A stretch of DNA of 64,000 bases, taken from assembly GCA_022835595.1 (NCBI GenBank), contig BQUP01000004.1, forward strand, positions 1,240,001 to 1,304,000, read 5' to 3'. The notes beneath the pieces were generated by a model, which was not told where the DNA came from, did no database searches, and saw only the letters and a list, made by a program, of their open reading frames with translations. A program made the position numbers and the translations under genes. Position 1 is the stretch's first letter, and every line of letters begins with the position of its first letter. This document shows, piece by piece, positions 1 to 64,000 of this stretch. This DNA comes from Cystobasidium ongulense. Its lineage: Eukaryota; Basidiomycota; Cystobasidiomycetes; Cystobasidiales; Cystobasidiaceae.

Positions 1-129
1 GGTGAATACGATGTTGATGATGATGCAGATTTGCTCGTTGAAGCGCTAGTCAATGGCCCGCCTTTTACAGCTTCTTCAGCCGGAGAAACAGAATCTTTCA
101 GATTAAACGACGTGAATGGCGTAGCTTGA
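1..129 (+). CDS. C-terminal end of an unidentified protein (partial)
   Basis: The window opens inside a coding frame. From base 1 the frame reads 42 residues beginning GEYDVDDDADLLVEALVNGP and ends at TGA at 127-129. The stretch is acidic, then Ser/Thr-rich, as is common for a disordered protein tail. Nothing in it identifies a family, and the rest of the gene lies upstream of the window. It could also be a last exon whose true start is a splice acceptor just outside. The longer antisense frames here (98-420) are overlapping and lack any recognisable motif, so I prefer the plus-strand reading. Confidence 0.4.
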   Translation, partial: GEYDVDDDADLLVEALVNGPPFTASSAGETESFRLNDVNGVA

Positions 130-588
130 CGAGGATATCGACGAGCATGAACAGCTGAGAATGGTCTTCTTCTCGAGACCGACGTTGTCGATAAAGACGT
201 GATCGGAGTCGTGCTGGTGCTTTTCCTTGACGTGACATGGACGAGCGACTCTGTAGACGCAGTGAGTGCTCGTCTGAAGGCACATGTACATGCTGAGTGC
301 ATGTTGCTTGAGTCGTGAGGAAGCGGAGCAATCTGTTAATAGGTGACAAGGCAAGCCGATTAATGTCGACGAGATCCGAAGTTGCTTGGAAATGGCAGCA
401 CATACTGGATTATAGAACAAGATGACATGGCTAGGACAATGGGTTCATGACTTGATGCTAATCATTAGATGAGTGATACAATGTATGCTGAGTTTATATG
501 CTAAATCTTATACAAGGTGATGTAAGGTCAGACCACAAGAAAGCTACATATTCAATGCTCACCCGCCATAGCTACCTGAAGTATAACA
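130..588. other. Convergent intergenic stretch
   Basis: It lies between the end of the plus-strand gene and the end of the minus-strand arrestin gene, so it should hold two 3' untranslated regions. It becomes AT-rich from about 450. I see no RNA gene or repeat in it. Confidence 0.4.
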
Positions 589-2151
589 CTATCTACCACT
601 AGGTAAATAAACCCTAGACCTAACCGTAATAGGTCGTTTCAAAGCTTGAGAATATAAACGAGCTTGAATAAAATGACTAATTTCAGCACCACAAGTAAAC
701 ATAGTAACTTCATCTTTTGGTATTTGTAAATTTCCTTTAATTTCACCATGTCCTAATCTAGCGTTTCTTTCTTCATTCTCATTGCTATTGTTGTTCGAAT
801 TGAAGGAATTCAATTCTGAAGGAGAAGATTCAACCTTACCTTGAGCTATTGCCATTGGTGCCCATTGATATTCTTGGCCTTCACGTGAACGTTCAACCGG
901 TCTTGTTCGACTTGCTCGATTTAAAATTACTTCTACTCTTGGATTCACCGTTGACAATAAAGGTGCTGAAGAGGCTTGGTACAGAGGTGGAAGATCTGGA
1001 CCTCCTCCTTCTGGTGAACCTTCGAAAGGCGGCGGTGACATCGATAATCCGTCCAGGAACTCATTATCGGCAGAAAAGAGAGGAGCAGAGGAGTCCGCTA
1101 TACGATATGTCACCGTGTATGCGATGATTCCACCTCGAGTCGTAGGAGGAACGAACGAAAGCTGAACATGTCGCAATAAGAGAGTCAGAACGTTCTTCTA
1201 TTCCAGCTTGGCAAAGCCAAAACCTACAAGGCACTCTAGCTCGGGCACGTCAGTACTCTCCTGGGCAGAAGTATACTTGAAGGGACCTCTCTGAGCGCCA
1301 CGTATCTCTTCCTGCGTAGAATAGCCAGGCGGGGCATCGTCGACTACCTGAAGAGGTATCTTGACTCTGAGGATAAGAGAAGAATTGTGAGTAGGTATGG
1401 CATGAGGGTCTAGGAATGACAAGACTCACTTTTGTTTCCGTTTCAAAAAGCCTTTCCTATCTAAAACGGCAGAGATAGAATACTTTACTTCTATAGTACT
1501 CGTATCTATCGCTCCCACATCTCGGTCAAAGTGTCTCAAATCGATTGAGGGCGGTAAGGCATATGTAACAGCAGGACAAGTACATTGCTTCATTTTAGGA
1601 AGGTCAACTGAGAATTCGAATACCTTCTTGCTGTCACTGGAAGAGGTTGACGTATTGTATGATTGCTTCTCCATCTGGGAATTCGCCACTGATGAACCGT
1701 CGGGATCTTCTGCATCCCAGATAAGCTTATCGATTGAGAGGAAAGAGTGCGTTTCTCTGAACGTGACAGGTGCTGCTCCTCCGTATCCTGACCCACCAAG
1801 AGCATTGACTCCAATGGCCGCTTGATACCTCATCTTTCCCATGATCATGCAACCGCATTTGCCCGTCAAGGCGATCCGCAGACTCTTGCAGTCCTTGAGC
1901 GAAGCTACTTCTACACGACCTTGAAGCTCGTCTCCTGGATTGACCATCCTGGACTGCTGAAGCAAAGAAAGGCGGAGCTTGTCTGCCGATCCCGCCGCTG
2001 GACTCGGCTCTAATCCAGCTGGCAGCGAAGAAGGTCCTGCTTCAGCTTCTTCGGGAATTCCCAGCTGAAGGCCATCATCGCTATCCACCGACGAGGCAGT
2101 CGCTGCGGTCTTGGTGCTTGTGCTGCTCTTCCATCGCTTGAGTGTGTTCAT
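589..2151 (-). CDS. Alpha-arrestin-like (ART-type) ubiquitin-ligase adaptor
   Basis: The three exons are 2151-1430, 1366-1228 and 1161-589. They join in phase and give 477 residues. After a Ser/Ala-rich N-terminus comes an arrestin N-like beta-sandwich segment (SRMVNPGDELQGRV, then LRIALTGKCGCMIMG), followed by an Asn/Ser-rich segment and a C-terminal stretch ending in VRSRVYLPSGR. Two PPxY motifs are visible, PPGY in exon 2 and PPLY in exon 3. In fungi, alpha-arrestins with PPxY motifs recruit the Rsp5/NEDD4 ubiquitin ligase to plasma-membrane transporters and trigger their endocytosis. That role is inferred from family and motifs; the cargo is unknown. The gene is divergent from the phosphate carrier, with about 316 bases between the starts. 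Similarity to any one yeast ART cannot be decided by eye. Confidence 0.72.
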
Positions 2152-2467
2152 CCATGCGATGCGATGCGTGCCTTCTTCCTTATCAGCGGCCTTCGATGCT
2201 CTTTTCGGCCGGCCTTGCTGCTTTGGATTATGATTGTATGATACCGTGCAGGTGACTCAGTGCTGATTACTGTGTTAATAACAATGATAGTTTGGGGTAA
2301 TCATCGTCATTGCAAAAGGTAATAATGCAAGCAACTTCATTTGCATTTATAAAGCTCGATCAAGCTGTCGAAAAGGCTGATCTTCTAGGAATTGATTTCA
2401 ACTTGACAGCTTCTCGACACGACTGACTGCACGGCTTTTAATCCTTCTTCAAGTCATTCTCAAGACC
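2152..2467. promoter_or_regulatory. Shared divergent promoter region
   Basis: It separates the ATG codons of the arrestin-like gene (minus) and the phosphate carrier (plus). The first part is GC-rich with 'gatgcgatgcgatgcg', the middle is AT-rich (about 2240-2360). No specific factor site can be assigned by eye. Confidence 0.35.
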
Positions 2468-4017
2468 ATGGCTGCCGCTAAACTGACTGCTACTGGGCGG
2501 CCTGAATTCAGCGCGTTGGAGTAGGTCGCTTGTCAAGTGGCGGACGTCGTGAAGCCGCCAGCTTGAAGAGGCAGAACTCGTCGCATGTACTCACGCCTGT
2601 CTGCTCTGACAGCTATTCCAAGTTCTTCACCGCTGGAGCACTATGCTGCACTCTCACCCATGGTCAGTCTGTCAAGCGGGGCAAAGAGCAAGAGCATGAA
2701 ATGCTGATTGACACGGATTGGGGTACCTTCAGGTGGAATGACGCCTATTGACGTTGTCAAGGTGTGCATTCAGAGCGTCTATACTAGAGGACTTCAGCTA
2801 AGGCCTAAGCTATGCAGACACGAATCCAGGTCGACCCTTCTCTCAAAGGCAAGAACATGCTAGTCGCCGGCAAGGATATAGTGGCAAAGTAAGCCTGGCC
2901 AGCTTCCCTTGTAGCGGTCGGCGTAGTGAAGATTCCATACTAACACATCCCTATCGTCCACAGGGAAGGTCTTGGTGTACTTCTAACAGGTTTTGGTGCG
3001 CTTTCTTCACCTCAGGTGGATTTTGACATAAGTCTGGCTGACACACTATCCGAATATTCTTCTTTTGCATCCTGCAGGTCCGACTGCATTTGGTTATCTA
3101 GTGCAAGGAGGAGCCAAGTTTGCAGGATACGAGTTCTTCAAAGCGAAAGCAGTAGATGCAGTAGGAGGTTATGATAATGCAGTACAATATAGAACACCAA
3201 TCTATCTAGGAGCATCGGCTATTGCTGAATTCTTTGCGGATATCCTGCTTACACCCTGCGAAGCTACTCGTATCCGACTAGTCAGTCAGAGAGGATATGC
3301 AACTGGTTTCCTCCCTGCTTTTGCTAGGATGGCTAGAGAAGGTGGTTTCAGAGAGTTCTACGCAGGGTAAGCGCCGTATTCGTTACTTGGATCTTGGCGG
3401 GCAAGTCTGCGTATATTGATGCCTCTACCACAACAGTTTCGTACCCATCCTTGCGAAACAAGTGCCATACGCTGTTGGACAATTCACCGTCAACGAGTGG
3501 GCGCACGAAACCGTCAACAAAAGCTTAGGCAAGGAGCGAGTAGAAGCGATGGGTGGAGGAATGTCGACCGTCGTCAATCTAGGGTGTGGTGTCGTGGCCG
3601 TGAGTCGGATCCTCGCATCTTGATGCACATCTTCACTTTGCTGAACTCGTTATATACTTCAAGGGTATCGCCGCTGCCATCATCTCACAACCAGGAGATA
3701 CGCTCCTCTCTCAGATTAACAAAGGAGAAGGTGGTCCAGGAAGCTCTACTTCAAAATTGATTCGTCTCGCTAAAGAAGCTGGCTTTTCTGGACTTTTCGT
3801 TGGACTGGGACCGAGAATCGTAATGACGGCCGGTCTCGTCAGTGGACAATGTGAGCCGCGTTCGATTTTCACTAGCTGACTCATAGTAAAACTCATATCT
3901 GATCTGAATATTCGTCGTGTTTTCCTTTGTTGCGCAGTTGTTCTTTACGGTGCTATCAAAGATATGCTCAAGAGTCCACCTGGTGTCGAAATCCACAAGG
4001 TCGAGGTCACTAATTAG
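2468..4017 (+). CDS. MIR1: Mitochondrial phosphate carrier
   Basis: This is a mitochondrial carrier family protein that imports inorganic phosphate with protons across the inner membrane for ATP synthesis. Nine exons can be joined in phase (2468-2520, 2613-2662, 2733-2761, 2818-2888, 2964-2995, 3078-3366, 3437-3599, 3664-3850, 3938-4017), giving 317 residues, the usual size. The first repeat reads [31 protein letters not shown], with the Px[D/E]xx[K/R] carrier signature. The second repeat holds ADILLTPCEATRIR and the third IISQPGDTLLSQI. The [16 protein letters not shown] region is typical of phosphate carriers rather than other carriers. One exon is only 29 bases. The gene is followed 300 bases later by MIA40 on the same strand, also mitochondrial. 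Confidence 0.93.
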
Positions 4018-4319
4018 ACATTTTACCCGGCATAGTGCTTGAAGTGTGACTTATTAGAGTCGAGCCAGATAGCTTGGTAATAGCGCTAGCGTGCTCTTGC
4101 CTTGTTCCTAATCTATACGAACCTCCACAAAGCCTGCTTCCATACGCTTTTTCGATGTAGACCGGGCGACGATACAACTTAGACATCTCATTGTAGATTC
4201 ACATTCACATGTCCTTTATTCTGTCATTTGATAAATATGAAAGCATCCCAAGAAGTCGCCTTTGCATTTGACGATCTGCTTCTTGCTCTTGCTCCGATCA
4301 CCCATCCACCAACGCCATC
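4018..4319. other. Tandem intergenic spacer
   Basis: It holds the 3' end of the phosphate carrier transcript and the promoter of the MIA40-like gene. I see no open frame with family features and no RNA gene in it. Confidence 0.35.
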
Positions 4320-5359
4320 ATGTTCGTCCGACCTGTCAGCAAGCGAGCAGCTCGCATAGCCCAGACGCTCCCATCATGCTCTTCATCAGCGAGAGCGGTG
4401 GGTGGTGTGCGCTTAGCCTCGAGTCAGATCCCGACAAAGAAACCGCCCCATAGAGTCGCAGGAGGCCAAAATTCCATGCTGGTAGGCTCGGCAGTCCTCG
4501 GTGCGACCCTGTTGCTTGGGTATGCGTTTGGACGAGGCGAGAATGTCGAACATGCTGCACATAGCACCCTGGGTGCGTGTTTCCTGCCTTGGTCAGACCT
4601 GGGAAGCCATTCCGTCGAATTGACGTGTATCAACGATGAGTAATTGGCTGATCTGGAGCCTGCGTCGCATTTGGCCATTTTATTATAACAGCATCAGCAG
4701 CTGCCAATGTAGATACAAAGGCACCATCGATAGTAAAGAAGAAGCTCGAAGAAGCGAAAGAGACCGTCTCAAGCCATATACCAAAGAGCTCTTCCAGCAG
4801 TACCGGAAGCCAGAAAACTACGCCACCTGCTGTCTCTTCGACAGGCGCAACCGAACCCGCCCCATCAATAGAAGAGGACAGAATATCAGTTACTTCATCA
4901 GTTTCAGATCCAGGATCGTTGTCTTCCTCGTCATCGGAAACAAGCGAAGAGGAGGAGGAAGAAGATCCAAGACAAGCTGCTTTCAATCCTGAAACTGGAG
5001 AAATCAATTGGGATTGCCCTTGTTTAGGTGGAATGGCACATGGTGTATGCGGCGAACAATTCAGAGAAGCTTTCGCTTGCTTTGTCTATTCTAAAGAAGA
5101 GCCAAAGGGACAGGATTGCATAGAAAAGTTTAGAGGAATGCAAGAGTGCTTTGCTGCCCATCCTGAAGTCTATGGTGAAGGTAAGCTGCACTATCTACTT
5201 GAACCGCCGAATGAGGGACAATCTTTGACAGTTTTTCGATGTGCAGTCATGGGCGAGGATGATGATGAGGAGCTCTCCGGCACGTCCGATGACGGTTCAG
5301 ACTACGATATAATTGAAGCTGTCGAAAAGGCCTTGACCGGTGATTCGAAATCAAATTAA
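4320..5359 (+). CDS. MIA40: Mitochondrial intermembrane space import oxidoreductase MIA40
   Basis: The exons 4320-4572, 4692-5180 and 5247-5359 join in phase to 284 residues. The N-terminus is basic and Ser-rich (mitochondrial presequence), followed by one membrane segment around residues 52-70 ([19 protein letters not shown]), a Ser/Glu-rich linker, and the catalytic domain. The domain shows the redox-active CPC motif (NWDCPCLGG) and twin Cx9C motifs, [11 protein letters not shown] and [11 protein letters not shown]. In fungi MIA40 is anchored in the inner membrane and oxidises small Cys-rich proteins in the intermembrane space together with ERV1. The acidic tail after the Cx9C helices is longer than in animal CHCHD4. 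The identification rests on motifs plus domain order and is firm. Confidence 0.93.
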
Positions 5360-5563
5360 GGACGAAGGCGTCGAAAGTATATACCAGGTGATCGTCCTTC
5401 ACTGTATTAACAATATCGTTATGATGCAAGATCATTGTAAACAGCGCGAAACAACACTGCTCCACATCACAGTTGCGACAATCTGAAATGGTATGATTTG
5501 ATTGCACATTGGGTATTTGGTCTATACTGAAGTGTGTATACAATGATATATCTGATGCTAGAC

Positions 5564-7612
5564 TTACAACTTCTTCTCGCTTACTAAACGTATTCGCATG
5601 GGAATGCCGTTATTCGGTTGCGCCTGGAAAACATCGTTGCCGTAACCGTCAGCAAGGAGTGATCACGAAGAAACACGGGAAAGTAATAGTAACTCACAGT
5701 CAAACGGAATGTTTGATAAGGTTCACCTTCTCCAGCGTATTCGAAGTCGAACAGACGGACCTGTATAACAGCTTCCAATCAGTTGTGCACTGCGGGTACA
5801 GACCTTTATGAATTCACCGTCATAGCAAGGATGATTTTCTGTTCCATCAAGCCGAACTCCATGCCTATGCAGTTCTTCGGACGTAGAAGGATCACGAGAG
5901 AAATGAGCTTCAGGCAGGATACGAAGGTATTCATCGCCAGACTCATCTTTTGAAAAAGGTTGCCACGCCATGGGTGGAGCCATTACATTTCCCTGGTCAT
6001 CGATCCATCTTTCTGGCTTGAACATATCTGCGTCCTCGCCCCAGGTAGCTGTTGAGCGATCAAAATGTTAGATCTGCTATGTATGAAGCCTCATACGCGC
6101 AACGATACATACCTTTTGACCTGTGCAAACACCAGTGATTGACCCACAGCATGCATCCAGCCACAGAGTAGTTGGTACCCATATGCTCGACGACGTATAA
6201 TTCGCTATCCGCCTGTCTGACAGCTGCGGCCGGCGGGTATAATCTCAAAGCTTCTCTCATCACAGCGAGGGTGTATTTCATCTCGTTCAAGATGGTCGGA
6301 TCTTTGGCTATATAGCCACCCTCTCGGCCTATTGAATCCTTGCCTGCAAAGACATTATCGTGTTCTTCCCGCAGACGCTGAAGAACTTCCGGTTGTTGAG
6401 ATAAATGGTAGTATATCCACGCCAAAGTGCTGCTCGCCGTATCGTGTCCAGCTAGCACGAAAGTCTTGATTTGATCTATCAAAGTTGAAACGCCAAATTC
6501 TGGATGATTCGCCAAAGCCCAGTCGAGGACGTCTATTTTTTCCTTGTTGAGTAAGTCACTTTGCTTGCTATCGTCTATATGTTGTTGAACTTTTGGAGCC
6601 AGTAGGTCGTACATTTGTCTCGCACGACGCTTTTCTCCAATCTGATTTAAAGGCGTCAAAGTCGAGAACAATGCATTCACGACGCCAGTCTTGGATGCAT
6701 GCTCCAATTGACTATTGAGGACCGAGAGTAGTTGATTCGACAGTTGCTTATCGTAACTTCCGATAGTCACCCGCAGAATAAGATCCAAGGTGGCCTCTAC
6801 AAGGTAATCGGCCATTACTGCGGTCTGGCCATCCTTCGCTCGAATCTTGAGGGTATCGACAAAGTCCTGGCTGACTTGTACGATATCTTCAGTCCAAGAG
6901 CGTTCCAGGTGTCCCTATAGTAATGTTGCACGTGCCCAGTTGGGAGTGTGTCAGTGAAATGTCACAGCATATCGACTGAGCCTAGATTTAAATCATGTCA
7001 CCTTCTTGAAGCCAGGAGCTATAGACTTTCTAACAGTGCTCCAGTTCTCTTTGCCCTTTTCATCACTAGCAGCAAGAGCGAAACTTTCCTTACCGAATAT
7101 AGGAAAGTGAACCTTCATAGCACCTAGGCATTTAGGTAGATTATCAACTCTAACGATCTGATCAGCTATGCTAGGATCCGAGATGATACAAACGGGTAAA
7201 GCGAAAGGCCATAAATCTAGATAAACTAGACCATTTCCATAGCTTGTGGATATTGATTCGGCTGTATAGTCTATATGCTTGCCCTTGAAACTGGAAGCGT
7301 GGTCTGCAAAGGTCCGCAGATGACCGAATATGAACTCATGTGGAGGTCCAGGTAGACCTAGTTTCCTCCATCGCTTTCGGTGTCGGTACAGCTTGTATAT
7401 AAATCCGAGAAGAACAGGACATCCGATCGCCGCTGCATAGGCCACTGAAGTTGAGAAGCCAGGAAAACGGCAGGCATTGTCAGAATGTGAACATCAACTC
7501 TGCTAGAGAATGGTGAAGGGAAGCCAGTCCACTCACAGAGCAAGCGCCATGACAGACGCGGACCATCTCGCCACGGCCACAACAATGCCGCCAATCTCTC
7601 GCTTGCCTCCAT
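5564..7612 (-). CDS. Cytochrome P450 monooxygenase with an AT-AC intron in the heme loop
   Basis: Seven exons join in phase: 7612-7537, 7444-7002, 6914-6113, 6048-5947, 5882-5818, 5760-5698 and 5623-5564, giving 536 residues. The sequence shows an N-terminal membrane anchor (LAYAAAIGCPVLLGFIYKLY), a Pro-rich hinge (LGLPGPP), the I-helix AGHDTAS, the ExxR helix (EALRLYPP), FKPERW, and the heme loop FSKGPKNCIG with the ligand Cys at about residue 479. It is therefore a microsomal heme monooxygenase; the substrate is unknown. The heme loop exists only if 5946-5883, which starts ATGAGT and ends TAC, is removed. No GT-AG intron of the right phase lies there. An in-frame ATG also exists at 7795, but the start at 7612 puts the anchor near the N-terminus. 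Confidence 0.88.
5883..5946 (-). other. AT-AC intron (U2-type donor) in the P450 gene
   Basis: On the minus strand this 64-base segment begins ATGAGT and ends TTCTAC. Removing it joins AAA-G to GT-CCG and gives the exact P450 signature FxxGxxxCxG. CTCAT, about 20 bases from the 3' end, fits a branch site. The donor is a GTGAGT site with only the first base changed, unlike the ATATCC donor of U12 introns. Confidence 0.8.
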
Positions 7613-8148
7613 TCCGCTCTCTTCCCTTTTCCCACAACCTTGGAGCTCAGATGGATCCGTGCAGACAAAGCATTGAGAATGATGCTGAATGTCGCTGTTC
7701 CTGAACGTGTTGCTGTCGTGGTGGGAGCAAGCCCTCGCAATACTTCGAAGAGGCCGACCTTGGCTTCGAAAGGCAATCGAAACGGGATCAGCCATAATAT
7801 CGCCGTCAAAAGAAAGTCAAATCAAGTCTGCAAGTGAAGCACAAAGCATGCCTGTGTCTTCTCAAACACACCATACGCGGACACCCTTGCCACCGATAAT
7901 TTGGTTCAAGCTTGTATTTCAGGCTACAGGGGTGTGTTCAAGAATCATTTGTACGGTACATATAAAGGCTAAAGATTAAAGGAAGCGAAGCGAAGGAGAG
8001 TCTAAAGAGAGTAGGACGCTTCATTGTGTCCGATCTGATAAGGCATGGTTGCTGAATCTTCCTGGCCTCTCAGGGATCCCCTACCTCCTTGCTCTTCCAA
8101 CTTAAGGCAAGGGAGTACCAAGATTCCCGGTGATCCAATGCTCCCTCT
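7613..8148. other. P450 promoter and 3' end of the next gene
   Basis: This is a head-to-tail spacer on the minus strand. Several short overlapping frames are open, including an in-frame extension of the P450 start to 7795, but none shows a domain. I see no repeat or RNA gene. Confidence 0.35.
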
Positions 8149-10052
8149 TCATTCGTATCGAGGGAGACCTTCACTCTCAACGACTACGACCTCGCTCAGA
8201 GGTTGTGCCTCCTTCTCCTTCTCGTTCATAAGTGGCATCTTGCCATCCTGCTCCTGCTGCAACAATCCTTCTTCCTCCTCTGCACCAAGTCTTACATTTC
8301 CCTGTCTCTTCTTGATGACAATTCTTCTGACAACGTGGAAAGTGACCGCCGAAGCAGAAACAGCCGAGACGACGAGAAGAGTGATAGGATGCATGACAAT
8401 AGATCCAAATAGAGCCAAGCCGTATACTAGACCAATTGCCATTCTTCTAAAGAAGTTTCCGCATTTGCCATGGTGCTTCTTATCACCAAAGCCATGAGGC
8501 TTGCCGTTGTGTTGAGGATGGTGAGGTCTCATGTGGTGCTTGATCTCTTTGCGTGCTTCAGTAGCACTCTCATAGCCTTCATCATCGTCCGCAAGTCCCG
8601 AGAATGGATTATCGAGCATGGGTCGATGTCCAATGACTCTGCCAGGAGCAGTTTCGCTGTTTATCCTCTGTGCTGCATCCTTTCCTACTCTCCACATGCC
8701 CTTGGCGCCATGGCAAGGCCGTCGAGGTTCTCCGGTCTGAGAGGGTCGTCCCCAGCGGGAAATATCAAGAGTGCGAGCGATCCATCCTAGAAGGCCGAAT
8801 GGGCCATTCTCTTTCTCATCATGACCGTGATGGCCATGATGACCGTGACTGCCGTTCTTGTGCTTGTGATCGCCGTGGTGATGCTGTGGCTCCTTGTTCA
8901 TGCCGTCCTTGCTGGTATCAAAAGGGCGGGTACGTCTAGGTCCACCTTCGACAGGAGGTAGACCCTGGACCATGGCGGGACCAGGAACTCTCTGAGCTTG
9001 CTCGATAGGTGCTTTGCCGTCGATAGCAAGAGTTTCAATCTTCTCAATTTTGTTGCCTGATCCAGTTACGATAAGTTGAAGGATAGGAGTATAGATCGAG
9101 GTTGTGTGAGGTAGAGTCTTTCCTTCTACTTCGGTGATTCGGATCCACAAGCCAACTTGACGGATGGTGACAGCTCCAATCGAAGGTGTGCCATCTTCGC
9201 CGTCAAACTTGGCGATGGGAACGGAAGGAGTGATAGGCTGAGATTCGACCCTGACTTCGACACCAACTATACCGGTAGACATCTGTTCGACGAGGCCTTG
9301 GACTTCTTCGACGCTCATGCCGAGGACTGCGTTGTCAGGGTCTTGTGGAAGACGGAATGTCTACCAGAATGAGATGTATGAAGATCAGTATGCAGCATCT
9401 TTTGAAGGGGGAACAGGCAAGCAACGTGGCAACACGCGTAGATGGCGGTAACAAGGCTATACAAAAACGACCCACCTCCGCTTTGATACCGACTACAGTG
9501 ACGGGAGCGCTCTTGTCGTTTCCAGAAATGTCGAGAGATGCATCGTTGACGTTGATCTTGCCCTTGTCAGCATCAAGCTGGATCTTGAGGAACAGATGAG
9601 TGTCGCGCTCGAGCAAGAGTTCGGCAGCAGAATCTGCGGTCGGGTCGGAGAACAGGTCTTGAGTGCTGGATTGAATATGGTGTATATCAGTATGAGTGCT
9701 GCTGCATGCGCTGCTGTCCACCTGGCATTGTCATCCTCCAGCAAAGGCATGCAGCACACCGCGCTGCGGAGCGCAGCCACTGGGGAAACACTACGGACAC
9801 GGTACCAACAGCACACCGCGAGACTCACCGCTGGACACGGACGACTATCTCTCCATTATCGAGCTTCTCTCTGTGTCTGTCAATGTCGACGCTGGTCTTT
9901 GTGATTTCAAAGTTTGGATTGGCGGTGACGGCGCCGAACAGCGTGGCTGGAAACGTGATAACAAGTCAGTACTTCAGACCATCCATGCACCGCAAGTCGG
10001 GCAGAGGAGACGCACCTGCTGCCAGAGCGACAGCACCGTTGAGGAGCTTCAT
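8149..10052 (-). CDS. Secretory single-pass membrane protein with His-rich region, function unknown
   Basis: The exons 10052-10016, 9946-9829, 9665-9476 and 9360-8149 join in phase to 518 residues. A signal peptide is clear (MKLLNGAVALAAATLFGAVTA). The lumenal part starts NPNFEITKTSVDIDRHREK and looks beta-rich. Around residues 255-285 lies a His/Gly/Lys-rich tract (HHHGDHKHKNGSHGHHGHHG). A hydrophobic segment follows near residues 415-455 (MAIGLVYGLALFGSIVM and following residues), then a basic stop-transfer and an acidic tail ending LPRYE. This predicts a type I membrane protein of the secretory pathway. The His tract might bind metal, but that is inference. I do not recognise the family. 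Confidence 0.72.
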
Positions 10053-10658
10053 GCTTGCTGGTCGCTTTGCTGGCTTGTGCAATTCAGCCTTGCTGGTCAA
10101 GAGGCAAGAGAGGCGGATAGCTGTCCACGCAGCAGCTCCATCTCGCACGCAGCACGCAGCACGGCAGACTGCGCGAGCATTCCGCAGAGCCAAGACAGCT
10201 TGTGACGGAAGAGCAGCGGAGAGCCGAGTTGCCTTTCATGTGCGCAATACCGTACTCTCTGCAGCCCCAGACGTGCAAGCTTGACACGCTGGAGCGGTCA
10301 AAAGCGACACGCCACCAAGTATGACCTGTATAGTCTACATTGAATGCAGCCACACATTCAATATGGACGTAGCCAGATGAGATGGCCCAGTAACTGCGTT
10401 CAAAATCACTAGTTTTCAAGCTAATGGCTTTGATTAGATACTCGATGCCAGAAAACGCCATTACGGTATTTCTCAGCTAAAACGTAACAAAAACCACAGA
10501 GGGTATGATTTTAAAGGAGCGAACAGAACACATCGAGTAAGTAGTCTGCGGTATTCTATATATCAACAACGACATCTACTGTTGAACATCCCCGGGAAGA
10601 GTAGGGGAAGTGAAAGTCAACAAAACCAATAGTTATAGCGAAAGGCCATATAGACCAT
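10053..10658. other. Spacer between two minus-strand genes
   Basis: It should contain the promoter of the His-rich membrane protein gene and the 3' end of the SNF2 gene. Only short overlapping frames without motifs are seen. Confidence 0.35.
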
Positions 10659-13600
10659 TCATCCGACGAAATTGCCTGTTGTAGTAGGCAGGGGTTTGTG
10701 GCTTGGACCAGGGTTGGTATCGACGTCGTGGTCCATGTTGAAGAGACGCATGAGATCTGAAGTGGAACAAGGGCGAAGTACATAAGCTGCTGGCGGTTTC
10801 CAAAACGATGGTCAATTCCAACTCACCCTTAGTCGAGAGCCTATTAAGTTCCTTAACATTGCCTCCATCAATGGCAGCATCTGCAATAGCTTTCTTTTTC
10901 TCCCTGGCGGACGGTTCAAGTAGCTCATAAGTACTAGATACCTCTGATATCTCCCGGATAAAACAAGCTGCACTTACTGAAGCTCGAGAATCTTCTCCTC
11001 CACAGTCCCCGAGATTACGAATTTGAATATCTTCACTTCCTTTTTCTGCCCCATCCGATGTGCTCTATCAAAGGCTTGATTCTGTTGAGAGTTTTCTAAC
11101 AGTCAGCGGCCGTGAACGAATGGAGCCAAAGGCATTGAGACCCACCTCGATGGCTGGATTCCACCATAGATCGACCATGAAGACGGTTGAGCAGCATGTA
11201 AGATTCAGGCCTTGAGCACCAGCCTTGAGGGATACTAAGATGACGGTATATCTCGGATCATCTCGGATAGCAGTCAGCGATTCTTCTCTTTTCTTGCTGT
11301 GAGGTTATTGGAAAAGAGAAAATTGCAATTTGATCAGTCCTCGGGTTCGTAGACAAGGTTGCAGAATACCAGCGAGTATAGTAAGAACCTACCTGTCCAT
11401 GCTTCCTTGATCTGCCGAAGACAAATTAGGAAATACCCGTTCGTCAGTAAGCATTACCACCTTCAAAGCAGCAGGTGAAGAGAAGGCAAAGCAAAGAAAA
11501 GAACAGGAACTTACAAACGACAAACTTGATACCAGCCCTCTTCAGAAATGGTCTCAAAATATCAAAGAAACTAGTAAATTGAGAGAAAACAATAGCTTTT
11601 CTATCTGGATCTTCAACTTTCATTTGTTTCAATAATTCAATAATCTTAATAATCTTAGTAGAAGAATTGAATTCTGAATATCCTTTGAAAACTTCTTCAC
11701 ATTCTAAACAAAATTTACTTTCTTTCATCCTCGGTCGATACGATGTTTGACATAAGGTGCAAATCTTATTTGCGAAACCTACATTTCCAAAGGCAGCTAC
11801 TAGATCATCTAAATCATCGTCTGATAACGTGCCTTTTTCTTTGGCGTCGGTGGTTGGAGTTCGCGCGACCTTGACTTCGCGGTCTTCTCGATCGTTGCCT
11901 TTGTTGACTAGTGTAATACAAATGAAACAGGCAGACAAATGTCGCATTAGCCTCTATACCTGCTTAACGATTTTAAAGCGAAGTAAAAGTCTTACCGAGA
12001 TCGGGGTGATTGCAGATCTGACGCAATCGCAGCAGGAGAGTGAGCACAGCCATATATTCCTATTGTCCAGGAGGAATCATGTCTCCGTTAGCGGGTACTG
12101 TTCCTACATAGCTTCTCGCTGCCACCTACGCTGTTAATCGATCCAGACTTGAGGTATTTGTTAAACTCGAGTTGCACCCTAGCTTCCACCGCTTTATAGT
12201 ATTCCCTCTCTTCCCTGCGAGTGCGCGTACAAAGGATATTATCAGTCCACGTCTCTCTGCAGCTCACGAAGTGTTTGATTCTACGTACTGATCTAAGAAG
12301 TCAGTCTTGATGACAACAATAGTACGTGGGGGAAGGACAATGAGTGGTTTTCCATCTATCTGCATCGTTTTGGTTCTTCGTAACATTACGCTTGCGAGAA
12401 CGTAATGGAGTCGTTTCATAGCTAGGGTAGTTCTGCCACCTTTGAGCTAAGAAAAGAGAAGGGACCCCAAGGAAGCAATGTGCATGTCAGTCTACAAGAA
12501 GCGAGGATCCTAGCGTGCTGTACGGTAAGAAAGGCTTACAGGCGTTTCAATGCGAGATTTGAACCTGAATTGAGTAGAGATAGGATAGAAAACAGAGTCA
12601 GGTCAGCCTACCGTCAGATTTTGTGCGAGCAGTGAAGGAAAAGCTTTCAATCTTACTGAGTATAGTCATTCAAAGGCTTAACGGACGAGCCAAGGAATTG
12701 GAAAAGAGAGAAAATGTCCGTAATACCATTTTGTATTGGTGTTCCAGTCAGACTAAACAATGTTAAAGTCGGTTCTCAGCTAGATCTGCTTGGTGGCAAA
12801 TCAACAAGAGTTTGTATTTGACGTACCACCATCGATATTTAGCTTTGACACCGTAACAGGCTTTAGCGGTTGCATTGTTTCTGTTCTTGATGGTATGGGC
12901 CTGGAGCAGAATGCGAGAGTTAGAAAATCTCCAAAGACTGGAAAGGGGAATATTCTGGCCCCGGAACGCAGCTATTTACCTCATCAAGTATAACACGATG
13001 AAACTCGGCTTCTATCAGCGGACCGGGTTCTTGTTCTTCTTCTTCATCGTCATCATCATCATCATCATCATCATCATCTCCTTCGCCATCACTAGCATGC
13101 ACAAGGAAAGGAAGTCTGGTTTGTTTACTGGCACCAGCTTTCTTCGTCGTCGCCTTCTTTTTCTTCTTGCCTTTGGGATTGGGAAAATCGTTGCGCAATG
13201 TCTAGAAAGTAGATCGCTTTAGCTTCTGTCTGGTTGTGGCATGCATGCATGGCGATAGAACACGACATACCTCGTAATTTGTCAGAACTAGTATCATACA
13301 CGAAAATAGAAAGTCAGAAGAAGACATAGAAGTGTCACTGTGAAGAGAAGACTACGTACCAACATCGTATTTCATGAGTTTCCTAGCCTCTGCAGATATA
13401 CAAATGTACAATCAGTCTGAAGTAATCCTTCTAGTTGACTTAGACTGTTCCTCTTGCGGGCCAGATACAAAGAGGCTTGTTGTTTTAGTCGAACTCACCT
13501 TTGGTTCGTTTACCACCTTGATGAACTAAAACTCTCAAACGAGGTTCACAATTAGTCTTCTTTTCGATTTCATCTTTCCATTGAGGTAGCAACGAAACTG

Positions 13601-14938
13601 GAGCAACTATCAGAGTAGTCTTGGGTTTCGAATCTGGTCTATTTGCTAGAATTAGGGCGATACTTTGTACGGTCTAAATTCAAATGAAGACAGAAGAGCC
13701 GTCAGCGCCACTTAGGAAGCACGTGCATATTCCCTTCCAAAGAAAAGACATGCGGAGATGTCTGCGAGCACAACTTACCTTGCCCAATCCCATATCATCG
13801 GCTAAAATACCACCCCTTTTCTTCCCTTCCTCGCGTGATTTGAGCCAAGCTACACCTTCGATTTGATGTTTGAGGAGAGTGCATACCTGCCGTCGTCCGA
13901 AGCAGTATACATGCACATCAGATTACGCCCAGATGAAGGCATTCACTCAGACATGGCGAACGGAGAACTCACCAAACCTTCAGGTTGAGCAATTTCCTGT
14001 TCCACCTGAGTCATATCCGTGTAGATTTCTGCACATAGCGATTGTAGAGCTCCTTCTTGATCATTATTATCCATCAGAGCTTGGTTGAATTGATTCTCTT
14101 TTCCTTCTATCCGCTTGTTGATTTCGTCTACCAGTTTCGGGTCTAGTTCGCCACTCAATTCTGGGTCAACGCCTGCAAATACAGATGCCGGAATTAGTGC
14201 AGCGAAAGTAGTCAATCAGTCTATAGGCGTACTGTAGGCGTTTGGAGGCCGATAGCCTGCATGGCTAGAGTAGTGCGTGGGATCGTGAGGTCTTCCGATA
14301 GGTGTACCAAGTCCGGCTGCTTGTGGCTGAAACGAAGCGAGTATGCGAGCTTTGGCAGGGAGGTGTGCATATTGATCAGGTGAGGGTTTCTTGGGAGTAA
14401 AGGTAGGAGCTTTTATATTTGGTTGCCTATAGGTATTGAAGCTCGATGAAGATGGCTTCGCAGCTGTGTCCGTGTTCAGCTGGACTATGGAATCGCCCGA
14501 CGAGCTCGAGGTGATCTCGGTCAGAGGTAGACGTCCAGGCGAGAGAAAGTGCGACTGTGGAGCTTGCTGTTTGGCAGGGGGGCTGTCTTCAATCTCAATG
14601 ACCTGTGCCGGTTGTCTATATTGACCATGCTGTTGGCGTGCTGGGGGGATGTGCTGTCTGTGCTTCTGGTTGATGAACATGGAGTTCGCTGATGGCATTT
14701 TGGGTGGGACCAGCGTCGGGGGCACAGTGGTAGCCTGGCTGGACGAGGACACATGGCGAGAGGTGGAGGTGGAAGCTGAAGCTGATGAAGCAGAGGGAGC
14801 TGGCCGTGCAGACGGGTCGAGCATCTTCCTGAATCGCTCGTGCAGTGAGGGCAGCTCATCGTCCGACGAGCTGCTGTGGTCGAGCTCGACAGCTTTCTCG
14901 ACGGTGGGCACCCTGGATCTCCAAGAGTTGATGTCCAT
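10659..14938 (-). CDS. SNF2-family ATPase of the RAD5/RAD16/ULS1 group
   Basis: This is a large intron-rich gene. The N-terminus is long and disordered ([15 protein letters not shown] onward), with conserved coding resuming after an intron at about 14,225. Helicase motifs appear in order: [10 protein letters not shown], motif [13 protein letters not shown], the Ia block [15 protein letters not shown], motif II DEAHTIKN, motif [11 protein letters not shown], then the C-lobe [26 protein letters not shown] and [19 protein letters not shown]. Between the lobes lies [21 protein letters not shown], a reduced zinc or RING-like motif. An Asp/Glu-rich run interrupts the first lobe near 13,044-13,078. 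Family knowledge: these ATPases remodel DNA-protein complexes, some with SUMO or ubiquitin ligase activity. The ULS1/TTF2-like subgroup is my best guess. The last exon ends [21 protein letters not shown]. Exon borders between motifs were not all fixed. Confidence 0.85.
13044..13078. repeat. In-frame ATC/GAT microsatellite inside the SNF2 gene
   Basis: There are about eleven near-perfect trinucleotide units. Read on the minus strand they encode a run of Asp followed by Glu. It lies between helicase motifs Ia and II, in an insertion that also carries a Lys-rich cluster. Confidence 0.85.
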
Positions 14939-15602
14939 GATGGGATGCGAGCAGAGCCAGCCAGTGAACAGAGCAGTCGATGGAAAGGAGAAGAGATTGC
15001 GAAATAGATGTTGGCGTTGCTTTGGTCCACAAACACGCTTCAGTCACGTGATCCGTCCATAGCCAGGCCGGCTCGAGCAACCCATGGCAACCGCTCTGCT
15101 TTGAGCGCGTCCAAGACTGCAATGGGCAAGAACACATAGTCTCGTGTAGTATAGCAGCAGCACCCAACCAGCTGTGCCATGCTCTGGACTGGCCGAGTCT
15201 CGCTTCTCGCGGCAGGCGATTGAAGGATAGGCAGGCAATCATGGGGACCAGGAAGAGACGACATGGGTAGCAAGCAGTCAAGCAGAGTCGACGATTGCAA
15301 TATGAACAGCATCAGATCACACTTGTGCTCCCACGCCAACAATGGTTGACCGCCTTGCTGTCCGCCTGCACGCTTCCCATCATGGAAGTCAACAGAATGC
15401 TCGAGAAGGATCCAGTCAAGGCTCGAAGGGCCGAGTGACCGCTGGCAATTTGACGAGATCGTGGATGACTGACAAGAAGGGCTTTAAACACTGCTGAAGA
15501 GTTGATTGTTTCTCTTCTCTCCATTCAGACCCGGCACTCCATCCTTCCTAGCACTCGGGGCCTCCACACCCACCTACTCACAATCAATCCACCACCACCA
15601 CC
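14939..15602. promoter_or_regulatory. Divergent promoter region, SNF2 gene and BAG gene
   Basis: It is 664 bases between two ATG codons pointing away from each other. A palindromic CACGTG box lies at 15045-15050. The ORFs here (up to about 140 codons, antisense or overlapping the SNF2 start) have no domain features. Just before the BAG start is a run of CAC triplets. Confidence 0.4.
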
Positions 15603-16559
15603 ATGTTCTGCTCTCCGATCCAGCAAGTGGATCCATTCTCCTACTCGCACTGGTCCCCTGCTCCATCTCGCGGGTACAGGCAGTCCTGCCGTGATAGTCA
15701 TGCACGCGCAGTCCTCCAAGAACAAGCAAGACGAGAAGCTCTAGCTGAAAGAAGGGCCTATGAAGCATATATGAGAAAAGAAGCAGAGAGAAGGAGGGCT
15801 GCTGAGGAGGAAGCTGCAGCTGTTCAGTACAAGAAAGCAGTCATGGACAGGATAATAAGGGCTTACGCTGCTCAAGCTCAAGCGGAGCAGGAGGGACACC
15901 AAGCAGTTCATACACACCCTTTCCAGTACAAAATTCCAATTCTCTCAAACTCGACCTATGGAGCTGTATCAGGAAGTGATACACAGCCCGATGAACAGTC
16001 AGAAGATGACGAGGATCAGGAGGAGGCACATCATTCGGACAAAGCAACGACTTCTGAGCAACATTCAAGTGAATTCGCACGTGATCTTCAAGCCAACAAG
16101 CCGAAGATCAGCTATGAAGAAGCAGTAGCTATCGTACAAAAGCATGCGCAGATCGCAATCACTATCAGACGACGGCTGTCATCCTTGAATACGATCAGAG
16201 ACTCGTTTCAGGCACAACAGAGAGCTTTCAGACCTCCTCAGACGTGAGCTTCTTTGCTACCCTTCTTTCTTTTGTAGAAACGTATCTGACATTCCACTCA
16301 TGTTTCTGCACACAGTCTAGACTTTGACATTCGAAAGTCGCAAAAGGCAGGACAGCCAGTCCTTGCATACACACCGAACAATCGCCCTCTACAAGCATAC
16401 GAAGAGAGCCTCCTCCGTCTCTTAACGGATTTAGATGATGTCCCATCTGGAGGATTGACCAAAGTCAAGAATGAACGTAAAGCGCTAGCTAGAACAATCC
16501 AAAGTGAACTTGATAGGGTTGATAACTATAAGATGCGGCAATGGCAAGGAAGACGGTGA
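15603..16559 (+). CDS. BAG-domain protein (Hsp70 nucleotide-exchange co-chaperone)
   Basis: The exons 15603-16243 and 16316-16559 join in phase to 294 residues. Residues 35-95 form a charged, Arg/Glu/Ala-rich coiled coil (YMRKEAERRRAAEEEAAA). The middle is acidic. From about residue 180 (ISYEEAVAIVQKHAQIAITI) to the C-terminus the pattern matches a BAG domain split by a loop: the last helix reads LTKVKNERKALARTIQSELD, the conserved helix that contacts the Hsp70 ATPase domain. Known BAG proteins speed ADP release from Hsp70. No ubiquitin-like domain is present, unlike BAG1. The start has a good context, ACCACCACCATGTTC. The BAG call rests on helix pattern rather than search, so it is probable but not certain. 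Confidence 0.68.
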
Positions 16560-16751
16560 CAATGAGTGGCCAGAAGGAAGAAAAGCTCCATGTAACATAG
16601 CTACACGTGCATTTTTACCCTTGCATAGCATGCTGCAACCAATGTATACCTATTTACAAACATTGTTTCACCATGAGGCTACTACTACTAACGTCTAAAT
16701 CAGACATCACACTGCTACAATCCCAATTGCTCTAATGCTTCTATAGCTAAA

Positions 16752-19306
16752 TCAAGCCATCATCTGACTGTACATAGGCCTGATATCAGAGTAATCTGGT
16801 TGAGCATCGACTCCCTCCTCAAGTAGACCATAATACCATGTTGTATCGCGACCATCTTCCTCTCGAGTTGTGAAACCATTACCCCAGTGTCCGAATCGGT
16901 TATTCGCGTATGCGTATGTGTAATCATAATCTTCCCATCTTGGGTTCTCCATTTGTTCGATGAAGAGGCTGATTAATATAGCATTGGTTGGATCAAAGGC
17001 GTCAGTACGCGAAACATGCGATTCGGCAGGAGTTAGGATTGGAAAATACACTAACATTCGATTACCAGGATGCATGATAGGATCAGCAGCTTCTTGACCA
17101 GGTGGTTTAAACCAACTAGAACAAGTTTGAGCCCATGCTGTTCTTTTCAAATATAACTTAGCATGCTCGACAAAATCGTCAGCTGCTTTCTTCTTTATTT
17201 GCATCGACTCTATATTTTCTCTTTGGATTTTCTGAATTATTTTGATGAAACTTCGAGAGATGACGTCTATCATTGGTGCTCCTGATCCGTGGCCCTGGAG
17301 AAATTTGCAATAGTATAGATTGGCAAAGGATTGCTAGCAATTGAAACAGAAGAGGAACTTACGTTAGGTCCATACGGGCCGTAGTAGACGAAATACTATC
17401 AAGATGGTCCATAGACACTCAACTTTCCGAAGCAAACCATGAAAAATGCTTACTCGTACTCACATTTGGCATTTCAGCGACAGTCACAGCCATGTACGCC
17501 TCTACTGGATAGTCTTTCCATTTGTCTTGTAGGTTGACACCATTTGCGCCAATGATAGGGAATTTAGGTCGGAAGGTAGTATCGAACCCACTGTGTATAT
17601 TTTGAGAAGCTGGTCAGCATGCGCTGCTTCAAGGCAGAGTTTCAAGAGTAAAGCTTGCGTTGCACAAACGAAGATATCGACTTTCTCTTCCGTTCCATCA
17701 GGTTGAATAAATCCATCTTCGGTGATCTCCTTGAACATTTCGGTATAGGTCGTAACATTTGGTTCAAGGAGTGCTTCGAGATATCCCATACCAGGCGTTG
17801 GTCGACGACAGCCTACATTGAAAGTTGTAGGAACGATAGCTTTGATAAGTCTTTCATTATTTTGTAGACGTTGTCTCATGTCCTTGTTGGCATACTGAGG
17901 AAAAGGGCAGAGGAACAGCGCTCGTTAGCATCGAGAAGGGCCGTGATAGTCGAGGAGATCGGTAGGCATACTTCGAGGGAAGCTTTCTGCTCTGGTGTAC
18001 CTTGCACGATGAATTTAAAGCGTTGATTCAGCTCTGACTCCATCATCTTCCTGTATTTGAGACCATGTTTTGGGTCTTCGCGGAAGCGTTTCTTTTGCTC
18101 TTCGGTGTCTGAAAGCCGGTAATCTGATCAGTATCGCTTCCTCCTTCTTCGGCAAGAGAAGGTAGGCTTGCATTGGAAATTGGTGCCATTAGGCCCCGCG
18201 AATTGCTGGGCTGTGTAACGCAATCTCATTAGACTATATGGGCTTGTCCAGATTATAAGAGTTTCACCTACCGAAAGCGGCCGTGATCCATGTCGGGCTA
18301 CGAATCCAAGAGTATATTCTCTCAACCTCAGGCTGCATTGACGCTAGAATCTGGATACCACTGCTACCAGTACCGACTATAGCAATCTTCTTATCTTTCC
18401 AGTCCAGATCCTGCGGCCATCTCGCTGTGTGCACGAGAGTACCTTTAAACTTCTTCAAGGTTGGGATATTTGGCCATTTGTAACTGTTTAGAATGCCCGA
18501 AGCGTTTATGAATATATCGCCTTCATCGTCGAATTCCTTCCCGTCTGGACCTCGGATGGTCACTACCCATTTTGCACGGTCCGCATGCCATTCTGCCTTG
18601 ACTACTTCGTGCTCTAGGTTGATGTACTTGCCTAGCTTGTGATCTTCTACTATTTTGGCATAGTATTGCTGAGCAGATTGAACGACCAAAGTCAGCAAGG
18701 CAAGAAAGGATTGCTAAAGATGCGCGGGAGCTCATAGCCTACCTGGATCTCAGGAGCAGTCGCGTAAAAGTCTGACCAATCCGGGTTGGCTGCCCACGGA
18801 AGCTGGTAATTATGAGCAGGCACATCGCATCTAGAGCAAGCAATGGATGTTAGCATGATTTCCGACCTGCTTCGCTTCTGCGCCACCAGACGCATGTCCC
18901 GCCTCTGTCGTTACGCACCTGCAGCCGGGATAGGTGTTCCTTGATTAGTGATAGACGTTAGTCTCTCGTCTTCTTCCTTACAGCTGACAGGCACGCTCAC
19001 CAGAACCACGTCCCTCCGTATCTGCGAATCACATGATCAGCTTCATTCGCAGCATCGCATAGCTTCATGCACTCACCCGGATGCAACTTCATAGATGGTT
19101 AGATCCAGATTCTGACCAAGAGTGTCGACGTAGTGTGCCAGACAAATGCCTGAAATACCTGCGCCTACACAAATGACCTTTCTGTGGTGCAGAGTACCGC
19201 AAGGCTGATCGGGAATGGAGTAACCTCGGGCGTTGGTCGAAGGCCAGAGTTCTTCGCTGGGAGCAGACGAGGAAGCATGTCCGTTGACGCCGTTTGCAGC
19301 GACCAT
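16752..19306 (-). CDS. Baeyer-Villiger-type flavin monooxygenase
   Basis: Many short exons encode a class B flavoprotein that inserts oxygen next to ketones using NADPH. Seen in order: the first dinucleotide motif VGAGISGI (FAD), then YGGTWFWNTYPGCRCDVPAH assembled from two 21-base exons and their neighbours, the fingerprint FKGTLVHTARWP (FxGxxxHxxxW[P/D]) that distinguishes Baeyer-Villiger enzymes, the second dinucleotide motif GTGSSG (NADPH), and ATGFDTTFRPKFP near the C-terminal third. The protein ends in QPDYSDIRPMYSQMMA. The substrate is unknown. It sits beside a glutathione transferase and a second flavin monooxygenase, which suggests a local oxidation and detoxification group. It is expected to be cytosolic, since no signal peptide is seen. 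Confidence 0.9.
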
Positions 19307-19803
19307 GATGGTTGATGGCTAGCTATGAGGTGGATGAGTTTGAAAGAGCAAGCAAACAAGCCAGTGTGTCGGCATGTGACTGCCTATTCTCGAGGTCTCG
19401 CCACCATCTTCCTGACGGCCGCCGGGGTGCGGTTTGATAAGGTTCGATGGGATTGGAAAAGCCGGCAAGTGACACTTTTCCATTTGCATAAGCGTGTCTA
19501 TACGAGATTCATTTTGCGTAAATAGAAGCTGGCGCTTTGATGATGCGAATCGAAAAGCATCATCTCTTCATGCAAGCGAGCATCGTTCTGGCTGCCGCAG
19601 TCGTCTTCAATTTTGCTGGCAGACTGCCCAGACTCAAAGCCTGGCAGTAGTGTAGAAGCGTATTTCGAGGGCACGCAGAAACACAGACTAGCAGCTCCAG
19701 AAAGTGAAGAGATGTGGCTCTTCGAGGAAGTCCAGCAAGCCAACCGCACTTTTTTGCATCGTACATTATAACAGGGACCGTTTATCTTGGTACATCATTG
19801 GTA
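19307..19803. other. Spacer upstream of the Baeyer-Villiger gene
   Basis: It contains that gene's promoter and the 3' end of the glutathione transferase gene. No supported gene or repeat was seen. Confidence 0.35.
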
Positions 19804-20902
19804 CTACGAACTTGACAACGCGTACGGCAGCAACTCCTTCTCCGACACTAACCCAGTCGCCAACATAGCATCAAGCCATCTCTCAATATACGAAACCTCG
19901 GCGTGCTTCCAGACATTCTCCACGAGCTGTGGATTGGTCAAAGAATAAGCGTAGAAGCTGTGTGACTGTATCAGCTAAATATTCGTGGCATTGCGACCGT
20001 GACGACTCACGCGAAGAGTGCGAAATCTGCATGAGTTGCTTTGATTCCTGCCAGGAATTGTCCTTTACCGCCTAGACGTTGTCTATCACCCAGCATGCTG
20101 TCCACTACGGACAATCTGAAAAAGCACGCGCAGACACTTCAAGTTAGCCTGTATGCGAGCCTCGTTCTGCGGGTCTGTACACATACTCTCTTCTCGCCCG
20201 CGCATAGATGGCTTCGCACCACTTAGCATCCTTGCCCAGATCCGACAGTTCTTTCATCCGCGCTGGACCAACTTTTGATTCGAACCGAGCCCGACTTGCA
20301 GGATCGTGGGCAGGACCTTCTTCAGGAAACAAGGCAAAACTCTGTGCGTGTGGGAATGTATAGACGTCAGAGTATGATCTATTTCTGCAATCACAGACTA
20401 AACCACCTACAGGTGCCAATAATGCCGGTCTAATGACATTTGCGAAATCTATATTGACCCAGTGTTCTACAAAACGAGCGTAAGATTTGCCCATTTCGAC
20501 ATTCTGAAGGGAAGAATTGCCATCGGGTGAGAACAGTGAAGTTTGTCGGGTAGAGTAGGTCTCTTCCAGATAGCATGCGATATCGAACGAGTCAACAATA
20601 ATGCGTTCCTTGCCATTATCTTCGCGGACTATTAGTGTCTACATGGCCATTCCTGCGGAATGTAAGCTGGGGATACGGCATGGCAAGAGACAATGTATAA
20701 GGCTACTCGCTGGTATTGTAACTTTCTGTAACCCGAATCTTTCAGGAAGCTCCTTTTCCAATTGAGCAGACACCACAAATTCCTCTTTGTATTCCACTCC
20801 GAGCGTGCGTAGGTCCAGTAGCGTCTTCCATATATGCGGCGCGAACGCCAGGGGTTTGCCGCCCACCCCAAGAGACAGCTGGAGGAGGGTCAGCTGGACC
20901 AT
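19804..20902 (-). CDS. Glutathione S-transferase-like protein with a GC-AG intron
   Basis: The first exon (20902-20711) encodes the thioredoxin-like domain: MVQLTLLQLSLGVGGKPLAF, then HIWKTLLDLRTLGVEY. Continuing at 20638 gives QKVTIPTLIVRED and DSFDIACYLEETY, the VPxL-type cis-Pro site and the glutathione-binding Ser/Asp turn (DSFDIA). The C-terminal helical domain follows, with FVEHWVNIDFANVIRP and a closing THADFALFAFYAYSL...ERWLDAMLATG. The protein ends LPYALSSS. The general pattern resembles the fungal FuA/etherase-like transferases, which conjugate or reduce xenobiotics with glutathione; the class is inferred. One intron must be GC-AG for the fold to be intact. The gene is divergent from the flavin monooxygenase, about 500 bases away. 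Confidence 0.82.
20639..20710 (-). other. GC-AG intron in the glutathione transferase gene
   Basis: On the minus strand the 72 bases begin GCGAGT after ...ATACCA and end CATGTAG before ACACTAATA. Removal reads VTIP-TLIV in one frame. The nearby GTAGCC donor, one codon later, gives the wrong phase and a stop. Confidence 0.72.
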
Positions 20903-21402
20903 CGATGAACCTAGAGTGTGCGAGGCTGCGAGTGCAGGTGTAAATCAGGTATTTGGTCTGCTTTGGTCGATGGAGTTGTCAAGAAGATATGATAGGATTC
21001 AAGATGATGATGTAAAATGAAACATGTCGTGACAGTTCTAGGCTATGGCTGCCGATAACTTAAAGCCCAGTCCTCTTGTCACTTGATAGCCCGGAAGTCG
21101 TCGGCCGGCAGTAAAATCCGCTCAGGTACGATACGCGTGACTTTGAGCTTGAGGCGACAGATGGTAATTTGAAATATGAAGTTGCTTCTCAACGCCTTCA
21201 ACGAACTGCAGGCTTGCTCTTGGTCTTGACGCTTTTGATAGGCTTGGAGCGGTGCAGAAGACGATTCTGACGGAGAAAGCCTCAAAGCGTTCGCCCGCGA
21301 GTCGCCGCTAAGACGTGAAGACAGTCAGTTGGGCATATTCAAGCTTCACTACAATCCAAGCACAGTCGCTTGAGGACTGTGAACTAGAAGACTCACTCAG
21401 CC
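20903..21402. promoter_or_regulatory. Divergent promoter region, glutathione transferase and flavin monooxygenase
   Basis: Five hundred bases separate the two start codons, so the two detoxification genes may share control elements. No defined factor site could be assigned. Confidence 0.4.
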
Positions 21403-24049
21403 ATGACGGAGCATGCTCAAGACCAAGATGCAGGTCGCCAGCTTCGCATTGCTGTTATCGGTGCTGGCATTTCTGGCCTAGCTTCTGCGTACCACCTGCT
21501 ACGCACAGCACAGCGCCTGGAGCAAGATGTAAAGGTTGTGATATTCGAGCAACTGGACTGTCCAGGTGGAACCTGGTGAGCTTGCTTATCCGCTGCTGCT
21601 CACGCTCGGCTTGTGCGCTTGCTGATCGATGCCTTCTGCAAACAGGTCAAGGGCAAAGTAAGAACGAACGGCACTACGTGATAGCTGCTAAGCTGACATT
21701 TCGTTATAGTGTCTACCCAGGTCTAGTCACCAACAACACATGGTAAGCAGATAGCTCTTCTGAAGGCGTGGCGTGGGACGAAAGCGGAGCTCTGGTGGCA
21801 AGCCATGAGAGGTCAGGTAGCTGGACTGCATTTCAGAATACTGCAGCTCCATGCGCTCATTCTGCTAGAATATGCCGAGAACGCGCCTTCCGTCATGAAA
21901 AGCACTTCGCCATTATAAAATCAGATGGCCTATTGCTCACGTGTTTCTGTTATGTGCATCAGGGATCAAATGCTTTTCGACGACCAAGGTCTTGCCGAGT
22001 GCGAGAAAATGTTCGAGAGCGATGGTGAAGCAAGTGGTGGGCTAGGAGCTTTACGAGCCAGCGGTGAAGGTGAGCTTTGCTTGACCCACCTCCTGGTTGG
22101 TAACGTACTAACAATCTTGTCAGGCATGATTCGTGTCATGACTCGCTTGGAACAGCAAGTATTGCAGCTCGGAGCCGAGATACGATATAGCACGAACGTC
22201 GAAAGCTGCCAACAACCACGTCCGAAACGGTGGCGAGTGGCCTCTGCACCCGTGTCCCGTCCGCTGGACAGCATCACAGAAGACTACGACAAGCTCATCG
22301 TCGCAATAGGCACTTTCAGTGTACCCTCCGTCCCATCTTTCGCCGAAACCTACATGCAACCCCGTCGGACGCCAGTTGTCGACCATCGAGGTTTGCTTAC
22401 TATTCATACTTCTCATCTTTCAGACGACAGCGTACAGCAAGCTCTTTATGCTAGACCAAGACGCATAGCTATCATTGGAGGCTCTAAATCAGCTCTAGAT
22501 GCTGCTGAAAGACTTGCTTCTGTAGGTGCGATTTGCCTAACACATCGAAGTCGCTGCTGAACTGATCTTTCGCATAGGCTGGTCAGCAAGTTTCGCTTAT
22601 CTTGCGAAACCCTCCATAGTGAGCATGAACGCACATTGAGAAAACAGGGTCAGCTAAGTTTGTAACGCTCTCAGTACCGCTGCTCCGTACGGGGGCATTG
22701 CTCAAGGGAAATACTTGAGCTTTGTCGGCAACGTTGGCACGCGAGTAAGTGGTCTCGCATACCGTTTCGGAATCCGATCTGAATTAGCTGGTTACAGTTC
22801 AAGCTCGCTATCGTGCCATACTTCCGTGACCCTGTCTCAGGAACGTATAGCACTGGCGGATTTTTCTCCTCCTTTTATCGGTGGTTCTTGCACTTCACAC
22901 GCATAGGTTCCAGATATTGTGATAGACTCTTCCGCATATCGACCTCTATGTACAACCGATTTAACCAGTGGTCCAAGCCGGTCAGTGATATCATGCTCCC
23001 TACAGTACCACTCAAATGGTCAGAATCTAGTATCTATCCCGGACCTATCAATTTCGCGAGCTTAATCCAGGAAGGGAAAGTGAACATTATCCGTGGAGGA
23101 TTGACTGCTATGCGACGAGAGGACGGCAATAGCGATAAGGACTCATACTACACCTTGAACATAGATCTCACAGACGCACGCGGCAAGCAGGAACTACTCG
23201 TAGATTGTGTGATATTCGCTACAGGCTGGAAGACAGGAGATTATACTTTCTTCACTCGCGACATGGCTGATGAGTTAGGCTTACCTGTCGCATATACCGA
23301 GGAGAAGCCGCCATTACGCGAAAGTCAATTCGTCGAGACGGACAAATGGGCAGCAGCAAAAGTGGACAAGGAGATTTTCACCATGCGAGATGTGCCGAAG
23401 TTGTGGCAGCAGCCTGGCTATAGTGCGCGCTCAGTCGGAAGAGCAGTACGGAACATGGCTCCATATAGGCTGTTTAGGCTCCTAGTACCCGTCTCACACC
23501 TCTACGAGCACGATATCGTCTTCCCCGGTATGTCTCCCAGTCTTGTTGATTTTGTGGAGTTCTCGACAGCGTGCTGACTCTGCTGGTGAAACAGGCGTGC
23601 CCACGAGCAAAGCTAATCACGGTAAGGCCGAGAACGTGTTTACGACTTTAGCACCTCACTTACTTTTTTTGGCCCGGACAGTCGTCTTCATGGTTCAGTC
23701 TCACTGGGTCGCGGACTATTTACTGGGTTTGCTACCAAGACTTCCAAGCATGGACAAGGCCAGAGAAGAGATCAGCATGCAAGTGCAATGGTCGAGGAAG
23801 CTGTTCGGACCCGCACACGGGGGTTTAGGTCAATGGCTTGGAGGTGGTTGGATTGAATATGCCGGTCGCCTCTGCTGGGGTGAGTCGCTTTCCACATCTT
23901 AGCTTTGTCATTGCTGACATGCTATTCCTGCTCCAGACATGAATGTGCAGGATATAAAGGGCTTGAAGACGATTGTCGTCAGTAAAAGCTACAATCTGGA
24001 GACAAAGAGAGCGAAGCGAGATCGCAAGCGGGGCCTGGGGAAGAATTAG
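21403..24049 (+). CDS. Flavin-containing monooxygenase-like protein
   Basis: The N-terminus reads LRIAVIGAGISGLASAYHLL (FAD site) and then CPGGTW-SRA-NVYPGLVTNN, the GGxW...YPGLxTNN signature. That signature needs exons 21403-21575, 21646-21657 (12 bases) and 21710-21742. A long intron of about 220 bases then leads to 21963, giving TW-DQMLFDDQGLAE. Later parts show RIAIIGGSKSALDAAERLAS (second dinucleotide motif), NPPYTAAPYGGIAQGKYLSF and CVIFATGWK, the ATGW/ATGY motif that closes class B monooxygenases. The protein ends KRDRKRGLGKN, a basic tail. The middle, between TNNTW and the MIRVMTRLEQ helix, is unusual, and an exon might be hidden in the long intron. Substrate unknown. It lies next to the Baeyer-Villiger and glutathione transferase genes. 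Confidence 0.82.
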
Positions 24050-24261
24050 ACTGCAGCACGAAGAATAGTTTATTTAAGCATATCGAGCATAGAGGGTGGA
24101 GGAGCAGTCAGTCGTTGTATATATACCTGTAGTGAGTCTGTGCTAGCCTGTTAATCTACTCTGTATACTAGCAGTTTACTTCCGTAATCTGTGGCGTGGT
24201 GTCTTTCTCCGGCTTCTTCAGCTTTCTTGCGCCTTGAACGTCAACCAACACACACCATCTA

Positions 24262-25012
24262 ATGCTCTTGGATCTGCAGACCGCACTTGACTTTGGTGGG
24301 TGACCTGCATCCTATCAAGTTCATGCAAGCTGACTGCTTTTTTATCACAGCCGAACAGCACAAGGTTGCAATCCTCCTTCACCTCACTTTCATATTCGGT
24401 CTTTCCATCTGGGCATTGTCGAGCAGCCAGGCGTCTCTGGATAGGGAGAACGAGAAAAGCGACAACGCATCCGCAAAAGGTCCAGTACTCAAAGGAACAC
24501 CATCTATAATGTCTGGCTTCGCCCCAAAGGAAGAAGTAAAGCTCGCTCCGCCTAAAGATGATCCGATCACCAAGGCGGAACTCGCAAAGTGCGATGGACA
24601 AGATCCCAGCATGCCTATCTATGTGGCTATCAAGGGTACGTAGACTATCACTTTAGATTCTTATACTTTAGATCAACTTGCACTCTCCGCCCTTGCCTGC
24701 CTCCAGGCACCATCTTCGACGTCAGCGCGAAGAAGGAAATGTACGGTCCCGGAGCCGGCTACAATGTGAGTTGCTGGTTTGTATCTGATCGTAGTAATGG
24801 TTAGCTCACTATTTTTGTGACTATCCTCCTCTCATGTGTGTCAGATCTTCGCCGGTAAGGACGCTTCGAGAGGTTTAGGGAAATCATCTTTAAGCCCAGA
24901 AGACGCAGTATCGGATTATTCAACTCTTACAGCTGAAGAAATGGGTGTGCTCAATGATTGGTTCACATATTTCAGCAAGAGGTACAACGTTGTTGGAAAG
25001 GTAGCGGAGTAA
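24262..25012 (+). CDS. DAP1: Membrane-associated progesterone receptor-like heme protein (DAP1)
   Basis: The exons 24262-24295, 24351-24635, 24707-24765 and 24845-25012 join in phase to 181 residues. A membrane segment lies near the N-terminus (VAILLHLTFIFGLSIWAL), followed by a linker and a cytochrome b5-like domain of the MAPR type: ITKAELAKCDG, PIYVAIKGTIFDVSAKKEMY, GPGAGYNIFAGKDASRGLGK, and DYSTLTAEEMGVLNDWFTYF. The Tyr residues of the GPG.GY and DY segments fit the heme-binding positions of this family. Yeast and human members bind heme and activate P450 enzymes such as CYP51 in sterol synthesis. That function is by family; the window does hold a P450, but nothing links the two directly. 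Confidence 0.92.
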
Positions 25013-25724
25013 TTGAAAGCCAGTGCAGTTAGTACTGTTCAAGCGAGCAGGGTGTACATAGATGAGAGAGCCGAGAAGCGGACTCAAGTGAGCTAATTCA
25101 TGGGGGTTACAGGCGGTACCCGCATCTATATCTTTGTAATTCTCTTCCGGCATCTGTGCCTCTGGCATTCTACCTCCAATTGACGCTCATCTTCTATCGA
25201 GGGAAGAGAAGGAGCAGCGACTAAGTTCCATATGGTGTTGAGAACGACAACGGGTCCTTCATTGCGCACGATACAGTACTACATGGTACAACAAGCAGCT
25301 CAAGCAAGCAGAGTATATGTAAAGGATTCTTTTGCGGCAGGAAGACAAGAGAAGAAGATGAAACAAAACAAGGATATGGAATTGAGGACTGAATAGAGTC
25401 TAGAATATCTGCGACTGATGGAATCGAGAACGGTGTGCAGACCATACAAGAGAAGAAGACTATGGGAATCTGAAAATGAAAGCAAGAAGAAAGAAAGGCA
25501 TTGGGAAATTGCCGGATCTTTCGGGAAAAACGTGCCTATTGTCTTTATGTTTTTTGAAGCGACTGTGGTATATTCATGTCTTGTCGTAAAGCGTAGGTAT
25601 AGTATGAATTGAAATTGATCTTGCTGGAGGAAACGAACAAGAGTTTTCCGAGATCACGCGGGAAAGGAAAAAGGAGGGCGGGCTTGAGGGCGTTGGTTGC
25701 TCTTCTTTTAGCCTTTTCTTCCGA
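25013..25724. other. Convergent intergenic stretch, AT-rich
   Basis: It is 712 bases between the ends of DAP1 and the Zn2Cys6 gene, unusually long for two 3' ends here. It contains purine-rich runs (25,320-25,520) but no supported gene. Confidence 0.35.
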
Positions 25725-27859
25725 TTAAGCTGTGCCCTCTGCGCCGTGCAAAGGTGCAGCCTCAAGTTCAGTACCGTGCAGGTCATCCCTAGTCATACTC
25801 TGATGATGAGCGAATCTAACATTAGGGGAGCTGAGAGATCTAGGAACGAGCTCGGCTCCCCCATTGGTCCCGTTTCCAGACGCTGCACCGGCAGCTTGAG
25901 CATCCAATTGTTGCTGTTGATGTTGCATTTGAGCCTGGTGATGTTGTTGGTGTTGGTGATCTCTAGGATCACCACCTTTGACGGATCCATCATGCTCAAT
26001 ACTGAATGAACCGTGTCCGTGACTACCTGGTCCACTACCACCACCTTCTCCAGGATGTCCCTCTCCACCTGGATAAGTGTTGAAACTGTACGCATGAGAA
26101 GGGGTATGTGCATATTGACCTTGACCTGGACCGCCATGGTGATGTGGATGACCGTGATGTGGTCCTAGATCTCCTGGGTGGTGCTGCTGATGTGGGTGTT
26201 GACCGTGATGGGAATGATGAGGATGAGCAGAAGGAGGAGCACCAGGCGTGGGAGCACCATAAGTGAATGGATTAGGTACTGCACTGTCTAATCCACCACC
26301 CGTCCGAGGAGAAAACGGCTGAAATCCAGTGGAGTCAGGTGGGTAGGAGGCTGATGGGAGAGTACTGATGTTTCAGAAAATATGTATGGAGAAAAAAAGA
26401 GTTAAAAGACATGTCACGAAATAATTGGCAAGTGTCAGTTGGTTTCGATTCCTTTGTAACAAGGAATGGAAAATTGCGCTTGACTTACGGTAAGGTATTG
26501 CCTCTAGATCTTCTAGCCCTAGCTTGTGCTTGAGCGGCAATAGCAGCCGTCTCAGCAGGTGAAGGGACGACGTAGTTGATTCTTCCACCCCCGCTCATCA
26601 TGCCCATATTACCCATGTCACCTGCCATACCAGGAGGAGCGGTATTAGGTGGCATAGGGGCATGTCTCTCGTAAGACTCATAGTAAGGAGCTGCGGGGGG
26701 CATCTCCGGGAATGATGGTGCTGCTGTGTTGGGTGGTGGTGGCATTGATTGTCCTCCGGATAGGTGGGCTAACATCATATCAATAGTACGTGATAGATGT
26801 TCAAGTCGCTTTTCGACTCCATTTTGCCATGCTCTGTCTTCTGGACTGTAGTAGGACGAGTGCAAGAGGTTGAAAATCATGTCAGCTTTGGATGCTTTGT
26901 AGAAGTGGAAGCGGGGACGGATCAGAGGCGCGGTCCCGGGGAAGGTACTTTATGACAGGAAGACAACTCACTTTAGTAAGTAATCAGATCTTCTTTCGAA
27001 CATCTGCATTCAGGAAAACCAAAGCGAAGAAGGCAAGTCAGCCTCTACTTGCACGAACCTCGAAATTGGGAACCATGACAAAGCTTTGGTCGCATCTCCT
27101 AGTCGACGCTCAGACGCAGTTGGGAGGGAGACTTACACAGTCGACCTCTGTGAAGTGAGGCGAAGAGGTAAGCAAATGGTGAGTATGTGGGCAGGATAGA
27201 GAGTGCCAGCTTACCATTACTGATGCATCTCCTGCATGGCGGGTTATCAGCACCCTCGCATCTCATCTTTTGTCTCCTGCACGCCACTGTACGTTCAAGA
27301 GGGACAGCAGTGTTTTCAGCAATGGCGTTGCATGTCGTCAGCTGCGTAGAAGACGAGGAGGCTCACAGCACGCTCTCGAAGTCCTCGGCGCAGCTTTACG
27401 TTTTGGTTTCTTTGCTCTACCGAACTGCGATACTTCACCTTCACCGGAATCATCGTCTTGCTCTTGAACATAAGGAGAGTCATCACCGACTACATCGGCT
27501 TCCATGTTTGCACTAGAACTGCCTAGATGACCACCAACCATGCTAGCCATACTGTAGCTCCCTTGATGCTGCTGTGGCATCATCATACCCATGTTGCTGC
27601 CCGGCTGAGGTGAAGGCGAGATTGAACGTGGCTCTTCAGAGATGGAGACCATCAGACCTTTGCCATTCATATTGCGCTGGTCCATGGGCAACTTGACTGG
27701 CTGTGTCTGTAAAGTATACTTGCTGTTGATGTGCGAGTGACCTCTGGCAGCAACACTTGGAGTCCGAGGACTTTTGTGCCAGTCGAGTCTCGCTTCAGAT
27801 GCGAAGCGATGCAACGTATGGTGCGCTGTTGAAGAGAGTCGAAATGAGTCGGGAGACAA
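25725..27859 (-). CDS. Zn2Cys6 transcription factor with His/Gln-rich tail
   Basis: The exons start 27859-27367, 27286-27215 and 27147-27137. They encode the binuclear zinc cluster: RACLACRRQKMRCEG, then PPCRRCISNG, then EVDC from an 11-base exon. Spacing is C-x2-C-x6-C-x6-C-x2-C-x7-C. After it comes FERRSDYLL and PEDRAWQNGVEKRLEHL, the linker and coiled-coil dimer element common in tremellomycete factors. The rest is Pro/Ala/Gly-rich, then a His/Gly/Gln-rich tail (HPHHSHHGQHPHQQHHPGD) to the stop. No fungal-specific middle homology domain is visible, so the protein is short for the class. It should bind paired CGG-type triplets in the nucleus; targets are unknown. An internal start at 27685 (MDQRNMNGKG) is possible. 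Confidence 0.85.
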
Positions 27860-29272
27860 GAGACCAACTGTAAATGGCCTCAGAACAAACGCCTTGTGCG
27901 TGCTCAGTCGTCGTCGAGGCTTGTGCGTGCGCGTGTTCGTGCTTTTGAACGGTTGGGATGAGGCGTAGACAGGTCACGTGATATAGTTGGAGGGAGTTGC
28001 TGCACTGGATTGAATAGGATAGATAGATAAACTGGACGAGGGCTAAGTCGGATGCAGATGGGTGCGGTTCAACAGGAACACACCCTAATGCGTATTCTGG
28101 CAGCTGTACGGAGCAGAAGAGAGAGGCAAGCGGGAGAGAGGCCGGGAGACGAGGGTCGAGTTTGGAGAGAGTTGAGATGGGCCACCAAGTCGTGAATGGG
28201 AATAAGAGTTTGGTCACTTGCCTTATCAGACAAAGGAAAGCCTTGAGTTGTGCTGAATCCCATTCTTCCTGCTCGTCGCCCAAAGGCCGGAGGCATTCTG
28301 GAGACTTGCCGATTTCTAGATGGAGGCTTGTCCCCATTCTCTGGCTGCGCTGATGGACGCATAGGAAGAGAAAGCTGTATGAGTTGCGTACAGACGTGGA
28401 AAGCTGTGTACAGGGTGGATGGAGGTGCGCCTTGCTGCCTCTCAAAGCGGAGAAAGTCCATGGATGGCTTCACACAAAGTCAGTTAGGAAAGCCAATGGC
28501 TGGAGGGGATGGTTCCTTATGACTGAGCGCTGAACACAGGAGCTTCATGCCTGTACCTGATGTGACATGGCCTGAAGATTGTGTTTGTGTCCAGTCCTCT
28601 GTCGTATGCGCTTTCTTCCCTTGCAATCAGTCGGTCTATGTATGCTGCCTGTCCCCATCGGCAGCCGAGTGCTGTGTATGGCCAGCAAGCAGCAAGCACT
28701 GTTTGGTCGGTGGGTCCACTGGTACATAGCCAGATTGGCTCCATGCGTGCATGACCATGTGTGTGCTGTTCTCTGTCGCTGTCGAATGCTGCAAGCAATG
28801 GATGGGCAAGCCAGACTCTGCTTTTCCATCAATCTGCTTCGATCAGCCTATGCCTTCACTGGGCATACCAAACGGCGCACGAGAAGGGTGCTGGCCACCT
28901 GCTGCGCGTCTCCCAGTCTCAATGACCACCGTCGCTTCTTAGCCGTCTCCCAATTCAATATTGCCTTGCAAACCGTCCTCATTCGCCACCATCTTGCACA
29001 CCCCACCCGCGCAAGGAACGAGGCAGCCGAAATGATCCAACCTCGAGTGCGACCTTTCTCTCTCTCTTTCCTTCCTTCCATCCTACTAGACACTCTGCCA
29101 CAGGATACTACTTGCAAGGTAAGGGACAGCATGGGCTCGGTCTACCAAGCTGGCGACAGGCTGACGTTCATTCTCTCCGCTTGGTACATCGTCGGGTTAC
29201 CGGCCACTGCTGGACATATTAATTTGGACATCTTCCTGCGCAGAAGCATAGCATAGCTAATTTACCACCACC
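27860..29272. promoter_or_regulatory. Long divergent promoter, Zn2Cys6 gene and dienelactone hydrolase gene
   Basis: It is 1.4 kb, the longest gap in the window. It contains a CACGTG at about 27,974, and pyrimidine-rich tracts at about 29,056-29,090. ORFs of up to 225 codons (28579-29256) are Cys/Arg-rich and featureless. Long upstream regions are common for regulator genes, which may explain the size. Confidence 0.4.
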
Positions 29273-30740
29273 ATGGCTCAACAGCAACAACTCTCTTCAT
29301 GCTGCGTCTCTGGTGAGAGCTCTGCCCGATCTGACCCAGTCAGTCGATACAAGCACTGACGATCAGCATTCTTCCTCTCTTCAGGACACGTCCATGAGGG
29401 GACCCCAAAAGGCAAAGTAGAGGAGATCGCAGGTCTGAAGGGTGAGCGAGTCTCTCAAGATTACCTTTGTCAAGCACGCACGTGCCAGAGCAGACCATGT
29501 TCCCCCAAGGCGCTGCTGTTAGATCGAACAAAGGACTGATTATCCCGTCGCAACTACACCTTCTACCCGTCTTTAATTCATCCATATCCAAACGCAGCCT
29601 ATGTATCCCCAAGCTCCGATGGCTCGAAAGCTAAAACGGTCATCTTCATTACCGACATCTTCGGTTATGAATTGGTTAATGTGAGACTGGTAGCGGATGA
29701 ATATGCCGCTCAAGGATTCCATGTTGTCGTTCCTGACTTCTTAGAGGGTGCGTCGTCCATATAGTATAGCCTAATCCGATTCAGATTGGCACGAGTATTC
29801 GATAAGCTGACTTTCGAGATTGCTTACGATTTATTCTATACCATCGATATAAATAGGTGACTACGTCGACGATGGAGTAAGTCATTTCTCGCTCACAGGT
29901 GATATCCCGACACTTTTCAGAACTAATATCGGCCCCTATCTTCATTCCAAACTTACAGCTCCTCAAAGCTATCGTACCTCTCCCTGAAGATCCCGAGCCA
30001 TCAGTCGTTGACAAGGCAAAGGTAGCCGCTAGTCTCGGTCCATGGGTAATCAAGCACCGCGAGGGTAAATTTTTGGGTCCTCTTGATTTGCCTTACTCTC
30101 TGCATCGCGCTGACAACTTAAAAAATGAAACATAGCCGTCAGTCGACCTCTCATCGAAAAAGTAGTCAAGGCAATTCAAGCAGATCCCGAAGTCAAAAAA
30201 ATCGGAACAGTAGGCTTCTGCTGGGGGGGAAGATATTCTATGCTCTTAGTATCAGAGAGCAATGATTATCCTACAATTGACGCTGCCGTTGCAAATCACC
30301 CCTCTTTCTTGGCTGTTCCTGATGAGGTTCAAGCCGTCTCTAAACCTACTCTAATTCAAGTTGGTGATAAGGTATGTTCAAATTTTCCCCCTTCTCCCAG
30401 ACATCACTAGGATCCTCAGCTTTCCCTCACTCAATATTGACGAAATTATGTCTCTCCTCTAGGATGCAATGATGGCTATCGATCAAGTCAAACAAGCTGA
30501 GGAGATCTTCAAAGGCAAATCTGATGCAGAGGTCAAAGTCTTCCCTGGCGCAGCTCACGGATGTAAGCGATATAAAATCCTACCCATACAGCCCATATTC
30601 CCGGTTAGAAGCTAATATATGCTTTTCCCTTTAATTTTGCAGTCACTGTCCGCGGTGATCTCAACAATGAAACCGAGAGAAAGCAAAAGGAGGATGCCAC
30701 CGAAGGAGGTATCAAGTTTCTCCAAAAGTACTTGTCTTAG
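29273..30740 (+). CDS. Dienelactone hydrolase family protein (AIM2-like)
   Basis: Several small exons encode an alpha/beta hydrolase of about 250 residues. It opens MAQQQQLSSCCVSG, then HVHEGTPKGKVEEIAGLK, the typical CCxSGxxHxGxPxG start of fungal members. Later come VIFITDIFGYE, GTVGFCWGGRYSML with the nucleophile Cys, LIQVGDKDAMM with the acid Asp (split by an intron), and FPGAAHGFTVRG with the His. The Cys-Asp-His triad is therefore complete. The protein ends GIKFLQKYLS. Bacterial relatives open dienelactone in chloroaromatic breakdown; fungal members are cytosolic and mostly uncharacterised, so the natural substrate is unknown. The ATG has the context ACCACCACCATGGCT. Confidence 0.9.
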
Positions 30741-30998
30741 ATGTGCTATCCTAGCATTAGCTTGTCCTCGCCGCCCCGGCCATATCGGAGCAGCTGATTA
30801 AGCGAAGCAAGTTTCAATGGGCTCCATTCACGATCTTTTGACAAGGCGGCGGATGTAGCGAGATTGAAAACAAAATAAAAAGACTTTCAAAGAAAAAACA
30901 ATGCAATGCTGACAAGAAAGACTGAAAAAAAGATGACAAGTTTTATGAGAGATGAGAGACGAGTCGAACAGTTGCGGCGGTACCGCCGAAATTTACTA

Positions 30999-32924
30999 CT
31001 ACATGTCACCTCTGGAGGGGCTGGGGCCTGATGCCTGATCGTTTTGGGCCAACTCGGCATCTTCCTGTGTGTACCTGCGATCTGATCGATATAGGACGAT
31101 CAGTACACGTAGCTGTCGACAAAACGAGAACTAAAGGGACCCCGGGGTGTGATGTGACGTGTATAAAAGGAAAGAATGACTCACAAGCTTGCAGTTGTTT
31201 TTGGATCAAATCTGCTGAACCTCTATATACCTTGTCGATCTTATCAAGATCAATCTTTACCTTTGCTTTTTCATAACGTGCTTTAGCTTCTTCCTCTGCT
31301 TCATTTAGTTCTAGCGACTCGATTGTCGACCCAGGGGTTTTGGATTTGAATGCCGCTTTTAAGGCATTGAACAAGTATCGTCGACCGAATAGAACATTTG
31401 ATATGCCTGCGATCAGATTGTTTAAAGATGATTATTAGGGTCAATGCTTTCATTACAGAGACAATGGTCTTCTCGAGTCGGGGAACCTAAACTTACCGAA
31501 AATTGACAAGAACGCGCCAGCTGTTCCATGTCGAAAATTAGGCAGCACAAGTTCAATCATCAGTAATTGTTCATAGCCAATTTTCATCGGCGGCATTTTC
31601 CAGGCAATGGACTGACTCAGCACTGTTGAAGCATAATAATCTCAGCGCAAGAACTTGAAAAGCCCTTAGCTCAGAAAGGGAGAACGGGTCCTGCTGAACT
31701 CACTCTGAAGACTTCCAACCCTTGAGTAATGTCACAAGCATCAGCATGGCGAAAGAGTTTCTCTTCTTTCTGTAACAAAGGCACTCACCATCTTGAAGCC
31801 AATCCCAGACCGAGGGTTATCTGCTCAACAGGGTTCAGTCTATCAACGTGTATTCCAAGAATCTGCAGTCTTTTATGCTCTCCTAGCTGTTGACTTACCA
31901 TAACAAGGCCCGATGCACCCATACCGTAATCGGCCCGTGGCTCTCGACTGAAACGCACCAGGAAGGCGAATGTGCCGGCAAAAATCACTACTGCAGGCAT
32001 AGATGTACATTAGTCTCTTGTGACAGCAGCCGAGGCACTTTGATTTACCCACCGTTAGTCGCGTGAAAGAAGATAGCCAGTCCTGCACAGTTGGGTTTGG
32101 TTTCAGTGCACTTCATCAAGTCAGCATAAGTACGCCGTAATCAAGCACTCACCTGCTCCGTATTTGGTTGCGGGTGCGTCGCTTTTAACATACATAAAGT
32201 CAGCTCTGTCCGGCGCGAGTCCTGCGTACTTGCTTAATGGACACTGACCTATTCGGCAGGAACTCGCATCCTCGCCAGCTGGAAGGTACTGATGCCAAGG
32301 GCCATTGGAGCAGTCTTGCTTGTTCTGCACCAGAGATAGCACTGGTGTAGGTCGTCAAGAGGAGAAGACGAAAGGTTGCCGGTTGTAAGAACCTTTGCAC
32401 AGCCTTTGTGTTTCCTTGTAATACGTACACGAGCATAGCGAGTATCTCGCTGGTAGCGCCAAGAGCACACAGGAGACTGGCTATGATGCCTAGTAGTCTA
32501 CCACCGCGGCGAGCATCGGCTGAACGTCATAGTGATTAAGCGGTTATGGCGCGTATTCTGCTGAACAGCGATGCCGCCTTGTAGACAGAAGACTCACTTC
32601 TTCCATACCGCTCTCCGGCGGGGGTGCGATAATCTGGTTTGATAAACGCCTTCAAAAGAGTGTATTTAGTTCAAGCCAGAGGTGTAGCAGACCGGGAAAC
32701 AACCTCACATCTTGAGTGGTCTCGTAATTGGTGCTGGAAGTTTTTCGGTGTTAACCACTCGCTCACTGGAGGTTGGAGAGCGGTCTTGTGACAACTTACG
32801 GCAGTTCCCGCGTCATTGGTTTCTCACCATATCGTGCGATCCATCGTCGACTCTCTTCAGGGGTTTGAAAGTCCCAGGGAGACTCCGTCTTTACCTGCTG
32901 GTTATTGTTAGTTCCGACTTCCAT
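30999..32924 (-). CDS. Multipass membrane protein of unknown function, tandem copy A
   Basis: The start is MEVGTNNNQQVKTESPWDF, followed by small exons. Recognisable blocks are PAGERYGR, a loop with SGAEQARLLQWPLA and SSWRGCEFLPNR, then SDAPATKYGAGLAIFFHATN, VVIFAGTFAFLVRFSREP, YGMGASGLV, LGLGLASRW, and a last soluble part (FNALKAAFKSKTPGSTIESL, then a charged coil ending QKQLQAYRRYTQEDAELAQ). The final exon 31081-30999 uses the acceptor GATCAG. I count about four hydrophobic segments, with a Cys-bearing loop between the first two and a coiled cytosolic tail. Copy B, just upstream, shares every block in order. I do not recognise the family. Confidence 0.72.
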
Positions 32925-33150
32925 TGTTCGAGCTGCAAAGTTAGTTCACATGAGAGCGTTGTGAGCTGCCTCCTCTGGCCTGGACTGGCCTGAATGCATG
33001 CACATATGAAAGACTGCATCACACGAAGATGCGGTGCCGTTGGTAGGTAGTGCACGACTGCCATGCAGGAAGTCCGTCCAACGCCTTGGTCATTGGAGTA
33101 CAAAGGGTCATCGCCTCACGGTGATGAACGATCATGCAGCAGCGGCATAC

Positions 33151-34578
33151 CTAGTCTTCAAAAGGCCGGTAGGCTTGTAACTGCTTCATCGCCTGTTCCA
33201 CTGTGCCCTGCCAAATGTTTGTATCTCTCTCTGCTTCTAGCTTGGCCTCTTCTTCCTTTATCTTCTCTTCATTGGCCTCCTCTTCTTTCTCTGCGCGCAC
33301 GCGTAAGATGTGAATCGGGATGAAAGCCATGCTCACTGCCTTCTTAAAATAGTGGAATCCAAATAAGAAATTCAAGATACCTAAGATAAATCACGTAAGA
33401 TCTACAGCCTATGGACTTGATTGCGTCAACAATCGTCGGTTACCTGATATCATGATAAGTATTCCGACTGGACAGAACGTTAGGCAGATGTTCATCTTTC
33501 GAGGAATGCCATCGATCGCTCACCGACGACTGTGTAAGTTACACAACGTCCATTGCCAAGAGATTGTCAGGTCTAGCTTCCAGCATGACCACGAGACTCA
33601 CATTGAAATGTTCCTAGCCTGTAAGATGCCACATCAGCCATCAGCCGTTGAACCCGAGGCACAGCCACACTGACCATCGTGATACCAGTCCAAGTCCGAG
33701 CCAAAATTGAAACAAACCAGTGGTACTCATGCCGTACAGAGCTTTTGGGGTTTTGGCGTAACGCATCAGAAAGGTGACCATGCCTGCAAATACTGCCACT
33801 GCATTGACCTAGGTTAGTATATTCCCCAAACAAGTACTCCCGCCGGACCGAGTTCGAGTTAGCTTACCATTTGTAGAGTGGTATAGCACCGCTATTCCAG
33901 CACCATACGATGTAGCTGGAGCATCACTGAATAGACTCTGCTCAGCTGCAAGAAAAGAGACGCGACTAGGTTCGGACTAACTGACCTGTTAGGTAAGAAC
34001 TCGCATTTGTCCCACGATAAAGGAGTATTGGCCAGCGGCCAATCAAGCTTAACGGCTTGCTGAGCTCCAGACACGGCACTTCGACGGAGACTATCAGGAG
34101 GGTTCCCATCAGATTATTTGATCATAGTGAGTCTCACGCAAGGATGCACGCAATTTCGGCCATCATACCAGCAAGACAAAGCCCTGCAGCGACTATAGCT
34201 AAAAGCCTTCCAGCCTTTCGGGGGGTGCCTGTTGCCCGGCTGTTAGCGTGAAGGGGTGTTCCGAATTTCTGGAGCATCCCTTACCTAAGAGCCTTTGGCC
34301 CGCAGGTGTGTGTTCACTGGCGATGGTGAAGGCCTGCGAAGGTACTTAGTCGAATCCCTGGAGTAGAAGTTAGAATACTAGATCTACCTCTTGCGGCGTG
34401 TCAAAGACTCTGTCCAGTCTCTTACATCAGGTCCATGTCTTGCATGCAGCTGAAGGAGATGTGCTTACGGCATGTCGAGCGTTTGCGGACGCTGACCCAG
34501 TATCCTCGGTCGCGGCCGCAATAGGTTCTGCATGTCGATAGCGGTAGCCTCACGGTCGACCCATCGAGTGGAAGCCAT
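33151..34578 (-). CDS. Multipass membrane protein of unknown function, tandem copy B
   Basis: The start at 34578 reads MASTRWVDREATAIDMQNLL. Blocks parallel copy A: DTPQEAFTIASEHTPAGQRL, GRLLAIVAAGLCLAG (first membrane segment), SGAQQAVKLDWPLA and LSWDKCEFLPNR (loop with one Cys), SDAPATSYGAGIAVLYHSTN, VAVFAGMVTFLMRYAKTP, YGMSTTGLFQFWLGLGLVSRW, and a tail GILNFLFGFHYFKKAVSMAF followed by a strongly charged coil (EKEEEANEEKIKEEEAKLEA) ending KQLQAYRPFED. Same exon plan as copy A, so the pair arose by tandem duplication followed by substantial divergence. No known motif places it in a pathway. Confidence 0.72.
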
Positions 34579-34759
34579 CACTCACTATGGCCGCTATCGA
34601 GTTGGCTATAAAGTAAGAGGATCGTATGCTCAGTCACAGGCCCAAACAGCCTGCAAAACGGGCGGTGCAAATGTGCGGTCCTCGTGAAAGAATTTTTCTC
34701 TGCATTGCCACTCGAAGATCTGGTATGCACAGCAGAGCGACCTTTATTGCGACGGGCGT

Positions 34760-37700
34760 CTAAAGTTTGTTTTCTAGACGTCGCTCAGACTTGAGAGCCA
34801 CCATCTTCGACACAACATCGTCTAGGGCGATGACCTCACCGCGAGCCTTCGTGCCAGCATCGTCTCGATTTCGAACGTTGACTGCGCGTTGTTCCATTTC
34901 TTGCGTACCAACGGCTGTAAGGCATGTTAGTCGTGATCCCTAAGCTGAGTAGAGCAAGAAACCTACTTAGAATGAAGTTGTGCTGGGCCAGTTCGGCGTT
35001 GCGCTGTAGGCGAGATATTATTGGTCAGTATTTGCAGACTGCTACTGATGAGCTAGCTGCCAACTCACAATCTTCTTGTTCAGCGTGACGTCGGATAGAT
35101 CGGCTTCAGCGTAAATGCCTGCATCCCATAATTTTTGCATAACTTCTTGCGCGTACTCCTTGTGAGCAGCAGCGATGGGTACAACAATGGCCTGTCTCGG
35201 TGACACCCAGAACGGCCTGAAGGACCATACAATTCAGTTCACGCTGCAAGGTCAGAGTATCGCGTACATACCATTTTCCACCGAAATGCTCAGTAATAAT
35301 GGCGATGAAGCGTTCTAGTGAGCCAAGGATAGCTCGATGGATCATCACAGGTCTTGAACGATCGGCCTCGAGGTCTTTCTTTGCATCGGCTCCTTCTGTC
35401 TTATCTGCGCTGATCGTTTCCGCCGTGCGATATGTGAGCTTGAATTGCACAGGGAGCTGGAAATCCAATTGAATAGTGCAACATTGGAAAGGTCGCTTCA
35501 GTGCATCCGTGATAGTGATGTCGATCTCTGCAATGATCATTTGAGCCAACTACACAGTAGGCCAATGTAAGAAGCGGACGTACTAGGACCGTAGAAAGCA
35601 CCGTCGCCTGGGTTTTCTTCCCAATTTCCAGGGCAATACTTGTTCAGAGCCGCCGTCAACATCTGAATGCAACGCATAGGTAAGCAGTTTCTCCCTGGAC
35701 AAAGGCACCCTTGCTCACAGCTTCCGCTTGGTCCCAAGTCTTGTCATCTCCCAACCGCTTTTCCGGGCGTGTAGACAATTCAAGCTTGAAGGTAAAGCCA
35801 AACAAGCTGTAAACGTGTTCCAAGAAGTCGAAGATGCGGCCGACTTCGTCCTCGACCTGTTGTATGACGAGTATCAGCATTGCCGGATTACCGAGCAACT
35901 GGTGTGCTTACCTGGTCCATCGTACAGAACACGTGCGCGTCGTCTTGCTGAAACCGCCGAACGCGAGTGAGACCAGTAAGGGCTCCACTAGCCTCGTTTC
36001 GGTGCAGCACACCAAAGTCTGCCATGCGTATGGGTAGTTCACGGTACGATCGCTCTCTTGATCCAAAGATGAGACAATGTCCAGGGCAATTCATTGGCTG
36101 TGCGAAAGTATCAGCATTTTGGCATCCCATGAAGTCTCATACGAATAACAAGCATACCTTCAACGCGTAGGTCTCTTTCTCAATGTCAATCTGGAACATG
36201 TTGTCGGCATAACTGGAACAACAGTCAACAAATCATCCCGCTAACTTGACTGACAGTACTCACTGCTGCCAATGCCCAGACGTCTTCCACAACTCGGAAT
36301 TGTACATGTTTGGCGACATGACCTCTCCGTAACCTCGTTTACGGTATTCGGCCTGGTGAAGTCACTGAAAGTCAGAAACGCTAGCTTCGAATAAGGGCAG
36401 ATTCTACCGTACCTTGAGGAAATCCATCAGAGTATTGTAGATGCGGGCACCGTGAGGTAGCCAGAAACAACTTCCAGGACTGAGTTCATGGAAGAAGAAG
36501 AGTTCTTGCTGTACACCAATCTTCCTGTGATTTCGTTTCTCAGCTTGCTCAAGGAAGTGCTTGTACTCTGTAAGTTGTTTAGTGTCTGGGAAAGCGACAC
36601 CGTAAACTCGCTGAAGAGTGTCATTCTCCTTGTCTCCTAAAAAGTAGCAGGACGAATTTTTCAAGACCTCGAACGCCTTGATCCTGCCTGTGTGAGGAAT
36701 GTGAGGTCCGCGGCAGAGATCGATAAGAGGGCCGCATCGGTAGACGGTGGTAGAAGTGCCATCAGGCACCTTTTGAGAGATGAAGATTTGCTTGTATTTG
36801 TTGTACTGTAGGACACATAGAACCCTGATCAGTGTGATACATATAGACGGCATACGTGCGACCCCACCTTGAACATTTCCAAGAGTTCCTCCTTGGTCAT
36901 TTCGAGACGTTCGAATTTCTGCTTCTCCTTGACCGCCATCTTGGCCACGGAGTCCAAAGCCTTGAAGTCGGCCGGCAGAACAGGCCTTGTAAAAGTGTCA
37001 GACAAAGATACCCCTCCTATTCAAGAGCCGAGACCTCACTTGTTGTCTGGCAGGCACATATCGTAGAAGAATCCATCGGATGTAGGTGGTCCGTGCTCTA
37101 GATGGCAGCCATAATGTCGCTCGCAGGCTTCTCCAAGCACATGGGCGGATGAATGCCAGAAGACCTCTTTGCCTGTGAATATTGTAACATAAGTCGCACG
37201 TAAGTCAATGGACACAGGAAAATCGGTTGCTACGGGCGAGACTTGCCCTTCGGGTGTTCGAAATCAAGCAGCTCCAGCTGGCACGATTCTTCAAGCGGTC
37301 TATCTAGATCCCACAGCTCTCCGTTCACTTGTGCGATGACTGTGCGTTCAGCTAAGCCTTTGGAAATGCCTAGAGCGATAGCCATTGGCGTTGTCTCGCA
37401 TGAGGTACCCTCTTTGACAGAGCCATCTGGGAGTGTGATCTGGATGGGCTTTCGTTCTCGCTCTGGGGCAGAATAGGCATCTCGTCAGCATGCTTTACAC
37501 AATAAATTGCAGCTATGGCATAGCTTTAACTCACGAGCGTATTCAGCGTCTTTCCTTGCCTTGATGGTTTCGAACATTTTCAAACGGTGATCGATGAAGT
37601 CTGGCTTGGGATTGACCTGCAAAGCAGAGATGCGGTTGACCAGAGTCAACAAGGTGGACTAGGGGTATGCAGAGAGAATTGCGTCACCTCCAATGCGGCC

Positions 37701-38056
37701 ATGGTGGTTACCAGGTCGTCGCCCTTCTTCGAAGGCTTCTTTTCAGCTTTTGCCTGCTTTTTAGCAGGGGCGGCTCCTGCAGGTGCTGCAGCTGCCCCCG
37801 TAGCTGTGACAGCATCTGAAGGTGCAGGTGCGTGCTGAGAACTGTGCACAGGGCGAGAGACGTGTTGCTGCTCGCCAACTGGCGCTCCTTCTCCCTCTTG
37901 ACTCATGATTATGCGCGAGGCCGTAGCAAAGGTACGAGGACGCGGTGAAAGCGAGTGACTTGCTGCTGCGCGGCTATTGGACCTACGAGGGCAGAGCGAT
38001 AGTGCCTGTGCTCTCCACTGGATGCTCCTTGATGCGAGGTTGCGCGCTACTAGCAT
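34760..38056 (-). CDS. THS1: Threonyl-tRNA synthetase, probably cytosolic and mitochondrial forms
   Basis: This class II synthetase charges tRNA-Thr. Domains in order: an Ala/Pro/Lys-rich extension, the TGS domain ([20 protein letters not shown]), the editing domain with its HxxxH site ([12 protein letters not shown]) and [10 protein letters not shown], motif 1 region ([18 protein letters not shown]), motif 2 with zinc Cys ([30 protein letters not shown]), motif 3 ([20 protein letters not shown]) and the anticodon domain ([14 protein letters not shown]). It ends [11 protein letters not shown]. Two in-frame starts exist. The one at 37906 (MSQEGEGAP) gives a cytosolic form. The one at 38056 adds 50 residues rich in Arg, Ser and Ala with no acidic residue ([20 protein letters not shown]), a typical mitochondrial presequence. 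No second synthetase gene is in the window. Confidence 0.93.
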
Positions 38057-38348
38057 GCACCTGTATCGTTGACTTGTATGCGGCGTCGATTGGGTTGAGC
38101 CAGAGCGAAGTTATGGTGGTGGATGGGCACAAGGTAAAGGGTGCAAGCCGCAGAGCATTGACAACCCACTATCGCATTGCTGAATTGCTGAATGACCCTC
38201 TACATCTGCGACACGTGTGAAGGTGCAATCTCGACAAGAGCGGCTGGACAGGAAGAAGCGTCGGCAGTGGCGGCCTTCGGTTCTCGCAAATGCCGGTCTC
38301 GTACATCCATTGCTGCTTCTTTCTCAACCAACACACCAAGTGATAACC

Positions 38349-39866
38349 ATGAGAAGCTATCACATCGAGTCATACATCAAGTCGCTTGACGAGCTTCCTG
38401 GTAATTCTCCCCGGTCGCACTGCATCCCCGTTTGTGGAGCTCCTCGCTGAAGAGCTGCACATCTGATTAGACCGGCTCACTGATAACGCGCCGGAGCCCA
38501 AGACTGGTCCGAATGATGTTGTAGTTGATGTCTACTGCGCTGCGCTCAACTTTTTCGGTGGGTAGCCTCAATCTATGTTGTTTACAACGGAGTTGGCTGA
38601 ATTCGTGCATGAACCGTCAGACATCTTGCAACTCCAAGGCAAATACCAAAATCAGCCACCCTTCCCCTGGAACGCTGGCGCCGAGGTGATTATCAACAAA
38701 TGACGTTCGTGGCCCCCACTGAGCATGCTCCTGCAGTTCGCTGGCGTGATTTCTCCATCATCACCAATCCCAAAAGGCTGCAACTTTGTTCCCGGCAAAA
38801 CACGTGTCTTTGGTGCTTCACAGGGTGCATACGCAGAAAGGTAGGCTTGTACACGGCTAGAACTAGATCATGCCGTCCAATTGCCGTTAACATCTGCTAG
38901 CGGGTCACATGTTCCCGCATGACCGGAAAATGCTGATTTTGGTCGTACAGAATCGCAGCGGACTGGACGAAGCTAGTTATCGTGCCCGAAGGCATGTCAC
39001 TCGCAGCAGCAAGCAGCTTATTCGTCACCTATCCCACATCATATGCTGGGCTGGTCACGCGAGCCAATCTCCAGAAGGGCGAAGTGAGCTCCGGCAACCT
39101 GACACTTCCTTGCGATACCCGCTAATATGCTTGTTCCCAGTGGTGCCTTATACACGCCGCAGCGGGCGGAGTTGGGCTCGTCGCTGTCCATCTCGCTAAA
39201 GCGCTCGGTGCCAAAGTAATCGCAACAGCTGGAAGCCAGGCTAAATTGAAAGTATGCAAGGACAATGGAGCGGACTACGTACTTGACTATACGGACAAGA
39301 ACTGGCCTACGAAAGTCAAGGAGATCACTGGAGGAAAGGGAGCAGATGTCATATACGACCCGGTCGGTATGATCCTGCCAAGTCTGAAGTGCATAGCTTG
39401 GAACGGAAGGGCAGTTGTCGTTGGGTTCGCAGCGGGCAGCATCGAAAAGGTGGGCATACGGGAACTACAAAAAACGCATAAACAAAAACCGTTATCAGCT
39501 GACCCGAGGTCGCATGTCCAATCAGATACCGATGAATCTGGTTTTGCTGAAGAATATCAGCATTGTCGGCATTCACTGGGGAGCATACACCCGAAACGAG
39601 CCAGAACATATTCCAGAAGTTTGGGCTGCCTTGCTTCAGCTTCTCCGGGAAGGTGCGCTCCGGCCTGTGATCTTCGACAAAGTCTACGAGTAGGTCCGGC
39701 GTTCATGTGCCCGATACACAGGCGATTAAGCATTGTTTTTTCCGACAGGGGACTTGAGTCTGTGCCGGAGGGTCTCAAAGACCTTGGCAGTCGAAAGACA
39801 TGGGGCAAGGCTGTAATTCGCATCAAAGCTGAGAGTGGCGACGCGACCAGGCAGTCTAAACTGTAG
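38349..39866 (+). CDS. Zeta-crystallin-like NADPH:quinone reductase (MDR family)
   Basis: The exons read MRSYHIESYIKSLDELP, then DRLTDNAPEPKTGPNDVVVD, DILQLQGKYQNQPPFPWNAG, VFGASQGAYAER, SLAAASSLFVTYPTSYAGLV, and the cofactor site WCLIHAAAGGVGLVAVHLAKALGAKVIATAG, in which AAAGGVG is the NADPH-binding motif. Further parts are VIYDPVG, WNGRAVVVGFAAGSI, IPMNLVLLKNISIVGIHWGA and the C-terminal KTWGKAVIRI. The enzyme belongs to the medium-chain dehydrogenase/reductase superfamily, quinone oxidoreductase branch, which lacks zinc. The likely role is NADPH-dependent reduction of quinones or enones in the cytosol. The sequence ATRQSKL at the end finishes in SKL, a consensus peroxisomal targeting signal (PTS1), so peroxisomal location is likely. 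The start codon at 38349 begins a short first exon. Confidence 0.87.
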
Positions 39867-40034
39867 CATATCGGCGACATCCATCTTTGTCACCGTTCGG
39901 CTGGGTATAGAGGATAAGCAAGTCACACATGCTAAACCCTGACATCTCATCTCGAAAAATATATTCACATAAGGATCGATAGGAGGGTTTCGAGAACTAA
40001 ACTGTCGATTTAGCGAGTTGGTCGCTGGTCTCAA

Positions 40035-41054
40035 TTAATCTGCGATGACATCGACCACTGTACAAATAACATCCGTGACTGCCTCTGTGATTTCATCAAG
40101 GTGCTGCTGGTCTGGTACGCTGTGGATCGATACGAAGTTGACATTGGCTTAGACATACTGCGACATGCACATAAGTTCTCCTGAAGCTTACGCAGGAATA
40201 TGCAGGAACAGTACGGGTTTGGGACCTTGGTCTCGCATACGCGCGACTCTGTTGGCGTGGGCCAGAGAGCTGTAGTAGATATATTCACACAGATATAGAC
40301 CTGTGTGTGTGAACGGTTTAGGGACGCTGACAGCCAGGTTTCGGAGCCACAACTCGCTTGCCTGGATTATTGGAAATCTGGATGCGGTTGCCCCATTTCA
40401 TCGAGAGTTCTGCCTGTATCCGGTCTAATGGGAGAATAGTGTGCAGGCGTTCTGGGAGATTTTCATGCTCCCATTCATTTGTTAGACCAAACCCCTTTTG
40501 ATCCGGATTATCTGCATGGCAAGGGGCAGGACGGCCCATAGCGTCCAATTGGGCGTATCCTACCCGACGAGCTGTTCTTTCCAAGAGGATCCGCGGCTGG
40601 AGCGCAGCGACCCCTACGTGGAGATGTAGGTCGTACACAAAGTGGTCGCCGTCTGAGTTGTCCTACAATAATTAGTGAGAATGGTTCTCGGGCAACCACA
40701 CCTGCACCACCTACCTGCTCCGCATGCTGCTTAGCTGTGTACCGTTCGACATCTTCATATACGGTAGGAACTTCGGTGCAGATCAGCAGCACCCGGTGAC
40801 CTTTAGCGGTCTGCAAATGCATGTCGTGTAGAGGCTTCAGGCAATGCCATGAAGGGTTGACAGGAACACTTCGGAAGGGCTGATGTGGCCGAAGTCGCGC
40901 CTAGATGAGCTATCTGGGGCTAGATGTATCAAGAAACTATCGCACTCACTCCGAAACCTGACACAGCTACTCGCAGCTGCTTCCTCGCCCGCTCCTCGAC
41001 GGAGCCACGGTCAACACCGGCAGGTACTCGAGTTTTCACGAAGGGAATTTGCAT
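40035..41054 (-). CDS. Pyroglutamyl peptidase I (peptidase family C15), with a GC-AG intron
   Basis: The sequence starts MQIPFVKTRVPAGVDRG, then RVAVSGFG-PFRSVPVNPSW, the conserved TGFGPF..NPSW entry of the family. Next come LPTV-like CTEVPTVYEDV, DLHLHVGVA and ILLERTARR with the active Glu. After the GC-AG intron comes SNNPG-LYLCEYIYYSSLAH with the catalytic Cys, and then VLFLHIPA with the catalytic His. All three catalytic residues are present once 40361-40301 is removed; with plain GT-AG rules the frame stops before the Cys. The enzyme removes N-terminal pyroglutamate from peptides in the cytosol. It ends VICTVVDVIAD. The family in fungi is poorly studied and usually carries insertions, as here. 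The start could be further upstream if another exon exists. Confidence 0.86.
40301..40361 (-). other. GC-AG intron in the pyroglutamyl peptidase gene
   Basis: This 61-base segment begins GCAAGC after AATCCAG and ends CACACAG before GTCTATATC on the minus strand. GCAAG is the common consensus of GC-AG donors. Removal restores SNNPGLYLCEY. Confidence 0.83.
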
Positions 41055-41869
41055 GTACTTGTGCGGTCAATGATAAACTCCTTGGAACGACAGTCTTGGT
41101 GTCCAGTTCTTCCCAGAAATGTGGAGAGGTCAGTCGGTCGGATATAAAGCCGAACGTCAGTCCATCCGCGAAAGTCTCCAGAAATCGTCGTACTCTGAGC
41201 AGGGTGATTCCTGCCGAAGTCTCCAGCCAGAGCACGGCAGCGTGTCATGCTTGAAAGTTCAAAGTGTTAATTTCCCGCTTGATAACCGCCGTCGATCCGG
41301 GAAATTCGGTCGGTATTAAGCAATCTGCATGCGATGTCGTCGTTGTATTCTCCACTACGGTAGCATTTCGTTTGAGTTGCATTGCATTGTCGATCAATCT
41401 ACGCCGCGGGATCAGAAAGCTCGCGTGCTTATTGACTCTCGGTTGAGGTTGAAGCAAGCAATGTCACGATGTCTGTGAAGCTTGTGAAGCTAAGATAACA
41501 GCTTCACGACATGCATGCGCTTGGTGACCGTCACGTGACGCCGCGCACCGTTCCGAACAACGCTTTGAAGCCTGCGAGGAGTCGAAGTCGAAGAGTAAGC
41601 TACTCAATGGCACAACCCACATCGACCACGATAACATCACGTGTAGCATCGTATGGGAACCAGCCCAGCTTTTTAGCTATGCATTGCTGTTCTATGCACG
41701 ACTTGGCAGAGAAAGACAGAAGCTAACACGGAGATAACGTGTACATACTACATAAAATGCCAAATTTTACGTAATGGCATGAGAATGCAATGCTACTTTT
41801 CGCTGAGCAGTCAGAGTCTGTAGTCATACTTATGTATCATGGGAATTTGTCGAATATACTCACTCTTTC
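41055..41869. other. Spacer between pyroglutamyl peptidase and MscS genes
   Basis: It is 815 bases with the promoter of the peptidase gene and the 3' end of the channel gene. It is AT-rich at 41,725-41,860. Only short antisense frames without motifs are open. Confidence 0.35.
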
Positions 41870-44800
41870 TCACTCCTGCCGACCAGGACGTACTCGACCT
41901 AATTCTACGTCCTGCTGCCTGAAACGATTGAGAGCTGCTCCTTGAGTCGACGGGTGTACATCTAAGGCTGTACTTTTACCTTCTACCTGCACTTGGGCAG
42001 CATGTGTCATTTCATCGGTATTCAACGTCTCTTCGCGATTTGCTGGGCCATTAAAGTCAAAAATGTCCGTTTGCATGTCACTAATTGCGTTCTCCCGGTT
42101 CGTCAAGCTGAATCGGTTGACCTGCTGCGAAAGGGAGAGGGGACTGTGTGCTTCCTTATGAGCTGAAGGCGCAGGTGAGTGGGCTACTTCTGGCGCAACG
42201 GGTGAAACGCCTGTGGAAGCCATCGAGCTCGCATCTGAACTGATAATCTTGATCTCCTGTGGAGCAGCTGGAGCGGGTGAAGGGTTGCCAGCGCCACCAG
42301 CTATGTTACCATGCAAGTGTGAGCTGCGACTCCGCTACAATCGATACGTATAGTTCACTTACGTCCGTAAATTTCCAATTGACCCATTGCGAGTTTGAGT
42401 GCACAAATCCATTTGTTGCGACGCTACGGGTGTCAGTGGAAACCAACAAATGATCAGATACAGGATCTACCAGAGGTCTCGAATAGCGAAGACTGTAGCT
42501 CACCTGACTCTTGAGGGCTGAGTTGGCCCAATTGGTCTTGTAAGGAATGCTAGATTTGAGTGTGATCTTGGACTGATCCGCAAAAGTATCAACTGTGATA
42601 TCACATTCCGGTCTAAAATCTCTTCTTTCCGTCTCCACGAAATCCAGCATGTGCTGTCGCAATGATTCGATAGCTTCGAAAGAGGTTGAAAAGTCTACAT
42701 CCCACGTTACCGTTTCACTCGTTGGTCCACTTCGTCGATAGTTCTGAATAGCTTTTGTGTTTAAGATAGTATGTGGCATTTGAGTTATATTACCGTCTGT
42801 CTTCTTGAATACGGTAGATAGCAGGCTGATTTCTTTCACGACGTAGGCACCATCCATACCATCGATTGCGATTCTGAAGGAGTAATACAATCATCAGCAA
42901 AGCGAACCTTCGGGCCAGAATAAATGCTGACACGTACAAATCGCCAACATCGTAAGGATGTTTAGCAAGGAGGAAAATGACAGCACCGAGAACCTCTTGA
43001 GCAGTTGTACCAATCAACCACGAGAGTCCTAGTTGTTGAGTTTATTTAGTCAGGGCGTTTCCTGCCGGGACAGCGCACAAACTGCAGGCTCACCGAGAAC
43101 GAACGTCGCTCCAGACGTAACAAAGGCCGAGAAAGAAATGGACACAATACCAACGATGATAAGAATCGACAAGATATACCATAAAGACATGAAGATCTGG
43201 TCGAGACGAGCCTGCGGAAGGGTATTGTGCGATTAGACAGATTGAGAACATCAGAACTAGTGCACATTCACTTACTACCGCCGAGTCAAGATCGCGCATG
43301 GAGCTTGCTAAGCTTTGCCTCTCTCGGTGAATCTATGCCATTGGTGTGTTGAAAACGAGGCCATCAGCATTTCTTGCCTTTTGCACGAAGCAAGACAAAG
43401 TTCACCTCTAAACAAGCCATTTCAATCTCTTCGAGCGAAACATCACCATTTTCATCCTTGTCGAATATAGAGTATACGACATCAAGCTGATCTGCCTTAG
43501 GGAAGAAATGAACAATATCGGACTTGATCATCACACTTCTATTTGATGGTGTGAAGCTGAAGAAGATTCTTCGAGCTAAATGACGAGACTGTATGAGAGA
43601 ACACATAGGCTAGAGTCAGCTTGAGTAGATGGCCATAAGTGTCGTTTGGTGGATTCACCTTGCTTGCAGAGGAGAGTGCAGCAGTGACCCTGAAGATAAA
43701 CGCCAGAGTCAGTATAGTCCCTTCCTATGGCTGCAAGAAACTTGCACTCACATAGATTGAGGACTATTGCTCTGCATGACTCTTTCTCCTACGATCTCAG
43801 AAGCAACTGTTCCAAGCGCAGTAGAAGCTCCAGTGACAACTCTCCTAGCATTTCTCAAGCCTTTTTTGAGGAATTTAGCAGGGTCAACCTTGTGTTTCAA
43901 CATTGGACCTCCGTCTAGTGTATCTGTTCTGCCTATATCCCTTGAATTTAGATATAAAGTGACTAAGCTTCTTACTGCAAATTTGTTCTCGGCAATTCTA
44001 TCCGCATAACTTGTTCTATGGAAGTTATACGCTATGACCTGCATAGTGGTAATTATTGAGGTATCAAATACAGACAAGTCAGCGCTTCATCCCGTTGACC
44101 GTCCCAAGCTAGCGAGGAGCACGATGAGACTCACCTGTATGAAGAATTTCTCGACTACGAGTATAATTGAACAAATGAAAATCGCGAATAAGAATTTCGT
44201 AATTTGGGATAGTGTCAAACCCGCTCCGGTTCCTTTATCAGGAGGGCCTTGAGAATTGATCAAAGGTTGAAAAGCGATCCAATTTGCTAATGACCACAAG
44301 AATGCCGCTAGTGATTTCTTGAGAGCGAAGAAATAATCTATAAAGTGTCTTAATTCGGGCGCAACTGCTCCAACAGTGTGGCTGAGAACGTGAGGTCCTG
44401 CCATTGCTACGAGCATTGCTACCCACCATCCGACCCTGTTCGAACAGTGTTAGCTTTTATCTTGGATGATTATAACACAGGCACTTTGCTCACCAAACAA
44501 TGGTCAGCCAGATAGACCAATTGACGAGCGATACCTGCCAGACTGTAGGCGTAGGATCGATAGTAAGGCCACAGATGCCTGAATACCGAAAGCACAAGGG
44601 TACAAGACAAGAAGTATCGTAGTCAGCTTGAGTTCAGCAGATGAACAGAGCAGTATGTTCACGCAGCACTCACCTGGAATCCAAAGCAAGGCCAATACAG
44701 GCACAATGAAGCATAACCATCTGATGACTATATTTTTACTGACAATCATCAACCAGAACCTTGCAAACTTGGATTTAGCATAATCTCCCTCTGCGAATTG

Positions 44801-45676
44801 AAGAGCTGGGTCTGATTTTGAAGCTAGACCGCCTAGAGCTCCGTAAGGGGATGAACCACCTGATGAGGGATTGTGTGCATTTTGCTTATTTCCTTTTGCA
44901 GTACCGCCCCAAGCTGAAGATGCTCTAGAGAAGGATGGAGGCGTTTTATAGCCTTCTGGTAGTGATCTTTCTTTTTCATTCATATTTCCAGTACTAGCAG
45001 AAGAAGGTTGTGATGTTGTCCCTCCGACCTTTTCATTTGTATAGACTGCCGAAGGGCGTACTTGATCTGCTTGAAAGCGAGCAACCAGAGTTTGAGCTCC
45101 ACGAGGGACGTTCTGACCGAAACCAGTGGAAGAGTTGTTGTGATGGTCAATTGGGTTCAGGTGGGATCTCGAGTGAGTAGAGGCCGCATCGCCGTGCCCT
45201 AGAGCAGAGTCTGAGACATCTACAGAGGCGTCTCTGGGAAAGTAGGTAGGTTGGCTACTGCCATAGCCGCCGACGTGGGAAGGCTGGCTGGCGGATGAAG
45301 GGTAGATGTGAGGGAGCGTTTGCTGTTCTTGCGAGCTATTATTCATTGGGGATGATGGAAGCGCTGGAAGAGGAGGGAGCTGAGCGGTCGGTGGCGTTGA
45401 TGAAGTAGCTGGGCCTCTTTGGCCTGCATGCGAGTGATGGGAATAGGCAGACGAGTCGATGCCTCCGTAGATGGACTGCCCGCCAGCATGAGCATGAGCA
45501 TAGTCAGAGGCAGCTGTGTTGGGTGACTGGGCATAGCTTGCATAGATGTCGTCTGCCTCTGAAGTTGGCTGCTGTTTTTGTTCCGCGGATGGTAGATGCG
45601 CAGGACGAGCAGCAGCGGCAGGGTCTGCCATGCGCTGATGTTGCTGGTAGATGGGTTTGGACTGGCTGCTGGACAT
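41870..45676 (-). CDS. MscS-family mechanosensitive channel with EF-hand
   Basis: The long Ser/Gln/Pro-rich N-terminus (about 300 residues from [14 protein letters not shown]) is followed by membrane segments: [57 protein letters not shown]. Then comes an EF-hand with a full calcium loop ([12 protein letters not shown]), then [19 protein letters not shown] and the pore helix and beta domain of MscS ([48 protein letters not shown]). The C-terminus is disordered. The order of membrane part, EF-hand and MscS core is that of the fungal Msy1/Msy2 channels, which sit in the endoplasmic reticulum and regulate calcium during hypo-osmotic shock. Location and role are taken from that family. Confidence 0.92.
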
Positions 45677-46986
45677 GGTGGAACTATGTACTGTGTCCCG
45701 AGCTGGTCAACACTGGCAGGCTACTATTGACTGGACCGAATGCAAGAGATTTGAGTTGAGTACAGCCGTGCTTGTCGATGATGCATCCAGCGGTAGAAGA
45801 GCAAAGGTGACCACTTGAACGAGATGGAGTGGGAGCAGAAGCAAGCTTCGAGCAAGTCGAGTCGTAAAAGCAAACAATATAATTGACCCTCAATTCCACA
45901 CTAAAAGTGAGCGAGCAAAAGTCACGCCTCGATTTCATCCAAACAAACACTCAAAGAACCCCGATCAGGCTCGGTGACCTTGAACACGATGACCGTGGAC
46001 TCTCTAGCTGGTGCCCATCATGCATGCAACACACTTCTGTGTAGGCGTACTGCTCGTTGTAGGATTCGGCGAAGGCTGCAAGAGCTGCTCCGTGTGCGAA
46101 ATTTGAGATATACCAATTGCTTGCTTCATACACGCCTTCGCAATAGAGCCCAAGCATCAAGTGCGGCTCCGGACAGATTAGAGCCATGACAACCACAAGC
46201 CGGTCTTTCGATACAGACTGTACGTACTTGTCATGGTGAAGCCTTGCTCAAGCAGCGTCGCAGCCTCAGCTTCAAGGAACGTCAAGGAACGCGTAAATGG
46301 GTGCCTCTAGAGCTGCTGCCTCTACCGAAATACAGCCAAACGTCCTGTTCACACGCACACAAGCTGACAGCGGACAGGTCAGGCATCTCATGAGGCTTGA
46401 TAGTAAGTATCGCTTAGTGGCTCTGCCGGACATTGTCTTCCATGCCGTCAAGTTGCGATTTTGGCCGGCAAGGCGCAAAAGAGCGAGATGCCAGCAAGAT
46501 CAAGCCACCGCGTGGGTGCACCGAGCAGACTCAGTCGTTCAATCTCTCACTGCAGCAAGAGTACAGCAAAGCAGCAGAAGTCGATATCAACAAGCAAACG
46601 CCATAGGTTATGCTACTCGTGCTAGCGATATAAGGAAAGCTCCGAGAAAAGCTACCGCCCGAAAGAACAGGAAGAAAGCATAGCACGCACGGCGCGACAC
46701 AGCTCGTAAAGCCTCAGACTAGCCTGGAGCTCAGCAAGACTGGGTCTAGGCGTCTGGACACCACGTGAACAGCCTCTAGCTCCAGCTATATCGTCACTCC
46801 CAATCTTCCGTTGACTCTGGTAGTCTTGCGGAGAGCGCGAGCGAGCGAGCGATCAAGGAAGCTTAGAACGCGAGAACAGTTTCGCAAAGTTACGTGCATT
46901 CGAAGAGACAAGGCGGCAATCATCCCTGTCCGACTCATCGACTCGCTCTATACCTCTTACTTGGCACGAATACCTGGTTCCGCATA
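45677..46986. promoter_or_regulatory. Divergent region between MscS and KRE9-like genes
   Basis: It is 1.3 kb. It includes the promoters of both genes, a possible small gene at 46297-46683 (listed separately), and a GAGC repeat at about 46,836-46,852 just before the KRE9-like transcript. Confidence 0.4.
46297..46683 (+). CDS. Possible small basic protein, unidentified
   Basis: This is an open frame of 128 codons without an intron. It is very basic, especially the tail (YATRASDIRKAPRKATARKN), as in small ribosomal or nucleolar proteins. The ATG at 46297 is not strongly placed (AAATGG). An internal stretch resembles an intron (GTAAGTATCG at about 46,402), so the first part may be wrong. I found no motif that identifies it. 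It could equally be noise in a long promoter. The Arg/Lys tail and sensible codon use after 46,440 are the only reasons to list it. Confidence 0.25.
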   Translation: MGASRAAASTEIQPNVLFTRTQADSGQVRHLMRLDSKYRLVALPDIVFHAVKLRFWPARRKRARCQQDQATAWVHRADSVVQSLTAARVQQSSRSRYQQANAIGYATRASDIRKAPRKATARKNRKKA

Positions 46987-47849
46987 ATGCACACTCTTCA
47001 TACTCTCGCTGCATTGCTAGCGGCAACAGCCACCTCGATGGTGGCAAGAGCTGCGCCGGCACTTGTACCTCCACACTCTCAGCATCTACAAGAAAGAGAC
47101 TTCTGGTCCGACGCGACCGAGGTGTTTGACCATCGCGAAGATAAGAGAATAGTAGTGAATCCCCACATCACTTACCCGGATGAAACGGCTGTCTGGCATA
47201 CCGGTCAGAAGGGTGTCAATGTTACTTGGTGAGATGCTTCTATCTTTTAATCTTTGACGACCTTCGCTAAACACGGCTCTTCTTCCACGCGCAGGGAGGT
47301 ACCGAACAATGCTGAAGGGTACAAGGGAAGGCTGCTCCTCGGCTATCTACTCAAGAACGATACATCCGGCAATGAGCATCTATTCCGTAAGTTATTGTTA
47401 AGCGAAGCCAATAGTTGTTATCACTTTGACCTCAGCTGATGCTCCCCGTTTGTACGCTCGAAGTGGATCCCTTAGCCGATGGATTCAATCTCACAGATGG
47501 CAAAGTTACAGTCGACATACCATGCAATAACGATATCAAGTCTCGAAACACGTACATCGTAGTGTTAATGGGAGACTCTGGCAATAAATCCAATAATTTC
47601 ACAATACATAGAGAAGTTGAATATTGTCCTAATTTGAAACGAAAGAAAGCACAGAATTCGTCATCGTCTAAACCTACTTCTAATACCACCACTATCAATA
47701 CCGCTGCTCGTACTGGTCCTTCTCCTGCAAACTCTTCGGGAACAATCGCCGGAGCTACGGCTGCTACTCCTCAACCTGCGCCGGCGCAGGAAGGAGAAGC
47801 ATCTTCTGATGAAGCAACGGATGATGCGCCTGCAGAGGAACAGACTTAA
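46987..47849 (+). CDS. Secreted KRE9/KNH1-like cell-wall protein
   Basis: The exons 46987-47228, 47295-47386 and 47464-47849 join in phase to 239 residues. A signal peptide is plain (MHTLHTLAALLAATATSMVA). The mature part holds one Ig-like domain of the KRE9/KNH1 N-terminal type: ITYPDETAVWHTGQKGVNVTW, GRLLLGYLLKND, DPLADGFNLTDGKVTVDIPC and YIVVLMGDSGNKSNNFTI. It ends with a Ser/Thr/Ala/Pro-rich, acidic tail that is probably O-glycosylated. No GPI signal is evident. The last intron must use the acceptor ...CTCGAAG at 47463 and skip the stronger-looking CCTCAG at 47435, which would shift the frame. KRE9 proteins support beta-1,6-glucan formation; that role is only inferred. Confidence 0.8.
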
Positions 47850-48159
47850 AACGGGTTAGAAATATACGCAATGTAGGTTATAGGTAGGACTTGAGACACG
47901 AGCATCTGGACGATGGACAATTCATTCACGTACGACTATGATAGGATGTAGCTTAACACATAGCCCGCATGTACATCTGCAAATTGTGACAAGAAAAGCA
48001 GCCCCGCAGCCCATACAAGGCAAGCCTTCGGTACTTCGTCCAGATATGTCGACTGACAACTAACAGATTCATTGCACACGATCTAGACTTATTGTGAAGC
48101 AGACCTACATTAACATTGAGCTGTTCATTTATAATGAACAAGATACGACGACTGTTCCT
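47850..48159. other. Convergent intergenic stretch
   Basis: It lies between the 3' ends of the KRE9-like and MFS genes. No gene or repeat seen. Confidence 0.35.
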
Positions 48160-50105
48160 TTAAACTTTTTGTGTTCCTTTCCTCTTGGCCTGCATGAATC
48201 TAGCAAGACTGATGAGAGTGAAACCCATTAACCCAGTGACACCTGAGAAAGTAGATGCCTTCCACCAGTGAAAGTCTGGTCCGTTTCCTAACAATTTACC
48301 AGTTATCGGACTGCCGACGAGAGCCGCTACGGCAAGAGCTACAAATGGTAAACCCATTCTGATGCCGATTTCTCCTACGTTGCGTGCGAAACTTGCTTGT
48401 ACAGCTGGAAGTAATGAGACTGTGTGTAGAGTAACGGACACGACATCAGATACTGCTGATGCAATTTGGTGCGTTGAAGGAAACGGGACTTACTGTATGC
48501 GCCGGAAAAGAAGCCGAACACGATGGCAAAGCAAATCACACCCGCTGTATTACCGCAAGCGAGAAGGACCCAGTGGAAGACAGAAGCAATGAAGATGCAG
48601 GGTAGCTGTCAATTGACATAGATATTAGCGATCCAGGCACATCTGGAGTGATGTCAGGCATGTCCAGCTTACTAGCATATTCATGGGACCTAGGTAATCC
48701 GCAATGAAATTCGGTAGAACTCGTCCGAACATGCTAGCAGCGTTCAGAATCGCCAAGCAGTAGAATGATAGATTTTGCCCGACCCCATGTGTGGAAGCGA
48801 ATACTTGGAGATCTGATGTGATGCAACATGTTAAAATCGTCAACATTTGTGCTATATAATAGGGAACCGTATGAACATGCGACCACTCACAGAAGAAAGG
48901 ATAGAAAATACCCAGCATAACGCAGAAGAAGCCTCCTTGGGCGATGAGGTAGGGGACATCTGTAACGATACCCTCTACACAATCCACATGTCAGCTACAA
49001 AGAGTATGATTTACAATGGCATTAAAACTCACTCATATCCGGCTTGAATTGCATATGGGCAGGACGTTGCTTGCGAGGAGGTAGTCTTGTGTGAATGAGC
49101 AAATTTGCAGCGACGAGACATCCTAATATCAAAAATCCAGATGCTCGCACACCCCAGCCAAATCCGACCTTTTCGAAGAGGTTGTTAAGCACTGCGAAAT
49201 CGATGATGCAAAGCAGCAGTCGTCAGACAGGCCTGTGGCGAGACAAACGGAAAGCTAGCAGACGTACTGATAGGGAAGATAATACCGCCCATGCTTGATC
49301 CACTGACTACGATTCCGGTAGCGAGTGCTCGCCTTTTCAGGAAGAAATGTGACACGGCTCCAATGGCAGGCAGGAAGACCAATGCTGCCGAGACAAAAAC
49401 CATCTAAGTTAGAAACAGAAGGGAACAGATGTAATGATGAGGGAAGAGCTTACCAATGCCGAGACCCATTCCAAGCCCTTGCGCCAAAAAGATGCTATAG
49501 TATTCTGTGGCGAGAGATACCATCTGCACACAGATGCAGTATATGATGCTCCCGACGAGGATGAGAATCTTGGTGTAGCCTTCATCATGAAGCTTTCCAG
49601 TCACTGCCGATAATCCGAACATGAGGAATAGTTGGAATGATCCAATCCATCTGTAAGCGGAAGCAAGGATTTGTATCAGGAGGACGGTCTTAAAAAAAAT
49701 TGTCACGAATTCTAAGAACGAGCTCACGATATATCGAAACTTGTTTTCTCAGGGATGTAGTATTCCTGATAGTACTCCTGATATACACCTGCACGGCAAC
49801 GGGCATTAGCACAGATCTCGGATTAGAGGCCATCCGAACGCTTGCGAACCCGCGTCGGCCGCTAAAAAAAGGTGGGGCTCACCAAATGCGTTCACGTAGC
49901 CAAAGGACACGAAGAGGACTAGCCATGCACCCGCAACGGTAGACCAGGCCTTCCAGCCTCCGTCTGGGAAGGTGAAGGCCTGCGATGGAGCTGCTCCGCC
50001 CTTCTCGGGCTCGATGACAGTCACATTATCTTTCGCCATCGCGGATGTTTCGGGCGGAGCTGTTGGGGTCAGAGTTCTCGATGATGGCGCTCGCTCGCTG
50101 ACCAT
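48160..50105 (-). CDS. MFS transporter of the monocarboxylate/riboflavin (MCH) group
   Basis: The N-terminal cytosolic part (MVSERAPSSRTLTPTAPPET) leads to FPDGGWKAWSTVAGAWLVLF and SFGYVNAFG, the conserved DGGWGW-like start of monocarboxylate porters. Further segments are WIGSFQLFLMFGLSAVTGKL, HDEGYTKILILVGSIIYCI, FLAQGLGMGLGIG, RRALATGIVVSGSSMGGIIFP, FIADYLGPMN and a C-terminal GVTGLMGFTLISLARFMQA. About twelve membrane segments are expected. Several introns are spliced in between. Yeast relatives include Mch5 (riboflavin) and Mch proteins of unknown substrate, so the cargo cannot be stated. Plasma membrane location is likely. Confidence 0.88.
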
Positions 50106-51173
50106 ATTGATAGGAGTAGAGGAACCGTCGAGAATACCGTAGTAGTAGATAGATATAAAGACAAGAAGGGATGTACGGCAACCATATCTCTGTGATTCGG
50201 TTCTGTTTTTACACGATTATTCAGATTTCACGAGGTTCGCCATTTAAATCCTAAGTGCGCCTCCGCGATCGCCGACAGGTGACAGGCACCATATCCGACT
50301 GGAATCCCCGAGAACGCTTCGTATTCCAAACAGGGTTTGTGATGGCAAGGACTGGCTTGTCATCGACTGATGATTGTATACGTTGATGAACCTGCATCAG
50401 CGATCCGGTGATGCAAGCGCCGGTCAGCATCGAGCTAAGCAGTACGTACTGGTGATTGGGACAAGCCTTGCGATTCTGACGATGTGGACATTGTCGCGTA
50501 TGTTCATAAACTATTACTAGCAGACCTGGACACAGAACCTCCAACTTCGTTCAGAAGGTGTCACGACCTTGTCAATCAGCTGTCCCATCCTCGGGTATGC
50601 GGATCCAGCCTGCCACAGACTCCGAAGTTGCAGCCAGCAGAGATTGTGGTAGCTTCAGCTTTCTTTGGCGAATCTTGGCATGTCTTATACGAAACAGTGT
50701 TATTTTGCCTGAGAGTCTGCATGTATACTTGTGCGAATTACTGGGCTCCCTACTTGGTAATCCAGTAACACTACCAACTCTGATGTTAGTGCTTCAATGA
50801 CCCGTGTCAGCCAGAATGAACTCGGTTTCGAAGTGAGAAACTTGCTTGGGAAGTTTGGGTCTTCTCCGATGAGAATAGGTGACGAGTCGAGAGTTGAGAA
50901 CCATGTTGTTTCGACATATTCTTGATTGCCACCATCCAACCAAGTCAAGGCGAGAGCTTTCAAGGCTCAAAGCGAGAGTCAGCGGTGTGTGAGCTTGTGA
51001 CCAGCCTGCGTCTGCTTTGCTGTGAATGCTATATCACTGAGTAATCCAGACTAGTATGCTTGAATTGGGCTGTGTGTGATAGGATAAAAAGCAAGCCGTT
51101 CCCAGCTCCGCCGTTCTTTCGCCCGCGACTTTTTCGCCACTCAACCTCTTGCTTCAACCGACTCGAACTGGGA
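50106..51173. promoter_or_regulatory. Divergent promoter region, MFS and NAR1
   Basis: It is 1.07 kb between two start codons. Short frames only. No repeat or RNA gene seen. Confidence 0.35.
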
Positions 51174-53237
51174 ATGGCGTTTTCAGCGGCATTAGCGCTG
51201 ACGGATGTGAGTGTTCAATGCACAGCTACGATACTATATCACACGGGCGAATTGCTAAGTAGCTCTACTGCAGCTAAATGATTTCCTTGGTCCCTCGCAA
51301 GAATGCATAAAACCAGTCGAATACATCGAAGAGCCAGTTGAGAAGCAGCCAGGCTCAGCAGCGGTAAGCCTGGAGAGCAAGTCAACATTCACTATGGCAA
51401 CAATCAACTGAATGGATTGCTCTATTCAGACCGAGATCCGGATAGACCACGCATCGAATTCTTACTATGAAATCGGCTCGACAGGCGCTTCAAGCAGCGA
51501 GGGCAAGAAGTTAAAGAAGGCCGAAATCACATTAAATGACTGCCTGGCATGTTCTGGATGTGTCACCTCTGCCGAATCAGTTCTCGTCTCAATGCAGAGT
51601 CACGAAGAGGTGTATCGTTTCTTAGCAGAACATCCTGTCAGTCTTGTCGATCACGCCTTTTTTCCTGCTTACTAGGCAACATATGTATTGAACTGACTTC
51701 ATACGCTATGCATTTTCAGGATATAACGCCAGTGTTATCGATATCTCCTCAATCAGTGGCTTCATTAGCGGCCTACCACTCCATATCACCCGATGCGTGT
51801 TTCAGAAAGTTGAAGAAGGCCTTCAAAAAGGCTTTGGGTTTCAAGCTTGTTTTCGATACTACTTTCGCGCGGCATCTCAGCCTGCTCGAGGGACAACAAG
51901 AGTTCTACGAGAAATCGCCTAGCTACAAAGGCAAAGAGAGGGCGATAAACACCGCACCAGAAGAATCGAAGGGTTTCCCGCTATTGGCTTCCGCTTGTCC
52001 AGGATGGATCTGCTATGCCGAAAAGACACATGGAGAGCTTCTACCTTATATAAGCAATGTCAAGAGCCCTCAGCAGATTATGGGAACCCTGGTCAAAGAC
52101 TGGATAGCGCCGCAGCTGGGTATCAGGTAAGCTTCAGTTTCCCCAGTCCAGGTGACGATTCCTAGCTAATTCGAGGTGTTCGAATGCAACAGTCGGGAGC
52201 AGGTATATCATGTGTCAGTTATGCCATGCTACGACAAGAAGCTAGAGGCATCACGACCCGACTTTGCAACCGAAGGCGGTAACAGAGACGTCGATTGTGT
52301 CCTCACGACTGGCGAGGTACAGAGAATATTAAACGAGAAGGACATAGATCTGGCAGAAATAGGTGAAGACACGGAGGCCAGTGAAGAAGTATATATACCT
52401 TCGTCAGTCCAGCATCTCGGCAGTGCGAGCGGCAGCTACCTACAAAATGCTATCAAGGCGGCCATCCAGGCTTTTAGCCCAGAAGACATCTCAAGGCTCA
52501 CCCTCGAGACTAAAGTGATCCGTGGAGAAGACTATTCCGAGGCTATCCTTCGTCTGGGAACAAAGATTGTTTTTCGTGGAGCAAAGTGCTATGGCTTCAG
52601 AAACCTGCAAAACGTCGTTCGCAAAGTCGGCAGAGAGTCCGGGATATCCGTCTCGAAAGGTGCTGCGGGAAAAGCAGTATCGAAGAGAGGTGGAATGATG
52701 CGACGGGCAGGTCGCTCGAGTCGGCTTGGAACAGACAGTGGTACTTCCACTGGTACCGTCACGCCTGAAGAGCCAGAGAGAGGCTACGATTTTATCGAAG
52801 TCATGGCCTGTCCTTCAGGCTGTGTCAATGGTGGAGGTCAGATCGCTCCACCGAAGCATCCTCTACCTATACAAGTGGACCACGAGGGCATGCCGATAAT
52901 GCCGCTCGAGGACGAAGAACTCAAGTTGGTGGCGGATGAACATGATGGCCACCGTGTACTGTCCGGCAAGGAGTGGGTATCGCGGGTAGAGGAATTCTAT
53001 TGGAGATTTGGGGCCCAAAAGATCGCCAGCGGAGATGGTATGCTCGTTCACGCTTCAGTGGCAGAATGCATCAAGTCAGACTCCATAGAGAGGCAGTATG
53101 ATGAGCTGGCCATGAGCATAATCGCCGATATGACGAAGAGCGCGGACGATGCGTTGACGGAAAGACACAAGTTGCTCAGGACTCAGTATAGAGCAATCGC
53201 CAGTGAGGAAGTCAACGGCCTAGCTGTTAAGTGGTAA
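51174..53237 (+). CDS. NAR1: Cytosolic Fe-S cluster assembly factor NAR1
   Basis: The exons 51174-51206, 51274-51363, 51430-51636, 51720-52126 and 52193-53237 join in phase to 593 residues. The iron-only hydrogenase-like fold shows its cluster ligands: [15 protein letters not shown] (N-terminal Cys), [15 protein letters not shown] (CxxCxxC), [22 protein letters not shown], and [13 protein letters not shown] near the end. NAR1 carries two Fe4S4 clusters and passes new clusters to apoproteins with CIA1, CIA2 and MET18. It is essential in yeast. A Ser/Thr/Arg-rich insertion at about residues 375-410 ([20 protein letters not shown]) is extra to the core fold, as is common in basidiomycetes. Identification is firm. 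Confidence 0.95.
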
Positions 53238-53571
53238 ACATTTCGCATGTAGGCTCAGGTCATTTGGGTCTATTACGACGCATACTGTATCATTTTCCAG
53301 CTCAAGATGTATCTCTCGTCGGGTGCGTGTAGCATTAGCGTTCACTGCGTACAAGGTGTAGAAGTGGCAGCAATAGTCATGTCAGACAAACCTACCGCTT
53401 AGTCAGCGCCTTACGGTGCTTGTTTTCCCGTGACGTCGCGAAGTTGCACCGCAGTCGAAACGTCAATTTTGCTTCAAGACTTTTACAGGAGAAGACTTGG
53501 AGAAGTTGGCCTGATACTACTCATTTTTCCTCACGCCAAATTTATCGCACGCACATAATATACTTGCAGCC
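53238..53571. other. Spacer between NAR1 and the Cys-rich gene
   Basis: It is a tandem spacer carrying the NAR1 3' end and the next promoter. Nothing else recognised. Confidence 0.35.
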
Positions 53572-54053
53572 ATGGCCGTCTCCGAGAACATCGCTTTGCC
53601 GCAATTACCCCAGCAGACTGCGCAGCCAGCCCCAAAGTCGAACATGATGATATCGCGTAAGTGCGGTCGATAGGGGCATTCACTGGCAGCAAGCAGGTGT
53701 CTCCTTGTCTCTGATGCTGACACTGCTATGTCTGTTCTGCTTGCACTACAGCGCTCAACGCCTCTGAACAGCAGAGAGGTTTCCATTCGGAACAGACGCC
53801 AGATGGAAGACCAGAGCATCTGAACCTTCGAGGTGGCTGCCCAGGCAAGGTGAGCTGTCTGTCAAGGAACTTCGATAGCAGCACGGCGAGCTGACTCTGC
53901 CGTGATCTCTATACAGCTCTGCGGCCTGCCCATCCTGCCATGCCGCTGGTGAGTTGGCTCGTTCCCGCCACCGTGCAACAATCCCATTAATTCTGACGCA
54001 TTCTTCTGGATCGCGACAGTGATATCTGCATCATTCCCATTCCATGCTGTTAA
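53572..54053 (+). CDS. Tiny four-exon Cys-rich tail protein
   Basis: The exons 53572-53656, 53752-53849, 53917-53948 and 54020-54053 join in phase to 82 residues, starting MAVSENIALPQLPQQTAQP. The first 55 residues are hydrophilic. The tail is short and Cys-rich: LNLRGGCPGK, then LCGLPILPCR, then CDICIIPIPCC to the stop. Each exon is too short to stand out alone, but all three junctions are GT-AG and keep phase, and the last three exons share the same bias. The layout, a polar head then LRGG and a Cys cluster, resembles small fungal Cys-rich tail proteins that may be palmitoylated or membrane-associated, including stress-linked CYSTM-like proteins. That parallel is by eye. The function is unknown. 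Confidence 0.6.
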
Positions 54054-54294
54054 GCAATGCTACTCAACAGCCATCTTATGACACACTTTGATATCGCACC
54101 TCGAGCGCTCTTCTATCTCGTCTTGAAACACAAACTGTAGCCATGTAGCCATAGTTGACTGTTAGCGGACTAGATTACACGCATAGTACAGGGTTGCTAT
54201 TCCATCGACCTATTCCCCCCACCATCGCAGAACTGATAAAGACATGGCTACTTCTGTACTCTTGGACTTGACTGAATTCTACAGCTCTACAGCT

Positions 54295-55276
54295 CTAACT
54301 CTTCGGTTTCTTCATTGTAGGCGGTTTGAGCCGTTTCTGTAAATCGTTCAGGAAGTCGTCCTGCTCAGGCTACGACAAACATCAGCCGACGGACATGACT
54401 TCATGAGAACTGAAATCATTACATCATAGGCGTTGAGACCCTCTTCTGAACTTTCCAGCTTCCTCTTAGCGCTTTCCAACTCTTGCAAAGCTCTCGGAGA
54501 CATGGTGCTTTTAGAGCCATTTTTCTTTGACAGGAACTGTTTCGCCAGTGGATGTAGCTGAAATGCGAGTCTCAATCAGTAATAACTTCGTAGACGTCAT
54601 GCTTCTGTTGACCAGAAGTCTCACCTTGGCTGCTACCACACTCGCTTCGTCCTGTTCATTAGCTTTTCGTGCAGGACGGAAAGCTTGTAAGCGAGCCTCT
54701 TCGTCTTCCAATAGTCTAGATGGAGCGAAACATTTAGAAGACCTGTAGCTGCAACTTCAAAACCGGACCTTGACTGACTGCTGCTTGCGTCGCGTTCGGC
54801 GCTGATCTCGCTTGAAGGCTCTTCTTTCAGATGCTAAGCGGTCTTCTAGTTCATGCTGTTGCGCAAGCAAAAGGGCGTAAGCTGGCTGTTCTTTCTGACT
54901 GAAAGATGAAAGTGCTTTACATCCTTCGAAGCGAGCAATTCTTGAAGCTCGCTTTCCAAGCTGCACGTGAACTGTTCGTCGAGGCTAGGTAAATTCGTAA
55001 GTACTGGCTACTGGCCTCTTAATTCGTGACGATTGGGCATACTTACTCCTGTGCGACTAAGTCTGACAGTTTCGTGTGCGTATCCTGTGATAGACCAACT
55101 TCTTTACCGGCAGACCTGGGTAATAGCCCGTCAGTCCCTGCCAAGTGGAATAGCATCTGGACCGACCGAAGCAGTGAGGACCAGAAGGACGTCAACGGCG
55201 AATCTTGATGGCCTCCATTATCTGTCCTGACTGACTTCTGAGCCTCTATGCCAGTCTCGTTAGTATTACGAGCCAT
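54295..55276 (-). CDS. Coiled-coil protein of unknown function
   Basis: The start MARNTNETGIEAQKSVRTDN leads to a helix (SPLTSFWSSLLRSVQMLFHL), then DTHTKLSDLVAQD, LDEQFT joined across a 68-base intron to QKEQPAYALLLAQQHELEDR, LASERRAFKRDQRRTRRKQQ, LLEDEEARLQAFRPARKANE, SPRALQELESAKRKLESSEE and a basic end LNDLQKRLKPPTMKKPKS. Much of it is predicted coiled coil, with a Lys-rich C-terminus. The joined product is about 230 residues. I do not recognise a family; a subunit of a tethering or nuclear complex would fit, but that is only inference. It starts 72 bases from the isopentenyltransferase start on the other strand, so the two share a very short promoter. Confidence 0.6.
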
Positions 55277-55347
55277 TGCGGTGGGCAATCACTGGCTTTT
55301 CTCTTGTTCGACCATGTTTCGCTATCTGGAGTGCCCGTAGAGGCTAG

Positions 55348-57433
55348 ATGCTCATCGCCCGCTCAACTCAGGCTTCTCGCTGGTCTCCGTCTGCTTCAAG
55401 CTTCTTCAAGTCCCGCCAGTATCGGGCTGTAAACACGGTCAGCAAAATGGCACAGCGCGACGTGATCGCCATCATTGGAACGTACGGCAAGACTGCAACG
55501 ACAGCAGCAATTGAATGCAGATACTGTGCTGATGTATTGAGGTATGCTTCTTGCAGTACGGGAGTCGGCAAAACGCAGCTAGCGATTGATCTAGCTCGGT
55601 CAGTGAAAGCAAGAGCTTCAGGCCCATTTCGCGAAGCAGAGATCATCAATGCCGATTCTATGCAAGTTTACCGAGGCTTGGACATCATTACGAACAAAGC
55701 TACAAAAGAAGAAAGAGATGAAGTACCTCATCATCTAATGGATATGCTGGATCCAGGCGAAGAATATCGTGTTGATCGTTTCCGACAGGATGCGATGAGA
55801 GCCGTCAGTAGAGACGTCTACCAGTCTTGGCGACCATATACGAAAGCTGAATTGATCATTTCACAGGTTGAGCATGTTTCGAAGAAAGGTGCACTGCCAA
55901 TTGTTGTTGGCGGTACCATGTATTTTCTTCAGCATTTGCTATTCCCTGGCAAGCTCGTCTCGGCGCAAGAAGGTCAACAATCCGACTCTTTGGGAAATCA
56001 AATCCGAACCCTCCAAGACCTGGCCCAAGAGCAAAGATGCCGGGTCGAAGAGCTGCCGCTGGATCTCCAGACGCTATTGTTCGACTTTCTAAGCTTACCG
56101 CTTGTGTCGACCCCTACTTCCTTTCCGCCTGATTTCTCAGTGCAAGCACTCCCGACGAGCCTGCAAGATCCCGAGTCATATACAGCAGCAGTATATCAAT
56201 GCTTGACAGCCGTTGACCCCGAGATGGCGCACCGTTGGCACTGGCGAGATATTCGCAGAGTCAGCAGAAGTTTGCAAGTTTTCTTGCAGACTGGGCAGCA
56301 ACACAGTTCAATCATGCGTGAGCAAGCCGAAACGTCACAGGAAGTACAGTGAGCTTACAACGAAGCCCGGAGCGGTTCATGAAGTAAGTGCTGACATCTG
56401 AGCAGGTACCGGACTTTAATATTCTGGCCATACACGCAGCAGAACACCCTCGAGCCTCGACTCGATGGTAGAGTGGAGCAGATGTGCACAGTAAGTCGAA
56501 TCTTGCAAGCACAGGTGCAGGCCTGACTGTATTTGACAAGCAGCGAGGTCTTCTCGAAGAGATTCAAGAGCTCCGGAAGATGGCAAAGGAAAATCGGCAT
56601 CTGGATCTGTCCAAAGGCATCTATCAAGCCATAGGTATGTCGTATACTACATCATTTCTTGTCGACCTCCTCTTACACCAACTCCGGTCAGGCTACAAGG
56701 AGTTCTCCGAGTTCTTCAAGAAATCAGAGAGCGATAGCTCGGTGTTGTCGACAGACTCTCCCGAATTCAAGCTGGCAGTCGAGGACATGAAAGTCGGAAC
56801 TAAACAATACGCGAGAAGGCAGATCAAATGGATTCGCAACAAACTGATACCTGTCATAGAGGCTTGCAAGGAGAATCGGGAATCCAATGAGGTTTATCTA
56901 TACCTTCTGGATGCTACTTGTCCGTGATAACGCACGCTTTCCACTGATGCTTCTAATCTCTGACTTTGCCTCTGCTTACAGCCTCACAAAATTGGGATAA
57001 GGATGTTCAGAATCCAGCGGACGCCATTGTACGAGGTGAGACTACTAAACTCACGTAAGGAGGATTCGTCTAACGCACTCGAGAAGCCTTCTTGGAAAAG
57101 AGACCTATGCCCGATGCGACCGCCCTCAGTCCTGCCGCGCAGGTCTTACTGGCTCCAAAGGCCAGACAAAGGTATGTAACACGCGTACGCAGTATCAGTG
57201 CAATTGTACTCAGACCTTTCCGATACAGAACTGGTTCCGGCACACCTGCCAAGATCCAGTGTGAAATATGTACAACTGATGCAAGTCGACCATTCCTGGT
57301 AGAAGAAGGAGAGCAGATGGCTGCTCATAGGGGCTCGCGGTCGCATCGTAAGCGAGTGCAGAAGTTTGCAAGGAGCAAGCAAGACAATCTACATGATCAA
57401 CACAAGTCTTCTTCGACAGAACCTGTAGGATGA
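55348..57433 (+). CDS. MOD5: tRNA dimethylallyltransferase (isopentenyltransferase)
   Basis: This enzyme transfers dimethylallyl to A37 of tRNAs reading UNN codons. Seen in order: VIAIIGTTGVGKTQLAIDLA (P-loop), AEIINADSMQVYRGLDIITN (the DSxQVY substrate site), EVPHHLMDMLDPGEEY, ALPIVVGGTMYFLQHLL, PEMAHRWHWRDIRRVSRSLQ, RGLLEEIQEL, YARRQIKWIRNKLIPV, and a C-terminal C2H2 finger (IQCEICTTDASRPF, then HRGSRSHRK) as in eukaryotic forms. Two starts are in frame. The one at 55348 adds 33 residues without acids (MLIARSTQASRWSPSASSFF), a mitochondrial presequence; the one at 55447 (MAQRDVIAIIGT) gives a cytosolic/nuclear form, as known for yeast MOD5. Two early introns (55482-55556 and 55804-55866) are multiples of three without stops. 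Confidence 0.93.
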
Positions 57434-57614
57434 TTTTGACATGTTGGCCGTCAGTCTCTGGCATGAGTCGTTGCTTGCAAGCTTCTCGCTTTGTCAAAGG
57501 GGCACGCAGAAGGGGTATCTTTGATCACAATGAGGTTGCAAAGGATTTCAAAGCAGTACAAAACAACAGGATACTTCCAACAACCGAGGGACACAAGAGC
57601 ATATGCGAGATCAA

Positions 57615-60009
57615 CTATTCCTCCTCTGCGATTCTTTTGCGCTTCATTGCGTTCTTTTCGCGAGTACGCTCGGCCTTCTCCTTTGAGATCACTTTGATAC
57701 CCTTTCGCTTCAAAGCTTTAATCTTAGCTTCCTCCATGACCTTGGCATCTTCCTCATCGTCGAAGTTCGCTCCTTCATCCTCTTCCTCAATGTCAGTAAC
57801 ATCGGAGAGCTCCGCATCTTCAGTCGCGGCGGCGATTGATGCGACCGCGATGTCAACGGCAGAGGCTGTTGAGCGGGAGGAAGGACAGTCAATTAGCATG
57901 GAAACGAGCACTATCGCTTAAAAGGCCTTGGACAGACGTACCTTGTTTGGCAGGCTTTCCAACCTTGAATTTAGCGACGTAGAATCCATCCATATTGTGT
58001 ACATGAGGATAGAAGCGGCGAGTAAGCTTTAAGCTAGGGTCGAAATGCTTGCCCTTGAAAGAAGTGAATCCTTCCTTGCCGAATCCTAGACCAGTTTCGA
58101 CGAGCTTGACATGGGGACGCTTGCGAAGCGCGTAGGCAACGACAGACTCGTTTTCATCGACAGTAACAGAGCATGTTGAATAGACCAAATAGCCGCCTGT
58201 TTTCGAATTAGGGGAAACCGAGTCGATAGCGCAGAGGATGAGCTGCTTCTGTAGATGCGATAGGAGAACGAAATCTCTCTCTGATTTATTCGTCTTCACT
58301 GAAGCATCCTTGCTGATAACGCCTGTGCCGGAGCAGGGGGCATCGAGAAGGACACGGTCGAATCCACCCATTACTTTCGGGAAGTCTCGTCCATCGTGGT
58401 TACATACGATGACGTTTCTGTTGATTAGAGTTCAATCAGACGTGCACAAGGAAGCAGCAGTTTGACTTGACTTACTTGCAGCCAAGACGAGAAATGTTTG
58501 CGGAAAGACCCTTGATTCGAGCCTTGTTGGAATCGTTTGCAAAAATCGTGCCGGTGTTCTGGAGAAGCGCTGAAAGATGTGTCGTTTTGCCTCCTGGCGC
58601 TGATGCCATATCCAAGACTTTCTCATTTGGCTGAGGAGCTAGGGCCATGACTGGCAAGAAAGACGAAGCTGCTTGAAGTATGTAATGACCAGCAAGATAT
58701 TCGGGCGTTGCACCGACGGGCACACTCGATTCGAACACTTGCAGACCTACTTTCGACCACTTGCCGATGGGCTCTAAGGAAACTCCGCGATTGATCAGAG
58801 TCTGGGCAAGCTCCCTTCGGCGTGTCTTGAGCGTGTTGACGCGGATTGTGACTGGACGTGGGGTATCGGAAGCATCGAAGAAGGTGATGCACTGCATGTT
58901 GGTGTGACCCGTTAGTACGAAACAGTGAGAATATGAAACGTTCTGACGCACCTCATCGACCGAGAACAGATCAACCAGTTTCTCAGCCAAGAATTTATTA
59001 TAGCCGTAATACGAGCAAATGTCGTTGATGAATTGGTCATGAATGTCGCTACGGCTCTTTCCAGTCTTCTTGCCATGGATTCGCCAATCTCCAAGCGCTC
59101 GAGTGGCACTAGCTATCCTCATTTGCACGAGGTGGATATCTGGAGGTCCTCGCTGTCCGTCATCGTCCGAAGCCAGATTGAGGGCCATGTCATCTTCCTC
59201 TTCGTCGAGGAGATCATCCTCGTCCTCTTCGAGTGCTTCCAAATCTTCTTCCGCAGCGAGCGCCAGGTCGCCATTCATACCATCTTCATCACCGGATGTC
59301 ATTTCCTCCTCGTCACCTTCCAGCAGAGACACGTCTACCTCTTCTTCAACATCACTGTATGCGTGGGAGTCAGAACAAGTAAGGCAGAGGGCTAAAGGGA
59401 GATTCCTCACCCAGTTTCGTCTTCCTCTTCTACATCGAATTCGTCGTTCAAGGCTTCGACTTCGTCGGCCTCCTCGCCCGCTTGGCCTGCAGCGAAAGCT
59501 TCGTCCAAAAGTGCCAGGTCGTCGGCTTCGCTGTCTTCACCTTCAAGTTCAGGAGCAGGCCCTGCACCAGCCAGTTCCGACTCGATTAAATCTTTCTCGC
59601 TGAACATAGCTCTGCAGGCACGTGAAAAGAGTATGTTAGCGACAGTGACCCATGCATCACAAGGCTGGCGAACAGAAGACTCACTTTCTGGACTCTGACA
59701 AGACACGCTCTTCATCGTCATCGCTGTCAGCACCTTTCCGCCCGTTCTGCTTTCTGCCAGTTTTTGGAACTTTGCCGCCGTTGGCTGCTGCGATTCTTGC
59801 ACGCTTGAGGGCTCTGCGTCCCTCGATAGGCGCATCTTCCTGCTTTCCCTTGCCTTTGCCTCTGCTACCAGGCTCTACGAATGGCTCTGGAGCTGGCTGC
59901 TTGTTCCGCGACTTGCGGCCTGCAGATGGACAATTTTGCGTGTCAGAAAAGTTGTGGCCACCACATCAGGATTTTATCGACGGCTCTTGAACGCACCTGT
60001 TCCACCCAT
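57615..60009 (-). CDS. NOP2: 25S rRNA (cytosine-C5) methyltransferase NOP2
   Basis: This is a nucleolar enzyme for large-subunit maturation. The N-terminus is Lys/Arg-rich ([13 protein letters not shown]), then strongly acidic around 59,200-59,600, then the NOL1/NOP2/SUN fold: [45 protein letters not shown] (SAM site), [50 protein letters not shown] with the motif VI Cys, and [15 protein letters not shown] with the motif IV catalytic Cys. [14 protein letters not shown] and [20 protein letters not shown] are NOP2-type endings. A Lys-rich tail closes the protein. The start ATG at 60009 opens a tiny first exon (MGGT). The Ser-rich plus-strand frame over 59043-59603 is the shadow of the acidic region. 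Confidence 0.94.
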
Positions 60010-60233
60010 GATTGCGAGTTCGCTGTCTGAAAGGCTGGTTTGCGACTGTGCTAGTCGATGAACGCCAGCAAGAGTCGTCTACAGTCAAGAGCAAAGCAGC
60101 AAAGTGTGCAACCTCGCTCGATTGCCTTCATACATAGCTGATCAAGAACCCATATCCTGTGCTTTTCTCTGTCTTGAGGATTGCAACACAGCAAGCTTTT
60201 CTGTGGGCACTTCCTGCACGTTGACAGCCTCTC

Positions 60234-60634
60234 ATGGCAGATTCAGTATCGACTCTACCGCCAGAGGACTGCCTGGCTTGCCGGCTGATTGGCACCGGCG
60301 CATTCGCTCTGGTCGGCCTGTACGCTATCGGCAGTGCTCGATACTATGCTCTCAACAAGGCACTTGCAGTTGGGAGAGGCGCGACAATGGGCATGCGCTT
60401 CACTGGATACGGTAGGCTCGGAATGGTTTACCTGCTGAGCACGCTTGCCTGATCAGATTCCTGCAGGCTTCCTCGGCGCCGCTGCCTATAGATGGACAAT
60501 GCCCAAGTCTAGAACATCAGACGATACGCAGGCTATTCGGTCGGTGGTCGCGACCGTTCTGGGAAAGCTATCTGCTGATTTTACTGCAATTCTGGCGTGC
60601 CATAGATAAAATGCGCAACGAATGGCACATTTGA
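60234..60634 (+). CDS. Small mitochondrial membrane protein, DMAC1/DUF4536-like
   Basis: The exon 60234-60411 reads MADSVSTLPPEDCLACRLIG, then TGAFALVGLYAIGSARYY and ATMGMRFTGY. The DCLxCRxxGTGAF start and the following membrane segment fit the DMAC1/DUF4536 family, where human DMAC1 helps assemble the distal membrane arm of complex I. With the acceptor at 60467 the second exon reads GFLGALPIDGQC and continues to TGA at 60634. The family's expected end, GFLGAAAYRW, is seen only by switching frame at 60,480. The acceptor at 60457 keeps the AAYRW frame instead but loses GFLG. The C-terminus is therefore uncertain, and either a splice choice or a one-base error may be involved. Confidence 0.6.
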
Positions 60635-60751
60635 GAAGATAGCAGCAAGCGGTATGGTACCTACTCGGCCAAGGCGGACTCAACGTCTACAAGATGTACA
60701 CCGGTAGACTGGAATACACCATCCTCTCGCCCAACCGTACTAGATAACAAT

Positions 60752-61271
60752 CTACTGGACCGTAATCTTCTTTGGCGCAGTGTCCTTGGTCTTGGTAGGC
60801 AGCTCAACCTTGAGTAAGCCATGGTCCATCGATGCTTTGATATCCTTGGGTTGGGTACCCTCGGGGACTGTAAGAGTTCTGGTGAAGGATCCAAAAGAGC
60901 GCTCTTTGTGAGTGACCTTTGCGTCATCGGTGTATTCCTTTTCTTCCTTAGTGGATCCGCTGATAGTGAGCTGGTCGCCTTCTAGGGAGATGTTCACTTT
61001 GTCCTTGGACAGGCCTGGCAACTCTACAAGTACTGTGCTTTTATCCTGTACGCAGAAGGAAGGAGCTCAACCGGGTTCTGTTACGTCCAAACAATGGAGT
61101 CGGATTGGGATGACTCACATCCTTCTGGACAATATCGAACTTGGGGTAGAACTTGGAGAGACTGTCTTTACTGCCACTCCTGTCTGCGAGCGCCAAAGGG
61201 GCGAAGCTCCTCTGAAGCATGTTATCAAGGAAATCCTGGTCGCTGTCCCAGGAGAATCGTGAAAGTGCCAT
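60752..61271 (-). CDS. Small heat-shock protein (Hsp20/alpha-crystallin)
   Basis: The exons 61271-61119 and 61045-60752 join in phase to 148 residues. The N-terminal arm (MALSRFSWDSDQDFLDNMLQ) leads to the alpha-crystallin domain: FYPKFDIVQKD, STVLVELPGLSKDKVNISLE, GDQLTISGSTKEEKE, RSFGSFTRTLTVPEGTQPKD and IKASMDHGLLKVELPTKTK. The conserved GxLxV/LPG turn (GLLKVELP) is present. It ends DTAPKKITVQ with the IxV/I-type contact. Such proteins are ATP-independent holdases forming oligomers. It has one intron and a compact promoter. No targeting signal is seen, so cytosolic location is likely. I looked for heat-shock elements upstream without a confident match. Confidence 0.93.
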
Positions 61272-61628
61272 TGTAATGAAGCGGTATTGGGGGTTTTGAT
61301 ATTGCGGAATATGCTATGATCAGAGTGTTTATGGTGATGGTGAATGTGAAGAGAAGAGAAGGACGTCGTAGATGAACAGGATTGCGTTTCCCATTGCGTT
61401 CACGGTGCTCACGAACGCCCATGTCGGGTGGAGACGGTGGCGACATTCGAGCATCTTCTGCTGGCTGACAAGTGCCACGGCTTGGCTTAGCCCGTGATTC
61501 GTTTTAACTCTCTTCCGTCCGATGGTGCGGTGGATGACAAGCTTTGAATCCTTCTTCGGTGATGTCGCAGGGTATGAACGCGCGGTAGAACTTGGATGAG
61601 GCACGTGGGCAAGAAATCATGCTCTGAA
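61272..61628. promoter_or_regulatory. Hsp20 promoter and PER1 3' end
   Basis: It is 357 bases on the upstream side of Hsp20. It should hold stress-response elements, but no clean nGAAn array could be assigned by eye. Confidence 0.35.
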
Positions 61629-62735
61629 TCATGAGCGGGCTTTGTTATTCTTGTTGTACACTTGCTGATCACAGATCCACCAAGCATCGATTAAGAGGCA
61701 GTCGTACCACCACTTAATGACAGGGATGGTTGCAGCGTGCCACAATGCATGGGCATCTAGGCATCGTAAAATTGGAGGGAAATCGAGGAGCTCGAGAGCA
61801 GTCAAGCTGCTCAGCAAGGTCAATACAATGGCGGGGCGGAGGTAGTGCGGAGCTCTACGCTTTGCAGTGCTGTCGTTGGTGTCGTACAATGGGCGTCTCG
61901 TAGGCGCGGATGCCGGCAATGTAGTCTGAAAGATTGTCCATCCGATCCACAACAAGTTGTGCAGAAGACCAATTGAGATGTTGAAAGCCATATTGTACGA
62001 GTAGTCGAACTTCCAGAACGTCAGATACGAGACGTGACACATAAAGATGAACCCTAATATCCAAAGGAGCATCCGACGCCAGATTGTATGCATATGTCTA
62101 TCCTCTGTCCGATACCACCCGCCTAGTCTGATAATCACGTAGTAAAGGTTGCAGAGAATTGACAGTGCGGCGGAAAAGTAGTCGAGCCTTTCGGTCCACT
62201 TTTTGTCTCTTGTGTGAAATACAATAGACCACACCCAGAGGTTGATGCCAGCAGCAGGAAGGAATTTCAGGGCATAAGAAAGCGGTTTTGGAAGATCTCG
62301 AGGCAGCCGTCTATGCATCGAGGATCCATATTTGGCATGCATGTACAGGTTGCCAGCAGAGAACAAGACGGACAAGGGTTCTTGTACGCCCAAAAAGCGG
62401 TAGAAGGGCCATTTGCCGTGGTATTGAACGACGCGATTCGGTGGCAGACCTTGTAGTCGTGGTAGCTTTATGAGGAACGGTATATCCTGAGCTACAGCGA
62501 TGTCGGTGAGGTTGTGGATGCACTGATAGGAGCAGTCGTCTTCGCAGGTCCAGAAGGTAGCGCGCAGTGGGAGGGCTAGTCTACTATGTGTACCGTCGAT
62601 ACAGCCTGTTCGACACACGCTCGTGCATTGTTGATATGCGAGTGAGCGATCGCCTATGGAGCCTTGTGCTATGGCCGCGAGGGCTACCAGCAAGAAGCCG
62701 ATCACGTATGCTGTTCCTTGGAGATGGATCATCAT
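61629..62735 (-). CDS. PER1: GPI-anchor lipid remodelling protein PER1
   Basis: This intronless reading frame codes for a seven-membrane-span CREST-superfamily hydrolase of the ER (yeast PER1, human PGAP3), which removes the sn-2 acyl chain from GPI anchors. After the signal peptide (MMIHLQGTAYVIGFLLVALA) comes the Cys-rich lumenal part (YQQCTSVCRTGCIDGTH, FWTCEDDCSYQCIHNLT), then GLPPNRVVQYHGKWPFYRFL with the family's YHGKWPF motif. Membrane spans follow, with HMHTIWRRMLLWILGFIFMC and YNMAFNISIGLLHNLLWIGW, and the closing LDAHALWHAATIPVIKWWYD with the conserved His. The frame stays open further upstream to 63047, but that part lacks family features, so I use the MM at 62735. Confidence 0.94.
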   Translation of the reverse strand: MMIHLQGTAYVIGFLLVALAAIAQGSIGDRSLAYQQCTSVCRTGCIDGTHSRLALPLRATFWTCEDDCSYQCIHNLTDIAVAQDIPFLIKLPRLQGLPPNRVVQYHGKWPFYRFLGVQEPLSVLFSAGNLYMHAKYGSSMHRRLPRDLPKPLSYALKFLPAAGINLWVWSIVFHTRDKKWTERLDYFSAALSILCNLYYVIIRLGGWYRTEDRHMHTIWRRMLLWILGFIFMCHVSYLTFWKFDYSYNMAFNISIGLLHNLLWIGWTIFQTTLPASAPTRRPLYDTNDSTAKRRAPHYLRPAIVLTLLSSLTALELLDFPPILRCLDAHALWHAATIPVIKWWYDCLLIDAWWICDQQVYNKNNKARS

Positions 62736-63575
62736 GGCGTTACGCTCATTGCATTGCTGCTGACGTGCATGCAAAGCAAGACAAGAAGCCGCAACGAGCA
62801 TGGACCCAAACCGTGGTGTGGTGATCGAGTTCTTGCATGGAGCTTCAGACAACTTTACTCGCTGTGGGATACAGGTGCGGCACCTCAGTATGCCAGTCGA
62901 AGCTCTCGTAGAGATGAGCAAGCTTATCTGACGCTCCCTGCGTGCACTCATATCGAACAAGTCTAGGTTGTACTTCATGACCACGTGATGAGCCGAAGGC
63001 CTGCTGTCATCGGTAGCTTGCATCTTCACTTGCCAGCGCGTTAGCACTTGCAGGGGCGCTTAAATGCGGAGGTAAGGAGTCAATCTGAACGTTCGAACAA
63101 TTGACGCACTGTCTCGTGCTTCGTTCTAGGGAGGCTACCTCGCTCGTGCTATTGCTGTATTCGTATCTGTCACTTCTTGCAGGATGAAAGTGGAAAGTGT
63201 CTGACATTTCAGAAGTAAGTCTACTCAGCAACAGGATCAGGAAAGGGAATGAACTGTCTGATCATTGGCTCCATCAAAAGCTTTCCAAAAGGTGCAGCAA
63301 TCTGCCATTGAAGCCGTCGACCCCTGGATTTGGAGAGCGTTCTTTATCGAGTTCCGTGAGTTCGCAAACAAACCAACATGCACTGAACACCGATAAAATT
63401 CAAAATTAGTGACCTATGGAAGAAACATAGCTACTCGCATCTACAAATGGCTTCTCTCTGCAAAAGTATTGGCCTCGACGCCCGACAAAAAAAGATAATG
63501 GAAGTTCCAAACGCCGCTAGAGAAGGAAAGTCGGATTAGTCGCAGTACAGGAAGGGAGGTTGGGATTGATTATAA
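62736..63575. other. Region upstream of PER1, up to the tRNA gene
   Basis: It is 840 bases containing the PER1 promoter and 5' leader. No supported gene. Plus-strand frames at 62567-62966 are shadows of PER1, and those at 63197-63409 are short and featureless. Confidence 0.35.
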
Positions 63576-63690
63576 CGTACTCGGTAGGGTTTGAACCTAC
63601 GCAGTCAATGACTACTTGCTGGCTAAACGAACAGTGAAGTTCAATTTAAGGATTCAAGGCAAGCCCCTTAGACCACTCGGGCACAACGGC
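63576..63690 (-). tRNA. tRNA-Ser(UGA) with an intron and an imperfect acceptor stem
   Basis: On the minus strand the D-arm CCC-GAGTGGTCTAA-GGG, the anticodon stem CTTGC/GCAAG with anticodon TGA, a type II variable arm (AGTC-ATT-GACT) and the T-arm GTAGG-TTCAAAC-CCTAC are complete. A 32-base intron sits after position 37. The long variable arm and UGA anticodon make it tRNA-Ser. The 3' acceptor strand is CGAGTAC, but the 5' strand is GCCGTTG rather than the expected GTACTCG, so three of seven pairs fail. It may be a decaying copy or a gene altered at its 5' end. Confidence 0.8.
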
Positions 63691-64000
63691 ATTTCATTGA
63701 TTTGCCCAAAAAGTGCTCTGCCATGCCAGTCCGCCTGTCCATCTTTCAGGCTCAAGTGACATGGGTGTTTCGGACAGCTAATGCTATCACGGTAGCCATG
63801 TTGGGGGCGTCAAATCCACCTCATATATATGTGCAGTGCCCTGATCCATATCCGGCAATGTCCTTGCAACAGCGCCAGTCGTCCCTTACCCTTTATGGGC
63901 GCATGTTGAGTGTGTCCTTGAAGACAGCTGTTTAGTATGTGCCGGACCTCGTCGCAGGATCGAGAAAACGGACTGGGCAGTCTTCGAAGGGACTTGGTTC
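63691..64000. other. End of window, no supported gene
   Basis: A 77-codon plus-strand frame at 63702-63935 has no domain or codon pattern I trust. The tRNA promoter is internal, so nothing here is required by it. Confidence 0.35.

Follow-up and report, generated by a model that had tools for sequence, protein, structure and literature searches.

A predicted AT-AC intron of the U2-dependent spliceosome in the heme loop of a cytochrome P450 gene of Cystobasidium ongulense

A cytochrome P450 gene of Cystobasidium ongulense is interrupted within its heme loop by a 64-nt segment with AT-AC ends (positions 5946-5883, minus strand), which is very probably (roughly 85%) a real spliceosomal intron removed by the U2-dependent spliceosome. 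Positions are those of the window, the whole stretch of 64,000 nucleotides that was analysed (contig BQUP01000004.1, positions 1,240,001 to 1,304,000). Removal of the segment, here called intron 4, restores the frame and the heme cysteine, and it was the best of all deletions scored by P450 homology.

Results

Structure of the P450 gene

The gene occupies positions 5564 to 7612 of the minus strand and has seven exons encoding 536 amino acids, with exon boundaries placed by eye from reading frames and homology. Its start and end were reproduced by an ab initio gene model run on 264 kb. The joined exons matched Pfam p450 with 188.3 bits, and the protein matched P450 chains in PDB, the best among the 60 matches listed being LUTEIN DEFICIENT 5, CYP4B1 and CYP3A4. 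With intron 4 removed the frame is open across 536 codons, and the product contains what we take to be the I-helix (AGHDT), ExxR, PERW and heme motifs. Both marks of membership in the cytochrome P450 family, the Pfam p450 match and an FxxGxxxCxG heme loop (FSKGPKNCIG), are found in the spliced reading.

GT-AG ends are present in five of the six introns, intron 4 being the exception. Intron 1 (7445 to 7536, GTGAGT..CAG, 92 nt), intron 2 (6915 to 7001, GTGACA..TAG, 87 nt) and intron 6 (5624 to 5697, GTGAGT..CAG, 74 nt), all on the minus strand as are the remaining introns and exons of the gene, were placed by exon joins together with the gene model. The donor tail of intron 2 (GTGACA) is very weak, with a percentile that rounds to 0 among 348 predicted introns. 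Intron 3 (6049 to 6112, GTATGT..CAG, 64 nt) served as a positive control for the junction test described below. Intron 5 (5761 to 5817, GTGAAT..CAG, 57 nt) was placed by exon joins, homology giving an approximate position only; its donor was set at 5817 by the gene model when all dinucleotide pairs were allowed and at 5803 in two other model runs. Intron 4 (5883 to 5946, 64 nt, phase 1) lies between exon 4 (5947 to 6048), which reads ATWGEDADMFKPERW...PFSK and was delimited by exon joins and PDB alignment, and the start of exon 5 (5854 to 5882), which encodes the remaining heme loop GPKNCIGMEF and was aligned with PDB P450 heme loops and with paralogues of the same genome. Convergent with the P450 gene is a predicted gene on the plus strand (4320-5359) whose product has a CPC motif and two CX9C pairs and was judged by eye to be similar to Mia40, a protein of mitochondrial import.

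Homology places the junction at AT-AC ends

Read on the minus strand, segment 5946-5883 is 64 nt long, starts with ATGAGT and ends with TTCTAC, exactly as given in the original prediction. Its excision produces ...MAWQPFSK/GPKNCIGMEFG..., which contains the FSKGPKNCIG that had been proposed, and the further claim that the heme ligand is lost with the segment kept also proved correct. With intron 4 retained the frame shifts, the FxxGxxxCxG motif is gone and the Pfam p450 match falls from 188.3 to 141.4 bits (the retained reading stops at the first stop codon).

The junction was chosen by P450 homology alone with no splice-site rule applied, using a profile made from nine heme-loop regions of the same genome and three from solved structures. 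A total of 18,032 deletions of at most 160 nt each were tested, of which 2,020 were dropped because fewer than 30 residues preceded a stop, and 16,012 were scored. Deletion of 5946-5883 was the top-scoring of the 16,012 with 67.9 bits, the runner-up reaching 62.0 bits and the highest GT-AG or GC-AG deletion 47.8 bits, or 20 bits under the best. The same deletion ranked first with the own-paralogue-only, the PDB-only and the combined profile. AT-AC ends occurred in 73 of the 18,032 deletions and a strong donor context in 5 of those 73; the top pick by homology is among these 5. The GT-AG control, intron 3, ranked 3, 7 and 10 across the three profiles and lay at most 1.4 bits below the top, while intron 5, a control in a less conserved part of the protein, ranked 38, 231 and 32, which indicates that the junction test resolves positions finely in the heme loop and more coarsely in other parts.

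Intron 4 compared with predicted introns of the genome

For comparison, introns were predicted with a small gene model whose training sequence was the window together with 200 kb of contig C4, 264 kb in all, and which yielded 351 introns in 71 genes; removal of the three that came from the P450 gene left a set of 348. This model replaced earlier scripted collections, one strict (49 introns) and one noisy (148 introns versus 39 in reversed sequence), and a first version of the model itself was discarded as introns were over-predicted. The predicted introns had a median length of 67 nt, GTRAGT-like donors, and CTGAC, CTGAT and CTAAC as the commonest branch sites (n=351).

The length of intron 4 corresponds to the 42nd percentile of the 348. 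Its 5' splice site, aag/ATGAGT (5941 to 5949), lies at the 99th percentile when the context is scored without positions +1 and +2, and its donor tail at +3 to +6, GAGT, is also the commonest among the predicted introns (80 of 348). The best branch score within intron 4 belongs to a branch-like site, CTGAA (5909 to 5913), at the 34th percentile of the 348; 24 of the 351 predicted introns likewise have CTGAA as their top-scoring site, the preferred form being CTRAY. The branch-like A precedes the 3' end of the intron by 27 nt, which is a normal distance, and the sole AG between this A and the 3' splice site TAC (5883 to 5885, taken from the sequence) directly follows the A. In its AT 5' end, its AC 3' end and a donor tail of U2 type, including G at +5, intron 4 agrees with a U2-type AT-AC intron.

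An intron that deviates from GT-AG at its first and last base only could also mark a recent pseudogene, in which a former GT-AG intron lost both end bases (G+1 to A, G-1 to C) and with them its splicing. We consider this improbable, as one change already breaks splicing and the second is the change expected to restore the second step. The donor context at the 99th percentile speaks against decay as well, and no damage is apparent in the remainder of the 536-codon frame, in the other five introns or in the P450 motifs.

Copies of the intron and paralogous heme loops

No other copy of the 64-nt intron was found in the genome, its sole match being itself, and among the 19 matches listed from a protein search of the genome, those outside the P450 gene were 26-40% identical. 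Neither a second allele nor a repeat source is therefore seen. P450 paralogues were collected with a strict heme-motif search, which gave three loops, and a looser one, which gave nine plus two unrelated matches that were excluded; as both searches detect uninterrupted loops only, 14 further short P450 stretches were added. The paralogue set is incomplete, the 53 fragments given by a Pfam search being a lower bound.

The heme loop was uninterrupted in 21 of the 26 other P450 loci, carried a GT-AG intron in three (L004, L021 and L047) and was unreadable in two (L046 and L058). None of the 24 readable paralogues has an intron at the exact position of intron 4. The intron of L021, read by eye, has the donor GTGAGT, shares the phase of intron 4 and lies 3 nt (one codon) upstream of it; that of L004, likewise read by eye, lies 2 nt upstream with the donor GTAGGT; and that of L047 (GTGAGT..CATCAG, 67 nt) lies 7 nt downstream. 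Because the exact position is not shared, a common origin of these introns with intron 4 is only possible. The three loci show that introns in the heme loop are not unusual in this genome, and the loop seems to be prone to them.

Gene modelling and the outcome of annotation

On the 264 kb the base gene model predicted 384 introns in 72 genes, 372 of them GT-AG and 12 GC-AG. When an AT-AC class was added to the model it was used once in 264 kb, at 5946-5883. Another 33 dinucleotide pairs tested singly were used zero to four times each, and the total gain from AT-AC ranked 28th of 34, so that the 264-kb sample holds no enrichment of AT-AC introns and ab initio scores, taken by themselves, cannot establish an individual case. 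The score of the P450 gene was 41.5 when intron 4 was AT-AC, 40.9 when no intron was called there and 42.3 when an AT-AG intron running from 5946 to 5865 took its place; ab initio scoring is neutral toward an AT-AC intron 4. When the model was free to use any dinucleotide pair, it took the donor at 5946 with an acceptor at 5877, six bases further, and AT-AC was unused; this run was noisy, as it misplaced intron 2 as well.

Two candidates with unusual ends were rejected. An AT-AG candidate at C4:1152839-1152901 is false, the stretch being in-frame coding sequence, and a GT-AC candidate on the plus strand of the window (3600-3657) is false since, by eye, an ordinary GT...TTCAAG intron suffices. 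That ordinary intron (GTGAGT...TTCAAG), in a gene which by eye resembles a mitochondrial carrier, has an AAG acceptor and not YAG, and had been misread by the model as GT-AC. On the minus strand of the window, two predicted GC-AG introns (18171-18109 and 17658-17591) both begin with GCAAGC and belong to genes of one region.

A model restricted to GT-AG introns retained 5946-5883 and mended the frame by placing the following donor at 5803 in place of 5817, with a complete frame and a P450 without the heme motif as the result; the loss of the heme cysteine under a GT-AG annotation had been foreseen in the original prediction. The same source had held that no GT within the segment reaches PKNC, which is true among the best GT-AG and GC-AG candidates listed. 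A GT outside of the segment does so: 5986-5947 (GTAATG...CAAAAG, 40 nt, 47.8 bits) is in frame to RPKNC and would leave PKNCIG in frame. We find it unlikely that the transcript is processed in either of these ways, by retention with the donor at 5803 or by GT-AG splicing at 5986-5947. Retention drops the heme motif, excision of 5986-5947 deletes VMAPPMAWQPFSK, conserved residues ahead of the motif, and both make for poorer P450 homology; in addition, an intron of 40 nt would fall below the minimum of 43 nt among the predicted introns.

Joining the donor at 5946 to the AG acceptor at 5865 is also in frame, and this AT-AG intron is taken by the model when allowed, with the slightly higher score given above. 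It would remove PKNCIG and with it the cysteine, producing a heme-less isoform, and A at +1 pairs best with C at -1 according to excerpts of PMC6726248. As the main product it is very improbable, though it could accompany AT-AC splicing as a minor isoform.

Spliceosome type

Intron 4 matched the U12 donor ATATCCTT at three of eight positions, its 5' splice site reading ATGAGTCT where a U12-type site has RTATCCTT. Against the U12 branch consensus TTCCTTRAC it reached six of nine, and six is the commonest best match among the predicted introns. U1 snRNA was found in the genome with a normal 5' end (AUACUUACCUG), and U1 and U6 both scored under their family cut-offs. Searches of the genome for U11, U12, U4atac and U6atac returned no match for any of the four, and as the same searches matched nothing in control genomes either, this argues only weakly for the absence of U12-type snRNAs.

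Removal of intron 4 as a U12-type intron by the minor spliceosome, for which the AT-AC ends would be suitable, is hardly credible. The tremellomycetes include Cutaneotrichosporon oleaginosum. It is the only fungus in which a survey detected RNA genes of the U12 spliceosome, as stated in excerpts of PMC7072748. Against this stand the 3/8 fit of the 5' site, the merely ordinary U12-like branch match, the four snRNAs that were not found (by searches blank in the control genomes too), and surveys which, in the text available, describe Basidiomycota as lacking convincing U12 introns (PMC10639083, PMC2846911). The original prediction that the gene relies on the U2-type AT-AC class is supported, for splicing as predicted, by the homology junction, the donor context, the length, the misfit to the U12 donor and the normal 5' end of U1; the branch-like site is average in score, and its distance from the 3' end agrees with the U2-type reading.

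The U6 snRNA gene (L024, minus strand, 1758-1501; about 2353058-2353315 of contig C1 of assembly G000) appears to be interrupted by no fewer than three introns of mRNA type, of 64, 64 and 60 nt (GTTAGT..CAG, GTTAGC..CAG and GTTAGT..TAG, boundaries set by eye on conserved sequence). The exons between them are 13 and 5 nt long, and one intron splits the catalytic ACAGAGA box (ACAG/AGA). Introns in fungal U6 genes are already known (work cited in excerpts of PMC5832005).

Discussion

If the P450 gene is expressed as predicted, U1 and U6 would recognise aag/AUGAGU through positions other than +1, in a context near the best of the genome. The first step of splicing would use the branch A of CTGAA, 27 nt before the intron ends. 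In the second step, A at +1 would be matched by C at -1, a combination second only to G-G in what yeast tolerates, and UAC would be preferred to the neighbouring AGs. Joining of the exons would then yield PFSK/GPKNCIG and restore the heme cysteine.

The rare U2-type AT-AC class has precedents in animals and has been described from fungi, and intron 4 is a well-supported predicted case of it, not a class of its own. Among the excerpts of published work available to us, PMC6726248 describes a mutated yeast intron in which, of the terminal pairs, only GT-AG is more efficient than AT-AC, notes that yeast has no U12 spliceosome and that some introns of the major spliceosome carry AT-AC ends, and cites Parker and Siliciano 1993 and Wu and Krainer 1997. 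The AT-AC protointron of yeast SUT635 and the mutated AT-AC introns of yeast use the major spliceosome in a U12-free fungus (PMC6726248, excerpts), as is predicted for intron 4, whereas intron 4 lies in a conserved coding region whose frame depends on its removal. In excerpts of PMC2831892, intron 21 of human SCN4A is an AT-AC intron that requires the major spliceosome, and G occupies +5 in the AT-AC introns of U2 type that sodium channel genes carry. SCN4A intron 21 (U2-type, class II) and intron 4 share AT-AC ends, G at +5, a U1-like donor tail and the lack of a U12 consensus, but intron 4 resides in a fungal P450 gene and its splicing is predicted.

In fungi as a whole, AT-AC accounts for 0.019% of annotated introns (PMC7072748, in excerpt); these belong to the same rare class, as annotation counts in which the spliceosome type is left open. 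For the basidiomycete Phakopsora, section 11 of PMC2846911, in the part available, reports two EST-based AT-AC introns that are not of U12 type, no U12 introns, and U4atac as the only RNA found. In Caenorhabditis elegans at least 42 AT-AC introns are suspected by the authors to be real (PMC3033335, excerpts); the host, as with intron 4, seems to be without U11, U12 and U4atac, while the introns differ in coming from an animal and in having been found through transcript alignments. Neither the P450 gene itself nor any tremellomycete AT-AC intron was found among the literature titles and abstract openings listed.

According to one view in the literature, the U2-type AT-AC introns found in animals descend from U12 introns (PMC2831892, excerpts). 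This origin, proposed for sodium channels, is harder to apply here since the fungal lineage seems to be without U12 splicing. We tentatively suggest, and would not press the point, that intron 4 may be an AT-AC intron without U12 ancestry which was either born as AT-AC or reached from GT-AG by paired substitution, in a U12-free lineage, and became fixed in an invariant enzyme motif. Of these two routes, a GT-AG ancestor with paired substitution is the likelier, given the nearby GT-AG introns of paralogues, one of them with GTGAGT in the same phase and one codon off. Were intron 4 of such an origin, its mis-splicing would destroy the activity of the enzyme.

Intron 4 offers a clean setting in which the A+1/C-1 rule can be tested, in a fungus seemingly without a minor spliceosome. 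Annotation limited to GT-AG introns yields a P450 deprived of its heme motif, and the same error may conceal other genes. Comparison of relatives could tell paired substitution from new gain of AT-AC introns.
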